Positions 1-64,000 of a stretch of 64,000 nt of DNA are shown here, one piece after another (position 1 is the stretch's first letter; every line of letters begins with the position of its first letter). The DNA comes from Rhodospirillales bacterium (lineage in GTDB: Bacteria; Pseudomonadota; Alphaproteobacteria; Acetobacterales; Acetobacteraceae): positions 40,442-104,441 of the forward strand of contig JAGWQN010000073.1 of the NCBI GenBank assembly GCA_028869995.1. The letters are read 5' to 3'. The position numbers and the translations under genes are program-made. The notes under the pieces were generated by a model. The model saw only the letters and a program-made list of their open reading frames with translations. It had not been told where the DNA came from and ran no database searches.

Positions 1-838
1 CCGACTGCAATTGCGGGTCGCTGCCGGTGAAGTCGAGCACCGCCTCCTCGCCGCGCACCCGCACCGTGAGCTTGAGCCGGCAGGGCACGCCGCCCGGCGC
101 GTCCTCGTCGATATAGTCGGTGAAGACGTAGTCGCCGTCCTCCATCGCGGCGAACAGCCGGCGCGCCTGCCGCTCGGCAAGATCGAGCACGCCGTACATC
201 GCCTGGCACACTGTCTCGATACCAAAACGATCGACCGCCTGGTGGATCTTGCGCTCCGCGGTCTTGAGCGAGGCGATCTGGGCGTTGAGGTCGCCCCAGT
301 TCTGTTCCGGCATCCGCACGTTGCGCAGCATGACGGCGAGGAGCTTCTGGTCGATCCTCCCGCCCTCGACCAGCTTGCACGGCGGGATGCGGATCCCCTC
401 CTGGTGCACCTCCGTCAGCGCCCGCGACAGCGAGGCCGGCACCGCGCCGCCCATGTCGGTGTTGTGGATATGCCCGACCGCGAAGCAGATCAGCCGCTCG
501 CCGGCGAAGATCGGCATCCACAGATGTATGTCCGGCGCATGCGTGCACACGAAGCCGGAATAGGGGTCGTTGGTGATGCAGATGTCGCCGGGCGCGTAGC
601 TCTCGAGCGCGCCGATCACAGGGGCATAGTCGAGGCCGACGAACCAGGTGGCGCCGAGGTCCTTGGGGCTGGCGAAGGTCTGCCCGCACGGCGTCACCAG
701 GCCGCTGGTGAAATCCTCCGTCTCCTTGACGAAGGCGGAGTGTGCCGTGCGCAGCAGCGTATAGGCCATGCTCTCGGCCGCCGCCTCGAAATGGCTCTTG
801 AGGATCTGTAACGTGACCGGATCGAGTGTCTCGCTCAT
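1..838 (-). CDS. hyuB: Hydantoinase B/oxoprolinase-type subunit, 3'-truncated by window edge
   Basis: The minus-strand reading frame starts MSETLDPVTLQIL and runs off the left edge, so only about 279 N-terminal residues are seen (the family is usually 500-700). It carries the family's typical N-terminal block, with RTAHSAFVKETEDF, ITNDPYSG and GHIHNTDMGG. HyuB partners HyuA in ATP-dependent opening of cyclic amides (N-methylhydantoin, oxoproline, lactams) or in ATP-dependent carboxylation (acetone/acetophenone carboxylase relatives). The start overlaps the hyuA stop by four bases (ATGA), so the two are translationally coupled. It is clearly paralogous to the hyuB at 57.2 kb, with the same motifs in the same order. 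The six-frame track does not list it because it has no stop inside the window. The substrate is unknown. Confidence 0.9.
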   Translation of the reverse strand, partial: MSETLDPVTLQILKSHFEAAAESMAYTLLRTAHSAFVKETEDFTSGLVTPCGQTFASPKDLGATWFVGLDYAPVIGALESYAPGDICITNDPYSGFVCTHAPDIHLWMPIFAGERLICFAVGHIHNTDMGGAVPASLSRALTEVHQEGIRIPPCKLVEGGRIDQKLLAVMLRNVRMPEQNWGDLNAQIASLKTAERKIHQAVDRFGIETVCQAMYGVLDLAERQARRLFAAMEDGDYVFTDYIDEDAPGGVPCRLKLTVRVRGEEAVLDFTGSDPQLQS

Positions 839-2880
839 GCGTGCCCCCGCCGCAGGATCATGTTGCCGAACGCATCCACCTCGCCATCGAAGCCAGGCGG
901 CACCCAGCAGGTGGCGTCGTCCTGGGCGACCACGGCGGGGCCCGCGAAGCGGCTGCCCGGCGTCAGCGCCTCGCGGCTGAACAGGGCGGCCTCCACCATG
1001 CCACCGCGATGCGCGACACGCACCCGCCCGCGCGGCGCCGGCGTATGCGGCGCGACCTCGGCCGCCGGGAAGTCCGGCTTCGGCGTCGTGCCGGCGATCA
1101 CCACCCTGAGGGCCACCAGGTGCACCGGTGCCGCGGTGTCGGCATGGCCATAGACGTCCTCGTGGCGGGCATGGAACGCGGCCGCGATCCGTTGCGTCTC
1201 CGCACCGGTGATCCAGGCCGCCTCGAGCGGCACCTCGAGCTCGTAGGACTGGCCGCGATAGCGCATGTCGGCGGTCACGCTGATCCGCCCCGCTCCGCCG
1301 TCGCCCTGGTTGTCCGCGAGCCAGGCGCGCGCCTGCGCCTGCAGCCCCGCCAGCGCCGCGGCCAGCGCCGGCATCGCCGCGTCGGCGACATCGAGGAACA
1401 CCACGCGCACGAAGTCCGATCGCAGGTCCGCCAGCAGCCCGCCCAGCGCCGCGAGCACGCCCGGCGCCTGCGGCACGATCACCGCGGCCATCCCCAGCTC
1501 CTCGGCGAGCAGGCAGCCCAGCATCGGCCCCGCGCCGCCGAACGCGAGCAGCGCGTAGCCGCTCGGCTCCTCGCCCACCTGCGAGTAGAGCCGGCTGACC
1601 TCGCGATACATGTTGGCCACGGCGAGCGCGATCACCGCCTCCGCCGCCGCCACGCGCCCGCGCCCGAGTGCCGTCGCCACCCGGTCCATCGCCGCCTCCG
1701 CCGCCGCGAGATCGACCGCGACCGCGCCATAGCCGAGTTCGCCCGCGCCCAGCACGCCGGCCACGGCGAACGCGTCGGTGATCGTCGCCTGCGTGCCGCC
1801 GCGCCCGTAGCAGGCCGGGCCCGGCACCGAGCCCGCGCTCTGCGGCCCGACCCGCAGCACGCCCAGCCCGTCCACCGTCGCGATCGACCCGCCGCCCGCA
1901 CCGATCGAGGAGACGGAGACCGTCGGCAGGTAGATCGGATACTCGCCCACCAGCTCGCCGCTGCGAAAATCCGGCAGCCCGTCACGCAGCAGGGCAACGT
2001 CGGCGCTGGTGCCGCCGATATCGAGGCTCATCACCCGCGCGAACCCCGCCTGGCGCGCCACGAACCCGGCGCCGATCGCCCCCGCCGCGGTGCCCGACAG
2101 CAGCATCTCGATGCTGCGCACCTTGCCGGCCGCGGCCGTCATCACGCCGCCGTTGGACTTGGTGATCATCGGCGCCGCCGGCACGCCGCGCTGCGCCAGC
2201 GCCGCCTCCAGCCGGGTGATGTAGTGCGCGACCATCGGCTGCACCGAGCCGTGGATGCAGGCCGTGACACTGCGCTCGTACTCGCGCACGATCGGCCACA
2301 CCTCCGCCGAGCAGAACACCGGCAGCCCAGGCCTTGCCGCGGCGATGATGCGCCGCACCTCCCGCTCGTGGTCGGGGTTGGCATACGAATGCAGCAGCGC
2401 GACCACGATGGCCTCCGCTCCCAGCACCTCGGCCTGCGCCAGCGCGGCCAGCACGCTCGCCTCGTCCGGCGCCAGCGCGGTGCTGCCGTCCGGGTTCATG
2501 CGTGCGCGGATCTCGAGCACCCGCTCGCGCGGCACCAGCGGCTGCGGCCGGCGCGAGAACAGGTCGTAGGGGTCGGGGATCTTGAGGCGCGCCAACTCCA
2601 GCACATCGCGAAACCCCGCGGTGACGAACAGGCACAGCCGCGCGCCGCGCTTCTGGATGATCGCGTTCACGCCGACCGTGGAACCATGCGTGAAGTAGGT
2701 GATCGCGGTGGGCGCGATGGCGAACCGGCGCTCGATCTCCTCCAGCCCCTGCAGCACCTCCGCGCCCGGTGCGTCCGGCCGCGACAGCACCTTGAGCGTC
2801 TGCAACGAGCGGGTTGCCTCGTCGACCACGCAGAAATCGGTGAACGTGCCGCCGATATCCACGCCGACCCGATAGCCCAT
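835..2880 (-). CDS. hyuA: Hydantoinase A / 5-oxoprolinase-type ATP-binding subunit
   Basis: The protein has 681 residues from ATG at 2880 (MGYRVGVDIGG), preceded by a good ribosome site (GGAAGGAACGACG). The track extends the ORF a further 90 codons upstream, but that part is low-complexity and lacks family homology. Two acetate-kinase-fold phosphate loops are visible: DIGGTFTDF near residue 7 and DIGGTSADVALL near 290. A third glycine motif, FGGAGPM, lies near the C-terminal third. These define the Hydant_A_N plus Hydantoinase_A architecture, which binds ATP and activates the ring carbonyl. It is cotranscribed with hyuB. It is roughly half identical by eye over the N-terminal 130 residues to the hyuA at 55.2 kb. 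It could be an N-methylhydantoinase, oxoprolinase, lactamase or carboxylase subunit; nothing nearby fixes the substrate. Confidence 0.92.
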   Translation of the reverse strand: MGYRVGVDIGGTFTDFCVVDEATRSLQTLKVLSRPDAPGAEVLQGLEEIERRFAIAPTAITYFTHGSTVGVNAIIQKRGARLCLFVTAGFRDVLELARLKIPDPYDLFSRRPQPLVPRERVLEIRARMNPDGSTALAPDEASVLAALAQAEVLGAEAIVVALLHSYANPDHEREVRRIIAAARPGLPVFCSAEVWPIVREYERSVTACIHGSVQPMVAHYITRLEAALAQRGVPAAPMITKSNGGVMTAAAGKVRSIEMLLSGTAAGAIGAGFVARQAGFARVMSLDIGGTSADVALLRDGLPDFRSGELVGEYPIYLPTVSVSSIGAGGGSIATVDGLGVLRVGPQSAGSVPGPACYGRGGTQATITDAFAVAGVLGAGELGYGAVAVDLAAAEAAMDRVATALGRGRVAAAEAVIALAVANMYREVSRLYSQVGEEPSGYALLAFGGAGPMLGCLLAEELGMAAVIVPQAPGVLAALGGLLADLRSDFVRVVFLDVADAAMPALAAALAGLQAQARAWLADNQGDGGAGRISVTADMRYRGQSYELEVPLEAAWITGAETQRIAAAFHARHEDVYGHADTAAPVHLVALRVVIAGTTPKPDFPAAEVAPHTPAPRGRVRVAHRGGMVEAALFSREALTPGSRFAGPAVVAQDDATCWVPPGFDGEVDAFGNMILRRGHA

Positions 2881-3158
2881 CGTCGTTCCTTCCCTGCGCC
2901 GGCGCTTGCGCGCGCACCGTCTTGCGCGTGCCAGACGTTGCGCGCAGTGTGGACGTGGCGTGCGGCTCGTCAACACGCTGCGTCTGCGTGGCAGGCGGGC
3001 GAAGCGGGCAGGGCTGGCGTCCGCGGCACGGCAGCCGGCGCGGATAGGCCTGGTGGACGATACCGCCGGACGACGATCAGGGCGCCGCATCCGCGGGCGC
3101 GCGCCTGGGGGCGCGAGCGCGGTGCCGGCGTTGTGCGGAAAGCAGCTCGGAGGCACGG

Positions 3159-3785
3159 ATGGCGACGCTGGATGTCCGCACCCTCAGGCGGCCGGGGCTT
3201 GCCGCGGTGTCGTTTCGCATCCAGTCCGGAGAGTGCCTGGCGGTGCAGGGCGCCTCCGGTGCCGGAAAGACCCTGCTGCTTCGCGCGATCGCCGATCTCG
3301 ATCCCGCTGACGGCGACGTCGCCCTCGACGGCGTCAGCCGCGAGGCGATGCCGGCGCCGCGGTGGCGGCGGCTGGTGGGCTACCTGCCCGCGGAGTCCGG
3401 CTGGTGGGCCGAGACCGTGCGCGAGCATTTCCTGGACTGGGCGAAGGCGCTCGCGCTGATCCGCCGCCTTGGGTTTGCGGAGGATCCGGCTGGCTGGCCG
3501 ATCGCCCGGCTCTCGACCGGCGAACGGCAGCGCCTGGCCCTGGCCCGGGCCCTGGCCATGGAGCCGCAGGCGCTGCTGCTGGACGAGCCCACCGCTTCCC
3601 TCGACCCGACCTCGGTCGCGACGGTGGAGGCCATGGTGCGCGAACGCCGCGATCGGGGTGCCTGCGTCCTGTGGGTCACGCACGACGGCGTCCAGGCGGC
3701 CCGTGTGGCGACGCGGCGGCTCTGCATCGAGGCCGGCCGGGCGTGGGAGGAGGGGACGCACGGATGCCCAGCTATATCGCTCTGA
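3159..3785 (+). CDS. fetA: ABC transporter ATP-binding protein, FetA/YbbL type
   Basis: A short 208-residue ABC ATPase. Walker A is GASGAGKT at residues 31-38, the signature is LSTGERQR and Walker B is ALLLDEPT, followed by a switch His in WVTHDG. It starts at an ATG with GGAGG seven bases upstream. The 3' end overlaps fetB by about 22 bases, so the two are one unit. In Escherichia coli the FetAB pair exports iron and protects against oxidative stress; here that role is inferred from the FetB-family partner. It is divergent from hyuA across about 280 bases, which must hold both promoters. Confidence 0.82.
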   Translation: MATLDVRTLRRPGLAAVSFRIQSGECLAVQGASGAGKTLLLRAIADLDPADGDVALDGVSREAMPAPRWRRLVGYLPAESGWWAETVREHFLDWAKALALIRRLGFAEDPAGWPIARLSTGERQRLALARALAMEPQALLLDEPTASLDPTSVATVEAMVRERRDRGACVLWVTHDGVQAARVATRRLCIEAGRAWEEGTHGCPAISL

Positions 3786-4570
3786 GCTATGGCGACCTGG
3801 CGCTGGCGGCGGTGCTGGTCCTGGTCGACGGCGCACTCTCGTTGCTGCTCGATCTCGACATTCATCGGCAGCTGCTGGTGGCGACGCTGCGCATGGTCGT
3901 TCAGCTCGCGCTGATGGGCGTCGTGCTGACGGCGCTGTTCCGTATCGTTTCGCCCTTCTGGACCGCGGTGGCGGGCCTCGTCATGGTGGGCTTTGCCGGA
4001 CGCGAGATCGTCGCCCGGCAGGAACGGCGGCTCGCGGGCTTCTGGGCCTATGGCCTCGGCACCGTCAGCATGATGGTCTCGGCGACCCTCGTGACGATCC
4101 TGGCGCTGACCACGGCGATCCGGCCGCAGCCGTGGTTCAATCCCCGTTACGCGATACCGTTGCTCGGCATGATCCTCGGCAACGCGATGACCGGCATCTC
4201 GCTCGGCCTCAACGCGTTCACCACCGGCCTGTCGCAGCGGCGCCCGGCGGTCGAGGCCCAGCTGATGCTGGGCGCGACCCGCCGCCAGGCGCTGGGCCCG
4301 GTGGTTCGCCAGTCGCTGCGCTCGGCGCTCATGCCGACCATCAACGCCATGAGCGCGATGGGCCTCGTCTCGCTGCCTGGCATGATGACCGGCCAGATCC
4401 TGGGCGGCGTGGCACCGGCGGAGGCGGTCAGGTATCAGCTGCTGATCATGTTCCTCATCGCCGGCGGAACGGGCATCGGCGCGGTCGCGGCTGTGATGGC
4501 CGGGCTTTACCGCCTGACCGATGCGCGTCACCGGCTGCGCCTGGATCGCCTGCGCTCCCCCGCGCGGTGA
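3764..4570 (+). CDS. fetB: Inner-membrane permease, FetB/YbbM (UPF0014) family
   Basis: The 268-residue protein starts at MPSYIALSYGDLALA; the track's earlier start lies inside fetA in another frame. It is very hydrophobic, with about seven predicted membrane spans. It carries the family's typical central stretch, with NPRYAIPLLGMILGN and the FTTGL...RRPAVEAQLMLGATRRQA loop. The family acts with a FetA-type ATPase as an ABC exporter, characterised as an iron exporter in E. coli. The gene ends 120 bases before the convergent LysR gene, with a strong hairpin between. Confidence 0.88.
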   Translation: MPSYIALSYGDLALAAVLVLVDGALSLLLDLDIHRQLLVATLRMVVQLALMGVVLTALFRIVSPFWTAVAGLVMVGFAGREIVARQERRLAGFWAYGLGTVSMMVSATLVTILALTTAIRPQPWFNPRYAIPLLGMILGNAMTGISLGLNAFTTGLSQRRPAVEAQLMLGATRRQALGPVVRQSLRSALMPTINAMSAMGLVSLPGMMTGQILGGVAPAEAVRYQLLIMFLIAGGTGIGAVAAVMAGLYRLTDARHRLRLDRLRSPAR

Positions 4571-4575
4571 GGGGC

Positions 4576-4660
4576 GGCGCCTGCAGGCGCCATGGGGTAT
4601 CGTTCCCGGCCCGGCCAAGCGGATCCGTTGCTGAACCGGTAACGATCCGCTCCGGGCCGG
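4576..4660. terminator. Hairpins between convergent fetB and LysR genes
   Basis: There is a perfect 16-base palindrome GGCGCCTGCAGGCGCC at 4576-4591. It is followed by a two-tier hairpin at 4606-4660: outer arms CCGGCCCGG/CCGGGCCGG, inner arms AGCGGATCCGTT/AACGATCCGCT with one bulge. No T-run follows. The position between two converging stop codons supports a bidirectional terminator. Confidence 0.6.
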
Positions 4661-4690
4661 CCCGCGCAACGCGGCCCTCAGCCCGGGCCG

Positions 4691-5608
4691 TCAGCGGCCG
4701 GCGGGCTCCTTCCGCCCGGCCAGGCTGCCCAGCATCGCCCAGACCTGCTGCGTCGCCGCGGACTGCGTGCCGGCAAGCCGCATCGCGTGCATCGCGATGG
4801 TCGTCTGGGTGAGCGGCTTGTTCAGCTGCAGCAGCGAGCCTGCCGCGATCTCGCGCGCCGCAAGCGACATCGGCACCCAGGCGACGCCGACGCCGGCGCT
4901 GGCGAGCTGCAGCGCGGTGAGCGTCAGCGCGGTCTCCGCCTTGGGCCGGATGAAGAAGTTCTCGCGCAATCCGGGGAGAAGCTCGCGGTCCATCACTTCG
5001 CCGAAGAACACGTCGGAAGGGTAGGCGATGATGGGCAGCTCGCGGCGGCGCATGTGTTCGGCCAGTTGCTTTCGCTCATCGGCGGCGAACACGGGCACGA
5101 CAGGCTCCTCGCCGATGAACCGTTCCTCCAGATACGAGCCCGTGCCGCTCTCTCGTTCCGCGTGCGTGCGATAGGCGATCATCAGGTTCGCCCGCCGCCG
5201 CACCAGCAGGTCGAAGCACTCGTCGCGATTGCCCGAACGTGCATGCACGCTCACGTCCATTACCGCCGACAGCGCTTCGATGAGGCGCGGCACGATGGTC
5301 GTCGCGATGGCGTGCTGGCTGGCGATGACGAAACGATTGGGGCCGCTCTTGTCGTGCGCGCGCAGCTCGTAGAGCAGCTTGTTCATGCGCGCGGAGAGAT
5401 CCTGCAGCACCTCGCTCTGTGCGAGGACGGTGGCGCGCAGGCGTATCGGCCGGCTCGACCTGTCGATCAGCTCGGCGCCGACCTGCTGTTCGATCAACCG
5501 GATGCGACGCGAGAAGGCGGGCTGGCTGACATGGCGCAGGTCCGCCGCCGCGCTGAGCGAGCCGGCGCGCAGGATAGCCAGGATATCCTCGATCCATTCC
5601 AGTCGCAT
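4691..5608 (-). CDS. LysR-family transcriptional regulator of the cuyA operon
   Basis: The 305-residue protein starts at [13 protein letters not shown] with GGAGGAG just upstream; the track's 23-residue extension has no support. The winged HTH spans about residues 3-62 ([25 protein letters not shown]), followed by a LysR substrate-binding domain. It is divergent from cuyA across a 152-base gap that holds a perfect inverted repeat. The classical LysR arrangement suggests it represses itself and activates the cuyA operon in response to a sulfonate or amino-acid ligand. The ligand is inference; the family assignment is firm. Confidence 0.9.
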
Positions 5609-5637
5609 GGGCTCCTCCGGTACCGCCGTTCGGTGCA

Positions 5638-5660
5638 CAATATGCAGTTCATGCATATTG
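5638..5660. promoter_or_regulatory. Perfect palindromic operator in the LysR/cuyA divergent promoter
   Basis: The sequence CAATATGCA-GTTCA-TGCATATTG is a perfect nine-base inverted repeat with a five-base spacer. It lies 29 bases upstream of the LysR start and about 100 bases upstream of cuyA. It is AT-rich in an otherwise GC-rich gap. Position and symmetry fit a LysR regulator's recognition/autoregulatory site. Confidence 0.65.
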
Positions 5661-5760
5661 CCTGACCAAATCGGCAATTGAAACCTCCGGCCGGCCCGCT
5701 ATCGTCCCCGTCAACGGGCACTTCGCAGGCCCACCGTGTGCTCGGGTTAGGGAGTCCAGT

Positions 5761-6810
5761 ATGCACCTGTCGCGTTTTCCTCGGCTGCACTTTGCGCACC
5801 TGCCGACGCCGCTCGAGAAGCTGCCGCGCCTGAGCGAGGCGCTGGGCGGCCCCGAGATCTGGATCAAGCGTGACGACTGCACCGGGCTCTCGACCGGCGG
5901 CAACAAGACGCGAAAGCTCGAGTTCCTGATGGCCGAGGCGTTGGCCCAGGGCGCCGACCGCGTGCTCACCCAGGGTGCCACGCAGTCCAACCACGCGCGT
6001 CAGACCGCGGCCGCGGCGGCCAAGCTGGGGCTTGCCTGCCATATCCTGCTCGAGGACCGCACCGGCTCCACGGACCCCGACTACAACGCCAACGGCAACG
6101 TGCTGCTCGACTTCCTGCACGGCGCGACGGCCGAGAAGCGGCCGAGCGGGCTCGACATGAATCAGGAACTCGAGCGTGTCGCCGATCGCTTCCGGGCCGC
6201 CGGCGGCAAGCCCTATGCGATCCCGGGCGGCGGCTCCAACACCACCGGCGCGCTGGGCTACGTCAACTGCGCGCTGGAACTGGTCTCGCAGGCGAACGAC
6301 CGCGACCTGGTCATCGATCACCTGGTCCTGGCCACCGGCAGCGCCGGCACGCAGGCTGGCCTGCTGGCCGGCCTCTCGGCTCTCAACGCGCACATCCCGG
6401 TGCTGGGCATCGGCGTGCGGGCGCCCAAGGAAAAGCAGGAGGAGAACGTCTTCCGCCTCGCTGCCGCCACCGCCGAGCGTCTCGGCTGCCCTGAGGTCGT
6501 CAAGCGCGCGGATGTCGTCGCGGACTGCAACTATGTCGGCCCGGGTTACGGCATGCCGACCCCTGGCTGCATCGAGGCGATCACCATGTTCGCGGAGCTC
6601 GAGGGAATTCTCCTGGACCCCGTCTACAGCGGCAAGGGTGCTGCGGGCATGATCAACCTGATCCGCGAGGGCCACTTCAAGCGGGGTGAGCGGATCGTGT
6701 TCCTCCACACGGGCGGGTCCGCCGCCCTGTTCGGCTACACCAAGATCTTCGACTTCGGCGAGCGGACACGGTCGCTCGCCGCCAAGGCGCAGCGGCGCGA
6801 GGCGGCGTAA
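5761..6810 (+). CDS. cuyA: L-cysteate sulfo-lyase / D-cysteine desulfhydrase family PLP enzyme
   Basis: A 349-residue fold-type II PLP enzyme of the ACC-deaminase/D-cysteine desulfhydrase family. The pyridoxal Lys is K49 in [23 protein letters not shown], the glycine-rich phosphate loop region and LHTGG follow. The sequence strongly recalls characterised CuyA ([34 protein letters not shown]), which converts L-cysteate to pyruvate, ammonia and sulfite. D-cysteine desulfhydrase is the main alternative. Sulfonate-type ABC transporters and an HpsN-like dehydrogenase in the same operon favour cysteate. It starts at ATG with AGGGAG upstream, and the stop overlaps the next start (TAATG). Confidence 0.82.
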
Positions 6811-8021
6811 TGGTGCCGCCGCCCTTCCGGGGCGTCTTTACGCAGCAGGAGCCGATCGACGAGGCGTCGATCGCGGGCGCCGTCGCTGTGCTCCGGTCCG
6901 GGCGGCTCCACCGCTACAACGTTCTGCCCGGGGAGGTTTCCGAGGCGGCCCTGCTCGAGCGCGAGTATGCCGCCTGGCAGGGTAGCCGCTACTGCCTGGC
7001 CTGCGCCTCGGGGGGGCAGGCGATGCAGCTCGCGCTGCGCGCCTTCGGCCTCGCGGCGGGAGAGCCGGTTCTGACCAACGCCTTCACGCTCGCGCCGGTT
7101 CCTGGCGCGATCGTCGCGGCTGGTGGTCGTCCGGTGTTCGTCGAGACCACGGCCGACCTGGTGATCGACCTGGACGATCTGGCGCGAAAGGCGGGCGAGA
7201 GCGGCTCGCGCCTGTTGCTGCTCTCGCATATGCGCGGCCACCTCGTGGACATGGAGGCTCTGGGCCGGCTTCTGGCCGAGCGCGGCGTGACGCTGATCGA
7301 GGATTGCGCGCACACGATGGGCGCGCGGTGGAAGGGGCGGCGCAGCGGCTCCTTCGGCCTTGCCGCGTGCTTCAGCGCGCAGACTTACAAGCACATCAAT
7401 TCCGGCGAAGGCGGGCTGCTGGTCTCGGACGATGCGGCGCTGATGGCGCGCGCCATCGTCTCCTCGGGATCCTACATGCTCTACGATCGCCATGGCGCGG
7501 CGCCGGAGCTGGACCAGTTTGCCGCCGCGCGCCTGGAGAGCCCCAACCTCTCGGCGCGGATGGACAATCTGCGCGCCGCGATCCTGCGGCCCCAGCTGGC
7601 AGCGCTGGACCGCAACATCGATCGCTGGAACGAGCGTTACGCGGCCGTCGCGCATGAGCTCGAGCGGGTGCAGGCGATCCGCCTGCCGGCGCGGCCGTCC
7701 GCCGAGTCTTTTGTTGGCAGTTCGATCCAGTTTCTGGTTCCGGGCATTGGGGCTGAGACCGCAAGGCGTTTTGTCGCGGCGAACGCGGCCCTCGGTGTCG
7801 AGCTGAAATGGTTCGGCGATCCCGAGCCTCGCGGATACACCAGCACTCATCTCAGTTGGCGCTTCGTCGATCCCCAGGTTCTGCCGGCCACGGATCGGAT
7901 TCTGTCCGATGTCTTCGACATGCGCATTCCCTTGACTTTCTCGGTCGGGGATTGCACGCAAATCGGACAGATCATCGCGCATTGTGCCGGCGAACTCGGG
8001 GCCGCGGCGATGGCCGGATAA
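6810..8021 (+). CDS. DegT/DnrJ/EryC1/StrS-family PLP aminotransferase-like protein
   Basis: A 403-residue fold-type I PLP protein. The likely Schiff-base Lys is K194 in AQTYKHINSGEGG, and LIEDCAHTMGA carries the Asp that contacts the pyridine nitrogen. DegT enzymes usually aminate keto-sugars, but no sugar-nucleotide gene is nearby. It is one-base coupled to cuyA and precedes a sulfonate-type binding protein. A role with a C3 sulfonate (for example sulfopyruvate/cysteate amination or racemisation) is therefore possible but purely inferential. A role in a different amine or keto-acid conversion is equally open. Confidence 0.8.
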   Translation: MVPPPFRGVFTQQEPIDEASIAGAVAVLRSGRLHRYNVLPGEVSEAALLEREYAAWQGSRYCLACASGGQAMQLALRAFGLAAGEPVLTNAFTLAPVPGAIVAAGGRPVFVETTADLVIDLDDLARKAGESGSRLLLLSHMRGHLVDMEALGRLLAERGVTLIEDCAHTMGARWKGRRSGSFGLAACFSAQTYKHINSGEGGLLVSDDAALMARAIVSSGSYMLYDRHGAAPELDQFAAARLESPNLSARMDNLRAAILRPQLAALDRNIDRWNERYAAVAHELERVQAIRLPARPSAESFVGSSIQFLVPGIGAETARRFVAANAALGVELKWFGDPEPRGYTSTHLSWRFVDPQVLPATDRILSDVFDMRIPLTFSVGDCTQIGQIIAHCAGELGAAAMAG

Positions 8022-8081
8022 CGAGGTCGCCCGCGTCGGTGCGGCGCGGACGAGAAACAGCAAAACCGGGAGGATGAACCA

Positions 8082-9077
8082 ATGAGCGTTTCAAGGAGAG
8101 CTTTTGTCGGCGGGGCGATCGCGTCCGCTGGCGTGGTGGCATCGGCACGCGCGGCGTCGCCGGTGGTCGTGGCCACATTCGGCGATCCGACACCGACGCA
8201 GATGGCGGCCCACGATCATCTGCTCTCGAAGGGAAGCGGCTGGAACCTGCAGTGGCGGAAGTTCGATTCCGGCACGAACGTGATTGCCGCGATGGCGTCG
8301 GGCGACGTGAAGATCGGCGAGCTGGGTTCGTCGCCGCTGGCGATCGCCGCCACGCAGGGCGTCGATCTGGTCATGTTCATGATCGACTACGTGATCGGCA
8401 CCTCCGAATCGCTGATCGTGCGCAACGGCGCCGGGATCAAGACGCTCGCCGACCTCAAGGGCAAGCGCGTCGCGACACCCGTCGGTTCGACCTCGCACTT
8501 CTCGCTGATGGGTGCCCTGGCGCATGCCAACATCCCGGCCAAGGATGTGCAGATCATGAACATGGCGCCGAACCAGATCGCCGCGGCCTGGGCGCAGAAG
8601 GCGATCGATGCCGCCTTCATCTGGCCGCCGGTGCAGACCCAGATCCTCAAGACAGGGCGGCGCCTGGTCGGGGCGGACACGGTGGCAAAATGGGGCTACC
8701 CGACCTTCAATGCCTGGGTGGTCAACCGGAAGTTCGCCGAACAGAACAAAAAGGAACTGATCGGCTTCATGCGCGCGATTGGGGCGGCGAACCAATCCTA
8801 CCTCAAGGATCCGGCCGCCTGGACGGCGAGCAGCGCCCCCGTCAAGGCCATCGCCGCCAACACCGGAGCATCCCCAGCGGATGTGCCCGAGATCATCAAG
8901 GGCTACGACTTCATCCCGCTCAAAGATCAGCTGCAGCCGCAGTGGATGGGTGGCCAGATGGCGAAGACGATCAAGCAGACGGCTGAGTTCCTCAAGAGCC
9001 TCCACCGCCTGAACAACGTCCTGCCCAGCTACGATAAATTCGTGACGACCGAATACCTCAAGGAAGCGCTGGCCTGA
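8082..9077 (+). CDS. ABC transporter substrate-binding protein, taurine/sulfonate (TauA/SsuA) type
   Basis: A 331-residue periplasmic binding protein. The N-terminus MSVSRRAFVGGAIASAG contains a twin-arginine motif and ends in a probable ASARAA cleavage site, so Tat export is likely. The mature part has the NMT1/SsuA-like pattern: MASGDVKIGELGSSPLAIAA, LKGKRVATPVGSTSHFSLM, and AAFIWPPVQ. It starts with GGGAGG upstream. A strong hairpin eight bases after the stop probably raises its transcript level relative to the ATPase and permease that follow. Ligand class (taurine, cysteate, DHPS or another sulfonate) is inferred from family and operon. Confidence 0.87.
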   Translation: MSVSRRAFVGGAIASAGVVASARAASPVVVATFGDPTPTQMAAHDHLLSKGSGWNLQWRKFDSGTNVIAAMASGDVKIGELGSSPLAIAATQGVDLVMFMIDYVIGTSESLIVRNGAGIKTLADLKGKRVATPVGSTSHFSLMGALAHANIPAKDVQIMNMAPNQIAAAWAQKAIDAAFIWPPVQTQILKTGRRLVGADTVAKWGYPTFNAWVVNRKFAEQNKKELIGFMRAIGAANQSYLKDPAAWTASSAPVKAIAANTGASPADVPEIIKGYDFIPLKDQLQPQWMGGQMAKTIKQTAEFLKSLHRLNNVLPSYDKFVTTEYLKEALA

Positions 9078-9084
9078 GTGGCGC

Positions 9085-9114
9085 GGCTGGCCGTCCCGGC
9101 AGGGACGGCCAGCC
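9085..9114 (+). terminator. Perfect 13-bp hairpin directly after the binding-protein gene
   Basis: Arms GGCTGGCCGTCCC and GGGACGGCCAGCC are separated by a four-base loop (GGCA), eight bases after the stop. No T-run follows. In such a position it either attenuates read-through into the ATPase gene or protects the upstream mRNA from 3' decay. The rest of the gap to 9256 shows no gene. Confidence 0.6.
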
Positions 9115-9256
9115 TGTGCATCCGCACGTTGACGGCGGCGGCTGTGCCGAACACCGATCGCGTTCCGGTGCTCGGCGCGAGCCGGCGATTGTGGCCAGGG
9201 GTCGATGCGGAGCGGGCTTCCTCCGCGGGGATCCCTCATTCCGGGGAAGTGGGGAC

Positions 9257-10042
9257 ATGAGCCTTCAGGTCATCGATGCCTCGGTCGTCTATCCAGGCCA
9301 GCGCGGCCGGTCTTCGACCGAGGCGCTGCACGCCGTCAATCTCACCGTCGAGGCCGGGGAGTTCGTCGTCGTTCTTGGCGCCTCGGGGTGCGGCAAGTCC
9401 ACGCTGCTCAATCTCATCGCGGGTTTTGTCGCGCCGACAGCCGGCCGCATCGTGCTCGACGGGCAGAACATCCAGGGCCCCGGCGCCGACCGCTCGGTGG
9501 TGTTCCAGAAACACGCGCTGCTGCCGTGGCTGAATGTTCGCGACAACGTGGCTTTCGGACTGAGCCTCCAGGGCCGCGGCAAGGCGGAACGATACAAGAT
9601 CAGCGAGCACTTCATCGAAATCCTGGGTCTGAGGGGTTTCGAGGATGCGCCCGTGTACACGCTCTCCGGAGGTATGCAGCAGCGCGTGGGTATCGCGCGC
9701 GCGCTGACCTGCGACCCGAAATTGCTGCTGCTGGACGAGCCTCTCGGGGCGTTGGACGCCTTGACGCGGGAGCGCGCGCAGGAACTGATCCTGCGCGTCT
9801 GGGACGGTAGCGGCAAATCGGTTCTGCTGATCACCCACAGCGTCGAGGAAGCGCTGTTCATGGGGACGAAGCTCATCGTCATGTCGCCGCGGCCTGGGCG
9901 GATCACCCACACCTTCGAACTGTCGTTTTCCCGACGGTTTCTCGCTGGCCAGACCGCACGCTCCGTCAAGGCGTCGGCAGACTTCATTGCGCTGCGCGAG
10001 CAGGTGCTTCAGATCATCTTTGCGGATGAGGAGGCGGCATGA
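9257..10042 (+). CDS. ABC transporter ATP-binding protein, taurine/sulfonate (TauB/SsuB) type
   Basis: A 261-residue ATPase from MSLQVIDASVVYPG; the track start 47 codons earlier has no homology and overlaps the hairpin gap. Walker A is GASGCGKST, the signature LSGGMQQR and Walker B LLLLDEPLGALDALTR. HSVEEALFMGTKLIVMSPRPGRI is the usual end of TauB/SsuB proteins. The ATGA overlap with the next gene shows coupling to the permease. It energises uptake by the binding protein at 8.1 kb. Confidence 0.9.
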   Translation: MSLQVIDASVVYPGQRGRSSTEALHAVNLTVEAGEFVVVLGASGCGKSTLLNLIAGFVAPTAGRIVLDGQNIQGPGADRSVVFQKHALLPWLNVRDNVAFGLSLQGRGKAERYKISEHFIEILGLRGFEDAPVYTLSGGMQQRVGIARALTCDPKLLLLDEPLGALDALTRERAQELILRVWDGSGKSVLLITHSVEEALFMGTKLIVMSPRPGRITHTFELSFSRRFLAGQTARSVKASADFIALREQVLQIIFADEEAA

Positions 10043-10920
10043 GCGACAATCCCGCAGCCCGACCGGCAGCGCCGGTCGTCGAACGGCGCGGCCTCCTGGC
10101 CCGTCTCGCTCGCGCCCGTCCGACCCAACCCGGTGAGATCTACGGCGTGCCCGGCGCCGGCGAGACGCGGATGCTGAGCATCGCCACGATTGCCGTGCTC
10201 ATCTTCATCTGGTGGCTATCGACCACGCTGGGTTGGGTCAAGCCGCTGTTCGTGCCCGCGCCGCAAGCCATCGTGCAGGATTTCGTCACGATCCTCCGGC
10301 GGGGCTACACCGGCGAGCCGCTCTGGCTGCATGTGGGAATCTCGACGGCGCGCGTCTTCGGGGCTTTCATGCTGGCTTGCCTGATCGGGATACCTCTCGG
10401 CCTGGCCATGGGAATCAGCCCCGTGATGCGCGGGATCTTCGATCCGCCGATCGAGTTCTACCGCCCGATCCCGCCGCTCGCCTACCTGCCGCTGATGATC
10501 ATCTGGTTCGGCATCGGCGAGACCTCGAAGGTCCTGCTGATCTTTCTTTCCGTGTTCGCGCCGGTCGCGCTCGGCGCGCGGTCGGGCGTGCGCTCGGCGG
10601 CGATCGAGCAGATCCACGCCGCCTACTCCTTCGGCGCCACCCGATGGCAGGTGCTCATGCGCGTGATCCTGCCGTCGGCGATGCCCGAGATTCTGACGGC
10701 CATGCGGATCGGCATCGGCTTCGGATGGACCACGCTGGTCGCCGCCGAGATGGTCGCCGCGACGTCCGGTCTTGGATACATGGTGCTTTCTGCCTCGCAG
10801 TTTCTCCAGACCGGCATCGTCATCATGGGGATCATCGTGATCGCGGCGATCGCCTACATGTTCGACCTCATCATGCGCATGCTCGAGCGGCGACTGGTTC
10901 CTTGGAAAGGCAGGATGTGA
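10039..10920 (+). CDS. ABC transporter permease, taurine/sulfonate (TauC/SsuC) type
   Basis: A 293-residue membrane protein with about six spans and the BPD_transp_1 EAA loop (EQIHAAYSFGATRWQVLMRVILPSAMPEILTA, quoted in parts: YSFGATRWQ, LPSAMPEI). FYRPIPPLAYLPLMIIWFG is typical of the TauC/SsuC group. An unusually long polar N-terminus of about 45 residues precedes the first span. It is coupled to the ATPase by ATGA and to the next gene by TGATG. Confidence 0.9.
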   Translation: MSDNPAARPAAPVVERRGLLARLARARPTQPGEIYGVPGAGETRMLSIATIAVLIFIWWLSTTLGWVKPLFVPAPQAIVQDFVTILRRGYTGEPLWLHVGISTARVFGAFMLACLIGIPLGLAMGISPVMRGIFDPPIEFYRPIPPLAYLPLMIIWFGIGETSKVLLIFLSVFAPVALGARSGVRSAAIEQIHAAYSFGATRWQVLMRVILPSAMPEILTAMRIGIGFGWTTLVAAEMVAATSGLGYMVLSASQFLQTGIVIMGIIVIAAIAYMFDLIMRMLERRLVPWKGRM

Positions 10921-12224
10921 TGGCTGTAACCTACCTCAAGCAAGCAACGCGCACGGCCGAGACCGGTGGCGAAGAGGTGCGCGACCGGGTCGCCCAGATG
11001 CTGGGCGACCTCGAGCAGGGCGGGGAGGAAGCGGCACGTCGTTTCGCGCTCGAACTCGACAAATGGAGCGGCCCCATCGACGTGGACGACGCAGCCCGCG
11101 CCGCCGCGCGAAAGGCGGTCCCGCCACGCCTTCAGGACGACATCCGCTTCGCCCACGACAACATCCGGCGCTTCGCCGAGGCCCAGAAAAGCACGATTCA
11201 GGACTGCACGATCGAGGTGCGACCCGGATTCTGGGCGGGTCAGCGGCAGATTCCGGTGCGTGCGGCGGGTTGCTACGTGCCAGGCGGTCGGTACAGCCAC
11301 ATCGCCTCGGCGATCATGACGATCACCACGGCCAAGGTGGCCGGCGTGGCCGACGTCACGGCCTGCGCCCCGCCACGTCCCGGCGTCGGCATCGATCCCG
11401 CCACCCTCTTTGCGATGGATGTCTGCGGTGCGGACAGGATCCTGACCATCGGCGGCGTCCAGGGCATCGCGGCCATGGCCTTCGGCATGTTTGGCGCGCC
11501 GAAGGCCGACATCCTGGTTGGTCCCGGTAACCAGTTCGTTGCGGAGGCAAAGCGAGCCTTGTTCGGGCGGGTCGGAATCGATCTCGTGGCCGGCCCGACG
11601 GATTCGATGGTCATCGCGGACTCGACCGCCGTTCCCGAACTCGTCGCCGCCGATCTCATCGGCCAGGCGGAGCACGGCTACAACTCCCCTGTCTGGCTGG
11701 TGACGACGGACGCGGCGCTCGCGCAGGCGGTCCTCGATCTGGCTCCGGGCCTGATTTCCGCGCTTCCCGAATTCAATGCCCGAAACGCAGCGGCGGCGTG
11801 GCGCGATTGCGCCGAGCTCATTCTCTGCGACGATCGCGAGGAGATGGCAGCGGTCGCCGACCGCTACGCCCCCGAACATCTCCAGGTCCAGGCGGCCGAT
11901 CTGGACTGGTGGCTCGCGCGGCTGCGCTGCTACGGCTCGCTCTTTCTGGGTGAGGAGACGACGGTCGCGTTCGGCGACAAGGCCGCCGGCCCGAACCACG
12001 TGCTGCCGACGTCGGGATCGGCTCGTTACACGGGCGGCCTGTCGGTCCACAAATTCATGAAGACCGTGACATGGCAGCGGGCGACCCGCGACGGTGCACG
12101 GCCTGTTGCGGAAGCCACGGCGCGGATTTCCCGGCTGGAGGGCATGGAGGGCCATGCCAGGAGCGCCGATGTCCGGCTGGCCAGGTTCTTCCCCGGCCAG
12201 GCGTTCGCCCTCGACGCGTCTTAG
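10920..12224 (+). CDS. hpsN: Histidinol-dehydrogenase-fold protein, probable sulfopropanediol 3-dehydrogenase
   Basis: The 434-residue protein starts at ATG 10920 (MAVTYLKQATRT), overlapping the permease stop by one base. It keeps HisD-fold residues: GQAEHG, YAPEHLQ, GDKAAGPNHVLPT and a terminal EGMEGH that corresponds to zinc and catalytic positions. Its substrate region (GGLSVHKFMKTVTWQRAT) differs from the SVYDFLK-like block of biosynthetic HisD and matches my recollection of HpsN, which oxidises 2,3-dihydroxypropane-1-sulfonate to sulfolactate with NAD. No other histidine gene is nearby. Operon partners are sulfonate transporters and CuyA, so a catabolic role fits better than histidine synthesis. 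The assignment is from memory of the family and context. Confidence 0.72.
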   Translation: MAVTYLKQATRTAETGGEEVRDRVAQMLGDLEQGGEEAARRFALELDKWSGPIDVDDAARAAARKAVPPRLQDDIRFAHDNIRRFAEAQKSTIQDCTIEVRPGFWAGQRQIPVRAAGCYVPGGRYSHIASAIMTITTAKVAGVADVTACAPPRPGVGIDPATLFAMDVCGADRILTIGGVQGIAAMAFGMFGAPKADILVGPGNQFVAEAKRALFGRVGIDLVAGPTDSMVIADSTAVPELVAADLIGQAEHGYNSPVWLVTTDAALAQAVLDLAPGLISALPEFNARNAAAAWRDCAELILCDDREEMAAVADRYAPEHLQVQAADLDWWLARLRCYGSLFLGEETTVAFGDKAAGPNHVLPTSGSARYTGGLSVHKFMKTVTWQRATRDGARPVAEATARISRLEGMEGHARSADVRLARFFPGQAFALDAS

Positions 12225-12552
12225 CGGCAGGCGGATGCCGATCGGCGCCGCGGCGCGCACCAACCAGGCCGCGCTCGCGGCCGGCACCGGGGGGCACGCG
12301 CCGCGGCACGGCCAGTCCGTCGCCGGAACGAAGCAAAACGCCCAGGCCCAGAGAGTCCCGTAAGGGGCGAGAGGGGCCCGATGCGATCGACGTTTCATCG
12401 CCAACAGGGGCATGTCCGATTGACAAGGGAATGACAACCGCTAGTCTGGATACAACGTCCAAGAGCACTTAAGACGATCATTGTTTTCTTTTTTGGTGGA
12501 ATAAAAATGAAGAATAACAACCAGGATGGAGTCCCGTCGGGGAGGGGCTCCG
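12225..12552. promoter_or_regulatory. 328-base gap with a possible promoter for the second transporter
   Basis: No convincing gene; the short track ORFs here have arginine/proline-rich shadow composition. TTGACA at 12420-12425 followed 16 bases later by TAGTCT is a plausible but weak sigma-70-like promoter. The 12470-12520 stretch is AT-rich (tttcttttttgg, ataaaaatgaagaataac), unlike the flanks, which would suit a start region. A separate transcription unit for the second transporter is inferred. Confidence 0.35.
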
Positions 12553-13353
12553 GTGGCTGATGTCGAGCTGAAGCACGTCTCCAAGCGCTACGCACACGGT
12601 CGCCAGACGACAGAAACCCTTCGCGACGTGAGTTTGCGGGTCGGTGATGGAGAGTTTGTGTCTCTCGTCGGTCGGTCGGGATGCGGCAAGACCACATTGT
12701 TGCGTATCGTCGGCGGATTCGTGGACGCCGATGGTGGCGATGTTCTGGTGGATGGGTCGCCGGTGACCCGGCCTGGCTCGGACCGGGGCATGCTGTTCCA
12801 GCATCCGATGTTGTTTCCCTGGCTCACGGTGCTGGACAACACGTTGTTCGGGCCGCGCGCAACCGGTCGTCACTCGCCACAGGCGCGGGCGCGGGCCATG
12901 GAGCTTTTGCAGATCGTGGGTCTTGGTGGCTTCGAGTTTCATTATCCAAAGCAGCTATCGGGCGGGATGATGCACCGGGCCGCCTTCGCCAGGGCCATGA
13001 TGGCTGAACCGAAAATCCTGCTGATGGACGAGCCTTTCGGGGCTCTCGATGCCCTGACCCGGGCGGGGATGCAGCAGTTCCTGCTCGACCTGTGGAACCG
13101 CCGGCGCTTCACCGTGATCCTGGTAACACACGATGTCGAGGAGGCGGTCCTCATGAGCGACCGGGTCGCCGTGATGGCGGCGGGACCGGGACAGATCATC
13201 GAGACCATCCCGATCGACCTGCCGCGCCCCCGCTCGTACGAGATGTCCGAGACCCCAGAGTTCGTCCAACTCAAACGCCGAGTGCGCCAGAGCGTCGAAA
13301 GGGCTCGGGGCAAGGCTCCGGTATCCGTTATGAACCCAACAGCAGGCCATTGA
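12553..13353 (+). CDS. ABC transporter ATP-binding protein, second taurine/sulfonate-like system
   Basis: An ATPase of about 266 residues. Walker A is GRSGCGKTT, followed by QHPMLFPWLTV, a slightly unusual signature LSGGMMHRAAFARAM and Walker B ILLMDEPFGALDALTR. I prefer the GTG at 12553 (VADVELKHVSKRY) because GGGGAGGGG lies just upstream; the track uses an ATG nine codons earlier. The signature reads MMHR instead of the common MQQR, which is tolerated in this family. It serves the permease at 13.4 kb and the binding protein at 14.4 kb. Confidence 0.88.
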   Translation: MADVELKHVSKRYAHGRQTTETLRDVSLRVGDGEFVSLVGRSGCGKTTLLRIVGGFVDADGGDVLVDGSPVTRPGSDRGMLFQHPMLFPWLTVLDNTLFGPRATGRHSPQARARAMELLQIVGLGGFEFHYPKQLSGGMMHRAAFARAMMAEPKILLMDEPFGALDALTRAGMQQFLLDLWNRRRFTVILVTHDVEEAVLMSDRVAVMAAGPGQIIETIPIDLPRPRSYEMSETPEFVQLKRRVRQSVERARGKAPVSVMNPTAGH

Positions 13354-13363
13354 GCGCGTCGCC

Positions 13364-14266
13364 ATGGGGAACACGCAGGGGACGGCAACGGCGGGAACGA
13401 GTCGTCCGACGGAGGGCGCAGCGCCGGGTGCCACCATGATGCCGCTCGCCGCGGTGCCGGATGTGCCTGGTTTCCGCCAACGCCTGGGGCGGCGCCTCGC
13501 TGCCATCGACTGGTCGCGGATCTGGATGGGCGCCATCGGCATCGTGACACTCGTCGTGCTGTGGTGGATCGCCGCGCTCGTGATTGGCGATGACGTGATC
13601 CTCCCGTCGCCATTGCGGACCATGGACGTGATGATCCGGTATCTCTCCAAGCCATACCCCTCTCAGGGGGAGACGCTGGTTGGCAACACTCTCATCAGCC
13701 TCGCGCGTATCCTGGTCGGGTTCACCTGGGGCGCTCTTGCGGGCATCTTCCTCGGGGCTCTGATGGCGAGCGTGCGGCCCGTCCGCCTGATCGTGGATCC
13801 GCTGATCGAGCTTGGGCGGCCGTTGCCGCCGCTGGCCTTTATTCCGCTGCTGATTGTCTGGTTTGGTATCGGCGAGCTGCCGAAGATCATCCTGATCGGC
13901 GTCGGCGTCATACCCGTCATGGTCGTGTCCGTGGTCGCCGCGCTGGATGCCGTGCCGGAGGAATATGTCGAGGCGGCACTCTCCCTCGGCGCGACCCGAA
14001 GCTATGCCTTGTTGCATGTGCGTATCCGCGCCGCTCTGCCCGCGGTGATCACAGGCCTGCGGCTTTCGATGGGCCTGTCCTGGACCAGTATCGTCGCCGT
14101 GGAAATGATCGCCGCAACGGGCGGGCTCGGCTATGTCATCCTCGAGGCTTCGAATTACCTGATCACGCCATTGATCTTCTCGGGCATCCTGCTCATTGCC
14201 GTGGTGGCACTGTTCCTCGACGGCTTGCTGCGCCTGCTGCGACGGCTGGTGGCGCCGATGGGATGA
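13364..14266 (+). CDS. ABC transporter permease, second taurine/sulfonate-like system
   Basis: The 300-residue protein has a polar N-terminal tail of about 55 residues, then about six spans with a TauC-like core: LGRPLPPLAFIPLLIVWFG, the EAA-type loop ALSLGATRSYALLHV and TGGLGYVILEASNYL. It lies ten bases after the ATPase gene and about 95 bases before the binding-protein gene, in the order B-C-A, whereas the first system is A-B-C. The two systems are thus paralogous but arranged independently. Confidence 0.88.
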   Translation: MGNTQGTATAGTSRPTEGAAPGATMMPLAAVPDVPGFRQRLGRRLAAIDWSRIWMGAIGIVTLVVLWWIAALVIGDDVILPSPLRTMDVMIRYLSKPYPSQGETLVGNTLISLARILVGFTWGALAGIFLGALMASVRPVRLIVDPLIELGRPLPPLAFIPLLIVWFGIGELPKIILIGVGVIPVMVVSVVAALDAVPEEYVEAALSLGATRSYALLHVRIRAALPAVITGLRLSMGLSWTSIVAVEMIAATGGLGYVILEASNYLITPLIFSGILLIAVVALFLDGLLRLLRRLVAPMG

Positions 14267-14360
14267 CCCCTGGCCGACCTCATGTTCCGGATGCGTGGCG
14301 ATCCTCGCACCCGTTGATCGCTGCGCGACGTTGATCGAACCCAATGAAAATGGAGGCCGA

Positions 14361-15428
14361 ATGATGAATCGCTGCACCAAACGAGTGAACATCATGCGTC
14401 GGGTCGGAGCCGCCGCCGTCGGTGTGGGGCTCTATGCAGCCTTTGCCGCCCTTCACGTCGCCAGCGCCGCCGGTGCGCCGACCGTGACGTGGGGCTATTT
14501 CGAGGGCGGCATAGCCAGCCCCGGCGCGGTCATCGCGACCCAGGCGCCGCTGAAGAAGTCGATCCCGGCGCGTCTCAAATTCATCCAGATCAACAGCGGT
14601 GTCGCGGCGCTGGCCGCCATGCGGGCCGGGTCGTTCGACGTGGTCGAGGGTGTCGGCAATCCGCCCGTCGTGGGCGCGCTCGCCGCGCGCACGCCCCTCG
14701 TGGTCGTCTTTGCCGAGAGCTACGATGGCGCCGGGCTGTATGTGAACACCAAGGTCCTGCACAAGCCGGCCGATCTGGCGGGGCAGAAAATCGGCGATCT
14801 TGTCGGGTCGTCCGAGGATTATGAGCTCAAAGGCTATCTCAAGCACCTCGGCTTGCAGAACAAGGTGACGGTTGTCCCGTTCTCTTCCGACTCCGCCGCG
14901 GCCGCGGCCTTCCTCGCGGGCAACCTCAATGCCGTCTATGTCGATTTCGGTTCCGGCGTGCCGTTGGCCAAGCGTCCCACGACCAAGGTCTGGGCGACCG
15001 CCGCGGATATCGCGCAACTCGGCTATCCCTCGATGAATGTGCTCGTGGTGTCACGCAAGCTGGTGAAACGAGACCCCTCGCTGGTGCAGAAGATCGTCTG
15101 CTCGGTGTCCGCGGCGAGCGACGATATGCTCGGGAAAGATCGTGCAAAATATTTCTCGGCGGCGGCGGCCGTTCTGGGCGTGCCCGCAGACGTGGCGGTG
15201 AAGGGTTCCGAGCAATGGCCGGAACTGGCCCTCAAGGATCAGGGCGAGTGGTTCGGCGCGCCGGGCTCGAAAGTTGTCGACTCCAGGATCGTTCAGGAGG
15301 CCTACGTGAAGAGCGCCGTCTTCCTGAAAGCCTCGGGCAACGTGATGTCGGTTCCGTCGGCCGCCACGATTGCGTCCGCGGTTGATCCGAGCTTCGTGCA
15401 GGCAGCCAGCAAAGGTGCGTGCAAATAG
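14361..15428 (+). CDS. ABC transporter substrate-binding protein, second taurine/sulfonate-like system
   Basis: The 355-residue protein starts at the ATG pair at 14361, with GGAGG seven bases upstream; the track's longer ORF begins inside the permease. A Sec-type leader (MRRVGAAAVGVGLYAAFAA...SAA) is present. The mature protein opens with VTWGYFEGG and contains MRAGSFDVVEGVGNPPVVGAL and LAGQKIGDLVGSS, the NMT1/TauA pattern. Unlike the first binding protein it shows no twin-arginine motif in its leader. It ends with Cys-Lys. Ligand unknown; a sulfonate or related small anion is inferred. Confidence 0.85.
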   Translation: MMNRCTKRVNIMRRVGAAAVGVGLYAAFAALHVASAAGAPTVTWGYFEGGIASPGAVIATQAPLKKSIPARLKFIQINSGVAALAAMRAGSFDVVEGVGNPPVVGALAARTPLVVVFAESYDGAGLYVNTKVLHKPADLAGQKIGDLVGSSEDYELKGYLKHLGLQNKVTVVPFSSDSAAAAAFLAGNLNAVYVDFGSGVPLAKRPTTKVWATAADIAQLGYPSMNVLVVSRKLVKRDPSLVQKIVCSVSAASDDMLGKDRAKYFSAAAAVLGVPADVAVKGSEQWPELALKDQGEWFGAPGSKVVDSRIVQEAYVKSAVFLKASGNVMSVPSAATIASAVDPSFVQAASKGACK

Positions 15429-15438
15429 CCAACCTGGG

Positions 15439-15478
15439 GGCAGGCCGGGTCGCCGACGCAAGCGGTGCCCGGCCTGCC
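15439..15478 (+). terminator. 11-bp perfect hairpin between binding protein and PLP decarboxylase
   Basis: Arms GGCAGGCCGGG (15439-15449) and CCCGGCCTGCC (15468-15478) are separated by an 18-base loop, starting 10 bases after the stop. There is no T-run. It probably terminates or attenuates the second transporter transcript before the decarboxylase. Confidence 0.55.
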
Positions 15479-15521
15479 GTGCCAGGGTGGCTCTGGCGCG
15501 GCAGATGAGTGGAGGCGGGCG

Positions 15522-16769
15522 ATGAGCGAGCGCACGATGTTCCCTGCCAAGGGAAGGGCGCGAGAGGAGCTTTGGGCAGCGCTGGAGACAATGCGCGACG
15601 GCGACGCGGATTGGCGGCATGGCCGCGTACCGCTCTACGTCTTTGGCTCGCTGCCGGAAGTGGAGGCGGTGGGCCGCGATGCCTATGCGGCCTACTTCAC
15701 GGAGAATGCTCTCGGTGCACGCAGGGCGTTTGGCAGCCTGGCCCGCATGGAGGGTGAGGTCGTTGCGATGTCGCTCGATCTTTTCCAGGCACCGCAAACG
15801 GCAACCGGCTCCATGACGTCGGGGGGTAGCGAGAGCATCCTGCTAGCCGTCAAGGCCTGTCGGGAGGACGCGCGCCGGCGCCGTGGCGATGCTGCTTTTC
15901 GTGGCAATCTGGTGCTGGCCGAGACCGCACACCCGGCCTTCGACAAGGCGGCCCGGCTCATGGACCTGCCGGTGCGGCGGGTGCCGGCCGGAGCCGATTA
16001 CCGTGCCGACGCAAGGGCGATGGCCGCGGCCATCGACCGGGACACGATGATGCTGGTCGGCTCCGTGCCCTGTTTCCCGTTTGGGGTGATCGACCCGATC
16101 GGCGAACTGTCGGAGCTTGCATCGTCGCGCGATCTTTGGCTTCACGTCGATGCGTGTGTCGGGGGCTATCTCGCGCCGTTTGCCCGCGCCGCCGGACATC
16201 CGGTCCCTCCTTTCGATTTTGCTCTCCCCGGCGTCGTGTCCATGTCCGCGGACCTGCACAAATTCGGCTTCTGTCCAAAGCCGGCCTCTGTTGTTTTGTT
16301 TCGTGACCAGCAGCGGGCGGATGGCGCTGGTTTTGACCTGGACGTATGGCCATCGGGCCGGTTCCGTACAGGAACGCTCGTTGGCACGCGACCGGGCGGG
16401 GCCGTGGCGGGGGCCTGGGCCGTGCTCAACTATCTCGGACGTGACGGATACACGATGATTGCGTCACGTCTCATCGCGATGCGGCAAGCCTATGTCGAGG
16501 GTATCGAGGCCATTGCGCCGCTTCGTGTTTTCGGCAAGCCCGATCTCACGATCTTCGCCTTTGGCGCCCCCGGTCTCGACATGGCCGGTGTCGCAAAGGG
16601 CATGGAGACACGCGGCTGGGTGCCGGGGATGATCAGCCGCCCTCCCGGAATGCACATGATGGCATCGCTGCTCCACGAGGCAGCACGCGCCGATTATCTC
16701 GCCGATCTTTCCGCAGCCGTCGCGGCGGCACCACGGATCCAGCAAGATTCGGTCTCGGCGGAGTATTGA
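15522..16769 (+). CDS. Group II PLP-dependent decarboxylase/aldolase (sphinganine-phosphate lyase-like)
   Basis: A 415-residue fold-type I PLP enzyme that starts at MSERTMFPAKG with GGAGGCGGGCG upstream. TSGGSESILLAV binds the phosphate, HVDACVGGYLAPF carries the ring-nitrogen Asp, and the Schiff-base Lys is K247 in SADLHKFGF. This pattern belongs to the glutamate decarboxylase/sphingosine-1-phosphate lyase group and is about 100 residues shorter than the eukaryotic lyases. In this sulfonate-like locus, decarboxylation of an amino-acid sulfonate such as cysteate to taurine is a reasonable guess, but aspartate, glutamate or an aromatic amino acid cannot be excluded from sequence alone. Confidence 0.78.
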   Translation: MSERTMFPAKGRAREELWAALETMRDGDADWRHGRVPLYVFGSLPEVEAVGRDAYAAYFTENALGARRAFGSLARMEGEVVAMSLDLFQAPQTATGSMTSGGSESILLAVKACREDARRRRGDAAFRGNLVLAETAHPAFDKAARLMDLPVRRVPAGADYRADARAMAAAIDRDTMMLVGSVPCFPFGVIDPIGELSELASSRDLWLHVDACVGGYLAPFARAAGHPVPPFDFALPGVVSMSADLHKFGFCPKPASVVLFRDQQRADGAGFDLDVWPSGRFRTGTLVGTRPGGAVAGAWAVLNYLGRDGYTMIASRLIAMRQAYVEGIEAIAPLRVFGKPDLTIFAFGAPGLDMAGVAKGMETRGWVPGMISRPPGMHMMASLLHEAARADYLADLSAAVAAAPRIQQDSVSAEY

Positions 16770-16786
16770 CGGCTCGAAACACGAGG

Positions 16787-16819
16787 CGCCATCTCGCGGA
16801 CCGCTGACGCGGGATGGCG
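16787..16819 (+). terminator. Hairpin after the PLP decarboxylase in a 314-base gene-free gap
   Basis: CGCCATCTCGCG pairs with CGCGGGATGGCG (one U-G wobble) over a nine-base loop, 17 bases after the stop. No T-run is seen. The remaining sequence to 17083 lies between converging operons and shows no credible gene. Confidence 0.55.
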
Positions 16820-17083
16820 GCCTGCCCTCGGGCCTGTCGCCTTCGGACTGCTCCTGCCGGTCTCCAAAAATCCGGCCCTGACGTCCCGCAACGATACAAC
16901 TCCGAACCGGGCCGGCCTTTCTCATCATGCGGCCGCACCCCAGCGTCCGGCCGGTTCTGGCTGTCGGATACCCCGTCTATCCCGACAGGGCCATGATCGC
17001 GTGCGTCAGCCTCGTCATCCCCATCTGGCGGATCATCGCGCCTTGTTCCATCTTGGTGCCGGATGCCGATGGCGGGTCGCCCG

Positions 17084-17833
17084 CTAGGCGGCCGTCCGGT
17101 GTCCCAGGATCCGGCTGACAAATGTCCGCGTGCGCGCAATCCGCGGAGCGTCGAAGATCTGCTCAGGCGTACCAAGTTCCTGAATGGTACCCTCGGCCAT
17201 AAAGGCGACGCGGTGGGAAACGTCTCGCACGAACGCCATCTCATGCGACACGATCAGGAGGGTCATGTGCTCTGCCGCGAGCAACTTGATCGTATCGAGA
17301 ACCTCGCCGACGCGCTCGGGATCGAGCGCAGAGGTGACTTCGTCGAGCAGCAGGATCTCGGGCTTGAGGCAAAGCGCGCGGGCGATCGCGACGCGTTGCT
17401 GTTGGCCGCCTGAAAGCTCGTCCGGATACGCATTGAGCTTGTCGCCGAGACCGACTTTCTCGAGCAGCGTCCGTGCCTCCGCTTCGACCTCGCGGCGATC
17501 GCGCTTCTTGATGGTCACCGGCGTCACCATCACGTTGCGCAGCACGTTCATGTTGCCGAACAGATTGTATTGCTGGAACACGATGGCCAGCCGGTTCCTG
17601 GCGCGGCGCAGCGAGCGGCGGTCGCCGTAATCGATGGTTTCGCCGGCGAGGCTCACCGTTCCCTTCACCGGCCGCAGCAGGCCGGAGATTACGCGCAGCA
17701 GCGTGCTCTTTCCCGAGCCCGAGGGACCAATCAGGCTCACGATCTCGCCGCGGTCGATGGCAAGGTCGATTCCGTCAAGCACGGTGGTGTCGTTATACCG
17801 TGCGACGAGACCGCGAATGTCGAGCTGTGCCAA
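17084..17833 (-). CDS. Polar amino-acid ABC transporter ATP-binding protein (HisP/GlnQ type)
   Basis: A 249-residue ATPase. Walker A is GPSGSGKST, followed by VFQQYNLFGNMNVLRNV, the signature LSGGQQQRVAIARAL, Walker B ILLLDEVTSALDPE and SHEMAFVRDVSHRV, all diagnostic of the HisP/GlnQ family. The track starts at a TTG eight codons upstream. I prefer the second TTG at 17833 (LAQLDIRGL), which has GGAGA at good spacing; no ATG is available. It overlaps the preceding permease by 41 bases and is the last gene of the operon. Confidence 0.9.
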   Translation of the reverse strand: MAQLDIRGLVARYNDTTVLDGIDLAIDRGEIVSLIGPSGSGKSTLLRVISGLLRPVKGTVSLAGETIDYGDRRSLRRARNRLAIVFQQYNLFGNMNVLRNVMVTPVTIKKRDRREVEAEARTLLEKVGLGDKLNAYPDELSGGQQQRVAIARALCLKPEILLLDEVTSALDPERVGEVLDTIKLLAAEHMTLLIVSHEMAFVRDVSHRVAFMAEGTIQELGTPEQIFDAPRIARTRTFVSRILGHRTAA

Positions 17834-18500
17834 GGCGTTTCTCCAGGTGGCCGCCAAGCCGGGCTAACGGGTATGAGATCACGAAATACAGCAGAAGCAC
17901 GGTCGCGTAGACGAGGGAGGCCGAAAATCCTTTCGTATTGAGGATTTTCGCGGCCTGTGTCAGTTCCAGCACGCCCGCCTGCGAGGCCAGCGCCGTATCC
18001 TTGATGAAAAGAACGAAGTAGCCGAAGACCGGTGGCAGGATGATGGGCCAGGCCTGTGGCAGGCGCACCAGCCAAAAGCTCTGCCAGACCGAGAAATTCA
18101 TCACCTCCGCGGCTTCGATCTGGCTCGCTTTCACAGCCTGCAGACCGGTGCGGACGATCTCCGCAACGAACGCTGTGGAGATCACCGATGTGCTGACGAA
18201 GGCAATTTCAAGCGGCGAGAAATTGAAGCCGAGCACCTGTGCGCCGAAATAGAAGGTCATCAGCGTCACAAGAAACGGGATGCGCCGCATGATCTCTATG
18301 TAGAGAAAGGCAAGCGCCTTCAGCGGCCATAGCGATCTGCGTCGCGACATCCGGGCAAGCGTCAGCAGAGTGCCGCAGAGGAGCCCCACGACACAACCGA
18401 CCGCGGAAAGCGACAGGGTCGTGACGGCGGCCTTGGCGAGCAGGATGACATTGTAGATCGTGAACAGGCGCGGAATTTCCGCGGCGATGAAAGCCAGCAT
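17793..18500 (-). CDS. Polar amino-acid ABC transporter permease (HisM/GlnP type)
   Basis: The 235-residue membrane protein starts at MLAFIAAEIPRL; the ATG lies inside the TGATG junction with the upstream permease gene. The EAA motif reads EAAEVMNFSVWQSFWLVRLPQ, with spans before and after. It is paired with the second permease, as in the heterodimeric polar amino-acid uptake family. Confidence 0.9.
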   Translation of the reverse strand: MLAFIAAEIPRLFTIYNVILLAKAAVTTLSLSAVGCVVGLLCGTLLTLARMSRRRSLWPLKALAFLYIEIMRRIPFLVTLMTFYFGAQVLGFNFSPLEIAFVSTSVISTAFVAEIVRTGLQAVKASQIEAAEVMNFSVWQSFWLVRLPQAWPIILPPVFGYFVLFIKDTALASQAGVLELTQAAKILNTKGFSASLVYATVLLLYFVISYPLARLGGHLEKRLGTARHSRSRRTV

Positions 18501-19174
18501 CAAATCACCGGAACCCGCGCACGGAACGCCCACCGGCTGAAGAGCGCGAGCAGGATGGTCGCGAGGAAGGTGACCACGACATAAATCGCGGCCACGGTCG
18601 TGAAGACCTCGATCGAGCGAAAGGTCGTCGAGTTGATGTTGAAGGCGCGGCCCGTGAGCTCCTCCACACCGAAGATCGCGGCCATCGAGGTGCCAAGCAT
18701 CATCAGGATATATTGATTGGTGAGCGCCGGCATCGTGACGCGGAAAAGGTGCGGCAGGATGACGTGCCGCAGCGTCTGCAGGCGGCTCATGTTCAACGTC
18801 TCGGCGGCGTCGAGCTCCTGCGCATGCACGGATGCGAGGCCGGCACGCAGGATCTCGGTGAGATACCCCGCGGCATTCAGCGTCATCCCGATGAGCACAG
18901 CCATGAACGGGGTGAAGAGAATGCCGAAGTCAGGCAGCCCGAAATAAATCACGTAGATCTGCACGAGCTGGGGCGTGTTCGTGAAGAAGGCGACGTAGCC
19001 GCGCACGAAGCGAGAGGCCGCAGCCCCTCCTTCGTTGCGCAAGATGGCGAAGACCAGTCCCAGTACCATGCCGCCGGCGAAGGAAAGGATGCTGAGCGCC
19101 AGGCTGATCAGCACCCCTCCCAGCAGGTACGGAATGTACGGGGTGATCTGACCGTAGTGCAGAACGTAGTGCAC
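18500..19174 (-). CDS. Polar amino-acid ABC transporter permease (HisQ/GlnP type)
   Basis: A 224-residue membrane protein. FFTNTPQLVQIYVIYFGLP is the family's usual central block (normally FRNTPLLVQLFFIYFGLP), and the EAA loop is DAAETLNMSRLQTLRHVILP. It starts 22 bases after the binding-protein stop. With the neighbouring permease it forms the membrane channel of a polar amino-acid importer. Confidence 0.9.
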   Translation of the reverse strand: MHYVLHYGQITPYIPYLLGGVLISLALSILSFAGGMVLGLVFAILRNEGGAAASRFVRGYVAFFTNTPQLVQIYVIYFGLPDFGILFTPFMAVLIGMTLNAAGYLTEILRAGLASVHAQELDAAETLNMSRLQTLRHVILPHLFRVTMPALTNQYILMMLGTSMAAIFGVEELTGRAFNINSTTFRSIEVFTTVAAIYVVVTFLATILLALFSRWAFRARVPVI

Positions 19175-19196
19175 GGATCAGAAACGCCCACGCACC

Positions 19197-20006
19197 TTAG
19201 AAGTAGGGCTGTGCCGGGACCGGATAAACCATGTTCATACCAAACCACTTCTTGTAGGTGGCGGGCAGGAAGCCGTCCTTCTCGAGTTGGTAGAGAGCAA
19301 CGTTCACCCAGGATTTCAGCGCGGCGTTGCCGTAGGCGAGGCCGATGCAGTCGTAATCCACCTCGACGTTCTTGTCCGTCATCACACGAAGCTTGGCGGG
19401 ATACTGCTTGGTATAGATGCCCAGGTAGTCCACCACGTCGATGATCGCGTCGCCGCGCCCCTGCTCGAAGGCGCGCACGGCATCCGGGTAGTTGTCGAAC
19501 AGCGTGACCTGCGCGTTCGGCAGGTTCTTTTTGACATAATCGACGGGCGTGGTGCCGCGAACCTCGATGAGCCTCACCTTTTTCGAGTTAAGGTCGGCGA
19601 TCGTCTTGAAGGACGAGTCCGCCTTGACCAGTGCGCTCAGGGCTTCCGTCTGGATAGGCACCGAGAAATCGATGACCTTGGCGCGCGCCGGCGTGCGCGT
19701 CAGGGCGCCCATCATCAGGTCCGCCTTGCCCGTGATCAGGAAGGGGATGCGGTCGGCGGAGTTCACCTGGACGAACTTCACCTTCACGCCGAGCATCTGG
19801 CCGAGCTTGTTGGCGACATCGACATCGAAACCTTGAATCTTGTTCTGGCTATTGAACGATCCGAGAGGGGGGAGGTTCGGATTGATGCCGACGACCAGCG
19901 TCTTGGATGAAAGGATCTGGTCCAGGCTGTGCGCCTGCGCGACTGCTGGCATCGCCAGCAAACACGCAAGGCCGGCGAGGCGGCCCATCCACGTCAGAAG
20001 CTTCAT
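19197..20006 (-). CDS. Polar amino-acid ABC transporter substrate-binding protein (SBP_bac_3)
   Basis: A 269-residue protein with a Sec leader ending in AVAQA. The mature part shows VVGINPNLPPLGSFN, IQGFDVDVANKLGQMLG and RAKVIDFSVPI, the SBP_bac_3 hallmarks. GGGGGGAGAGAAAC precedes the ATG. It is the first gene of the minus-strand operon and diverges from the dehydrogenase operon across about 80 bases. Adjacency suggests it may import an amino or imino acid degraded by that operon, which is inference. Confidence 0.9.
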   Translation of the reverse strand: MKLLTWMGRLAGLACLLAMPAVAQAHSLDQILSSKTLVVGINPNLPPLGSFNSQNKIQGFDVDVANKLGQMLGVKVKFVQVNSADRIPFLITGKADLMMGALTRTPARAKVIDFSVPIQTEALSALVKADSSFKTIADLNSKKVRLIEVRGTTPVDYVKKNLPNAQVTLFDNYPDAVRAFEQGRGDAIIDVVDYLGIYTKQYPAKLRVMTDKNVEVDYDCIGLAYGNAALKSWVNVALYQLEKDGFLPATYKKWFGMNMVYPVPAQPYF

Positions 20007-20043
20007 GTTTCTCTCCCCCCGTTTTGGATTGCTTCGAGGGGGC

Positions 20044-20064
20044 GGACGGTATACGAACCGTATG
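20044..20064. promoter_or_regulatory. Candidate GntR-type operator in the divergent promoter
   Basis: ACGGT-ATACGA-ACCGT forms a five-base inverted repeat that contains the palindrome GTATAC (20049-20054), a core common in FCD-type GntR operators. It lies between two divergent operons, one of which encodes a GntR/FCD regulator. The repeat is short, so this is tentative. Confidence 0.35.
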
Positions 20065-20088
20065 CGCTTTGTCGACAGAAAACTGCCG

Positions 20089-20400
20089 ATGCAAAATCAT
20101 CATCCGCCGCTTGCGAGAATGGGTCTGCGTGGAGCCGGCATCGAAAGAGGAAGGCCGCTGCGGTTCTTTTTCGATGGCACGCCGATCGACGCCTTTGCTG
20201 GTGAGAGCGTGGCGAGCGCGCTGCTCGCGGCCGGCGTGCGCAGCCTTCGAGCGAGTCCGCGCGCCGGCGCGCCGCGCGCGACCTTTTGCTGGATGGGCAT
20301 CTGCCAGGAATGCACCGTGGTCGCCGACGGCGTCAGGCGTCCGGCCTGCCGCACCGAAGTGCGCGATGGCATGATCGTGCTGACCGGCACCGTGCCGTGA
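20089..20400 (+). CDS. Small [2Fe-2S] subunit of a three-component amino/imino-acid dehydrogenase
   Basis: A protein of about 103 residues with one plant-type ferredoxin centre: the cysteine pattern C-x4-C-x2-C-x11-C in FCWMGICQECTV...RPAC. It begins with the family's usual RFFFDGTPIDAFAGESVASALLAAG. The start is uncertain: ATG 20089 is used, 20062 is possible, and the longer track ORF reads antisense to the binding protein. It overlaps the next gene through GTGA. In HcnA, opine oxidase and D-hydroxyproline dehydrogenase complexes this subunit carries electrons from the flavin subunits. Confidence 0.8.
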   Translation: MQNHHPPLARMGLRGAGIERGRPLRFFFDGTPIDAFAGESVASALLAAGVRSLRASPRAGAPRATFCWMGICQECTVVADGVRRPACRTEVRDGMIVLTGTVP

Positions 20401-21821
20401 GCAGAGAGACCGATGTCGTGGTCGTGGGCGGCGGTCCTGCCGGTGTCGAGGCGGCTCTCGCGGCCGCGGCGCAGGGCCTGCGCGTGACCGTGTTGGACGA
20501 AGCCCCGCAGGCCGGCGGCCAGGTCTATCGCGCACCCCCGCACGCCTTCGGCGGGACGATCCAGCGCGATGCCGACCCGATCGGCGTGGCACTTCGCCAG
20601 CGCCTGGCGGCGAGCTCCGTCGTCACCTGCTTCGAGCATGCCGTATGGTCGGTCTCTCCCGGCTTCCGCGTGGACGCCCTGGCGCCCGATGGCCCCGCTT
20701 CCTGGACGGCGCGGGCCGTCGTCGTCGCCACCGGCGCGCAGGAACGGGTCGTTCCGTTCCCGGGCTGGACACGGCCCGGTGTGATCGGCCTGGCGGGCAC
20801 CACGATCATGCTGAAGTCGCAGGGCATGCTCCCGGGCGAGAGGACGCTGGTCGCCGGCCAGGGGCCGCTGCTGCTGGCGGTTGCGGTGGGCATCCTCAAG
20901 GCCGGGGGCCAGGTGGCCGGTGTCGTTGATCTGGCATCGCCCGCGGACTGGGCCCGCGAGTGGCGCGCGCTGGCCTCTCGGCCCCGGCTCACCGCCCGCG
21001 GGGCGGGGTGGCGCGCCCGGCTGCTGCGCGCGGGTGTGCCGTTCCTGTATCGCCATGCCGTGCAAGCGGTGGAGGAAGTGCCGGGCGGCCTGCGGGTGCT
21101 GCTGACCCGGGTCGACCGGCACGGCGCACCGACGAAAAAAGTGGCGAGGGAATATCTGGTCGATGCGCTGGCGGTCGGCAACGGCCTCACAGCCTCGACG
21201 GACATCACCCGCCTGCTGCGCGCGGCTCATCACTATGATGCGTTGCGCGGAGGGTGGGTGCCGACGCTCGATGCCGAATTCCGCTCGTCGCTGCCGGGTC
21301 TCTACGTGGCCGGTGATGCCGCCGGCCTCGCGGGCGCCGATGCCGCTGTGGCCGACGGCATCCTCACCGGGCTCACCGTGGCGCGCGATCTCGGCGCCAT
21401 GACCGACACGGCCTATCGCGGCGCGATTGGATCCCTCCGCCGGCGTGCCCGCCGCGCGCGTTCCTTCGGCACCGCGATGGCGCGGCTCATGGCCATCCGC
21501 CCCGCTCACGTGGCGGCCATCCCGGCCGAAACGATCGTCTGCCGCTGCGAGGACGTGACACGCGCGGAAATCGACGCCGCCCGAAGCGAGGGGGCGCAGA
21601 CCGCCAACCAGGTCAAGGCCTGGACACGCTGCGGCATGGGTCCATGCCAGGGGCGGATCTGCGGCGACATCGTCGGTGCGTTGCTGGCGGCGGGTGAGGC
21701 GCCGCGCGAGCCGGTCGGCTACTTCACGGGGCGGACACCCTTGCGCCCGCTCCCGCTCAACCTGCTTGCCGGCGATGTGGAATACACCTCGCTCAAGCTG
21801 CCTCCGCCGGCGCCCCTGTGA
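20397..21821 (+). CDS. FAD/NAD-linked dehydrogenase alpha subunit with C-terminal BFD-like [2Fe-2S] domain
   Basis: The 474-residue protein starts at GTG 20397 (VSRETDVVVVGGGPAG); the track's extra 37 codons read over the previous gene. There is an N-terminal Rossmann FAD motif at residues 5-14, then GGQVYR and a second nucleotide fold (VAGQGPLLLAVAVGILKAGG). The C-terminal iron-sulfur motif is VCRCEDVT...TRCGMGPCQGRICG. This matches the alpha subunit of opine oxidase, HcnB and D-hydroxyproline dehydrogenase. GTGA overlaps join it to both neighbours, so equimolar expression of a three-subunit complex is likely. Confidence 0.88.
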   Translation: MSRETDVVVVGGGPAGVEAALAAAAQGLRVTVLDEAPQAGGQVYRAPPHAFGGTIQRDADPIGVALRQRLAASSVVTCFEHAVWSVSPGFRVDALAPDGPASWTARAVVVATGAQERVVPFPGWTRPGVIGLAGTTIMLKSQGMLPGERTLVAGQGPLLLAVAVGILKAGGQVAGVVDLASPADWAREWRALASRPRLTARGAGWRARLLRAGVPFLYRHAVQAVEEVPGGLRVLLTRVDRHGAPTKKVAREYLVDALAVGNGLTASTDITRLLRAAHHYDALRGGWVPTLDAEFRSSLPGLYVAGDAAGLAGADAAVADGILTGLTVARDLGAMTDTAYRGAIGSLRRRARRARSFGTAMARLMAIRPAHVAAIPAETIVCRCEDVTRAEIDAARSEGAQTANQVKAWTRCGMGPCQGRICGDIVGALLAAGEAPREPVGYFTGRTPLRPLPLNLLAGDVEYTSLKLPPPAPL

Positions 21822-22969
21822 CGCCGGGGCTTGCGCAGGAGACGGTCGACGTCGACGTCGCCGTGGTCGGTGCGGGCGCGATGGGGGCGACGGTCGCGTT
21901 GCACCTCGCGCGCGGGGGCATGCGGACGGCGCTCGTCGATCGTGGTGAAATCTGCCGCGAGGCATCGGGCGTGAATGCCGGCACCCTCACGCTGCACATG
22001 ACGCGCGCGGCGCTCATCCCCTACGCGATGAAGGGGCGGGAACTCTGGCTCACCACCGAACGATGGCTGGGCATGGACGTGGTCGCGCGGTCGGCGCCGG
22101 GGTTGTCGCTCGCCTTTACGCCGGCCGAGCGCGACATGCTGGAAAAGCGCGCCGAGGCCCGCACGGCGATGGGGGCGCCGATCCGCATCCTGACACCGGC
22201 CGAGGCATGTCGGATCGAGCCGGGCCTGAATGCCTCGCTGCTCGCCGCCGCCTTCTGCGAGCTGGACGGCCATGTGACAGCCTATCTGACCGGACGCGCC
22301 TATCGCCAGGCGCTGCGGGCCGCGGGCGTCGCGATCATCGAGCGGATGGCCGTCGAGCAGATCGACCGCCTCGGGCAGGGCTACAGGGTTCGTGGCGCCC
22401 GGCAGGTGGTCCGGGCACGCCGTGTGGTGCTCGCCGGCGGGGTCTGGCTCGAAACCATGCTCGCCTGGCTCGGCCTGCGCGTGCCGGTCAAGTGCCTGAT
22501 CAACCAGCTCGTGGTAACGGAGCGGATGCGTCCCGTCATGCGCAGCGTCGTCGGCATCGCGAGCGGCCTGCTCTCGCTCAAGCAGTTCGAGAACGGCACG
22601 GTGTTGATCGGCGGCGGCTGGCAGGGTCTCGGCGATCCGGTTCGCGGCGGCGTGCAAGCCGTCCCGGAAAACCTGATCGGGAACATCCAGCTCGCACGAC
22701 ACGCGATACCGGCGCTGGGCGAGACCCGCGTCGTGCGCATCTGGCTCGGCCTCGAGTCCGAAACGGCGGACGCCATGCCGATGATCGGCGCGCTGCCGGG
22801 GCTGGACGAGGCCTACGTGATCGGCTGTGTCCATTCCGGCTATACGAGTGCTCCCTACATGGGGCGCCTCCTCGCCGACCGGATCCTGGGACGCGAGCCC
22901 GAGATGCCCCTGTTCGATCCGACGCGACTGGTCCAGGCCGCTCCCAATGCAGTTGAGGAAATGACGTGA
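21818..22969 (+). CDS. FAD-dependent DAO-type catalytic subunit of the dehydrogenase complex
   Basis: A 383-residue member of the D-amino-acid-oxidase fold. GTG start in a GTGA overlap; FAD motif VAVVGAGAMGATVALHLA at about residues 14-31; C-terminal GCVHSGYTSAPYMGRLLAD. In HcnC/OoxB/hydroxyproline dehydrogenase complexes this subunit oxidises the C-N bond of the substrate. Cyanide synthase is unlikely because the operon continues with a DapA-family lyase. An imino or D-amino acid substrate is the better inference. Confidence 0.87.
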   Translation: MTPGLAQETVDVDVAVVGAGAMGATVALHLARGGMRTALVDRGEICREASGVNAGTLTLHMTRAALIPYAMKGRELWLTTERWLGMDVVARSAPGLSLAFTPAERDMLEKRAEARTAMGAPIRILTPAEACRIEPGLNASLLAAAFCELDGHVTAYLTGRAYRQALRAAGVAIIERMAVEQIDRLGQGYRVRGARQVVRARRVVLAGGVWLETMLAWLGLRVPVKCLINQLVVTERMRPVMRSVVGIASGLLSLKQFENGTVLIGGGWQGLGDPVRGGVQAVPENLIGNIQLARHAIPALGETRVVRIWLGLESETADAMPMIGALPGLDEAYVIGCVHSGYTSAPYMGRLLADRILGREPEMPLFDPTRLVQAAPNAVEEMT

Positions 22970-23913
22970 TCCCTTCTGGCGAAAATCCGTTCCACGGCAT
23001 CTACGTCGCGACGCTGACGCCCTTTCGCGAGGATGGCGGGATCGACGAAGCCGTGCTCGAGGCGCACTTCGGGCGCTATGCCGGCGTGCCCGGTCTCGCC
23101 GGCATCCTGTGCAACGGCCACGCCGGGGAAAACTTCCTGCTCACGCGTGCCGAACGCAGGCGCGTGGTGGAAATCGCCGCCGCCACCCTCGGAAAGACCC
23201 ATGTCATCGTCTCCGGCGTGGTGACGGAAGCGACCGAGGAGGCCGCCGCGGAGGCACGCGACGCCGCCGCCGCCGGCGCGGATTGCGTGCTCGTCTTTCC
23301 TCCCTTCTCCTGGGCCCTGTCGCAGGACGACCGCATGGCCGTGACGCATCACCGGCGGATCGGCGAGGTCTGCGCCATTCCGCTGATGCTCTATCAGGCG
23401 GGTGTGGCCTCGGCGCTCGCCTATCGGCCCGAGGTCCTCGCACAACTGGCGTGCCTGCCCGGCGTCGTCGGCATCAAGGAGGGCAGTTGGGAGAGCAATG
23501 CCTATGACCGCCATCGCCGCCTGGTGCAGTCGATCGCGCCGCACGTCGCGGTCATGGCGTCGGGCGACGAGCACCTGCTCTCGTGCTTCGTGGCCGGCAG
23601 CGACGGCAGCCTGGTCAGCCTCGCGGTCCTGATGCCCGAGGCCATCGTCGCGCTCGACCAGGCCGTGCGCCGGGGCGACCTGGCTGGGGCTCAAGCCCTG
23701 CACCGCCGCATCCAGCCGCTCGCGAATGCCATCTACGGCGCGGCGCCCGGCTGCCTCGCGACCGCGCGGCTCAAGGCCTGCATGACGCTGACCGGGGCGT
23801 GGCGCAACGGCGCGCCGCGGCCGCCGATCACGCCTCTCCCCGCCAGCGAGCTTGCCCGCCTGCGCGCGGCCCTGGTGCAGGCCGGCGTCATCGGCGACGA
23901 TGGCGGAGCATGA
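22966..23913 (+). CDS. Dihydrodipicolinate synthase (DapA)/N-acetylneuraminate lyase family protein
   Basis: A 315-residue TIM-barrel lyase with a GTG start inside a GTGA overlap. The Schiff-base Lys lies in GVVGIKEGSWE and the Tyr in IPLMLYQAG. The GTT-like motif is replaced by LCNGHAGENFLL. In hydroxyproline catabolism a DapA-family enzyme deaminates pyrroline-4-hydroxy-2-carboxylate; that activity would follow naturally from the upstream dehydrogenase. Other DapA-family aldolases are possible. Lysine biosynthetic DapA is unlikely given the operon and the divergent motif. Confidence 0.82.
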   Translation: MIPSGENPFHGIYVATLTPFREDGGIDEAVLEAHFGRYAGVPGLAGILCNGHAGENFLLTRAERRRVVEIAAATLGKTHVIVSGVVTEATEEAAAEARDAAAAGADCVLVFPPFSWALSQDDRMAVTHHRRIGEVCAIPLMLYQAGVASALAYRPEVLAQLACLPGVVGIKEGSWESNAYDRHRRLVQSIAPHVAVMASGDEHLLSCFVAGSDGSLVSLAVLMPEAIVALDQAVRRGDLAGAQALHRRIQPLANAIYGAAPGCLATARLKACMTLTGAWRNGAPRPPITPLPASELARLRAALVQAGVIGDDGGA

Positions 23914-24605
23914 TGGACATGCAGGCCAGCGCGGAACCAGAGGGAAGCCTTGCGGAACGCGCCTATGACACGCTCAGCCGCCTCGTCCTCACCAGGCAGC
24001 TGCCGAGTGGCAGCCTCATCGTCGAGGGCAGGCTTGCCGATCAGCTGCAGATCTCCCGCACGCCGATACGCGAGGCGATCCTGCGGCTGTCCGCCGAGGG
24101 CCTGCTGGTGAAGCAGGGATCACGCTCCTACGCCGTCAGGCGGGTCGGCTCCGTCGAGTTCTTCCAGGCGCTGAAAGCACGCGAACTCGTCGAGGGGGAG
24201 GCCATCGAGCTGGCCATCGGCCGCGTGGCCCCCGAGCAGATCGCGCAGATGCGCGCCAGGGTGCTCGAGCTCGGCAAGCTGTCCAGGCAGGAGGCGGCGC
24301 ACTGGGACATGGATGACAGCCTTCACCAGCTGTTTCCCAAGGCGATCAACAACGGCGTGATGCTGCGCATGATCCGCGTGCTGCGCGAGACGACACGCCT
24401 GTTCGAGCTGACGAGCCCGACCGGGCGCGTGGCCCGCGATGCGGCGGAACATGTCGGCATCCTCGATGCTTTCCTCGAGGGTCATGCACGGCGCGCGCGC
24501 GCGGCCATGGTCTCGCACCTTCGTAACGTTGCGGAAGAGATGCTGGCGGTCGTGAGCGGACGCGATGCATCGGGACCAAAGGCCAAAAGGAGGCTGGGCG
24601 AATGA
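23910..24605 (+). CDS. GntR-family (FCD domain) transcriptional regulator
   Basis: The 231-residue protein starts at the ATG pair 23910/23913, overlapping the lyase stop. The winged HTH spans about residues 20-80 (GRLADQLQISRTPIREAILRLSAEGLL). A helical FCD effector domain follows, with metal-site histidines in DDSLHQLF and AAEHVGILDAFLEG. Being inside the operon it probably regulates it, with the GTATAC palindrome near 20050 as the candidate site. Confidence 0.88.
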   Translation: MMDMQASAEPEGSLAERAYDTLSRLVLTRQLPSGSLIVEGRLADQLQISRTPIREAILRLSAEGLLVKQGSRSYAVRRVGSVEFFQALKARELVEGEAIELAIGRVAPEQIAQMRARVLELGKLSRQEAAHWDMDDSLHQLFPKAINNGVMLRMIRVLRETTRLFELTSPTGRVARDAAEHVGILDAFLEGHARRARAAMVSHLRNVAEEMLAVVSGRDASGPKAKRRLGE

Positions 24606-26017
24606 GCACGTTTGATCTCGTGATACGTGGCGGCACCGTCGTGACGGCCGCCGATACGTTCGAGGCCGATATCGGCATCGCCGGCGAGCAGATCGCGGCG
24701 GTGGGGCGCGGCCTCGAGGGCAAGCGCGTCGTCGACGCGTCCGGCCGGTTCGTCCTTCCCGGCGGCGTCGACAGTCATTGCCATATCGAGCAGATCGAGG
24801 CCGACGGATCGGTTCACGAGGAAACCTTCGAATCCGCGGCCCGCTCCGCCTTCGCCGGCGGCACCACCACGCTCATTCCCTTCGCGCCGCAGTTCAAGGG
24901 ACAGGCCATTGCGGCCCATGCGGGCGACTATGCCGCCCGGGCCGCGCGCTCGCCGATCGACTACGCCTTGCACCAGATTGTGACGGACCCCACGGACGCC
25001 GTGACCGGCGAGGAACTGCCGGCGATCGTGCGCAACGGTGTCCGCAGCCTCAAGGTCTTCCTGACATACGACCCGTTTTACGTCACCGACGGCGAGTATC
25101 TGCGCGTTCTCGAGGCGGCGAAGCGGCTGGGTGCCATCGTGTGCGTCCACTGCGAGAACTACGACGCGATCAAATGGGGGGCGGACGCGCTGCTGCGCGA
25201 CGGGCGCACCGAGCCCGCGTCGCATGCCCTCTCCCGCCCCAGGGTGGTCGAGCGCGAGGCCACGTATCGTGCCATCGCGCTGGCCGAGCTTGTCGATCAG
25301 CCCGTGCACATCTTCCACGTCTCGTGCGCGGAGGTCGCCGACGAAATCGCGCGCGCGCAGTCGCGCGGGGTCAAGGTCACGGCCGAGACATGCCCGCAAT
25401 ACCTGGTGCTGACGGCCGCCGACATGGCCCGCCCCGGCCGTGAGGGGGCGAAGTTCATGTGCAGCCCGAGCCCGCGCGATGCGGGCGATGCGGAAGGGTT
25501 GTGGCGCGCGATCCGCAACGGAACGCTCGACATTATTTCCTCGGATCATTGCGGGTACAGCTTCGGCGGATCGCGCGGCAAGTGGATCCATGGCCCGGAC
25601 GCCGACTTCACCCGCATCCCGAACGGCATCCCCGGCCTGGCCGCGAGGCTGGCGATCGCGTTCAGTGAGGGCGTGTCGAAAGGCCGTATCGGCATCAACC
25701 GGTTTGTGGCCCTGACCGCGACCACGCCGGCGCGACGCTTCGGCCTCTATCCGCGCAAGGGCAGCATCGCTCCCGGCTTTGATGCGGATCTGGTTTTGTG
25801 GGATCCTGAGCGCGAAGTCACGCTGACGAACGATTTGATGCAGCACGCAATCGATTACACGCCCTACGAAGGGCTCACGGTGAAGGGCTGGCCGACGATG
25901 ACCGTGGCGCGCGGATCCGTGGTCATGGACAATGGCGTGGTGACCGCGAGCCCTGGTGCCGGCCGTTTCCTCGCGGCTTCAGCCGCGGCCGATGCTCCCG
26001 GGCGGCCGCCGCGGTGA
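24602..26017 (+). CDS. Dihydropyrimidinase/D-hydantoinase-type amidohydrolase
   Basis: A 471-residue cyclic amidohydrolase. The metal site is complete: DSHCHIEQ (HxH), the carbamylated Lys in VRSLKVFLTYD, VCVHCEN, HIFHVSC and the catalytic Asp in IISSDHCGY. It is coupled to the GntR gene by ATGA. The ring-opening substrate could be a dihydropyrimidine, hydantoin or another cyclic imide. Its place in an imino-acid dehydrogenase operon is unusual and hints at a cyclic ureide or imide precursor. It is unrelated to the ATP-dependent HyuA/HyuB proteins of this window. Confidence 0.9.
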   Translation: MSTFDLVIRGGTVVTAADTFEADIGIAGEQIAAVGRGLEGKRVVDASGRFVLPGGVDSHCHIEQIEADGSVHEETFESAARSAFAGGTTTLIPFAPQFKGQAIAAHAGDYAARAARSPIDYALHQIVTDPTDAVTGEELPAIVRNGVRSLKVFLTYDPFYVTDGEYLRVLEAAKRLGAIVCVHCENYDAIKWGADALLRDGRTEPASHALSRPRVVEREATYRAIALAELVDQPVHIFHVSCAEVADEIARAQSRGVKVTAETCPQYLVLTAADMARPGREGAKFMCSPSPRDAGDAEGLWRAIRNGTLDIISSDHCGYSFGGSRGKWIHGPDADFTRIPNGIPGLAARLAIAFSEGVSKGRIGINRFVALTATTPARRFGLYPRKGSIAPGFDADLVLWDPEREVTLTNDLMQHAIDYTPYEGLTVKGWPTMTVARGSVVMDNGVVTASPGAGRFLAASAAADAPGRPPR

Positions 26018-26090
26018 TCGCGGTGCGCGGGCCGGTTGACGCGTGGTCTCGCCGATCATTCCGAATCAGAACGCAGTTGCGGAGAACGTC

Positions 26091-26537
26091 ATGAGCCAGT
26101 CGAAAACAACGTCACAGTCCGCGGTCCGCATCGTGGCCGGCCCCTACACGTTCCACGGCCACCTCGAGGAGGAAGCGGCGCCCAAGACCGTCGCGGCTTT
26201 CAGGAAGCATATGCCGTTCAACAGCAAGATCATCCACGTGCGCTGGAGCGGTGAGGCCGTGTGGATGCCGTTGGGCGACCTGGATTTCGGCGTCGGGTTC
26301 GAGAACAACACCTGCTATCCGTCGCCAGGTCAGCTCCTTCTCTATCCCGGTGGCGTCAGCGAGACGGAGCTGCTGCTCGCGTATGGCAATGTCAGCTTCG
26401 CCTCCAAGGCGGGCCCGCTCTCGGGCAACCATTTCCTCACCCTCACCGAGGGATTGGAGAACATCTACAAGCTCGGCCGCAAGGTGCTGCTCGAGGGACA
26501 GCACGACATCCTGATCGAGCTCGCCAGCCGGGGCTGA
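26091..26537 (+). CDS. DUF3830 (cyclophilin-like fold) protein
   Basis: The 148-residue protein starts at MSQSKTTSQS with GGAGAAC upstream; the track's GTG start adds 16 unsupported residues. Recognisable family features are KTVAAFRKHMPFNSKIIHVRWSGEAVW, GDLDFGVGFENNTCYPSPGQ and LYPGGVSETELL. The fold is thought to be cyclophilin-like and its role is unknown. Family members often sit beside amidohydrolases, as here. It is soluble with no signal peptide. It ends the operon, followed five bases later by a hairpin. Confidence 0.8.
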   Translation: MSQSKTTSQSAVRIVAGPYTFHGHLEEEAAPKTVAAFRKHMPFNSKIIHVRWSGEAVWMPLGDLDFGVGFENNTCYPSPGQLLLYPGGVSETELLLAYGNVSFASKAGPLSGNHFLTLTEGLENIYKLGRKVLLEGQHDILIELASRG

Positions 26538-26541
26538 TCGC

Positions 26542-26558
26542 GCCGGGCACGGCCCGGC
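26542..26558 (+). terminator. Hairpin after DUF3830, within a 352-base gap
   Basis: GCCGGGC-ACG-GCCCGGC starts five bases after the stop; a further GC-rich repeat (GGCCGGGTGCGCGGCCGG) follows. The rest of the gap to 26889 has only shadow ORFs and should contain the tctBAC promoter, perhaps in the AT-richer stretch near 26828-26838 (CATATACTTTTTC). Confidence 0.5.
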
Positions 26559-26889
26559 CGGGTGCGCGGCCGGCGAACGACGAGGCGCGGATGGAGGTGC
26601 GAATTCCACGCGGCCGAAGCTCAGGGCCGGAGGATGCGTCGGCGGTGGTGATGGTCCTGTGCGCGGCCCGCTCCGCCGTCGTCACCGGCGCCGCATCCAG
26701 GTCGGTCGGCGCCGCCGCGAGCCCGGCTGTCGACACATTCAGGCGGCCGCCAATGCCCCCTGGGCCGACCCCGATTCGATCCCGCAACGTCGTGGTCGCC
26801 GGCTTGCCGGCTTTCCGCAAAGCCGCATATACTTTTTCTTGCGCCTCCAACGTTGCGGCGCGCCACGGGGAAACACAAGACCAGCCAGG

Positions 26890-27429
26890 ATGACCGGAAC
26901 GCCGACACGCAGGGACCGGGCACACCGCGCCGATCGCGAGCATCTCCTCTTCCTCGTTCTGTTGCTCGCGTTCGTGGCCTGGTACCTGTGGACCGCCACC
27001 GCCGCATCCCCGACCTTCAGCAATCTTATCCTGATCGCCCCCGTCGGCGCCGTCGCGATCGGCCTGCTGCTCTTCATCGCGCTCGTCGAGATCGCCGGCC
27101 GCCGCGCCGCGCCGGCGGCAGGCACGCCCACGCGAACCGGGGAGCCGGCGGCCACGCCGGCGGGGCGCTTCCGCACCGCCTCGATCGGCACGGTGCTCAC
27201 GCTGATGGCGCTGTTCGCCGCCTTCGTCGTGGCCATGCCTTATGTCGGCTTCGACATCGCCACGTTCGGCTTCACGCTCGCGACGCTGTGGCTGCTCGGC
27301 GAGCGTCGCGTGGGCTTCTCGCTCGCCATCGCGCTGGGGACCGCGACGGCGGTCAGCATCGCGGCGCTGACGCTGCTGACATTCCCGGTGCCGCTCGGCA
27401 TCGCGCGGCTGCTATGGAGCCGGCTGTGA
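26890..27429 (+). CDS. tctB: Tripartite tricarboxylate transporter small membrane subunit TctB
   Basis: The 179-residue protein starts at MTGTPTRRDRAH. It has four predicted spans separated by a polar middle loop (GRRAAPAAGTPTRTG), as in TctB. PYVGFDIATFGFTLATLWLLGERR is typical of the C-terminal half. The stop overlaps the next GTG start. TctB works with the large TctA channel and a periplasmic TctC receptor. Confidence 0.88.
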   Translation: MTGTPTRRDRAHRADREHLLFLVLLLAFVAWYLWTATAASPTFSNLILIAPVGAVAIGLLLFIALVEIAGRRAAPAAGTPTRTGEPAATPAGRFRTASIGTVLTLMALFAAFVVAMPYVGFDIATFGFTLATLWLLGERRVGFSLAIALGTATAVSIAALTLLTFPVPLGIARLLWSRL

Positions 27430-28946
27430 TCGACGTGCATGCCCTGATGTCGGCGCTGCAACTGCTGGGAAGCTCCTACACCGCCTGGCTGCTGACGATC
27501 CCCGGTCTCGCGCTCGGCATGCTGGGCGGCGCCATTCCCGGCGTTTCCTCCGCCCTCATCCTCGCCATCGTCCTGCCGGCGACGCTGTGGATGAACCTGA
27601 TGTCGTCGCTGATCTTCATGACGGCGATCTACACCGGCTCGGCGTTCGGCGTGGCCATCCCGGCGATCCTGATGGGCGTGCCCGGTTCGCCCGCCGCCGT
27701 CGCCACCTCGTTCGACGGCTACCCGATGACGCAGCGCGGCGAGCACAACCTCGCCCTCGGCCTCGCTCTCGCGGCCTCGACGCTGGGCCACATGGGCGCC
27801 TACCTGATCCTGTTCTTCGGCATCGGTGTGATCTCGCACGCCGTGCTCCGGCTCGGCCCGCTCGAGATGCTGCTGCTGATGCTGTGGGGGCTAACGCTGA
27901 TCGCCGCGCTGCGCGGGCGCTATGTCTCGCGCAGCCTGGTCTCCGGCCTGATCGGCATCCTCATCGCCACCATCGGGCTCAGTCCGCGCGATGTAATCCG
28001 CGGCACCTTCAACCTGCCGCAACTGCTCGACGGCGTGCCCGTGGTCCCGGCGATGATCGGGCTGTTCGCGGCGAGCGAGTTGTTCAACCTCGCCGGCACC
28101 AGCTACCTCGTGGAGCGATCGGACCTGCGCACCGTCAACGTGCGCAAGATGGCCGAAGGCATCCGCCTGGCGCTGCGCCACCCGGTGGTCATCCTGCGCG
28201 GCCTGGTGATCGGCGCGACGGTCGGCGGGCTGCCCGGCGTCGGCGCCGCGGTCTGCAACCTCGTCTCCTACGCCGAGACCAGGCGCGGCGACGCCCATCC
28301 CGAAAGCTTCGGCAAGGGCAACCCGAAGGGCGTGATCGCGGCCGAGGCCGGCAACGCGAGTTCGGAGGCGGGGTCGATGGCCACGCTCCTCGCGCTCGGC
28401 ATTCCGGGCGGCGCATCCTCGGCGGTGATGCTGGCGGCGCTGTCGCTGCACAACGTCACCAGCGGGCCGCAATTCCTCGATGCATCGAAGGACATCGTCT
28501 ACGCCATCATCCTCAACAACCTGGCGCAGGGCGCGATCATGCTGGTCCTCGGCATCGGCCTCATCGGCCTGATGGCGAACGTGATCCGCATTCCCGTCCG
28601 CGTGCTGATTCCGCTCATCCTGGTGCTGGCGACGTTCGGCTCCTACGGCCTGTCCGGCGACATGGCCGGGCCCCTCACGATGGTCGTGTTCGGCTTTTTG
28701 GGCTGGTTCATGCAGCGCCACGAATACTCGGTGCCGGCCTGCGTGGTCGGCCTCATCCTCGGCGGCAAGGTCGAGGTGAACCTGCTGCAGACCTACCAGA
28801 TCAGCGGCGGCGAGCTCGGCTACATCGCCGGCCGGCCGATCGCGCTGGTGCTGCTGGTACTGCTGCTGTTCTCGCTGTTCGGCAAGCCGTTGCTGCGCTG
28901 GCGGCGGCGCCGGCTGGGCGTGGCGGCGACCACGACGACATCATGA
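27426..28946 (+). CDS. tctA: Tripartite tricarboxylate transporter large permease TctA
   Basis: A permease of about 506 residues with 10-12 spans. PGLALGMLGGAIPGVSSAL, AILMGVPGSPAAVATSFDGYPM and EAGNASSEAGSMATLLALGIPGG are the family's repeated signature blocks. Two starts are possible: ATG 27414, or GTG 27426 overlapping the tctB stop as GTGA with GGAG upstream; I prefer the GTG. The transported acid cannot be read from the permease. Confidence 0.9.
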   Translation: MIDVHALMSALQLLGSSYTAWLLTIPGLALGMLGGAIPGVSSALILAIVLPATLWMNLMSSLIFMTAIYTGSAFGVAIPAILMGVPGSPAAVATSFDGYPMTQRGEHNLALGLALAASTLGHMGAYLILFFGIGVISHAVLRLGPLEMLLLMLWGLTLIAALRGRYVSRSLVSGLIGILIATIGLSPRDVIRGTFNLPQLLDGVPVVPAMIGLFAASELFNLAGTSYLVERSDLRTVNVRKMAEGIRLALRHPVVILRGLVIGATVGGLPGVGAAVCNLVSYAETRRGDAHPESFGKGNPKGVIAAEAGNASSEAGSMATLLALGIPGGASSAVMLAALSLHNVTSGPQFLDASKDIVYAIILNNLAQGAIMLVLGIGLIGLMANVIRIPVRVLIPLILVLATFGSYGLSGDMAGPLTMVVFGFLGWFMQRHEYSVPACVVGLILGGKVEVNLLQTYQISGGELGYIAGRPIALVLLVLLLFSLFGKPLLRWRRRRLGVAATTTTS

Positions 28947-28965
28947 AGAAAAGGAAGACGCACCC

Positions 28966-30009
28966 ATGACAGCAGAAGCATCGCCCGCACGTCCCGCCAC
29001 GACAGCACCCCGGGGGCTGCAGCGGCGGCCGCTGCTCACGCTGCTGGCAGGCGCGGGCGCGGCCGGGCTCGCCGCGCCGCGGGCGCGCGCGGCGTCCTGG
29101 CCCAACCAGCCGATCACCCTCGTTGTGACCACCAAGGCCGGCGGCGGCTTCGACCACATGGCGCGCAATCTCGCCCCCGCGCTCAGCCACGAGCTCGGCG
29201 TTCCGGTGAACGTGCTCGACAAGCCGGGCGGGGCGATGCTGCTGGGCACGGAGTATTTCCTCAGCCGGCCGCACGACGGCAACACGCTGCTGATCTCCGG
29301 CCCCTCGCCCTACTGGTACTTCGACATCAACAAGTTCCACGCCGGTTTCCGGCTCAAGGACTTCGACATCCTGAACGTGCAGTGGACCGACCGGAGCGCG
29401 GTCTTCGTGCCGAAGCACGGGCGGCTGCAATCCTTCCATGCCATCATTGACGCGATCAAGGCGCATCCCGGCAAGATCAGCGCCGGTGTGGTGCGCGATT
29501 CCGGCGAGTTCTTCAACGCCGGGATCCTGATCGAGAGCCTTGGGCTGCCGCGCTCGGCGATCCGGCTCGTGACCTACGAGGCGAGCGCGCCGCTGCGTAC
29601 CGCGCTCGCCGGCAAGCAGCTCGACTTCGCCGTCATCTCGGCGGAGGCGAGCCTGGGCATGCTCGGGCTGATCACACCGGTCGCGGTCTTCAGCCAAGCG
29701 ACGATGCCGGAACTGCACGGCGCACCGACGGTGAGCAGCGTGCTCAAGACCTACGGGGTCACCGTCGATTTCGTGCCGAGTTCGATGCGCGCCGTGATCA
29801 CCTATGCCGACCTCAGGACCCGCCACCCGCACCAGTACGCGCGGCTGCATGACGCCTACAGGAAGGTGCTGCACGACCCCGCGTTCCTGGCCACGGCCAG
29901 GAAGCAGGGGATCGGCACCGACTGGCTCGGCGAGCAGAAATCTAAGGCCGAGATCGAGGCCGCCTACGCCGTCTTCAACCGGCACAAGGCGCTGCTGATG
30001 GCCCGCTAG
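28966..30009 (+). CDS. tctC: Tripartite tricarboxylate transporter receptor (TctC/Bug family)
   Basis: A 347-residue periplasmic receptor with an arginine-containing export leader (QRRPLLTLLAGAGAAGLAA). The mature part begins WPNQPITLVVTTKAGGGFDHMARNLAPAL, the Bug-family signature, and continues with VNVLDKPGGAMLLG and YWYFDINK. It lies 19 bases after tctA. Bug receptors bind carboxylates such as citrate, tartrate or aromatic acids. The convergent leuCD-type hydro-lyase suggests a hydroxy di- or tricarboxylate, which is inference. Confidence 0.88.
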   Translation: MTAEASPARPATTAPRGLQRRPLLTLLAGAGAAGLAAPRARAASWPNQPITLVVTTKAGGGFDHMARNLAPALSHELGVPVNVLDKPGGAMLLGTEYFLSRPHDGNTLLISGPSPYWYFDINKFHAGFRLKDFDILNVQWTDRSAVFVPKHGRLQSFHAIIDAIKAHPGKISAGVVRDSGEFFNAGILIESLGLPRSAIRLVTYEASAPLRTALAGKQLDFAVISAEASLGMLGLITPVAVFSQATMPELHGAPTVSSVLKTYGVTVDFVPSSMRAVITYADLRTRHPHQYARLHDAYRKVLHDPAFLATARKQGIGTDWLGEQKSKAEIEAAYAVFNRHKALLMAR

Positions 30010-30052
30010 AGCCGTATCCGATCGGATGGAATCATCGGGTCGGATTTCTTGC
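30007..30052. repeat. Imperfect intergenic palindrome resembling dispersed alphaproteobacterial elements
   Basis: AGAGC...GCTCT bracket an interior with ATCCGATCGGAT and GGGTCGGAT. I have seen similar GATCGGAT-rich palindromes between genes of Rhizobiales and related groups. Whether copies exist elsewhere in this genome cannot be told from the window. Confidence 0.35.
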
Positions 30053-30068
30053 TCTGTAAAACCACGAT

Positions 30069-30133
30069 CTCGAGCAACGGATCTCGGGCCTGGTTGAGCC
30101 GGGCAGGCTCAACCAGGCCGGACGTTGCTCGAG
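30069..30133. terminator. Two-tier inverted repeat between convergent tctC and leuD
   Basis: The outer arms CTCGAGCAACG/CGTTGCTCGAG (11 of 11) enclose the inner arms GGCCTGGTTGAGCC/GGCTCAACCAGGCC (14 of 14) with a five-base loop. Both arms are perfect. Symmetry and position between converging stop codons indicate a bidirectional terminator. Confidence 0.72.
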
Positions 30134-30157
30134 GCGCCGCCCGGACGCTCCAGCGTA

Positions 30158-30769
30158 TCAGGACGCGAGCCAGGGAAAGGCGCGGGCCTGCTCCTGTTCG
30201 AAGCGCCTCAGCGCTTCGGCGTATTCCTGCGTGTGCGCGATCTCGTCGAGCCCGCGCAGCAGCCGCTTGCGGCTGAGGGAGGCGATCTCGAAACGGTGCT
30301 GCGCGCCGTCCGGGCCGGTGACCGCCTGCGCCTCGAGCTCCACTGTCATCGTCGCGCCGGGGCGGGCGAGCAGCTGGCGGAGCAGCGCCTCCACCGTCGC
30401 CCCCGGCAGGCGCACCGGCAGGAGCCCGTTCTTGAGCGAGTTGTTGTAGAAGATGTCGCCGAAATTCGGCGCGATGACGGAGCGGATGCCAAAGCCCATC
30501 AGCCCGAACACCGCGGTCTCGCGCGACGAGCCGACGCCGAAATTGCGTCCGGCCACCGCGATCACCGCCTGTCGGTATGGCGCCTGGTTGAGGATGTAGT
30601 CCGCCTTCTCGCTGCCGTCGGCGTTGAAGCGGCGGTCGTGCAGCAGGATGTCGCGGAAGCGCGGCCCCTTCGGCACCTTGTTGAAGCGCGTCGGGCAGAG
30701 CTGGTTGGTGTCGAGATTCGCCTCGTCGAGCGGCACGGCGATGCCGCGAAGCGTGGTGAACGGTTCCAT
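30158..30769 (-). CDS. leuD: 3-isopropylmalate dehydratase small subunit-type protein (LeuD family)
   Basis: The 203-residue protein starts at MEPFTTLRGIAVPLDEANLDTNQLCPTRF; the longer track ORF runs into leuC. AGRNFGVGSSRETAVFGL and the SLKNGLLPVRL block are the aconitase swivel-domain signature. It lies five bases after leuC. It completes the active site of a heterodimeric hydro-lyase. Leucine synthesis is one option; association with a tricarboxylate-type transporter leaves a catabolic malate-like substrate open. Confidence 0.9.
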   Translation of the reverse strand: MEPFTTLRGIAVPLDEANLDTNQLCPTRFNKVPKGPRFRDILLHDRRFNADGSEKADYILNQAPYRQAVIAVAGRNFGVGSSRETAVFGLMGFGIRSVIAPNFGDIFYNNSLKNGLLPVRLPGATVEALLRQLLARPGATMTVELEAQAVTGPDGAQHRFEIASLSRKRLLRGLDEIAHTQEYAEALRRFEQEQARAFPWLAS

Positions 30770-30774
30770 GTCGA

Positions 30775-32184
30775 TCAGTTCCTTCCGCCGAGTTCGCGCA
30801 CATCCACGAGCCGCCCGCGCAGCGCCGCAGCCGCGGCCATCGCCGGGCTCATCAGGTGCGTGCGCCCGCCCGGTCCCTGCCGCCCCTGGAAGTTGCGGTT
30901 CGAGGTCGAGGCGCAGCGCTCGCCCGGTGCCAGCTGGTCGCCGTTGATCGCGGTGCACATCGAGCAGCCGGCCTCGCGCCACTCGAAGCCGGCGGCGGTG
31001 AAGATGCGGTCGAGCCCCTCCGCCTCGGCCTGGCGCTTGACGCTCACGGAGCCGGGCACGACCCATGCCGGAACGACGGCGCGCCCGAGCTTGGCCACCG
31101 CCGCCGCCGCACGCAGGTCGTCGATGCGCGCGTTGGTGCACGAACCGATGAAGACGCGGTCGATGGCGATCTCGCCGAGCGGCATGTTCGGCTGCAACCC
31201 CATGTACGCGAGCGCCTTGGCGTATTCGCCGCGTCGCTCGCCGTCCGTCTCGCGGTCGGGGTCCGGCACGCGCCCGTTGATCGGCAGCGCCTGCTCCGGG
31301 TTGGTGCCCCAGGTCACCATCGGCACCACGCTGCCGGCGTCGAGGGCGACCTCCTTGGCGAATTTCGCATCGGGGTCCGAGGGCAGCGTACGCCAGAACG
31401 CCAGCGCCGCGTCCCACGCGGCCCCCTTGGGCGTGAACGCGCGGCCGGCGAGGAACTCGTAGGTGGTATCGTCGGGCGCGATCATGCCGGCTCGCCCGCC
31501 AGCCTCGATCGACATGTTGCAGACCGTCATGCGCTCGTTCATCGACATGCGCGCGATGGTGGAGCCGGCGTATTCGATGGCGTAGCCGATGGCGCCGCCG
31601 ATCCCGATCCGGGCGATCACCGCGAGGATGATGTCCTTGGCGGTGACGCCGAAGCCGGGCGTGCCGTCGATGCTGATGCGCATCGTCTCCGGCCGGCGCT
31701 GCCAGATCGTCTGGGTCGCGACCACGTGCGTGGTCTCCGATGAGCCGATGCCGAAGGAGAGGTTGCCGAAGGCGCCGTGCGTCGAGGTGTGGGAATCCGC
31801 CCCCACCAGCACGATGCCAGGCTGGCTCAGCCCCAGCTCCGGGCCCGCGACGTGCAGGATGCCCTGCCGCGCGTCGCCCCAGCCGAAGCGCGCGATGCCG
31901 TAGGCATCGGTGTTGCGCTCCAGCAGCTCGATCATGTTGCGGATCTCGGGGTCGGGCAGGTTGGCGACCCCGCCCGCGCGGGCGCGCGGATCGGTCGGGA
32001 TGTAGTGGTCGGAGAAGGCGAACACCTTGTCCGGGTGCGCAACGGCGAGGCCGCGCTCCTGCAGCGTGTCGAATGTGTGCCGGGAGCCCTCATGGATCAG
32101 GCAGCGATCGACATAGAGCAGCGTCTCGTCTTCCTCCCGTGCCACGACATGATTGTCCCAAACCTTCTCGAACAGCGTCTTCAT
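30775..32184 (-). CDS. leuC: 3-isopropylmalate dehydratase large subunit-type protein (LeuC family)
   Basis: A 469-residue aconitase-family protein. The [4Fe-4S] ligands are visible as IGSCTNARIDD and GCSMC. GADSHTSTHGAFG and TSNRNFQGRQGPGGRTHLMSP are further signatures. The length equals that of bacterial LeuC. It forms a two-gene operon with leuD. No other leucine gene (leuA, leuB) is seen nearby, so a paralogous catabolic isomerase or dehydratase should be considered. Confidence 0.92.
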   Translation of the reverse strand: MKTLFEKVWDNHVVAREEDETLLYVDRCLIHEGSRHTFDTLQERGLAVAHPDKVFAFSDHYIPTDPRARAGGVANLPDPEIRNMIELLERNTDAYGIARFGWGDARQGILHVAGPELGLSQPGIVLVGADSHTSTHGAFGNLSFGIGSSETTHVVATQTIWQRRPETMRISIDGTPGFGVTAKDIILAVIARIGIGGAIGYAIEYAGSTIARMSMNERMTVCNMSIEAGGRAGMIAPDDTTYEFLAGRAFTPKGAAWDAALAFWRTLPSDPDAKFAKEVALDAGSVVPMVTWGTNPEQALPINGRVPDPDRETDGERRGEYAKALAYMGLQPNMPLGEIAIDRVFIGSCTNARIDDLRAAAAVAKLGRAVVPAWVVPGSVSVKRQAEAEGLDRIFTAAGFEWREAGCSMCTAINGDQLAPGERCASTSNRNFQGRQGPGGRTHLMSPAMAAAAALRGRLVDVRELGGRN

Positions 32185-32495
32185 CCGCCCGTTTTCTCCG
32201 TTGCGTCCGGCTCTTCAGTCTGCGTCCGGCGGGTTGAGGCGCAAGCCCCGGCCGCGGACATGGCTCGCGAAAGCACCGCGGTGCGGCCCCGCATCGTGCC
32301 CGGCCGTGCCCTGCGGCCAGCCCGAGGATCGCGCCTCTCTCCTGCGCGTGAGGTTACGTTGGCGCCGGCAGGGCCGCAACTCCGCCTGGCGGCAGCCACC
32401 ACGGCGCTGAAGAACGCGTCGCGACGCTCGCTGGCACGGCCTTCCACGCCGTCGCAGAAAACATTCCAAATAAGCAACGAAACGCCGAAACGCGG
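32185..32495. other. 311-base stretch without a supported gene
   Basis: It holds only arginine-rich shadow ORFs upstream of leuC, where the leuC promoter must lie. It marks the left border of the degenerate 32-40 kb zone. I see no repeat or RNA in it. Confidence 0.5.
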
Positions 32496-33305
32496 GTGCT
32501 ATCCCGATCCAGGACATGTCCACAACCTGGTCGCGAGCCGGGGGAGGGGCGGATCGAGGCGGTCGTTTCGTTGACGCGAGCGATGCCTTGGTTCGACGGA
32601 CAGAACCCTGCCGCCTGGTGGGACAAGGTCAAGGCGCTCTTGCCCGCGCCGGGACGGGCAGCAAAGGTCGCGCATCATGCAGCGCTCCCATGGCGGGAGA
32701 TAGGACCCTTTATGGCCTTGCTCGGGTCGCAGGCCGGTGTCGGCGCCGCTGCGCTTGAGCCTCTGATTCTGACAGCAACTCGGAATGGCGACGTTCCGGG
32801 CACAACTTGGTATGCGATCGACCTGGCGGAGCGTATCTGGACCATTCCGGCCAATCGTATGAAGGCCAACCGTGAGCATCGCGTTCCGCTCTCGTTGCCC
32901 GCATTGGCTGCTCTTCAACCGATGAAGCGGCTCGCGGATGGTTCAACCACTGGCAAGCTTCGTGCTTTTCCGGGCCGAAAGGCAAAATCATCGATGAGCG
33001 AGATGACTTTCACGGCCGCGCTCCGGCGAATGGGTCGTAAGGATCTGACTGTACACGACTTTCGCTCAACATTTCGTACGTAGTACGAAACCGCAACGAT
33101 TCATCCGGGCGAACTCGCAGAGCAAGCTCTTGCATACACAATCAGTAACAAAACCGAGACTGCTTATGCGCGAGGTGTTCAGCTGGAGCGCCGCCGACCG
33201 TTGATGGACGATTGGGCCAGGGCCTGCGCAATAGATTGCGGGCCTCGGATTCTACGCGGCACGAGTGAGACGCCTGAGCAAAAGGACAGCAGAAGCGGCG
33301 TATAG
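32496..33305 (+). pseudogene. Tyrosine-type (P4-like) integrase remnant with an in-frame TAG
   Basis: Homology begins around NPAAWWDKVKALLPAP and continues through the catalytic domain. The first catalytic Arg is in TATRNGDV, WTIPANRMKANREHRVPLS is typical of this family, and HDFRSTFR supplies the second box. A TAG at 33081-33083 follows FRT, yet the same frame continues with YETATIHPGELAEQALAYTISNKTETAYARG, the rest of the domain including the nucleophile Tyr, to a TAG at 33303-33305. Relatives read FRDWAxET here, so the stop sits at the usual Trp (TGG to TAG). The N-terminal arm-binding half is missing and a conserved His (ALAH) is Tyr. The gene is a decayed fragment, not an active recombinase. 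Confidence 0.82.
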
Positions 33306-33618
33306 GAAGGCCTTAGGGGTCAACTCGAGCCGATTCACATCCGGCAGGACGTGCGAGCGGAGATAGGTCCGAGCAATTTCTCGCGCATCGGTTGAGATGG
33401 GGCCGGGTCGGACAACCTGAGGGTGAGGCGGTCTGGCTGATATCAGAAACGTAATCTCAAGCCGTTGGGATTTTTGTTGCCCGAAATTTGAAAAATTGCT
33501 CACGCTTCAGCGAATGTCCCGTGGTTCGGGCATGAAGCGGAAAATGTGACGGGATCGACGGATGCCACGCACCCGTCGGCGAACAATGGCCTGTTCGACC
33601 AGCACGGGGTGAGACCGC
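33306..33618 (+). other. 313-base gap upstream of the Hint protein
   Basis: No gene is supported. The sequence becomes AT-richer towards 33450-33500 (GGGATTTTTGTTGCCCGAAATTTG), which could hold the promoter of the next gene. A small repeat CCCG-TGGTT-CGGG lies near 33520. Confidence 0.4.
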
Positions 33619-36600
33619 ATGAGCGTGTTCATTGCTAATCCGCTTCTTGATCAGGAAAAACATTATAATAATGGCACAGTGGTAACATTGGGCCGCATCT
33701 TTGTTGCTCAACAAAACGGCATTGGAGTTGCATTACAGCCGTCGTTTTCCGGCAATGCAAACAACGGCGCTTCGCAGCCATTTTCCTCTTCGGCGTTGTG
33801 GTTTCCGACTTCCAATACGTCAACGTTTTCAGCTACGGGAAGTGGACTGCAGTATCCCGAGGTTGGTATATATTTCACTGCAACGGGATCCTTCTCCGGA
33901 AATGGAAACAGCGTTCCGGGAGCAACGGATACGGCTTTCGTCATCGGTCCCGCCACCATCCAGGAGACTGGCCTCGGCTCGACCCCTGTGACTATCGGTC
34001 CCGGCACCATCACGGGCTCCGGTACTGTAGGTACACTCGCGCTTGATGGGACGCTCGTCATCGCCGCGGGAATGGTCACGAACACGTTATACGTAGGTGT
34101 TGACTATACTGGAAGCTCGTACCAAGGCCCCCTCCTGTCCGGCCAAGGGGTGGCGTCTAACCCACAACAAAATTTCGATTGGTTGGTTCCTGGGGTGCCT
34201 TATTCACTGAATAAGACAGATATATATTCATATTCGCCTGGTTCCATCGCCAACGCCGGAAGTCTCGGCGCGATCGTCACCTATGTCGGCCCGACGGTAA
34301 CGCAAAACGGAACCGTCATTCCGGCCACGACGCTTTCTCCGGTCACCTATGCCTCCAACGTCATCACCGTCAGCGGAACGATCACGTCGGATACGGGGAC
34401 CCTGGCGGATTCGACTGTTGGCGTGAGCGGGTTGCTGAGTTTCGACGGCCAGGAAGGCGTGGACGTTCGCTACGGTTCCACCATCGTCGTGCCGAGCGGC
34501 GGGAACGTGCAGAGCAGCGTGGTGGCGCTGGAGGCGGGCCAGGGCGCGGCGCTGTCGGTGGCCGCGGGCGGCACCGTCGGGCTCACCGGCGGCGCCAGCG
34601 GTCCGAACGGGCAGGAGGGGCTGCTCGATAACGGATATGCCGTGCTCAAGGGCGGCAGCCTGCAGAGCCCGAACGCCGTGCTTGAGGTCGGCGTCTCGGG
34701 CGCGGGCACGTTCGCGGTGCAGGCGGGCGGGCAGGCGACGACCGGGTTTTCGGAGGTGGGCGGGCAAGGCACGCTGGGCGTTTCCGGCGCCGGCGCGCTG
34801 TTCCAGAGCAACGCCACGGGCACGCTGGTCGATAACGGCCAGGTCAGCGTCGACGGCTCGGCGACGCTGAGCGTGGGTAACGCGACGCTGGGCGAGGCGG
34901 CGGGCGATGCCGGCTACGCCATGGTGAGCGCCGCCGCGATGACGCTCGCCAACACGCTCACCATGGGCGAGAGTGGCGCGGGAACGTTGTCCATCCAGAA
35001 CAACGCCAGCCTGCAGACGGGCGGCAATGTCGAGCTTGGCGCGCAGAGCGGCGGCTCGGGGTTGTTCTCGCTCGGCTCCGGCGCTTCGGCGCGCGTGCAG
35101 GGCAACCTCTCCGCGGGCGCCTCCGCGGGCGGGACGGGCTCGGTAGCGATCGATGGCGGCACGACGACACTGACCGTCGAGGGCGACACCGCGATCGGCG
35201 AGGGCGGGACCGGCACGCTGGCGCTGACCGGTGGCGCGAGCCTGCTCGCCGTCGGCGCGCTCGATATCGGCAGCGCGGGTGCGACCAACGGGCTCGGCAG
35301 CGCGAGTGTCGCGGGCGTGATCGTCGCCAGCAACGATCTCTCGGTGGATAACGGCTCGCTCTCGCTGGCAACCACTGGAACACTGGCGGTGAGTGGCGCG
35401 CTTTCCGCGGGCGACGCCGCGGGCGGCACCGGCAGCATCGCGCTCGCCGCCGGCGCGCAGGTGACGGACATCGCCGGTGTCACCGTCGGTGGCGCAGGCA
35501 CGGGCAGCCTTGCCGCGACGGGTGCCACCATCAACGCGCCGGGAGCGGATTTCAGCGTGGGCGAGAGCGCGGGCGGCAACGGCAACGCGAGCATCACCGG
35601 CGGCCTGCTCAACGTCGCCTCGATGGCGGTGGGCAGTGCCGGCAATGGCGCCTTCGATCTCTCGGGCAATGCCACGGTGAGCGTCGCGAACGATGTCGCG
35701 GTGGGCGACAGCCTTGGCGGCATCGGCGTCGCTACGCTGAGCGGTGCGGGCAGCATAATGACCGTGGGCAACGGTCTCACGGTGGGCGGCCAGGGCAATG
35801 GCGGGCTGGTGGTCAGCGGCGCTCAGCTCGATGTCGTGCACGGCGATATCTCGGTCGGCGAGAGCGCGGGTGGCTCGGGTGCGCTGACGGTCAACACCGG
35901 CTCGCTCGCCGCCGCCGGCAACCTCGACGTGGGCTCGGCCGGCCAGGGCGTGGTCGAACTGCAGCTTGGCGCGAACCTCGGCGTGCTGCCCGATGTCAGC
36001 GTGGGCGAGAGTGCGACGGGTAGCGGGCTGCTGTCGCTCGATTTCGGGATGCTGCAGGCGCAGACGCTCTCGCTCGGCGGCTATGGCCAGGCGACGCTGG
36101 AGCTCGCCGCGGATTCGGTGCTGACGACGAACAGTGCCGCGATCGCCGAGCAGGCGACGGGCTACGTGCAGCGCGCGGACATCAATCAGAGCACGTGGCA
36201 GGTGGCGCAGAGCCTGGTGGTGGGCGATGCCGGCCAGGCGCAGGTGACGATCAGCAACGGCGGCGCGGTGTTCGCGCAGGGCAGCTTCGGCATCGGCGGC
36301 AAGAAGGGGGCCGCCGGCACGGTCGATGCAACCGGCGGCGGCAGCACCGTGGACTTCTCGTCGCTGGTGGTGGGCGATGGCGGTTCCGGCACGTTGCTGT
36401 TGCAGAACGGCGCAACCTCGGCACCGGTAAAGGGTCAGATCGGGACGATCGAGATCGCGGCGCAGGGCGGGTCCGTGGGGACGATCGCACTCTCCGGCGG
36501 CAGCGACCTGACCGGGGCGACGCTCGATGTCGGGGGAGCGGGGACGAGCGAAGGTGGCGCAGGCCTGCTCACGATCGACACCGGCGCGAGCGTGAGCGTG

Positions 36601-37926
36601 ACCGATGTGACGGTGTTCGGGCATGGCACCGTTGTGCTCTCCGGCGGGACGCTGGCGAGCAGCCCCGTCACGGTCGAGGCAGGCGGGACGATCGGCGGCA
36701 CCGGCACCATCTCCGGCAACGTCACCAGCGAGGCGAGCATCCTGGCGGATCGCGGCCGGCTCGAGATCACCGGTTCGATCGCCGGCACGGGCGACGTGGT
36801 GCTGCAGACGGGCGCGGACCTTGCGGTGGGCACCGGTATCGCGGCGACGCAGACCATCGATGGGCTGACCACCTATCAGGAGACCCTGGACCTGCGCGGG
36901 CTCGCCTTCACGGCCAGACAGATGACGACGCTGGCCAGCGGCGATACGTTGACGATCAGCAACGGTAGCCAGGCGATGGCGCTCACGATGGGCAACAGCA
37001 CCGGCCTCGCCTATCGCCTCGGCGCGGACGGCAGCGGCGGCACGGAGCTCTCGGTCGCCTGCTACGCGCATGGGACACGGGTGCTGACGCGCGATGGCGA
37101 GGTGGCGGTGGAGCATCTCGCCGTGGGCGACCGGGTGGCGACGCTCTCCGGCGGGCTGCGCGCGGTGCGGTGGATCGGGCGGCGCGGCTATGACGGGCGT
37201 TTCGCGGCCGGCAATCCGCTGGTGCTGCCGGTCACGATACGTGCCGGCGCGCTCGGCAGGGGCCTGCCATGGCGCGACCTCACCGTCTCGCCCATGCACG
37301 CCCTGCTGATCGATGGCGCGCTGGTGCCCGCCGTGGCCCTCGTGAACGGGACGAGCATCGTGCACGCAACGTCGGTGGAGGCCGTGGCGTACGTGCATGT
37401 CGAACTCGATGGGCACGACATCCTGTTCGCCGAGGGTGTCGCCGCGGAGAGCTTCCGCGACGACGGCAACCGAGGGCAATTTGCCAACGCGCGGACGGCA
37501 CGGGGAGGAAACGCGCCGGTGGCATCCTGCGCGCCCGTGGTGACCGGCGGCGCGTTGGTGGAGCGGCTGCGGCGGCGCATCGGCGGGCTTGGCGAGCCGG
37601 GCGAGCCGGGTTCCCTGATCGGCCATGTGGACACGGTGTCGGACCCGAAGATCTCGGGCTGGGCCCTCGACCTCGCGAACCCGGCGCACGGTGTCGTGTT
37701 GGAAGCGTTCGTGGGCGGCCAGCGGATCGGGGCATCGGTGGCCAATTGGTGGCGCCCGGACCTCGCGAGGGCCGGTTACGGCACCGGGCACCACGGTTTC
37801 GAGTTCGTGCCGCCGGACGGGATCGCGGCAGCGGATATCGTGTTCCGCCGCGCGGCAGATGGCGCACCACTCGCTGCGCACGCCGGCACGCTGACCGCCA
37901 TCGCACCCATTGCCCTCGCGGGATAG
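33619..37926 (+). CDS. Giant beta-helix repeat protein with C-terminal Hint domain
   Basis: A 1435-residue protein. Residues 1-200 are a low-GC, Asn/Ser/Thr-rich segment with no clear signal peptide. Residues about 200-1130 are Gly/Ala/Ser/Thr-rich tandem coils of roughly 24 residues, with recurring VGESAGGSG, VGSAG and GAGTL elements, predicting a right-handed beta-helix. Residues about 1147-1280 form a Hedgehog/intein (Hint) domain: CYAHGTRVLTRDGEVAVEHL, with the nucleophile Cys at 1148 and the TVSPMHALL histidine block. The last 100 residues (VDTVSDPKISGWALD, GYGTGHHGFEF) resemble a module often attached to Hint proteins and glycosyltransferases of Acetobacteraceae. No beta-barrel is present, so it is not a classical autotransporter. 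Secretion followed by Cys-dependent self-cleavage is inferred. Neighbouring genes give no clue. Confidence 0.82.
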   Translation: MSVFIANPLLDQEKHYNNGTVVTLGRIFVAQQNGIGVALQPSFSGNANNGASQPFSSSALWFPTSNTSTFSATGSGLQYPEVGIYFTATGSFSGNGNSVPGATDTAFVIGPATIQETGLGSTPVTIGPGTITGSGTVGTLALDGTLVIAAGMVTNTLYVGVDYTGSSYQGPLLSGQGVASNPQQNFDWLVPGVPYSLNKTDIYSYSPGSIANAGSLGAIVTYVGPTVTQNGTVIPATTLSPVTYASNVITVSGTITSDTGTLADSTVGVSGLLSFDGQEGVDVRYGSTIVVPSGGNVQSSVVALEAGQGAALSVAAGGTVGLTGGASGPNGQEGLLDNGYAVLKGGSLQSPNAVLEVGVSGAGTFAVQAGGQATTGFSEVGGQGTLGVSGAGALFQSNATGTLVDNGQVSVDGSATLSVGNATLGEAAGDAGYAMVSAAAMTLANTLTMGESGAGTLSIQNNASLQTGGNVELGAQSGGSGLFSLGSGASARVQGNLSAGASAGGTGSVAIDGGTTTLTVEGDTAIGEGGTGTLALTGGASLLAVGALDIGSAGATNGLGSASVAGVIVASNDLSVDNGSLSLATTGTLAVSGALSAGDAAGGTGSIALAAGAQVTDIAGVTVGGAGTGSLAATGATINAPGADFSVGESAGGNGNASITGGLLNVASMAVGSAGNGAFDLSGNATVSVANDVAVGDSLGGIGVATLSGAGSIMTVGNGLTVGGQGNGGLVVSGAQLDVVHGDISVGESAGGSGALTVNTGSLAAAGNLDVGSAGQGVVELQLGANLGVLPDVSVGESATGSGLLSLDFGMLQAQTLSLGGYGQATLELAADSVLTTNSAAIAEQATGYVQRADINQSTWQVAQSLVVGDAGQAQVTISNGGAVFAQGSFGIGGKKGAAGTVDATGGGSTVDFSSLVVGDGGSGTLLLQNGATSAPVKGQIGTIEIAAQGGSVGTIALSGGSDLTGATLDVGGAGTSEGGAGLLTIDTGASVSVTDVTVFGHGTVVLSGGTLASSPVTVEAGGTIGGTGTISGNVTSEASILADRGRLEITGSIAGTGDVVLQTGADLAVGTGIAATQTIDGLTTYQETLDLRGLAFTARQMTTLASGDTLTISNGSQAMALTMGNSTGLAYRLGADGSGGTELSVACYAHGTRVLTRDGEVAVEHLAVGDRVATLSGGLRAVRWIGRRGYDGRFAAGNPLVLPVTIRAGALGRGLPWRDLTVSPMHALLIDGALVPAVALVNGTSIVHATSVEAVAYVHVELDGHDILFAEGVAAESFRDDGNRGQFANARTARGGNAPVASCAPVVTGGALVERLRRRIGGLGEPGEPGSLIGHVDTVSDPKISGWALDLANPAHGVVLEAFVGGQRIGASVANWWRPDLARAGYGTGHHGFEFVPPDGIAAADIVFRRAADGAPLAAHAGTLTAIAPIALAG

Positions 37927-38661
37927 ACCAATCCGGTCGCCGCGAGCGGGCGGGGGAGCGCAAACTGAGGCAACACATCCGGCACTTCCGCGACAGCCCC
38001 GTCGCCTGCACCCGTTCGTCAACCCGCCTCCGGTGGGTAATGGAACGAACGGCGAATTTGACGATAGACACGGCTGCTTTGGCAAGGCATCGGTTGCGCT
38101 GAATTGCGTCACAAAAGCAATGAATCCCCGTCAACTCCAGCAAGAACGGGAGCCGGCCCACGTCGGAGGGCCATCTGAAACGCCGCATCTTGGCCTGATC
38201 GCATGTCGACCCGGCAATGTAAGGGCGCCGCCGTCGGGCGACGCCAATGTGTCAGTCCCGGCTTCGCAGCAGTTCCGAACGTCAACCCGCCAATTATTGC
38301 TGATCACGAACCTTCCGCGCGCGCCCTAACTCGCCCAGTTCTGCGACACCGGCGTAAGTTCGTGGCTCTGGGCGAGTGGGCAGGCGGCCGGGAGCCGATC
38401 AGGCAACGTGAGCACGACGCGAACCCCCGGAACCCTGGCCCCGGCGCTCGATATAGGCGTCGAGCGAAGCGAAATCGATGCGTGAAAACCTTTCGATGTG
38501 ACAGGAAAAACGTCTGTATATCACATCAAGTCATGAAGGTTTGATTTTCCGATTGACAGAATATGCATCGCCTCCGTTGGTTCGATTACGCCAGGGTGGT
38601 GCCACAAAACCATGAAACAAGCCAAGAATAGATTTCTCATCCTGTAGCGCGGTGGGGCCTG
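37927..38661. other. 735-base gene-poor stretch after the Hint gene
   Basis: No ORF here has credible coding character; the long minus-strand ORF that enters it is the antisense shadow of the Hint repeats. AT-rich patches occur near 38500-38560. It may be decayed insertion DNA, given the transposase remnant that follows. Confidence 0.45.
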
Positions 38662-38869
38662 TTACAGCGCGTATCCATATACAATAGCCAACGTTAGAAA
38701 CAATGCAGATTTGGACCTGAAAGATCTGGACAAGACGATCGTATAAAGCTGCGGTTCGACGGCAGTCCTTGAGGCGATTGATGATGCGCTCGATGACCTT
38801 CCGCCCGCGGTAGCAGCAGGGAGGGCTCGAGAGCTTCCATCGCTGGTTGGGTTTTCGCAGTATGCTGGA
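38662..38869 (-). mobile_element. IS5-type transposase C-terminal remnant, frameshifted
   Basis: Read on the minus strand, one frame gives RKPNQRWKLSSPPCCYRGR followed by KVIERIINRLKDCRRTAALYDRL, which matches the YRGRNxIERMFxRLKDFRRIATRYD end of IS5-family transposases. A frameshift then moves to another frame that finishes KSALFLTLAIVYGYAL and stops at 38662, matching the usual hydrophobic C-terminus. No terminal inverted repeats or upstream transposase were found. It is a fossil fragment. Confidence 0.62.
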
Positions 38870-39161
38870 TCAGAGATCGCATACGTTTCCGAAGTAAATT
38901 CGCCTGGATGCACGATCAATCATGAAGCAGAGTACGTGACGATTAGACTTGAATGCGGATCCAATGAACATCATGTTCCCGCGGCCGCCGACGGGCGCGG
39001 TCGGCGCGTCGGCTGGGACCAAAGGTAACCTGGGGGCGACGATGGACATCGCGGTGGGTGGCACCGTGGATGGTCGTCGTCGGACCTGGCGGCTCGGCAT
39101 AGAGCCAGGCGATCTCTCCCTTTGGGGTATCCTGACCAAAACTTTGCCTGGAGGGCTGGAC
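38870..39161. other. Sequence between the IS remnant and the SOUL pseudogene
   Basis: An open frame runs from 38949 into the SOUL gene, but its first 71 codons show no SOUL homology. It contains a short element (GATMDIAVGGTVD) that recurs in diverged form after the SOUL gene near 39772. No independent gene is supported. Confidence 0.4.
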
Positions 39162-39719
39162 ATGGCTGTTGAGGAGCCTGCCTACCGAAGTGTCGCAACG
39201 GAGGGCGCCTTCGAGATTCGCGATTATCCCGCCCTCATCGTCGCCGAGGTTTCCGTGACCGGCGAGCAGAAGGAGGCCGCCCGCAAGGGCTTCCGGTTGC
39301 TCGCGGCGTACATTTTTGGCGGCAACAGGCGAAAGCAAAGCATCGCCATGACGGCGCCGGTGACCCAGGAAACGGCCGGCGAGACAATCGCGATGACCGC
39401 GCCCGTCACCAAAACCCGGACAGCCGAAGAATAGGTGGTGCGGTTCAACATGCCGGCCAGCTATTCGCTGCAGACACTGCCCGAGCCTAACGACTCTCGG
39501 GTCCGACTGCGCGCGACACTTCCAGCCCGGTTCGCCGTGATCCGGTTTGCCGGACGGGCCAGGCCGGATGTCGTCGCGGCGAAGACCACCGAGCTCACGC
39601 AGTGGATGCTGCGACGCCATTTGTGCGGCACGGGTCCGGCTTCGCTCGCTCAGTACAACCCTCCGTGGACGCCTTGGTTCATGCGGCGCAACGAAGTGTT
39701 GGTCCCGATCGAGCCCTGA
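39162..39719 (+). pseudogene. SOUL heme-binding protein gene interrupted by an in-frame TAG
   Basis: The start is MAVEEPAYRSVATEGAFEIRDYPAL with GGAGGG upstream. The first part (AAYIFGGNRRKQSIAMTAPVTQE) ends at TAG 39432-39434. The same frame continues VVRFNMPASYSLQTLPEPND through SLAQYNPPWTPWFMRRNEVLVPIEP, the second half of the SOUL domain, to a TGA at 39717. Relatives generally read WRVRF at the junction, so the stop replaces a Trp (TGG to TAG). Apart from that codon the 185-codon gene looks intact, so the lesion is recent, a sequencing error, or read through. SOUL proteins bind heme in the cytoplasm or periplasm. Confidence 0.8.
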
Positions 39720-39771
39720 CGGCCGATCACCGAGAACGCCACCGCGCCGACCGGGATGAACGCGAGCACGC

Positions 39772-40011
39772 ATGGCGACCATCGGTATGGCCGTGGGTGG
39801 CACGGTCGATGTTTCGCCCTCGGACTTGGCGGCAACGCTCGATCTCGTGGGAGCGACCGGCACCTCCACAGCGACCGGCGTTCTCGATATCACCGGCGCA
39901 GGAACCACACTGGATGTGGCGGGCGCGCCCAAACCTGCGGCTGAGCTGGCCGTCGTGGCCCATCTTGCGATGAGGGGGACGGGCCTGCGCAAGCGAAGAG
40001 CACCGCGCTGA
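39772..40011 (+). CDS. Small ORF resembling a beta-helix repeat fragment
   Basis: The 79 codons have a hydrophobic/Gly/Thr-rich first half (AVGGTVDVSPSDLAATLDLVG, TGVLDITGAGTTLDVAG), similar in style to the beta-helix coils of the large Hint protein, then a basic tail. I see no good ribosome site. It is probably a fragment rather than a working gene. Confidence 0.3.
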   Translation: MATIGMAVGGTVDVSPSDLAATLDLVGATGTSTATGVLDITGAGTTLDVAGAPKPAAELAVVAHLAMRGTGLRKRRAPR

Positions 40012-40148
40012 CGGCCGGCAGGCTGCGCAATGCGGGCGGATCACTTTAGAGAGCCCGGACCAACGGCACGACATGCCGCGTGCGCCGTCTGGAACGGCAC
40101 AACAACAGCGTCAGGTCCCCTTAGCGTGCTGGCGTGAAGGAGACATCG

Positions 40149-41618
40149 ATGACCCTCGCCAGCAAGCTGCGCGACCCCTCGTTGTTCGTTCAGCTCGCCG
40201 CTGTCGGCGCGGACTGGATCGAAACCGGACCCGCGGGCGCGCGCATCGCCGTGCTCGACCCCGCCGACGGCAGCACGCTCGGCCATGTGCCGGAGCTCGA
40301 CGCGGCGCAGACCCGCCTGGCCGTTGCCGCCGCGGAGGCCGCCTGGCCTGCCTGGCGTGCGCGTCCGGCGCAGGAGCGCGCCGACATTCTGGAGCGCTGG
40401 TTCGACCTCATGCTCGCCAACGCGGACGACCTCGCGCTCATCATGACGCGCGAACAGGGCAAGCCGCTGCCGGAGGCTCGCGGCGAGATCCTCTATGCCG
40501 CGAGCTTCGTCAGGTGGTTCGCAGAGGAGGCGCGCCGTGTGCGCGGCGAGACCGTGCCTGCACCGACGGCGGACCGGCGCATCGTGGTGCTGCGCCAGCC
40601 GGTGGGCGTTTCCGCCGCGATCACGCCGTGGAACTTCCCGGCCGCGATGATCACCCGCAAATGCGCGCCGGCCCTTGCCGCAGGCTGCACCGTGATTGTG
40701 AAACCTTCCGAGCTTACGCCGTTCTCCGCCCTCGCGCTCGCGGTGCTGGCGCAGCGCGCCGGCCTGCCGCCGGGCGTTCTCAACGTCGTGACCGGCCAGC
40801 CGGCGGAGATCGGCGGCGCGCTGACCGCGGAGCTTGCCGTGCGCAAGCTCTCCTTTACCGGCTCGACCGCGGTCGGGCGGCTGCTGATGCGCCAGTGCGC
40901 CGATAGCGTGAAAAGGCTGAGCCTGGAGCTGGGCGGCAATGCACCCTTCATTATCTTCGAAGACGCGGATCTCGACGCCGCGATCGCCGGCGTCATGGCG
41001 AGCAAATTCCGCAACGCCGGCCAGACCTGCGTCTGCGCCAACCGCATCCTGGTGCAGGAGGGTATCCACAACGCTTTCCTCGACCGGCTCGCCGGCGCCG
41101 TGGAGCAGCTCAGGGTCGGCGAGGGCACGGAACCGGGCGTGACCATCGGGCCGCTGATCACCGAGGCAGCGACGAACAAAGTGCTCGGCCATGTCGAGGA
41201 CGCGCTGGCGCATGGCGCGATGGCCGTGGTGGGCGGCGGCCGGCACGCACGCGGTGGGCAGTTCGTCCAGCCCACGGTGCTCGTTGGTGCCACCACCGAC
41301 ATGCGACTCGCCAACGAGGAGACATTTGGTCCGGTAGCCCCGGTGTTTCGGTTCCGTACCGAGGAAGAAGCGATCCGCATCGCCAACGCGACGCCCTACG
41401 GCCTCGCCGCCTATTTCTACACCGAGAATCTACGCCGATCCTGGCGCGTCGCGGAGGCGCTGGAGTTCGGCATGGTCGGCCTCAACACCGGCAGCGTCTC
41501 GATGGAGGTGGCCCCCTTTGGCGGCGTCAAGCAGTCCGGCCTCGGACGCGAGGGCTCGCATCTCGGAATGGACGAATATCTCGAGGTCAAGGCCTTCCAT
41601 GTCGGCGGCCTGGCATGA
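40149..41618 (+). CDS. gabD: NAD(P)-dependent succinate-semialdehyde dehydrogenase-type aldehyde dehydrogenase
   Basis: A 489-residue aldehyde dehydrogenase that starts at MTLASKLRDPSLF with AAGGAG upstream (the track's GTG adds five residues). The catalytic Glu is in LELGGNAPFIIFEDADLD and the catalytic Cys in FRNAGQTCVCANR. ITPWNFPAAMITRKCAPALAAGC, MEVAPFGGVKQSGLGREGS and the overall length fit the GabD subfamily. It is first in the 40-46 kb operon and coupled to the next gene through ATGA. With the GABA-type transaminase downstream it would oxidise a semialdehyde to succinate or a longer dicarboxylate. Confidence 0.9.
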   Translation: MTLASKLRDPSLFVQLAAVGADWIETGPAGARIAVLDPADGSTLGHVPELDAAQTRLAVAAAEAAWPAWRARPAQERADILERWFDLMLANADDLALIMTREQGKPLPEARGEILYAASFVRWFAEEARRVRGETVPAPTADRRIVVLRQPVGVSAAITPWNFPAAMITRKCAPALAAGCTVIVKPSELTPFSALALAVLAQRAGLPPGVLNVVTGQPAEIGGALTAELAVRKLSFTGSTAVGRLLMRQCADSVKRLSLELGGNAPFIIFEDADLDAAIAGVMASKFRNAGQTCVCANRILVQEGIHNAFLDRLAGAVEQLRVGEGTEPGVTIGPLITEAATNKVLGHVEDALAHGAMAVVGGGRHARGGQFVQPTVLVGATTDMRLANEETFGPVAPVFRFRTEEEAIRIANATPYGLAAYFYTENLRRSWRVAEALEFGMVGLNTGSVSMEVAPFGGVKQSGLGREGSHLGMDEYLEVKAFHVGGLA

Positions 41619-42964
41619 GTGCAGGCCCACGCCTCGAACCAGCGATCGAGACGGTTGCCGGTGACGCATCTCTGCCCACGCGCGTCGATGTCGCGGTGAT
41701 CGGCGGAGGCATCGTCGGTACCGCCGCCGCCTACTATCTCGCCGCCAGGGGCCTTGCCGTCGCCCTGCTGGAGAAGGGGCGTGTCGGTGGCGAGCAGTCC
41801 GGCCGCAATTGGGGCTGGTGCCGGCAGCAGAACCGCGACATCCGCGAACTTCCACTGATGGTCGCGAGTATGCGGTTGTGGGAGGAACTTGGCAGAGAGA
41901 CCGGGCACGCTCTGGGGTTCGAGCGCAGCGGCCTGATCTACGTCACGAAGGATAAGAAAGAGCTGGCTACCTGGGAGGCCTGGATTGCGAAGGCGCAGCC
42001 CTACCAGGTGGGCAGCCGCATCATCGGTCCGGCCGAAGCGCGGTCGTTGACACCCGGCAATGAGCAGGACTGGATCGGTGGCGTGCACTCGCCACGAGAC
42101 GGGCGCGCGGAACCCTGGCTCGCCGCCCCGGCGCTTGCCGCCGCCGCGCGCAATCGCGGGGTCACGCTGCTTCAGAACTGTGCCGTGCGCGGCCTCGAGA
42201 TCACGGCCGGGCGGGTGCGCGGCGTCGTGACCGAACGGGGGCGCATTGTTGCGGACGCCGTGCTCTGCGCCGCCGGGGCCTGGGCTTCGATGTTCTGCCG
42301 GCGGCATGATCTCGATCTGCCGCAGGCGGGTATTAGGTCGACCATTTTCCGAACAGCGCCGGCGGCGCAGGTGACGCCCGGCGGGCTCGTTACACCCGAG
42401 TTCACCCTCACGCACTGCCCCGACGGCGGCTACATCGTCGCTGCCCAGGATCGTGGCCGGCTCGACATCACGCCCCAGGGGCTGCGCTACACGCGACAAT
42501 TCTGGCCGATGTTCCGCTCGCGACGGAAAAGCCTGCGCATGGGCATCGGCCGCTCCTTCTTATCTGGCCCCGAGGCGTTGGCTGGGCGCTGGTCATTCGA
42601 CACCGCGACGCCGTTCGAGCGCCACCGTGAATTCGCCCCACCGCCCGACACCACCATCGTCGCGCCCGCGCTGGCCCGCGTGACCAGGGCCTATCCCGCG
42701 CTCGCCGGCTTACGTGCCGCACGCATCTGGGGTGGCTGGATCGACTCGACCCCGGACGCCGTGCCTGTCATTTCGGCTGTGGACCGGCTGCCAGGCTTCT
42801 ACCTCGCGACCGGCTTCAGCGGCCACGGTTTCGGCATCGGCCCCGGCGCCGGCCGCCTCGCCGCCGACCTGGTGACCGGCGACACACCCCTGGTCGACCC
42901 GGCGCCGTTCCGATATGCGCGCCTCGTCGATGGAAGCCCGCTCGCGCCGCCGGGGATGATGTAG
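41615..42964 (+). CDS. FAD-dependent amino-acid/amine oxidoreductase (DAO fold)
   Basis: A 449-residue protein with the FAD motif VAVIGGGIVGTAAAYYLAARG at about residues 25-45, followed by SGRNWGWCRQQNRD, where a Trp/Cys-containing segment is typical of one DadA-like subgroup. The C-terminal FAD-closing motif is GFYLATGFSGHGFGIGPGAGRLAADL. No signal peptide is seen. It is coupled to gabD by ATGA. It probably deaminates an amino acid or secondary amine such as an N-alkyl amino acid; the substrate is unknown. Confidence 0.85.
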   Translation: MSAGPRLEPAIETVAGDASLPTRVDVAVIGGGIVGTAAAYYLAARGLAVALLEKGRVGGEQSGRNWGWCRQQNRDIRELPLMVASMRLWEELGRETGHALGFERSGLIYVTKDKKELATWEAWIAKAQPYQVGSRIIGPAEARSLTPGNEQDWIGGVHSPRDGRAEPWLAAPALAAAARNRGVTLLQNCAVRGLEITAGRVRGVVTERGRIVADAVLCAAGAWASMFCRRHDLDLPQAGIRSTIFRTAPAAQVTPGGLVTPEFTLTHCPDGGYIVAAQDRGRLDITPQGLRYTRQFWPMFRSRRKSLRMGIGRSFLSGPEALAGRWSFDTATPFERHREFAPPPDTTIVAPALARVTRAYPALAGLRAARIWGGWIDSTPDAVPVISAVDRLPGFYLATGFSGHGFGIGPGAGRLAADLVTGDTPLVDPAPFRYARLVDGSPLAPPGMM

Positions 42965-42968
42965 CGCG

Positions 42969-43832
42969 ATGCGCACGCCATCTCGCAGCCCAGTCGTGCT
43001 GCGCCCGCTCACCACCAAGGATCTCGCAGCCGCCCATGGCCTCACCCGCGCCATTGGCTGGCCGCACCGGCGGGAGGACTGGGCGTTGGCGCTGCGCCTC
43101 GGCTCCGGTGTTGCGGCGGAGGAGGACGGCAGGCTGATCGGCACGGCGCTGCGCTGGACCTATGGCGCTGCGGACGCACGGATCGGCATGATCGTGGTCG
43201 CCCCCTCGGACCAGAGCCGGGGCCTCGGCCGGCGGCTCACGCAGGCAGCGCTCCGGCCGCTGCGACACCGCTCTGTCACCCTGCACGGCACACCTGCAGG
43301 GCTTTCGCTGTATGCCTCGCTGGGATTCGAGACGGTTGGCGTCGTGCGGCAGTTGCAGGGAGCCGCGTTCCGTCCGGGGGTTCCGGCGCTACGTGCCGGC
43401 GAACGGCTGCGACCCATCGGGCGGAGCGATCCCGCGGTGCTGGCTGCTCTCGATCGCGCGGCGACCGGATCGGACCGCTCGCGCGTGTTAGCCGCCTTGC
43501 TCCAGGCGAGGAGCGGCGTCGTGCTGGACCGTGCGGGCACCATTCGCGGCTTCGCCCTGCTGCGTCGGTTCGGTCATGGGCTGCTCATCGGCCCGGTGGA
43601 AGCCCCGGACGCCGCGAGCGCAAAGGCCATGATCCTGCATCACCTCGGTAGCCACGCCGGCCAGTTCATCCGCATCGATGTGCCGGAGGAGACCGGCCTC
43701 GTTGCCTGGCTGCTGCGGCTCGGGCTTGCGGATGCCGGCACCGTGACGTTCATGCGGAAGGGGGTGGCGCCGCCTTCTCACCGGCGGGGCCAGCCGCGCG
43801 TCTATGCGCTGATGAGCCAAGCGCTCGGCTGA
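42969..43832 (+). CDS. GNAT-family N-acetyltransferase with second C-terminal domain
   Basis: The 287-residue protein has an N-terminal GNAT fold (acetyl-CoA loop VVAPSDQSRGLGRRLTQ near residue 80, LYASLGFETVG) and a C-terminal half (RSRVLAALLQARSGVVLDRAGTIRGFALLRRFG) like the Acetyltransf_18/YitH domain. It lies five bases after the oxidase and overlaps the next gene (TGATG). It may acetylate an amine intermediate or detoxify one. This is inference. Confidence 0.8.
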   Translation: MRTPSRSPVVLRPLTTKDLAAAHGLTRAIGWPHRREDWALALRLGSGVAAEEDGRLIGTALRWTYGAADARIGMIVVAPSDQSRGLGRRLTQAALRPLRHRSVTLHGTPAGLSLYASLGFETVGVVRQLQGAAFRPGVPALRAGERLRPIGRSDPAVLAALDRAATGSDRSRVLAALLQARSGVVLDRAGTIRGFALLRRFGHGLLIGPVEAPDAASAKAMILHHLGSHAGQFIRIDVPEETGLVAWLLRLGLADAGTVTFMRKGVAPPSHRRGQPRVYALMSQALG

Positions 43833-44761
43833 TGAGCGAGGCGATTCTCTTCAAGTCCACAGCCGCTCGGGCCAGCGTGTGGCGACGCCGCTTCGCCGAG
43901 CACCTGCCGGAGCTGGAGTTCCGCGTGTGGCCAGAGATCGGCAACCCCGCGGAGATTAGTTACCTCGCGGCGTGGCTGCTGCCGGACGATCTGGACCGCT
44001 TTCACAATCTAGAAGTGCTGTTCTCGGTCGCAGCGGGTGTCGACCAGTTCGACCTCTCGCGTGTGCCGGCAGGTCTGCCGGTCGTGCGAATGGTGGAGCC
44101 GGGGCTCGTCGCAGGCATGGCCGAATACGTGACCTGGGCCGTGCTGTCGCTGCATCGCGGGATGCAGCCCTATCTCGCGCGGCAGCGCCGCGGGATATGG
44201 CGCGAAGACCCGGTGCCGCGTGCGGCCGACCGTCGTGTCGGCGTGATGGGCATGGGCGAACTCGGTCGCGGTGCGCTTGAGCGGCTCGCCCCCTTCGGCT
44301 TCCCACGCCGGGCCTGGAGCCGCACGCCGCGAACGATGCAGGGCGTGGCGTGTTTCTCCGGCACCGCACAGCTTCCGGCCTTCCTCGCCGGCTGCGACAT
44401 CCTGGTCTGCCTGCTGCCGCTCACACCGCAGACCGAAGGGCTGCTCGACGCCAGGCTTTTCGCGGCTCTGCCTGCCGGCGCCGCCGTGGTGAATGCTGGG
44501 CGCGGCGGCCATCTCGTCCTCGAGGATCTCCTTGCTGCCCTCGACGCCGGCCATCTGTCTGGGGCGGTGCTGGACGTGACCGAGCCGGAGCCGCCGCCCT
44601 CCGGCCACCCTCTTTGGGAGCACGAGCGCGTATGGCTGACGCCACATATCGCCAGCTCCTCCGAGGCGGAGGGTGGCGCCGCCGCGGTGATCGCCAATAT
44701 CCGCCGCCACCGCGCCGGTAAGCCGCTCGTCGGCCTGATCGACCGCCACCAGGGATATTGA
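43832..44761 (+). CDS. D-isomer 2-hydroxyacid dehydrogenase, GhrA/glyoxylate-hydroxypyruvate reductase type
   Basis: A 309-residue protein. The NAD-binding motif is VGVMGMGELGRGALERL, with a Met in place of the usual second Gly of GxGxxG. The catalytic Arg is in VVNAGRGGHL, Glu in LDVTEPEPP and His in LTPHIASSS. This matches the GhrA subgroup, which reduces glyoxylate or hydroxypyruvate. It overlaps the acetyltransferase by one base. It could reduce an aldehyde or keto-acid by-product of the oxidases. Confidence 0.85.
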   Translation: MSEAILFKSTAARASVWRRRFAEHLPELEFRVWPEIGNPAEISYLAAWLLPDDLDRFHNLEVLFSVAAGVDQFDLSRVPAGLPVVRMVEPGLVAGMAEYVTWAVLSLHRGMQPYLARQRRGIWREDPVPRAADRRVGVMGMGELGRGALERLAPFGFPRRAWSRTPRTMQGVACFSGTAQLPAFLAGCDILVCLLPLTPQTEGLLDARLFAALPAGAAVVNAGRGGHLVLEDLLAALDAGHLSGAVLDVTEPEPPPSGHPLWEHERVWLTPHIASSSEAEGGAAAVIANIRRHRAGKPLVGLIDRHQGY

Positions 44762-44825
44762 GGGACGGGCGGCGCCAACCTAAAGTCGGTCGGCCGGGCA
44801 GCGTGCACCGGCGCGGGCGGGGGGA

Positions 44826-45347
44826 ATGGCGCATGAGCCTGGACACCTGATGGTCGGCGGCGCGCCGAAGCTGGACCGGATCGACCTGCGCATCCTTTCG
44901 CACCTGCAGAAATTCGGGCGCGTGACCAATGTCGAGCTGGCCGATGCGGTCGGACTCTCGCCCAGCCCCTGCCTGGTACGCGTCAAGCGTCTGGAGAAGG
45001 CCGGCTATATCACCGGCTACGGCGCCCATATCCAGATGCAGAAGCTGGGCAGTATGCAGCTCATCTTCACCGAAGTGACGCTGTCCGACCACCGCTCCAG
45101 CGACTTCGCGCGGTTCGAGAATCACATCCGCAAGATCGACGAGATCGTGGAGTGCCACCTGGTCAGCGGCGGATACGACTACTTGCTGAAATTCGTCGCG
45201 CGGAGCGTGCCGCACTATCAGGAGATCATCGAGCGTCTGCTTGAGGCCGGGATCGGGATCGAGAAATATTTCAGCTACGTGGTGATCAAGACCATCTTCT
45301 CCAAGCAGCACTATCCGATCGAGCGTTTCTTCGGCGACCATGATTAG
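44826..45347 (+). CDS. Lrp/AsnC-family transcriptional regulator
   Basis: A protein of about 173 residues. The HTH is VTNVELADAVGLSPSPCLVRVKRLEKAGYI, followed by an RAM effector domain (IVECHLVSGGYDYLLKFVARSVPHYQEII). The start is uncertain between ATG 44826 and 44850. It lies between the oxidoreductase genes and the transaminase, so it is a natural local regulator that senses an amino acid of the pathway. Confidence 0.9.
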   Translation: MAHEPGHLMVGGAPKLDRIDLRILSHLQKFGRVTNVELADAVGLSPSPCLVRVKRLEKAGYITGYGAHIQMQKLGSMQLIFTEVTLSDHRSSDFARFENHIRKIDEIVECHLVSGGYDYLLKFVARSVPHYQEIIERLLEAGIGIEKYFSYVVIKTIFSKQHYPIERFFGDHD

Positions 45348-45481
45348 CAGCGTTTCCTGCCGTTGCAGCGGCACGGAACGGCAGGCTGCGGGTGGGTATG
45401 GCTGCGAAGCAGCCGAAAGCACGGCGTCCCGACGTTAGATTTCACGCCTCGGCGGTGGTGCCGCGATGCGGGAGGGATGCG

Positions 45482-46759
45482 ATGCTCGACGCGATCAACG
45501 ATACGCAAGGCTACCTGAGGCTACGCGAGCGCGCCGTCCCGCGCGGTGTGCTGACAGCCCATCCGGTGGTGTTGCAGCGCGGCCAGGGCGCGCAGGTGTG
45601 GGACGTGGAGGGGCGCCGCTACCTCGATTTCGTCGGCGGCATCGGTGTCCTCAATGTCGGACACAACCATCCGCGCGTGGTCGCGGCCGTGGAGGCGCAG
45701 CTGCGCGCCATCACGCACGCGGCGTTCCAGGTCGCGGCGTATCCGCCATACGTGGAACTGGCGGCACGGCTCTCCGCCCTGGTCGGGCAGGGGGCAGCGT
45801 ACAAGGCACTGTTCCTCACCTCGGGCGCCGAGGCGGTCGAGAACGCCGTGAAGATCGCGCGCGCCCATACGGGCCGCCCGGCGATCGTTGCCTTCCGTGG
45901 GGGCTTTCACGGCCGCACCCTGCTTGCCACCACGCTCACCGGCATGAGCGCGCCGTACCGGCAGAATTTTGGGCCCTTCGCACCGGAGGTGTTCCACGTG
46001 CCGTTCCCCAACCCCTATCGTGGAACCACGGCGGCGATGTCGCTCGCAGCGCTCGAGGAGCTGTTTGCGACCGAGGTGATGCCCGATCGTGTCGCGGCGA
46101 TCCTGGTCGAACCCGTGCAGGGCGACGGCGGCTTCCTCCCTGCGCCTGCGGATTTCCTGCGCGCGCTGCAGGCGCTGGCCCGCCGTCACGGCATGGTGCT
46201 CATTCTCGATGAGATCCAGAGCGGCTTCGGCCGCACCGGGCGGATGTTCGCCTTCGAACACGCGGGCATCGCGCCGGACCTCGTAACGGTGGCGAAAAGT
46301 CTCGCTGGCGGGCTGCCGCTTTCTGGCGTTGTCGGCCGCGCCGAGATCATGGACGCGCCGGCGCCGGGCGGACTTGGTGGCACCTACGGCGGCAACGCGC
46401 TGGCCTGCGCGGCAGCACTCGCGGTCTTGGACGCCTTTGAGCAGGACCAGCTCTTGGCCCGTGGCCGCATCCTCGGCGAACGTCTCAACGCGGCACTGCT
46501 TGCGCTGCAACAGGAGCACCCCGAAATCGGCGAGGTGCGCGGGCTCGGCTTCATGCAGGCGATCGAGATCGTGGACGCGGCGGGCGCGCCGGATGCGGAG
46601 CGGGCGCAGCACCTGATCGACGCAGCCCGCGCGCGCGGGCTGCTGATCATCAAATGCGGCGTGCATCGCAACGTGGTGCGCTTCCTGGCGCCGCTGGTCA
46701 CCACCGATGCCGAGCTCGAGGAGGCAATCGGCATGCTGGGCGAAGCCGTCGCTGCCTGA
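45482..46759 (+). CDS. gabT: 4-aminobutyrate-type class III aminotransferase
   Basis: The 425-residue protein starts at MLDAINDTQGYLRLRERAVPRGV with GGGAGGG upstream; the track's 30 extra residues read through a non-coding gap. Features are TSGAEAVENAVKIARAHTGRPAIVAFRGGFHGRT, EPVQGDGGF, ILDEIQSGFGRTGRMFAFE and the PLP Lys in VAKSLAGGLPLSGVVGR. It resembles GabT closely. Paired with gabD it would turn an omega-amino acid such as 4-aminobutyrate into a semialdehyde and then a dicarboxylate. It converges on the oxidase gene at 46.8 kb with only 12 bases between stops. Confidence 0.9.
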   Translation: MLDAINDTQGYLRLRERAVPRGVLTAHPVVLQRGQGAQVWDVEGRRYLDFVGGIGVLNVGHNHPRVVAAVEAQLRAITHAAFQVAAYPPYVELAARLSALVGQGAAYKALFLTSGAEAVENAVKIARAHTGRPAIVAFRGGFHGRTLLATTLTGMSAPYRQNFGPFAPEVFHVPFPNPYRGTTAAMSLAALEELFATEVMPDRVAAILVEPVQGDGGFLPAPADFLRALQALARRHGMVLILDEIQSGFGRTGRMFAFEHAGIAPDLVTVAKSLAGGLPLSGVVGRAEIMDAPAPGGLGGTYGGNALACAAALAVLDAFEQDQLLARGRILGERLNAALLALQQEHPEIGEVRGLGFMQAIEIVDAAGAPDAERAQHLIDAARARGLLIIKCGVHRNVVRFLAPLVTTDAELEEAIGMLGEAVAA

Positions 46760-46771
46760 TGCGGCTTCCCC

Positions 46772-48049
46772 TTAGTGGAAGTAGTCCTGCAGCCGGTAGT
46801 AGGCGCCGACGAACGGCATGAACCAGGGCGGACCGAAATGTCCGGGCACCGCCGGCCAGGGGAGTCCGCGGAACGGGTTGGCCGTTGCATCGCCGCCCAT
46901 CACGGCGGCCATGCACTGGCCCATGTGCACCGACATCTGCACGCCGTGGCCGCTGAACCCCATGGCGAAGTAGAGGCCGTCATGCTCGCCCGCGCGCGGC
47001 AGGCGGTCCGCCGTGAGGTCGATCGTCCCCCCCCAGCAATAATCGATGCGCGGCTTGCCGAGCTGCGGAAACATGGCATGCAGCGTCGCTTCGAGAATCG
47101 TCCCGCTCTTCGCGTCCGAGCGTGCGTCGGAGAGAGCAAACCGTGCACGGCCCCCGAAGATGAGCCGGTTGTCCGGTGCGATCCGGAAATAGTTGCCAAT
47201 ATGCTTGGTCGTCGTTGCATTGCGCCGCGTCGGCATGATGGAGTCGACCTGCGCGGCGGTTAGCGGCTCGGTCGCGATGATGAAGCTCCCAATCGGGATC
47301 ACGCGACGGCGAAAATAGAAGAACGGGCCCTGCCGGCTCGCGCCGGTGGCGAGCAAGACCTGGCGTGCGGCGATGCTGCCGCGTGGCGTGGCGACGCGCC
47401 ATGCGCCGCCGGCCGCCCGATCGATCGCGATGACCGGCGCGCCCTCATAGATGCGTGCGCCCCGCCGTGCGGCGGCGTCCGCGAGGCCGGCTCCAAAACG
47501 CCCGACATGCATCTGCGCGCTTTTGCGGTAGACGAGCCCGCCATGGAACTGGTCCGAGCCGATCTCCTCGCGGATGCGTGAAGCGGGGATCAGATCGGTC
47601 TCGGGATCGGCATCGCGTTGCAGCGCTTCGTACTCGCGCGCCATCGCCTCGAAATGCGCCGGCTTGGCGGCCAGCTTAATCTTGCCGCAGCGGCGGAAGT
47701 CGCAGGTGATCTGCTCGCTCTCGACGATCCGCTCCACCGTGTCCACCGCGGCGTCGTAGGCTTGGTAGATGGAGCGGGCACGTTCCGTGCCGAGCCGCGT
47801 CGCAAGTCCCGCGAAGCCGACAGAGGTGCCGTTGTTCACGTGCCCGCCATTTCGCCCGGAGGCCTCGCCCACGACGCGCCCGGCCTCGAGCACGACGACG
47901 CCGGCACCCGCCTGGGCCAGCGCGAGCGCGGCGGAGAGACCGGCGAAGCCGCCGCCCACCACCACCGCGTCCGCCTCGCCCTCGAGCTTTCCCTCGGCGC
48001 CGCCGGCAAAGCGCTCGGCGCTGTCGAGCCAGTAGGGCGTGAGCTTCAT
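46772..48049 (-). CDS. FAD-dependent amine oxidase, gamma-glutamylputrescine oxidase (PuuB)-like
   Basis: The 425-residue protein has the FAD motif AVVVGGGFAGLSAALALAQAG at about residues 28-48, then VVGEASGRNGGHVNNG, and the C-terminal GLYFAMGFSGHGVQMSVHMG. It ends PWFMPFVGAYYRLQDYFH. It is related to the oxidase at 59.2 kb, which ends in a similar PWFMPVVG segment. PuuB-like enzymes oxidise secondary or primary amines with oxygen, releasing an aldehyde. It forms a two-gene minus-strand unit with the HAD gene upstream. Confidence 0.85.
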   Translation of the reverse strand: MKLTPYWLDSAERFAGGAEGKLEGEADAVVVGGGFAGLSAALALAQAGAGVVVLEAGRVVGEASGRNGGHVNNGTSVGFAGLATRLGTERARSIYQAYDAAVDTVERIVESEQITCDFRRCGKIKLAAKPAHFEAMAREYEALQRDADPETDLIPASRIREEIGSDQFHGGLVYRKSAQMHVGRFGAGLADAAARRGARIYEGAPVIAIDRAAGGAWRVATPRGSIAARQVLLATGASRQGPFFYFRRRVIPIGSFIIATEPLTAAQVDSIMPTRRNATTTKHIGNYFRIAPDNRLIFGGRARFALSDARSDAKSGTILEATLHAMFPQLGKPRIDYCWGGTIDLTADRLPRAGEHDGLYFAMGFSGHGVQMSVHMGQCMAAVMGGDATANPFRGLPWPAVPGHFGPPWFMPFVGAYYRLQDYFH

Positions 48050-48074
48050 CGCGCGATCCTCCGCCGGGCTGCCA

Positions 48075-48743
48075 TCAGACCCCCAGCAGCCGCGCGAGGC
48101 CGTCGATGCCCGTGACCTCGTGGTACTCGTAGGCCGGATTGCCAGGCTCGTAATTGCGGTTGACGAAGACCTTGTCGCGGATGCCGAGATCCTTCGCCGT
48201 CATCAGGTCGTAGCGCAGGCTCGCGGAGACATGCAGCAACTCCTCCGGCCGTGCGCCGAGCTGGTCCATCATGTATTCGAACCCGCGCATCCGTGGCTTG
48301 TAGGAGCGCGCCTGCTCGGCGGTGAACACGGCATGGAAGGGGGCACCGAGCAACCGCACGTTGTGCTGGATCTGGTTGTCGGAGGCGTTGGAGAGAATGA
48401 CGAGCGGATAGCGCTGGGCCACGCGGCGCAGCGGCTCCGGCACATCCGGATGCGGACCCCAGGTTGGTACGGCATCGTAAAGGCGCTGGCCCTCGGCCTC
48501 GACGAAGGGGATCCCGTGGCGCTTGCAGGTGCGCTCCAGCGAGTTCTTGATCACGTCGACATAGGGCTGCCAGGCGCCCAGCACCTCGTCCACGCGATAG
48601 GCGGCGAAGTCGCGGATGAAAGCGTCCATCGAGCCCGCCGGGACACGTTCGGCCAGCATCTCGCGCGTCAGATCGCCGATGCGAAACCAGGTCAGCGTGC
48701 CGTAGCAGTCGAAGGTGATGTATTTGGGCCTAAGCTCGGTCAT
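48075..48743 (-). CDS. HAD-superfamily hydrolase, haloacid dehalogenase type II-like
   Basis: A 222-residue protein. Motif I is ITFDCYGTLTWF (nucleophile Asp), motif II VILSNASDN and motif III Lys in ARSYKPRMRGFEYMM, followed by HVSASLRYDLMTAKDLG. This spacing matches L-2-haloacid dehalogenase-like HADs, though the substrate may be a phosphate ester. It is transcribed with the amine oxidase downstream and diverges from a second HAD gene across about 206 bases that must contain both promoters. Confidence 0.85.
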   Translation of the reverse strand: MTELRPKYITFDCYGTLTWFRIGDLTREMLAERVPAGSMDAFIRDFAAYRVDEVLGAWQPYVDVIKNSLERTCKRHGIPFVEAEGQRLYDAVPTWGPHPDVPEPLRRVAQRYPLVILSNASDNQIQHNVRLLGAPFHAVFTAEQARSYKPRMRGFEYMMDQLGARPEELLHVSASLRYDLMTAKDLGIRDKVFVNRNYEPGNPAYEYHEVTGIDGLARLLGV

Positions 48744-48949
48744 GCCAGGGATCCTCTCCGATGTCGGGAGACGATGCTAGGCGTTGGTTTCGCGCGACGT
48801 ACGCCCACAACCGGCCTCGGCCCGACCGATCCTGCCGATTTTGCCCTCCCGAACGGCATGGCTTGCGTCGAAGTGCCCTGGCGGCACCTTGCCCCGCCCA
48901 TCCCCGACGCCGATCCTGATCGGCCATGACACCAAGGGGGAGAGGCACC

Positions 48950-49684
48950 ATGGCGGCAGAAGGGGCCAAGGGTGGCGAGCCGGCGGTTCTCACCTTCGAC
49001 GTGGTGGGAACGCTGATCGATTTCGAATCCGGAATCCTCGGCTTTCTGCGCGAGGCCTGGGGCAAGACCGGCGTGCGGGCCACGGACGGCGCGATCCTCG
49101 ACGCCTACCGGCTCGCCCGGGGCAGCAAGGACGCCTGGCTGTTTCCCGACGATCTTGAGCGCGTCTATGGCATCATGGCGCCGCAACTCGGCGCCCCGGA
49201 GGATGCGGCGATCGCGCGCGCTTTTCGTGACGCGAGCAGGGCCTGGCCTGCGTTCCCTGATGCGCCGGAGGCCCTGCGTCGACTCAGGCAGCGCTACAAG
49301 CTGGTTGCGATGACCAACGCCAGGCGCTGGGCGCTCGACCCGATGATCGAGACCCTCGGTTCGCCTTTCGATGACACGGTGAGTGTGGACGAGGCGCTGT
49401 GCGAGAAGCCCGACCCCGCCTATTTCGCCTTCGCTCGCGGCCGCCTCAGTCGTGACGGCCACGGCATGCACGACATCCTGCACGTGGCGCAGAGCCAATA
49501 CCACGACATCGGTGTCGCGCGCCGGCTCGGCTACACGGTGGCTTGGGTCGAACGGCGCATGGGCCTCGGTCATGGCGGCACCATCGCGGCTGCGCAGGTC
49601 ACCGAACCGCACTATCATGTCGCGACGCTGGCGGCTCTCGCTGACATCGCAGACGCAGGCGAGCTCCGCATGGCGGCCAAGTGA
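48950..49684 (+). CDS. HAD-superfamily hydrolase, haloacid dehalogenase type II-like
   Basis: The 244-residue protein starts at MAAEGAKGGEP with GGGGGAGAG upstream; the track's earlier ATG has no ribosome site. Motif I is LTFDVVGTLIDF, motif II VAMTNARRW and motif III CEKPDPAYFAFA, followed by HVAQSQYHDIGVARRLG. It is similar in plan to the divergent HAD at 48.1 kb, suggesting an old duplication. It precedes the peptide transporter operon by 142 bases. Confidence 0.85.
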   Translation: MAAEGAKGGEPAVLTFDVVGTLIDFESGILGFLREAWGKTGVRATDGAILDAYRLARGSKDAWLFPDDLERVYGIMAPQLGAPEDAAIARAFRDASRAWPAFPDAPEALRRLRQRYKLVAMTNARRWALDPMIETLGSPFDDTVSVDEALCEKPDPAYFAFARGRLSRDGHGMHDILHVAQSQYHDIGVARRLGYTVAWVERRMGLGHGGTIAAAQVTEPHYHVATLAALADIADAGELRMAAK

Positions 49685-49826
49685 CGCGGCGCGTCGCTGC
49701 CAAATCCCGCCGCGAAAGAGCAGATCATGCCGGGGCGGGCGGGATTACGGCGAAATGTGCGCGTGGTCGGTTCCTACCGTGATAGCTGCGGCCGGGTGGC
49801 CGCCAAACAGCAAAACGGGGCTCACC

Positions 49827-51419
49827 ATGTCTGACGACATTCTGCCGACCCTACCCGGCGGCACCGCGCCAAGCGTGGACCTGCCGGCCGCCTCCCGCCG
49901 CTCGCTGCTGAGCATGGCCATGGCGGGTGGGCTGATCACCGCGGGCGGTCTCGCGCTGCCGGCGGAGGCAGCGACGGCGCCCAAGCGCGGCGGCAAGCTT
50001 ACCGTTGCCGGCTACGCGTCGTCCACCAAGGATACCCTCGATCCGGCTCACGCCTCCAACTCCACCGACTATTCGCGCCTGTTCATGTTCTACAACGGAC
50101 TGACGGTATTTGACCGTCACCTCAACGCGCTGCCGGATCTGGCGGAGAGCGTCGAGACCAAGGACGCGAAAAACTGGGTGGTCAAGCTGCGCAAGGGCAT
50201 CACCTTCCACGATGGCTCCCCCTTCACCTCGGCGGACGTCGTCTTCTCGCTCGCCCGCCACAAGGATCCAGCCACCAGTTCCGTGGTGCGGCCGATCGCC
50301 CTGCAGATGCAGGAGATCAAGGCTGCAGGCCCGCACGAGGTGCGCATCACGCTCACCGGCCCAAACTCGGAACTGCCGAGCCTGCTCGCAATCTACCAGA
50401 TGGTGATCGTCAAGGACGGCACGAAGGACTTCTCGAAGGGCATTGGCACCGGACCGTTCGTGGTCAAGGAGTTCAATCCCGGTGTCCGCTCGATCGCGGT
50501 GCGAAACCCCAATTATTTCCACCACGGCAAGCCGTACCTGGACGAGGTGACGTTCTTCGGCATTACCGACAACGCCGCGCGCGCCAATGCACTGCTCTCT
50601 GGCGACATCGACATCGCCAGCGGCATCACGCCCCTCGCCACGCGCCAGATCAAGGCTGCCAAAGGGTTTGCGGTGCTGAACACCGCAGCCGGCAACTATA
50701 CCGATCTCATCATGCACCTTGATGCGCCCATGACCGGCAATCCGGACTTCGTCCTGGCGATGAAGTATCTGCAGGACCGCGAACGCATCCGCGATAGCGT
50801 CTTCCTCGGCTACGCCACCATCGGCAACGATCAGCCGATCGCGCCTTCCAACCCCTATTACGACGCGAGCCTGCCGCAGCGCCCCCTCGATCTGGAAAAA
50901 GCCAAGTTTCATCTCAAGAAGGCGGGTATGCTCGGCAGCAAGGTACGACTTGTGAGCTCGGTCGCGGCCACCGGCTCTCCGGATATGGCGGTGATTCTCC
51001 AGGACACGGCTCGCAAGATCGGCTTCGATATCCAGATCGACCGCGTACCGGCGAACGGCTACTGGTCCAACTACTGGCTCAAGGCGCCCTTCACCTATGG
51101 CAACATCAACCCACGCCCGACGGCCAACATCCTGCTGACGCTGTTCTTCCAGTCCACGGCGCCGTGGAACGAGAGTCACTTCAAGAACCCGACATTCGAT
51201 AAACTGCTTATCGCCTCGCGTGCGGAGACGGATCTTGCGAAGCGCAAGCAGATGTATGCCGAGATGCAGAAGCTCATCCGGGATGACGCTGGCATCGGCA
51301 TTCCCGTCTTTATCAGCGACCTCGATGCCTACTCGACGCGGGTGAAGGGCTTCTACCCGATCCCGACGGGCGACCTGATGGGCTTCAACTTCGCCCAGAA
51401 TGTCTGGGTGGATGGCTGA
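49827..51419 (+). CDS. Dipeptide/oligopeptide-type ABC transporter substrate-binding protein (SBP_bac_5)
   Basis: The 530-residue protein starts at MSDDILPTLPGG; the track's start reads across the HAD gene. A twin-arginine leader (AASRRSLLSMAMAGG) ends near PAEAATA. Family signatures are DLAESVETKDAKNWVVKLRKGITFHDGSPFTSADVVFS and GTGPFVVKEF. It is the first of four genes of a full importer. The ligand may be a peptide, opine or other amide. Placement just upstream of hyuAB suggests it takes up their substrate, which is inference. Confidence 0.9.
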   Translation: MSDDILPTLPGGTAPSVDLPAASRRSLLSMAMAGGLITAGGLALPAEAATAPKRGGKLTVAGYASSTKDTLDPAHASNSTDYSRLFMFYNGLTVFDRHLNALPDLAESVETKDAKNWVVKLRKGITFHDGSPFTSADVVFSLARHKDPATSSVVRPIALQMQEIKAAGPHEVRITLTGPNSELPSLLAIYQMVIVKDGTKDFSKGIGTGPFVVKEFNPGVRSIAVRNPNYFHHGKPYLDEVTFFGITDNAARANALLSGDIDIASGITPLATRQIKAAKGFAVLNTAAGNYTDLIMHLDAPMTGNPDFVLAMKYLQDRERIRDSVFLGYATIGNDQPIAPSNPYYDASLPQRPLDLEKAKFHLKKAGMLGSKVRLVSSVAATGSPDMAVILQDTARKIGFDIQIDRVPANGYWSNYWLKAPFTYGNINPRPTANILLTLFFQSTAPWNESHFKNPTFDKLLIASRAETDLAKRKQMYAEMQKLIRDDAGIGIPVFISDLDAYSTRVKGFYPIPTGDLMGFNFAQNVWVDG

Positions 51420-52413
51420 CGCCATCGCGCTACTCGCTGCAGGGCGGCGGCGCTTCGCCGCCCCGCCATTGGCCGTCCTGGTGCTCAGGCGCATCGCGGT
51501 CAGCCTGCTGTTGCTGTTCGCCGTCTCGGTGCTGGTCTTCGCCGGCACCGAGATGCTGCCCGGGGACGTGGCGCAGATGATCCTCGGGCAGGGGGCTACG
51601 CCGCAGGCATTGGCTGGCCTGCGCGCGGCATTGCACCTCAACGAACCCGCCTGGTTGCGCTACCTGCACTGGCTTTGGGGCTTGTTGCATGGAAATGCCG
51701 GACACTCGCTGGTCAATGGCATGAGCATTGCGACGTTGGTCGGGCGGCGGCTGGTCAACTCGCTCTGGCTCGCCTTGTTCACCACGGTGGTAACGGTGCC
51801 GCTGGCCCTTACGGTCGGCATCACGGCCGCGATCTGGCGCGGCACGGCCTATGATCGCGTCGTTAACATGCTGACCATCGCGACGGTTTCCGTGCCGGAG
51901 TTTCTCTTCGCGACGGTCGCCGTGCTGATCTTCGCCGTGCGCCTGCGCTGGCTGCCGGCGCTGTCGCTGGTGATGCGCGGCGCGAGCTTCGCCGAGTTGC
52001 TGCGGGCCTATGCGCTCCCGGTCGCGACCCTCTCTCTCGCCATCTTCGCGCAAATGGCGCGGATGACGCGCGCGGCGCTGGTGAACACGCTCTCCTCCTC
52101 CTATGTCGAGATGGCGGTGCTGAAGGGCGTGCGACCGGTTCGGCTGGTACTGCGCCATGCGTTGCCCAACGCGTTGGGACCGGTCGCCAACGCGGTGGCG
52201 CTCAGCCTCTCCTTTCTCCTCGGGGGCGTTGTCATCGTCGAGACCGTGTTCAGCTACCCGGGTCTCGCCAAGCTGATGGTCGATGCTGTCAGCACCCGCG
52301 ACATGCCGCTCGTGCAGGCCTGCGCGATGATTTTCTGTACCGCTTATCTGCTGCTGGTGCTGGTCGCAGACATCATCGCGCTCCTCGCCAACCCACGGCT
52401 GCGTCACCGGTGA
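51412..52413 (+). CDS. Dipeptide-type ABC transporter permease (DppB type)
   Basis: A permease of about 333 residues with six spans. Family features are FAGTEMLPGDVAQMILG, the LHLNEPAWLRYLHWLWGLLHGNAGHSL extracytoplasmic loop, EMAVLKGVRPVRLVLRHALPNALGP (EAA) and VIVETVFSYPGLAKLMVDAV. The ATG at 51412 overlaps the binding-protein stop. ATG 51400 is also possible; neither has a strong ribosome site. Confidence 0.9.
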   Translation: MADAIALLAAGRRRFAAPPLAVLVLRRIAVSLLLLFAVSVLVFAGTEMLPGDVAQMILGQGATPQALAGLRAALHLNEPAWLRYLHWLWGLLHGNAGHSLVNGMSIATLVGRRLVNSLWLALFTTVVTVPLALTVGITAAIWRGTAYDRVVNMLTIATVSVPEFLFATVAVLIFAVRLRWLPALSLVMRGASFAELLRAYALPVATLSLAIFAQMARMTRAALVNTLSSSYVEMAVLKGVRPVRLVLRHALPNALGPVANAVALSLSFLLGGVVIVETVFSYPGLAKLMVDAVSTRDMPLVQACAMIFCTAYLLLVLVADIIALLANPRLRHR

Positions 52414-52423
52414 GAGGGCGGGC

Positions 52424-53266
52424 ATGAACCACGACACGCCCCGCGGGCGCCGGCGCGCGCGGCCCTCTCCGGTGGCCCTTGCCGCCGGGACGGTGGTCGT
52501 CGCGTGCTTCGCTCTCGCCGTGTTCGGTCCCGTGCTCGCGCCACACGCGGAGGGTACCATTGTCTCGCGCAACATCTTTGCGCCGATGAGCGCCGCATTC
52601 CCGCTCGGAACCGATTATTTGGGGCGAGACATGCTGAGCCGTGTGCTCTACGGCGCCCGCTTTACCATCGGCGTCGCGTTGCCCGCGACGCTGCTCGCTT
52701 CCGGCACCGGCACGTTGCTCGGGATGCTGGCGGCCGTGCGCGGTCGCACGCTCGATGCCGTGCTGAGCCGCGCGATGGACACGCTCATTTCGCTGCCGAC
52801 GTTGATCTTCAGCCTGGTCGTCGTCGCCGCGCTCGGCTCCTCGATCACGGTCCTCGTCCTCACGGCGGCGGTGATCTACACGCCGGGCAGCTACCGTATT
52901 GCGCGTTCGGTCGCGGTCGACCTCTCCGCGACGGATTTTGTCAAGGCAGCGCGGGCGCGAGGCGAAGGTGGACTTGCCATCATGCTGGGCGAGATCCTGC
53001 CCAACATGGTGATGCCGGTCCTGACGGATTTCGGCCTGCGCTTCGTCTTCATCGTGCTGCTCCTGAGCAGCCTCAGCTTTCTTGGCCTTGGCATCCAACC
53101 ACCCTATTCGGATTGGGGCGGAATGGTGCGCGAAAACATCGAGGGGCTTTCCGCTGGTGCGCCCGCTGTAATTGTACCGGCCGTCGCGATCGCGATCCTG
53201 ACTGTCTCGGTGAACCTGCTGATCGACAACCTGCCCGGTCGCGGGAGCCGCCACCGTGGCGCATGA
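52424..53266 (+). CDS. Dipeptide-type ABC transporter permease (DppC type)
   Basis: A 280-residue permease with FPLGTDYLGRDMLSRVLYGARFTIGVAL, the EAA-type loop DFVKAARARGEGGLAIMLGEILPN and SFLGLGIQPPYSDWGGMVREN, all DppC hallmarks. It lies ten bases after dppB and overlaps the ATPase gene by about ten bases. Confidence 0.9.
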   Translation: MNHDTPRGRRRARPSPVALAAGTVVVACFALAVFGPVLAPHAEGTIVSRNIFAPMSAAFPLGTDYLGRDMLSRVLYGARFTIGVALPATLLASGTGTLLGMLAAVRGRTLDAVLSRAMDTLISLPTLIFSLVVVAALGSSITVLVLTAAVIYTPGSYRIARSVAVDLSATDFVKAARARGEGGLAIMLGEILPNMVMPVLTDFGLRFVFIVLLLSSLSFLGLGIQPPYSDWGGMVRENIEGLSAGAPAVIVPAVAIAILTVSVNLLIDNLPGRGSRHRGA

Positions 53267-55130
53267 CGCGGGTGTGAGCGGGTCCCACTGGCACGTCGAG
53301 GTGACGGACCTTCTCGTCACCGCTCAGGGCCCAGCTGGCACGCCCACGCCCATCGTGCGCGACCTCAGCTTCGGCATTGCACGCGGCGAAGTGCTCGCGT
53401 TGATCGGCGAGTCCGGTTCGGGGAAGACCACAGCGGGGCTCTCGCTGCTGGGCTATGCGCGTCCCGGCTGCCGCATCGCGGGCGGATGCGTGCGCGTAGG
53501 AACGACAGATGTGCTCGCGCTGCGGCGCTCGCAGCTCGCGGATTTCCGCGGGGCCAACGTGAGCTATATTGCGCAGAGTGCTGCCGCCGCATTCAACCCG
53601 GCGCAACGTCTTCTGAGCCAGGTCATTGAACCCGCTCTGATCCATAGGCTGATGCCCCGCCGCGAGGCGGAGGAAAAAGCACGCGAGCTGTTTCGCGCGC
53701 TCGCCTTACCCGATCCCGTTCGTATCGGCGAGCGCTATCCGCACCAGGTCTCGGGCGGACAATTGCAGCGCGTCATGGCGGCGATGGCACTGATCACGGA
53801 CCCTGAGTTGGTCGTGCTCGACGAACCCAGCACGGCGCTCGACGTAACCACCCAGGTGGAGGTCTTGCGCGCGTTCAAGCGTGTCGTGCGCGATCTTCGT
53901 ACGACGGCGCTCTACATCTCCCACGATCTCGCGGTGGTGGCGCAGATCGCCGACCGCATCGTGGTGATGCACGACGGTGCGGCCCAGGAGACGGGAACCA
54001 CCGGCACCATCCTTGATGATGCGCAACATCCGTACACGCGTAGCCTTCTTGCCGCCGCAGCACCTCGCGGCGTGCCGGAGACGACCGATCCGCCGATGCC
54101 ACCACTTCTAGAGGTCACGAACCTAACCGCCGGCTATGGCCACAGACGGGCTCTTATCCCCGTGCTCCATGGTGTCAGCTTCACCATCGCTCCCGGACGT
54201 GTGCTCGGCGTCATCGGCGAGTCCGGCTGCGGCAAGAGCACGCTCGCGCGTGTGGTCGCTGGCCTGTTGCCCCAGGCCAGCGGGCAGGTGCTGCTTGATG
54301 GCCAGTCGCTGCCGGCCCGCGTCGAGGAGCGGACACGCGATCACCTGCGCGCCGTGCAGATCGTGTTCCAGTCGGCAGACACGGCACTCAACCCGGCCCG
54401 GCGCATCGGACCGATCCTCGCACGGCCGTTGCGCTTCTATCACGGCATGCGGGGCATCACGGCCCGCCGCCGCGTCGCAGAGTTGCTGGACATGGTCCGC
54501 CTGCCCCGTGCCGTCGCCGACCGCTTCCCCGACGAGCTATCCGGCGGCCAGAAGCAGCGGATCAACCTCGCGCGTGCCCTCGCCGCGGAGCCGCGGCTGT
54601 TGCTGTGCGACGAGGTGACGTCGGCACTGGATACGGTGGTCGGCGCCGCGGTTCTGGACCTTCTGGCAGAGCTGCGCCGCGAACTCGGGCTGGCGATGAT
54701 GTTCATCAGCCATGATCTTTCAACCGTGCGCGCGATTTGCGATGACATCATGATCCTCTATGCGGGCCAGCGGGTGGAGCTCGGTTCGCGGGCCGCGTTG
54801 CGGCAATTGCCCCGCCATCCCTATACGGACCTGCTGCTCTCCTCCGTGCCCCAACTCCGCCCGGGCTGGCTCGACGAGGTGGGTTCCGTGCATCTGCGAG
54901 AGGCGTCCGGCGAGCCTTCGCTCGACGACGGGGTGCGACCCTGTGCCTTTTTCCGCCGCTGCGCGCTGCGCATCGAGGGCGTGTGCGACCGTGCCACGCC
55001 ACCGCTGCGGCATCTGTCTAAGGGCGGAATGATTCTCTGCCATCGCGACGAGGCAGAGCTGAGCCGCGTGGAGGCATGCGAGACGGTGGACCTGGCGTCG
55101 GATGCGCCGACCATCCACGGTTGCGAATGA
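53256..55130 (+). CDS. Fused dual-domain dipeptide-type ABC ATPase (DppD-DppF fusion)
   Basis: A 624-residue protein with a GTG start and two complete ABC domains on one chain. Domain 1 has GESGSGKTT near residue 50 and VSGGQLQR. Domain 2 has GESGCGKST near residue 320, LSGGQKQRINLARAL and LLLCDEVTSALD. Each ends in the oligopeptide-transporter C-terminal extension (HPYTRSLLAAAAP; HPYTDLLLSSVP), with CAFFRRCALRIEGVCD near the end. Fusion of the two ATPases is common in alphaproteobacterial peptide and opine importers. Confidence 0.92.
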   Translation: MAHDAGVSGSHWHVEVTDLLVTAQGPAGTPTPIVRDLSFGIARGEVLALIGESGSGKTTAGLSLLGYARPGCRIAGGCVRVGTTDVLALRRSQLADFRGANVSYIAQSAAAAFNPAQRLLSQVIEPALIHRLMPRREAEEKARELFRALALPDPVRIGERYPHQVSGGQLQRVMAAMALITDPELVVLDEPSTALDVTTQVEVLRAFKRVVRDLRTTALYISHDLAVVAQIADRIVVMHDGAAQETGTTGTILDDAQHPYTRSLLAAAAPRGVPETTDPPMPPLLEVTNLTAGYGHRRALIPVLHGVSFTIAPGRVLGVIGESGCGKSTLARVVAGLLPQASGQVLLDGQSLPARVEERTRDHLRAVQIVFQSADTALNPARRIGPILARPLRFYHGMRGITARRRVAELLDMVRLPRAVADRFPDELSGGQKQRINLARALAAEPRLLLCDEVTSALDTVVGAAVLDLLAELRRELGLAMMFISHDLSTVRAICDDIMILYAGQRVELGSRAALRQLPRHPYTDLLLSSVPQLRPGWLDEVGSVHLREASGEPSLDDGVRPCAFFRRCALRIEGVCDRATPPLRHLSKGGMILCHRDEAELSRVEACETVDLASDAPTIHGCE

Positions 55131-55155
55131 TGTTACGAAGACACAAGGGAATCAT

Positions 55156-57177
55156 ATGACGTGGACGATCGGTGCCGATATCGGCGGGACCTTCGCGGAT
55201 TTCGTCGCACTGGAATCCGAAAGCGGCCGGCTCGTCACGCTCAAGGTGCTGACCACGCCCGACGATCCCGGCAAGGACGTGGGCGAGGGGTTGCGCCGAC
55301 TGGCCGGCGAGGGGATCGATGCTGATTCGGTCGAGCGCTTTGTCCATGGCACCACGATCGGCGTGAACACCATCATCCAGCGTCGCGGGGCAACCGTCGC
55401 GCTTTTCACCACGGCCGGCTTCACAGACATCCTCGAGCTGGCGCGACTGCGGATGCCGAACCCCTACAGCCTCTTCTGCGAACGTCCGCCGCCGCTCGTT
55501 CCGCGCGAGCATGTTTTCGGCGTTCACGAGCGCATGTCGGCGGAAGGCGAGACGCTGCTGGTTCCGGAGGCACGCGACGTTGCGCAAGCCGTTGCCGCGG
55601 CGCGTGCGGCGGGGTGCGTCGGCATCGTCATCTCCTTCCTCCACGCTTGGCGCAATCCGGCGCACGAACGCGACGTCGCGGCGATGATCACCTCGATCGA
55701 CCCGACGCTTGCCGTGTTCTGCGCCAGCGGCGTCTGGCCGGCGATCCGCGAATACGAGCGCACCAGCACCGCGGTGCTGAATGCCTATGTGCATCCGCGC
55801 ATCGCAGCCTATCTCGAGCGTGTCGAGAGCGAGCTGAAGGAGGCGGGCATTGCGGCGCCTCTCCTGCTGACCACCTCAGCCGGCGGTACCATGAGCGCGG
55901 CGCAAGGCCGGCGGGATTGTGTCGGCATGCTGCTTTCCGGTACGGCTTCCGGTGTGGTCGGTGCCGGTGTTGTCGCGCGCACGGCGGGTGTCCACGCTGC
56001 ACTGACACTCGACATGGGCGGTACGAGCGCAGATGTGGCGCTGCTGCGCGACGGCGCACCATCCTATACGGCAGGAATCGAGATTGGCCTCTATCCGTTG
56101 GCGACCACGACGGTGGCCGTCGCCTCCTCCGGCCAGGGCGGCGGCTCGATCGCGTGGATCGACGGACAGGGCGTCTTGCAGGTCGGACCGCAGAGTGCCG
56201 GTTCCACTCCTGGCCCAGCTTGCTTTGGTCGAGGTGGCGAGGCGTTTACCGTAACGGATGCTGCCCTCCTCTGCGGCATTCTCGGCCACGGCAAGCTTGG
56301 CTTCGGCGCGATCGCGCCGCAACCGGCATTGGCCGAGCAGGCGGCACGGCCGATCGCCGAGCGCCTTGGCCTTCCGCTCGCGGCCCTGGCGGAAGGCGTT
56401 CTCGATGTCGCCATCAGCGGCATGCTGATCCCCATCGAACAATTACTCGCCCGCGCGGGTGCACACGCGAGCGAACTGACACTGATTCCGTTCGGAGGCG
56501 CCGGACCGATGCTCGCGGCGCAGCTGGCGGAGACCGCGGGCATGCGCCGCGTGCTCGTGCCTGCCTCGCCCGGCACGCTCTGCGCACTCGGCGCGCTCAC
56601 GGCCGCCATCCGCCGCGACGCGATGCGCACGGTGCTGTTGCCCCTGGAAGATGAGTCCTGGTCTCTGATGCTGAAGACCCTGGATGAGCTCAGCGTCGAG
56701 GCCGTTGAGACCGTCACCGCGATGGCGGGGGCGGGTGAAACCGAGATCCGTCGTGCGGCCGATCTGCGCTATCGCGGGCAATCCTTCGAGATCGCTGTGC
56801 CCTTCGACGAGGACACGGACCTGGAGTCGCTCGCAGCGACATTTCATGCCGAGCACGAACGCCAGTTCGGCCATGCGGAACCAGGCGCCCCGTTGCAAGT
56901 GGTGAGCCTGCGGGTCTTTGCCGCGCGCCCCGCGCCGCCGCTCACGCTGCCACGCCGGGCCGGGCGCCCCCACGCACCGAGGACGCTGGGCCAGACACCG
57001 ATTCGCCTGGGCGGTCAGACGCGCCAGGCAACCCTGCTCTCGCGCACGGATCTCGACCCCGGCGCGCAGTTCGCGGGCCCTGCCATTGTGGTGCAGCCGG
57101 ATTGCACGGTTTTGGTGCCGCCCGGCTGGATGGCCATGATCGACGAGCTCGGCAACATCGACATGGAGCGCCCGTGA
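55156..57177 (+). CDS. hyuA: Hydantoinase A / oxoprolinase-type ATP-binding subunit (second copy)
   Basis: The 673-residue protein starts at MTWTIGADIGG with AAGGGA upstream; the track's start 18 codons earlier lies inside the transporter's end. Phosphate loops are DIGGTFADF at residue 8 and DMGGTSADVALL near 285; FGGAGPM follows. It directly follows the transporter ATPase gene and is coupled to hyuB through TGATG. With HyuB it should open a cyclic amide at the expense of ATP. In NMP- and caprolactam-degrading bacteria enzymes of this family hydrolyse the lactam to an omega-amino acid, which gabT and gabD at 40-46 kb could then consume. Confidence 0.92.
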   Translation: MTWTIGADIGGTFADFVALESESGRLVTLKVLTTPDDPGKDVGEGLRRLAGEGIDADSVERFVHGTTIGVNTIIQRRGATVALFTTAGFTDILELARLRMPNPYSLFCERPPPLVPREHVFGVHERMSAEGETLLVPEARDVAQAVAAARAAGCVGIVISFLHAWRNPAHERDVAAMITSIDPTLAVFCASGVWPAIREYERTSTAVLNAYVHPRIAAYLERVESELKEAGIAAPLLLTTSAGGTMSAAQGRRDCVGMLLSGTASGVVGAGVVARTAGVHAALTLDMGGTSADVALLRDGAPSYTAGIEIGLYPLATTTVAVASSGQGGGSIAWIDGQGVLQVGPQSAGSTPGPACFGRGGEAFTVTDAALLCGILGHGKLGFGAIAPQPALAEQAARPIAERLGLPLAALAEGVLDVAISGMLIPIEQLLARAGAHASELTLIPFGGAGPMLAAQLAETAGMRRVLVPASPGTLCALGALTAAIRRDAMRTVLLPLEDESWSLMLKTLDELSVEAVETVTAMAGAGETEIRRAADLRYRGQSFEIAVPFDEDTDLESLAATFHAEHERQFGHAEPGAPLQVVSLRVFAARPAPPLTLPRRAGRPHAPRTLGQTPIRLGGQTRQATLLSRTDLDPGAQFAGPAIVVQPDCTVLVPPGWMAMIDELGNIDMERP

Positions 57178-59156
57178 TGCGCACCGATCCCGTCACCCTG
57201 CAGGTTCTGCGCAACCACGTCCGTGCTGCCGCGGAGAGCATGGCGACCACGCTCTACCGAACCGCACACTCGACCTTCGTGAAAGAAACGGAAGACTTTA
57301 CGATCCAGCTGCTGGACGCGCACGGCAAGCCCTGCGCCGTGCCCATCGACCTCGGCGCCACCTGGTATCCGGCACTCGATTACGAGGCAGCCATCGCGCT
57401 TGTGCCGGGAGGCTACCGTCCTGGCGATATCGCGATCACAAACGACCCTTATTCGGGCTTCCTCGCGACTCATTCGCCGGACATCGTCATGTGGAAGCCT
57501 GTCTTCCACGAAGACGAGATTATCGCCTTCGCCGGCGGACACATCCACAACGTCGATGTCGGCGGCGCGGTGCCAGCGAGCATCTCGCGCACGCTGACGG
57601 ATGTTCACCAGGAGGGTATCCGTGTCCCCCCCGCGAAGCTCTATCGCGAAGGCGTGCTCGACGAGGGGCTGCTGCGTGTGCTGCTGGCGAATGTGCGGAT
57701 TCCGGAACAGAACTGGGGTGACCTCAAGGCACAGGTGGCCGCCGTCAATACGGGCGAGCGGCGCATCCAGGAACTCGTGCGCCGCTTCGGCGTGCGCACC
57801 GTCACCGATGGGCTCGCGGACCTCCTCGACTACGCGGAGGGGCAGGCACGTGCCGTGCTCGCAAGTGTCCCGGACGGGGAATACCGCTTCACCGAGTATT
57901 GCGACGAAGACGCGGCAGGCGGCAATCCGCTCCGCCTCTGTCTGACGTTGCGTATCGCACGTGATGCCGCGGAGCTCGACTTCACCGGCTCGGACCCGCA
58001 GACGCTCGCTTCGCTCAATGTGCCGACCGGTGGGCATCCACGCCACTCGCTGATGTTGGTGGGCGTTTACTATGTGCTCTCGGCGCTGCATCCGGGCATC
58101 ACACTCAACTACGGCACGATCCGCCCGTTCACCTGCATCGCGCCGCCGGGCAGTGTACTGAACCCGAGCTTCCCGGCGGCGGTGGGTATGCGCAGCCTGA
58201 CGTGCGGGCGGTTGCGCAGCCTCATCTTCGGAGCCTTCGCCGCGGCAGCGCCCGAGCGCCTGCCGGCCGCGCCTGCCGGCGCTACGTCCATCATCAACGT
58301 CGCCGCCGAGCATCCGCGCACGGGACGACGCACCATCACGGCGGTGGCCCCCATCGTGGGTGGCGGCGGTGGCATGCCGCATCGTGACGGCACCGACGGC
58401 GCGGGTGCGGATGCGGCCTATCTCAAGAACAGTCCCGTCGAGATCACGGAATCCGAGGCGCCGGTCCGCATCCTGCGGTACGGCCTCATGCCGGATACCG
58501 GCGGCGCCGGGGTCCATCGCGGCGGCATGGCCCAGGTCGTGGAGTTCTGCGCCACCGCCCCCGATGCGTTTGTCACCGCGCGCAACCGCGACCGCAGTGT
58601 CTTCCAGCCCTGGGGTGTGCTCGGTGGCGACCCTGGGAGTGTTGGAAGTTTCACGCTCAATCCGGGCGCCGCCAACGAACGCGACCTACGCAACACAGAC
58701 GCGCTGCGCCTCGCACCGGGCGATGTCTTGCGCGTCATTTCGCCTGGTGGTGGCGGGCGTGGCGACCCCTTCCGTCGAGCACCGGAGGCGGTGCTGCGCG
58801 ATGTGCGCGCGGGGCTGGTCAGCACCGAGGCGGCGCGGCGCAGCTACGGCGTCGCCATTGCGGGCGGCGCGATCGACGCCGCTGAGACGGCACGTCTGCG
58901 CACGGCGAGACCGGAGCGCACCGGCTTTGCGCCTGGTGCAGCCCGCACGGCGCACGAAACGCGATGGCATGCCGCAGCCTATGCCGCAATGCACGAAGTG
59001 CTGGCGGACCTGCCGCCGAGCCGTCGTTCTTTCGTCAAAGCGATGCTGTTCGATGCCGTGCGCGGCGCACCACCGGAACGTGACGCCAGCGAGGTTATTC
59101 GTGAGGCGTTCGCTTCGTGGACCCGCCGGGCGGCTGCACTTCCGTCCCTGCCGTGA
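57177..59156 (+). CDS. hyuB: Hydantoinase B / oxoprolinase-type subunit (second copy)
   Basis: The 659-residue protein starts at ATG 57177 (MRTDPVTLQVLRNHV) in a TGATG overlap. Family features are RTAHSTFVKETEDF, ITNDPYSGF, GGHIHNVDVGG, PPGSVLNPSFPAAVGMRS and PGGGGRGDPFRR near the C-terminus. Beyond the usual core it carries a further C-terminal helical segment of about 120 residues. It is the obligate partner of the preceding HyuA. Confidence 0.92.
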   Translation: MRTDPVTLQVLRNHVRAAAESMATTLYRTAHSTFVKETEDFTIQLLDAHGKPCAVPIDLGATWYPALDYEAAIALVPGGYRPGDIAITNDPYSGFLATHSPDIVMWKPVFHEDEIIAFAGGHIHNVDVGGAVPASISRTLTDVHQEGIRVPPAKLYREGVLDEGLLRVLLANVRIPEQNWGDLKAQVAAVNTGERRIQELVRRFGVRTVTDGLADLLDYAEGQARAVLASVPDGEYRFTEYCDEDAAGGNPLRLCLTLRIARDAAELDFTGSDPQTLASLNVPTGGHPRHSLMLVGVYYVLSALHPGITLNYGTIRPFTCIAPPGSVLNPSFPAAVGMRSLTCGRLRSLIFGAFAAAAPERLPAAPAGATSIINVAAEHPRTGRRTITAVAPIVGGGGGMPHRDGTDGAGADAAYLKNSPVEITESEAPVRILRYGLMPDTGGAGVHRGGMAQVVEFCATAPDAFVTARNRDRSVFQPWGVLGGDPGSVGSFTLNPGAANERDLRNTDALRLAPGDVLRVISPGGGGRGDPFRRAPEAVLRDVRAGLVSTEAARRSYGVAIAGGAIDAAETARLRTARPERTGFAPGAARTAHETRWHAAAYAAMHEVLADLPPSRRSFVKAMLFDAVRGAPPERDASEVIREAFASWTRRAAALPSLP

Positions 59157-59169
59157 GAGGTTGAAAACC

Positions 59170-60510
59170 ATGGCCGACACGTCGATCTTTTCGGACAATT
59201 TCTCGTCCACACCCTGGTGGTGGACGGGCTTTAGCCCGCCGGCGGAGCCACCTGCGGAGCTACCGCGCCGCGTCGGCACGCTCGTCGTCGGCGCCGGTTA
59301 CGCCGGCATTTCCTGCGCGCTACGCCTTGCGGAGGCGGGCGAGGAGGTGTTGGTGCTGGACGCGGCGGCGCTCGGCTTCGGTGCCAGCACGCGTTCGGGC
59401 GGCCAGGTTTCGGGCGGCGTCAACGTCGGCAAGTCGCCGACGCGCAAGCCTCTGCCCAAGACCCGCAAGGCAGCGCTCCTGCGCGATGCCGCCGCCGGTT
59501 TCACGTTGTTCGAGGAACTGCTCAGCCGCCATCAGATCCGCTGCGGCTACCATCGGACTGGCCGGATCAACGGGCTCTGGGTGCCGCAGCACGAGCAGGG
59601 ATGGATGAGCCGCATCGAGGACCTCAACCGTTATGCCGACGCCGATGTGCGTATGCTCTCGCGCGCGGAGTGCCGGCGCGAAATCGGCAGCGATTTCTAC
59701 CACGGTGGCGTCTCGATCGGCCGCGCCGGGCATCTCCAGCCCGCGGAGTATTACGGCGGCCTCCTTGCCGCGGCGCGCCGCGCCGGCGCGCGCTGTCACG
59801 GGGAGACACCTGTTCGCCAGGTCCGTCGCGCCGGCGGCGCCTACGCGGTCGAGACCTCGCGCGGCAACCTCATCGCCGATCGTGTCGTATTCGCCACGAA
59901 TGCCTATGTCGGCAGCTACGCGCGCGGCGTGGCGGGCGATCTGCGCCGAGGCGTCATTCCGGTGGTGACGCACATGATCGCGACCGAGGAACTGCCCGAA
60001 GAGCTAGCCAAGTCGCTGCTGCCCACGGACCGCGCGATCTCGGAGACGTGCCGCGTCATCAGCCATTACCGGCTCTCGCCCGACGGCAGGCGACTGCTGT
60101 TCGGAAGCCGTGCCACGTTCTTCCCGGCCGGCGAACGTCATACTGCGGAGCTGCTTTACCGCAGCATGATCGCACGCTTCCCGCAGCTTGCCGGGCGGCG
60201 GATCACCCATAGCTGGGGTGGGCGGGTGGCGATGACGTTCGACCACCTGCCGCATATCGGAGGAGGTGAGGGGCGCTTTTTTGTCACCGGCTGCAACGGT
60301 AGCGGCGTGGTCATGATGACCTATCTCGGCCATGCGCTCGCCGAGAAGATCCTTGCCGATGCGCGTGAACCCGTGTGCGCCTATGATGATGGCTTGCCAC
60401 CACACCCCGCGCTTTACGACGGCACGCCGTGGTTCATGCCGGTCGTAGGGACTTGGTTCCAGTTCCGCGACCGGCTGGACCGACGCCAGCCGGCCAGAAC
60501 CTCCGTCTGA
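59170..60510 (+). CDS. FAD-dependent amine oxidase, PuuB-like (third oxidase of the island)
   Basis: The 446-residue protein starts at MADTSIFSDNFSSTPWWW with GAGAGG upstream. The FAD motif is LVVGAGYAGISCALRLAEAG at about residues 39-58, then GASTRSGGQVSGG, and the C-terminal GRFFVTGCNGSGVVMMTYLGHALA. It lies 13 bases after hyuB, so it is probably part of the hyuAB transcript. An oxidase in this position matches NMP-type lactam pathways, where an FAD enzyme oxidises the N-alkyl amino acid released by the hydrolase. Gamma-glutamylputrescine or other amines are alternatives. Confidence 0.86.
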   Translation: MADTSIFSDNFSSTPWWWTGFSPPAEPPAELPRRVGTLVVGAGYAGISCALRLAEAGEEVLVLDAAALGFGASTRSGGQVSGGVNVGKSPTRKPLPKTRKAALLRDAAAGFTLFEELLSRHQIRCGYHRTGRINGLWVPQHEQGWMSRIEDLNRYADADVRMLSRAECRREIGSDFYHGGVSIGRAGHLQPAEYYGGLLAAARRAGARCHGETPVRQVRRAGGAYAVETSRGNLIADRVVFATNAYVGSYARGVAGDLRRGVIPVVTHMIATEELPEELAKSLLPTDRAISETCRVISHYRLSPDGRRLLFGSRATFFPAGERHTAELLYRSMIARFPQLAGRRITHSWGGRVAMTFDHLPHIGGGEGRFFVTGCNGSGVVMMTYLGHALAEKILADAREPVCAYDDGLPPHPALYDGTPWFMPVVGTWFQFRDRLDRRQPARTSV

Positions 60511-61150
60511 CGGGAAGATCACGATCCAAGCCGGAGTGGACGCGCGGCCCACGAAGACGCTTTCGGCAAATACGGCAATCACGAGAGCGCATATCTCTGG
60601 CCGTCGGATGAACGGTGGATCGGGTCCGTTCGGATGTCTCGATCGACCCAGATTTGCGCTGGCGCCGGATCGAGGCATCCGTAGAGGAGTGGTGGCCCGC
60701 GGGTACCGACGGGGAGCGCGGCCGACGATGGTGTGCGCTGCGCGACGCCCGGAGGGAGAGAGGACGCTCGTAGAGTTGGCCGCCGAGGTTGCGGTTGGAC
60801 GGCGGCGTTACGATCGCTTTGCCCGCGCGCCGTTTGACAACCCATGCCTCTTTTGCCTGCGCGAGCCTCGCGCGATGCGCACCGCGACCGACGTGCCAGG
60901 GATAGGAAGCAATCACGTCAATCGACCAACTCCGAGCGAAACCAACCAGCCGATGACGGAGACGATTGCGTCGCCACTCGGTGGTCCCACGACGACGCGC
61001 CCGTGCATTGCATTTGAAGTTCCGCTGCCCGTCCGCCTTGGGGCGTTCCGGTTCGTCGGGCGCCGGAAAATGGCGTGCAGGTATCTTTGTGGGCCTCAGG
61101 CGGAAGCCGCGCTAAATCATCAAATATTTCAAACCGATAGATCAAATCTG
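60511..61150. other. 640-base gap between the island and tRNA-Ser with no supported gene
   Basis: The track ORF 60536-61222 reads through the tRNA complement (its end, REWDSNPRYAVHV, is the familiar antisense-tRNA translation), so it is not a gene. A 52-codon frame at 60615-60773 has a coding-like look (DLRWRRIEASVEEWW) but no recognisable family. The sequence becomes AT-richer towards the tRNA. It is possibly decayed insertion DNA. Confidence 0.45.
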
Positions 61151-61241
61151 TGGCGGAGGGAGTGGGATTCGAACCCACGGTACGCTGTTCACGTACACAC
61201 GCTTTCCAAGCGTGCGCCTTAAGCCGCTCGGCCATCCCTCC
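61151..61241 (-). tRNA. tRNA-Ser (anticodon GGA)
   Basis: The reverse strand reads GGAGGGATGGCCGAGCGG at the 5' end, an anticodon arm CGCTTGGAAAGCG with GGA at the anticodon, a long variable arm typical of class II serine tRNA, GGTTCGAATCC in the T arm, and TCCCTCCGCCA at the 3' end with CCA encoded. The acceptor arms pair GGAGGGA with TCCCTCC. The 91-base length suits tRNA-Ser. Confidence 0.96.
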
Positions 61242-61270
61242 GGCGCGCGCACCGCATAGCGCAGACGCCG

Positions 61271-63076
61271 TTACGCGTCCATCTTGAGCGCGGCGAGGAA
61301 GGCGCTCTGCGGAATCTCGACCTTGCCGAACTGGCGCATCCGCTTCTTGCCCTCTTTCTGCTTCTCCAGCAGCTTCCGCTTGCGGGTGATGTCGCCGCCG
61401 TAGCATTTGGCCGTCACGTCCTTCGCCAGCGCCCCGATCGTCTCGCGCGCGATCACCCGCCCGCCGATCGCCGCCTGGATCGCGATCTTGAAGAGCTGCT
61501 TGGGGATCAGTTCCTTCAGCCGCTCGCAGATCGCCCGCCCGCGCTTCTCGGCCGCGCTGCGGTGGGCGATGAAGGCCAGCGCGTCCACCGGATCGCCGTT
61601 CACCAGGATCGAGATCCGCACCAGGTCGCTCTCGGCATACCCGTCCATCTGGTAGTCGAAGCTGGCATAGCCGCGCGTCACCGATTTCAGCCGGTCGTAG
61701 AAGTCGAACACCACCTCGTTGAGCGGCAGCCGGTAGACTGCCATCGCCCGGTTTCCGACATAGGTGAGGTCCACCTGCTGGCCCCGCCTTTCGTTGCACA
61801 ATGTCAACACCGCGCCGAGATGCTCGTCCGGCACCAGGATGGTCGCGCGGATCCAGGGCTCCTCGATATGCTCGATGAGCGACGGGTCGGGCATGTCGGC
61901 CGGGTTGTGCAGCTCCGAGACATCGCCGCGCGTCCCATGCACCCGGTAGACCACCGAGGGCGCCGTCGCGATCAGGTCGAGATCGAACTCGCGCGACAGT
62001 CGCTCCTGGATGATCTCGAGATGCAGCAGCCCGAGGAAGCCGCAGCGAAAGCCGAACCCGAGTGCCGCGGATGTCTCGGCCTCGTAATGGAAGCTCGCGT
62101 CGTTGAGACGCAGCTTCGCCAGGCTGTCGCGCAGCTTCTCGAAATCGTCCGCGTCGGTGGGATACAGCCCGCACCACACCACCGGCACCGAGGGCTTGAA
62201 GCCCGGCAGCGGCTCGGTCGCCGGCCGGCGGTCGTCGGTGATCGTGTCGCCCACGGAACAATCGGCGACGGTCTTGATCGCCGCGGTGATATAGCCCATC
62301 TCCCCCGGCCCGAGATCGTCCACCGCCACCAGCTTGGGCGTGAACACGCCCACCTGCTCGAGCATGTGCACGGCACCGGTGGACATCATCCGCAGCCGCA
62401 TCCCCTTCTGCAGCCGCCCGTCCTTGACCCGCACCAGGATGACGACGCCGAGATAGGGATCGTACCAGGAGTCGACCAGCAGCGCGCGCAGCGGCGCCTG
62501 CGCGTCGCCCTTGGGCGGCGGCAGCCGCTCGACCAGCGCCTCCAGCACGCCCTCGATGTTGAGCCCGGTCTTGGCCGAGATCTCGACCGCGTCGGAGGCG
62601 TCGAGCCCGATCACGTCCTCGATCTGCTGGCGCACCCGCGCGGGCTCCGCCGCCGGCAGGTCGATCTTGTTCAGAACCGGAACGATCTCGTGGTTCGCCT
62701 CGATCGCCTGGTAGACGTTCGCCAGCGTCTGCGCCTCCACGCCCTGGCTCGCATCCACCACCAGCAGCGACCCCTCGCACGCCGCGAGACTCCGGCTCAC
62801 CTCATAGGCGAAATCGACATGCCCGGGCGTGTCCATCAGGTTCAGGACGTAGTCCTTCCCGTCCCTGGCCTTCCATGCCAGCCGCACCGTCTGCGCCTTG
62901 ATGGTGATGCCCCGCTCGCGCTCCAACTCCATGCTGTCGAGCACCTGGTTGGTCATCTCGCGCTCGGAAAGCCCGCCCGTGACCTGGATCAGCCGGTCGG
63001 CGAGCGTGGATTTCCCATGGTCGATATGCGCGATGATCGCGAAATTGCGGATGCGATCGATGGGGGTATCGGTCAT
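61271..63076 (-). CDS. lepA: Elongation factor 4 (LepA), ribosome back-translocation GTPase
   Basis: The 601-residue protein has all GTPase motifs: [14 protein letters not shown] (G1) near residue 16, [13 protein letters not shown] (G3) and [10 protein letters not shown] (G4). The LepA-specific C-terminus [22 protein letters not shown] is present and the length is normal. It is a core cytoplasmic gene that binds ribosomes under stress. It sits 29 bases upstream of tRNA-Ser and downstream of a ClC gene on the same strand. Confidence 0.98.
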
Positions 63077-63133
63077 GCGCCGCAGATAGTCGCTTTTGCC
63101 CCTGCTGTCAGCGCCCTCCGGCGCGCGGCTCCC

Positions 63134-64000
63134 TCAATGGAAGCGCTTGGACAGCGTCCCATAGAGCGGCTTGCGGCAGACGAAGCGCGAGGTCTGCATC
63201 GCGATCAGGGCGGCGGCCATCAGCGGCACGGTCAGCCCCTGGTTGTTCGTCATCTCCATCACGATCACGGTCGCCGTCAGCGGTGCCTGCACCACGCCCG
63301 AGAAATAGGAAACCATGCCCAGCAGCACCAACGCCCCGGCCCCCGCCGATGGCACCAGCGGCGCCAGCGCCGCCCCGAGCCCGCTGCCCACCGCGAGCGA
63401 CGGTGCGAAGATCCCGCCCGGCATGCCGCTCAGATAGGACGCGGTGGTGGCGATGAACTTGGTGACCGTGAACAGCACCACGGAGGAGGGCGCGCCCGCG
63501 GCCTGCTCCACCAGCGCCTTCGCCGGATCATAGCCGCTGCCCAGCGCCGTGCCGTTCGTTGCCACCCCCACCAGCGCCAGCACCAGCCCGCAGAACGCCG
63601 CGAATATCACCGGGTTGCGCACCGCCAGCTGCCGCAGCGGCTTCGGCCAGATCCGCACCCCCTCCACCAATAGCCGCGCGAACAGCCCGCCCGCCAGCCC
63701 GCCCACGACGCCCGCAAGCGGCACCCCGAGCCACCACCCCGCACCCCAGCCCAGCGCCGCGTCCGTGGTGCCGAAATACGTGTAGTTGCCGGCGATCCCC
63801 ACCGTCGCGATGCCGCCCAGCACCACGGCGTAGAGCGTGGAGCCCAGCGTGCGGCTGCGCACGCCATGGCCCAGTTCCTCGATCGCGAACACCACCCCCG
63901 CGATCGGCGTGTTGAACGCCCCCGCGATACCCGCCGCCCCACCCGCGAGGATCAGCGCCTGGCGCACCTCCGCCCGCGGCAGCTTCAGCACCCGCCCCAG
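63134..64000 (-). CDS. ClC-family chloride channel/transporter, 5' part outside window
   Basis: About 289 C-terminal residues are visible; the N-terminal half lies beyond the right edge. GGAAGIAGAFNTPIAGVVFAIEE and GMPGGIFAPSLAVGSGLG (the GxFxP anion-binding motif) identify the ClC family. SYFSGVVQAPLTATVIVMEMT follows. No CBS domains are present at the C-terminus, as in bacterial antiporters. The first motifs (GSGIP, GxEGP with the gating Glu) would be outside the window, so channel versus antiporter cannot be decided. Confidence 0.9.
   Translation of the reverse strand: MGRVLKLPRAEVRQALILAGGAAGIAGAFNTPIAGVVFAIEELGHGVRSRTLGSTLYAVVLGGIATVGIAGNYTYFGTTDAALGWGAGWWLGVPLAGVVGGLAGGLFARLLVEGVRIWPKPLRQLAVRNPVIFAAFCGLVLALVGVATNGTALGSGYDPAKALVEQAAGAPSSVVLFTVTKFIATTASYLSGMPGGIFAPSLAVGSGLGAALAPLVPSAGAGALVLLGMVSYFSGVVQAPLTATVIVMEMTNNQGLTVPLMAAALIAMQTSRFVCRKPLYGTLSKRFH

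Follow-up and report, generated by a model that had tools for sequence, protein, structure and literature searches.

The DNA analysed here (hereinafter, the window) is a stretch of 64,000 nucleotides from the genome of a member of the Acetobacteraceae. On its forward strand, the ORF spanning positions 33619–37926 encodes a protein of 1435 amino acids; it is a genuine gene, and both its position and its size had been correctly given by the first-pass annotation. In its product, an adhesin-type β-helix is followed by a Hint_2 domain, a linker, and a C-terminal module, hereinafter referred to as GWA. A long antisense ORF (34228–38112) was judged spurious, being the mirror of a GC-rich gene. The search of the PDB with the full protein sequence retrieved no relative, PADLOC returned no match, and no promoter was obtained from the sigma-70 scan.

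The N-terminal region (aa 1–229; positions 33619–34305, + strand) is unique: no relatives of it were found in 60 genomes, and the alignment of the related proteins covers the later coils, the Hint domain, and the module. No hydrophobic core was disclosed at the N-terminus by the hydropathy analysis (maximum 12-aa KD 1.57), and the frame remains open for just two codons upstream of the ORF (1437 vs. 1435 aa), so that there is no hidden signal peptide; hence, the absence of a visible signal peptide, already remarked in the first-pass annotation, is borne out. The region that follows (aa ~230–1100; positions 34306–36918, + strand) consists of Gly/Ala/Ser/Thr-rich coils (21, 14, 10.5, and 10.5 percent of the passenger, respectively) and contains no Cys. 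Eight stretches correspond to the T5SS/PEP-CTERM-associated repeat TIGR04393 of NCBIfam (55.5 bits, with a cut-off of 23). The spacing of the Gly residues peaks at 49 aa, i.e., two coils of ~24.5 aa, with a weak autocorrelation (0.10); extended over aa 230–1100, this period gives about 35 coils, the same number of Gly/Ser/Thr-rich coils that had been estimated at first reading. The structure prediction of the repeats, which had been proposed as a check, was performed with AF2 on aa 400–1147. The model, which rests on three sequences because the homologs are too divergent to give a deep alignment, is all-beta (mean pLDDT 75.9) and confident mainly in the region ~aa 470–820. The best matches of this model in the PDB (Foldseek) were antigen 43 (Ag43) and the TibC-glycosylated TibA, both of them β-helical adhesins, none with an E-value ≤0.001.

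The coils are joined to the Hint domain by a strand region (aa 1101–1147; positions 36919–37059, + strand), delimited on alignment A1 and ending with ..DGSGGTELSVA immediately before the Cys that opens the domain. Hint_2 (PF13403; aa 1148–1291; positions 37060–37491, + strand) is the one significant Pfam domain of the protein (149.9 bits, with a cut-off of 28.4; the Pfam match itself covers aa 1148–1281) and starts at Cys1148. The AF2 model of aa 1101–1435, constructed on alignment A1 (54 relatives), has a mean pLDDT of 85.8 and comprises the Hint domain, a helix at aa 1311–1321, and a β-sandwich at ~aa 1333–1411; its Foldseek matches include BIL2 (6y75, E 1e-5), the intein MchDnaB-1 (TMt 0.70), and the BIL 2lwy. 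The residues that are invariant in A1 are Cys1148 (37060–37062), His1227 of block B, the block F-like His1266 (37414–37416), and Glu1277. The fold, the N-terminal nucleophile Cys1148, and the block B His1227 place the domain within the Hint superfamily; Cys1148, the nucleophile recognised at first reading, is position 1 of Hint.

As far as the expected chemistry is concerned, inteins possess Thr at B:7, His at B:10, and a terminal His-Asn, while type B BILs have no block G and undergo cleavage without splicing (PMC4031507). In the window protein, block B reads S-P-M-H (37288–37299, + strand), with Ser1224 at B:7 and His1227 at B:10, and the terminal His-Asn of inteins is replaced by Glu1277-Ser1278 (37447–37452, + strand; alignment A1). 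Since the C-terminal His-Asn is absent, the domain does not appear to be either a class 1 intein or a type A BIL; cleavage at the N-terminal side would be expected, with neither splicing nor Asn cyclisation. On the basis of the fold and the residues, rather than of a BIL-B profile, it resembles the type B BIL domains, which share the Hint fold devoid of the block G His-Asn and for which cleavage, and not splicing, is expected (PMC4031507); unlike them, it is embedded in a putative adhesin carrying a glycan module.

An indirect indication in favour of self-cleavage at Cys1148 comes from the retention of the Cys/His pair in the Hint domains gathered with the profile, which were considered as passenger-bearing when at least 100 aa are located ahead of Hint (two proteins present as two rows each were counted once). 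At the loci collected, Cys1 and the block B His are both present in 87 of the 89 distinct Hint_2 domains with a passenger; when Hint is located at the start of the protein, both residues have been lost in seven of the eight distinct proteins and kept in one (Fisher p 2e-8, over lineages that are not independent). Four of these seven are Hint–glycosyltransferase fusions without a passenger (L139/L169, L196, the second gene of L199, and L207), and the other three belong to the window's own genome (L011, L012, and L014). This distribution suggests, though indirectly, that the pair acts on the passenger. The residue preceding Cys1 is Ala in the window protein and Pro in many GWA-type relatives; a Pro in this position can slow cleavage. 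The persistence of passenger-less Hints, either free or fused to a glycosyltransferase, without Cys and His might suggest a second, non-catalytic use of the fold, and it could be argued that the Hint of the window protein is itself a structural cap or a docking domain, performing no cleavage at all; nevertheless, this is unlikely, since the catalytic pair found in almost all the passenger-bearing Hints fits poorly with such a role.

Downstream of Hint, a conserved helical linker (aa 1311–1321; positions 37549–37581, + strand; AF2 and alignment A1) precedes the GWA module (aa 1330–1424; positions 37606–37890, + strand), a β-sandwich according to AF2. In alignment A2 (43 rows), G18, W19, A46, R50, D52, and F65 are invariant, and the window protein conforms to this pattern. 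The module has no Pfam family, and the PDB sequence search gave no convincing match. In the window's genome, it is present in the window protein, in the C146 paralog, in the C52 cluster, and in one GT4 glycosyltransferase; in the class-wide sample, it was found in 14 of the 192 genomes (three from the window's family and 11 from other families), associated with domains that accompany it beyond the window's family (GT2, GT4, GT92, sulfotransferase, and polysaccharide pyruvyltransferase), as well as with small proteins carrying a hydrophobic segment at the end. GWA appears to be a new, previously undescribed module that recurs on glycosyltransferases and marks glycan-building enzymes, and the homology to the modules carried by these enzymes upholds the description of a glycan-type module of roughly 100 residues made by the first-pass annotation. 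A Hint placed directly ahead of a C-terminal domain is also the layout of polymorphic toxins (PMC3482391), in which case Hint would free the GWA module as a toxin at contact. This is highly improbable, given that the module is common to biosynthetic glycan enzymes, that it is conserved rather than polymorphic, and that no small immunity-like gene was recognised next door, the next recognised gene being SOUL, 1 kb off; the combination of a variable C-terminal toxin and an immunity gene does not seem, therefore, to exist at this locus.

The relationship between the module and the glycosyltransferases was analysed using the GWA–glycosyltransferase protein as a query against 120 genomes of the window's family, and separating the full-length matches (module plus enzyme) from the enzyme-only ones. 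A Hint_2 domain is located within 5 kb of 25 of the 32 full-length matches and of 5 of the 29 enzyme-only ones (p 2e-6); in 11 of the 32, it is embedded in the same ORF, and in most of the others, it lies ~450 bp upstream on the same strand. Three relatives (L060, L061, and L062) each consist of a single chain in which passenger, Hint_2, GWA, and glycosyltransferase follow one another. No glycosyltransferase was found beside the window gene; the sole GWA–glycosyltransferase gene retrieved from its incomplete genome is on another contig, where its end is followed, after 109 bp and on the same strand, by another Hint paralog (a putative adhesin). The comparison of these sequences shows a GWA–glycosyltransferase link that, in the relatives, takes the form of either one chain or neighbouring genes; this link, which could not be seen at first reading, is the most informative clue. 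No description of a Hint–glycosyltransferase fusion was found in the literature searched, which did not cover most subscription papers.

Concerning the export of these proteins, a strongly hydrophobic N-terminal stretch is present in one of the 47 relatives with complete starts, compared with 12 of the 130 background genes, and the C-termini of the same 47 proteins are mostly Ala or Gly, none of them being Phe, Trp, or otherwise aromatic. The C-terminus of the window protein is occupied by the GWA module and the Pfam scan revealed no barrel domain, in agreement with the missing autotransporter barrel reported at first reading; lacking both a Sec signal peptide and a C-terminal β-barrel, it does not appear to be a type Va autotransporter. 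TIGR04393 and AIDA repeats do occur in type V passengers, and the protein might be regarded as a degraded classical autotransporter whose barrel was lost; yet the absence of signal peptides and of terminal Phe/Trp in the 47 relatives, together with the uniform architecture of the whole family, makes this explanation barely credible.

The likeliest route for the passenger would be type I secretion of the HlyB/HlyD type, which is favoured by the co-occurrence with the exporter and by the existence of RTX relatives. A conserved exporter locus harbors an HlyB-type exporter, HlyD, and a Sel1-repeat protein, with glycosyltransferases in the relatives examined. An ortholog of the exporter and Hint_2 are both present in 78 genomes, Hint_2 alone in 15, the exporter alone in eight, and neither in 19 (p 2e-7, uncorrected for kinship); the Hint_2 genes are located outside the exporter operon. 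RTX passengers are a hallmark of type I secretion, and RTX repeats were detected in three Hint relatives, whose genomes (G008, G024, and G121) all belong to the Hint-only class. The window family resembles the RTX type I proteins in having no signal peptide, but the window protein itself shows neither RTX repeats (Pfam) nor adjoining exporter genes, and does not qualify as a type I substrate on these grounds. Moreover, the signal for type I secretion usually lies at the C-terminus, an arrangement hard to reconcile with a cleavage preceding export or with a fused glycosyltransferase. The ABC genes located beside the C5 paralog were considered as possible type I secretion genes and rejected, being, as judged from their sequence, CydDC next to RecQ.

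All this is compatible with a surface adhesin whose C-terminal self-processing unit is coupled to glycosylation, through a GWA-docked glycosyltransferase, type I export, and trimming by Hint, a model to which we would assign about an even chance of being correct. According to it, the Ser/Thr-rich β-helix, devoid of a Sec signal, would be synthesised in the cytoplasm, and the GWA module following Hint would dock a GT4-type glycosyltransferase, or else represent the remnant of a fusion to one. The GWA-bearing glycosyltransferase, either docked or in cis, would decorate the Ser/Thr-rich coils; the passenger would then be exported, most likely by an HlyB/HlyD-type type I system, and, as the last event of this putative order, the Hint thioester at Ala1147-Cys1148 would be resolved by simple cleavage, as might be expected without the terminal His-Asn of inteins, and the rod would be freed from the C-terminal unit. 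Points against this model are the lack of a neighbouring glycosyltransferase at the window gene, the location of the Hint_2 genes outside the exporter operon, and the Pro that precedes Cys1 in many GWA-type relatives. The model recalls the AIDA-I, Ag43, and TibA autotransporters with their dedicated glycosyltransferases (AAH and TibC), where a Ser/Thr-rich β-helix adhesin is linked to a glycosyltransferase, as it is in the window's relatives; however, the window family has no signal peptide or barrel, and its glycosyltransferase is of the GT4 type, carries GWA, and is sometimes part of the same chain.

The Hint thioester might also be resolved in a different way. With the Hog domain of Hedgehog, the window Hint shares the expected N-terminal thioester chemistry and a functional region after Hint, even though the family is bacterial and this region is a glycan-enzyme module or a glycosyltransferase instead of a sterol region. 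The C-terminal module or the glycosyltransferase could bring in a sugar, a glycolipid, or a hopanoid, whose hydroxyl or amine would attack the thioester and leave the adhesin covalently bound to a glycan or lipid of the surface. The position from which the nucleophile would be delivered is indeed occupied by glycan-enzyme modules or a glycosyltransferase, and the absence of the terminal His-Asn leaves the thioester to an outside nucleophile or to water. Nonetheless, no acceptor is known, hydrolysis requires fewer assumptions, and in 35 of the 67 family members, Hint is followed by neither of the recognised modules and, in many of these, by a short tail alone; such a ligation is, thus, improbable. 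A true bacterial counterpart of Hedgehog processing, in which the thioester would join the C-terminus of the surface adhesin to a sugar or glycolipid provided by a glycosyltransferase located in cis or encoded by the next gene, seems slightly less probable still; if true, it would represent a new means of anchoring proteins to glycans. Release of the β-helix is favoured over its covalent attachment.

The passenger–Hint–GWA–glycosyltransferase layout offers a concrete, testable role, i.e., adhesin glycosylation and self-trimming, and suggests a widespread, uncharacterised way of decorating and trimming bacterial adhesins. No function has been assigned to the Hint_2 family in the papers found; one Hint domain-containing protein is listed as unknown (PMC11999647), and Hint (PF13403) and RTX are reported to be enriched in fast-responding Rhodobacteraceae (PMC12487129). 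The Hint_2 (PF13403) proteins of Alphaproteobacteria have in common with the window protein the same domain, Cys1, the [ST]xxH motif, the E[ST][FY] end, and repeat passengers, from which the window protein is distinguished by the GWA module after Hint. The window protein is not a singleton and belongs to a large Acetobacteraceae family known solely as "Hint domain-containing protein"; the closest relatives bearing a name are Acetobacteraceae and other MAGs of Rhodospirillales type, from which the family name is deduced. Hint_2 proteins are plentiful in acetic-acid bacteria and their relatives: at E ≤ 1e-20, the domain was detected in 93 of the 120 genomes examined from the window's family, a genome harboring as many as 22 copies. 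The fragmented assembly from which the window derives (154 contigs, 77 percent complete) contains 14 Hint_2 places, the window gene being one of them.

Hint-glycosyltransferase fusions in which the passenger (the part N-terminal to Hint) is absent were found at the loci L139/L169, L196, L199 (5110-7293) and L207. In these fusions, both Cys1 and the block-B His, i.e., the Hint catalytic pair, have been lost; they harbor pseudo-Hint domains, retained in a role other than that of a cleaving unit.

A second type of module, of about 140-180 aa and with the pattern 'DDRR.LGV ... RWT[DN]G', was flagged after Hint in 19/67 relatives; its carriers include the loci L010, L048-L051, L079 and L098, among others, and a Pfam scan of two of them (L010 and L079) gave no match. 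In other alphaproteobacterial families (L218-L222), the GWA module, which in the adhesin of the window is a predicted C-terminal beta-sandwich, is carried by small proteins ending with a hydrophobic, transmembrane-like segment.

Just upstream of the adhesin gene, at 32496-33250 of the window, a tyrosine phage integrase (PF00589) survives as a remnant, which is interrupted by an in-frame stop and lies in a local GC dip; this location hints that the adhesin gene belongs to an acquired segment.

Concerning export, a conserved locus (L043, L112-L124) comprises an HlyB-type exporter, HlyD and a Sel1-repeat protein, accompanied in several relatives by large TPR/GT2/GT4 proteins and an additional glycosyltransferase.

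Hint adhesin genes also occur as a same-strand tandem pair in the window's own genome (L035, 7627-14376) and as a run of four at G147:C18. Giant Hint_2 members are located at G117:C1:1669484 and 1588576, where the open frames span 4572 and 3910 aa.
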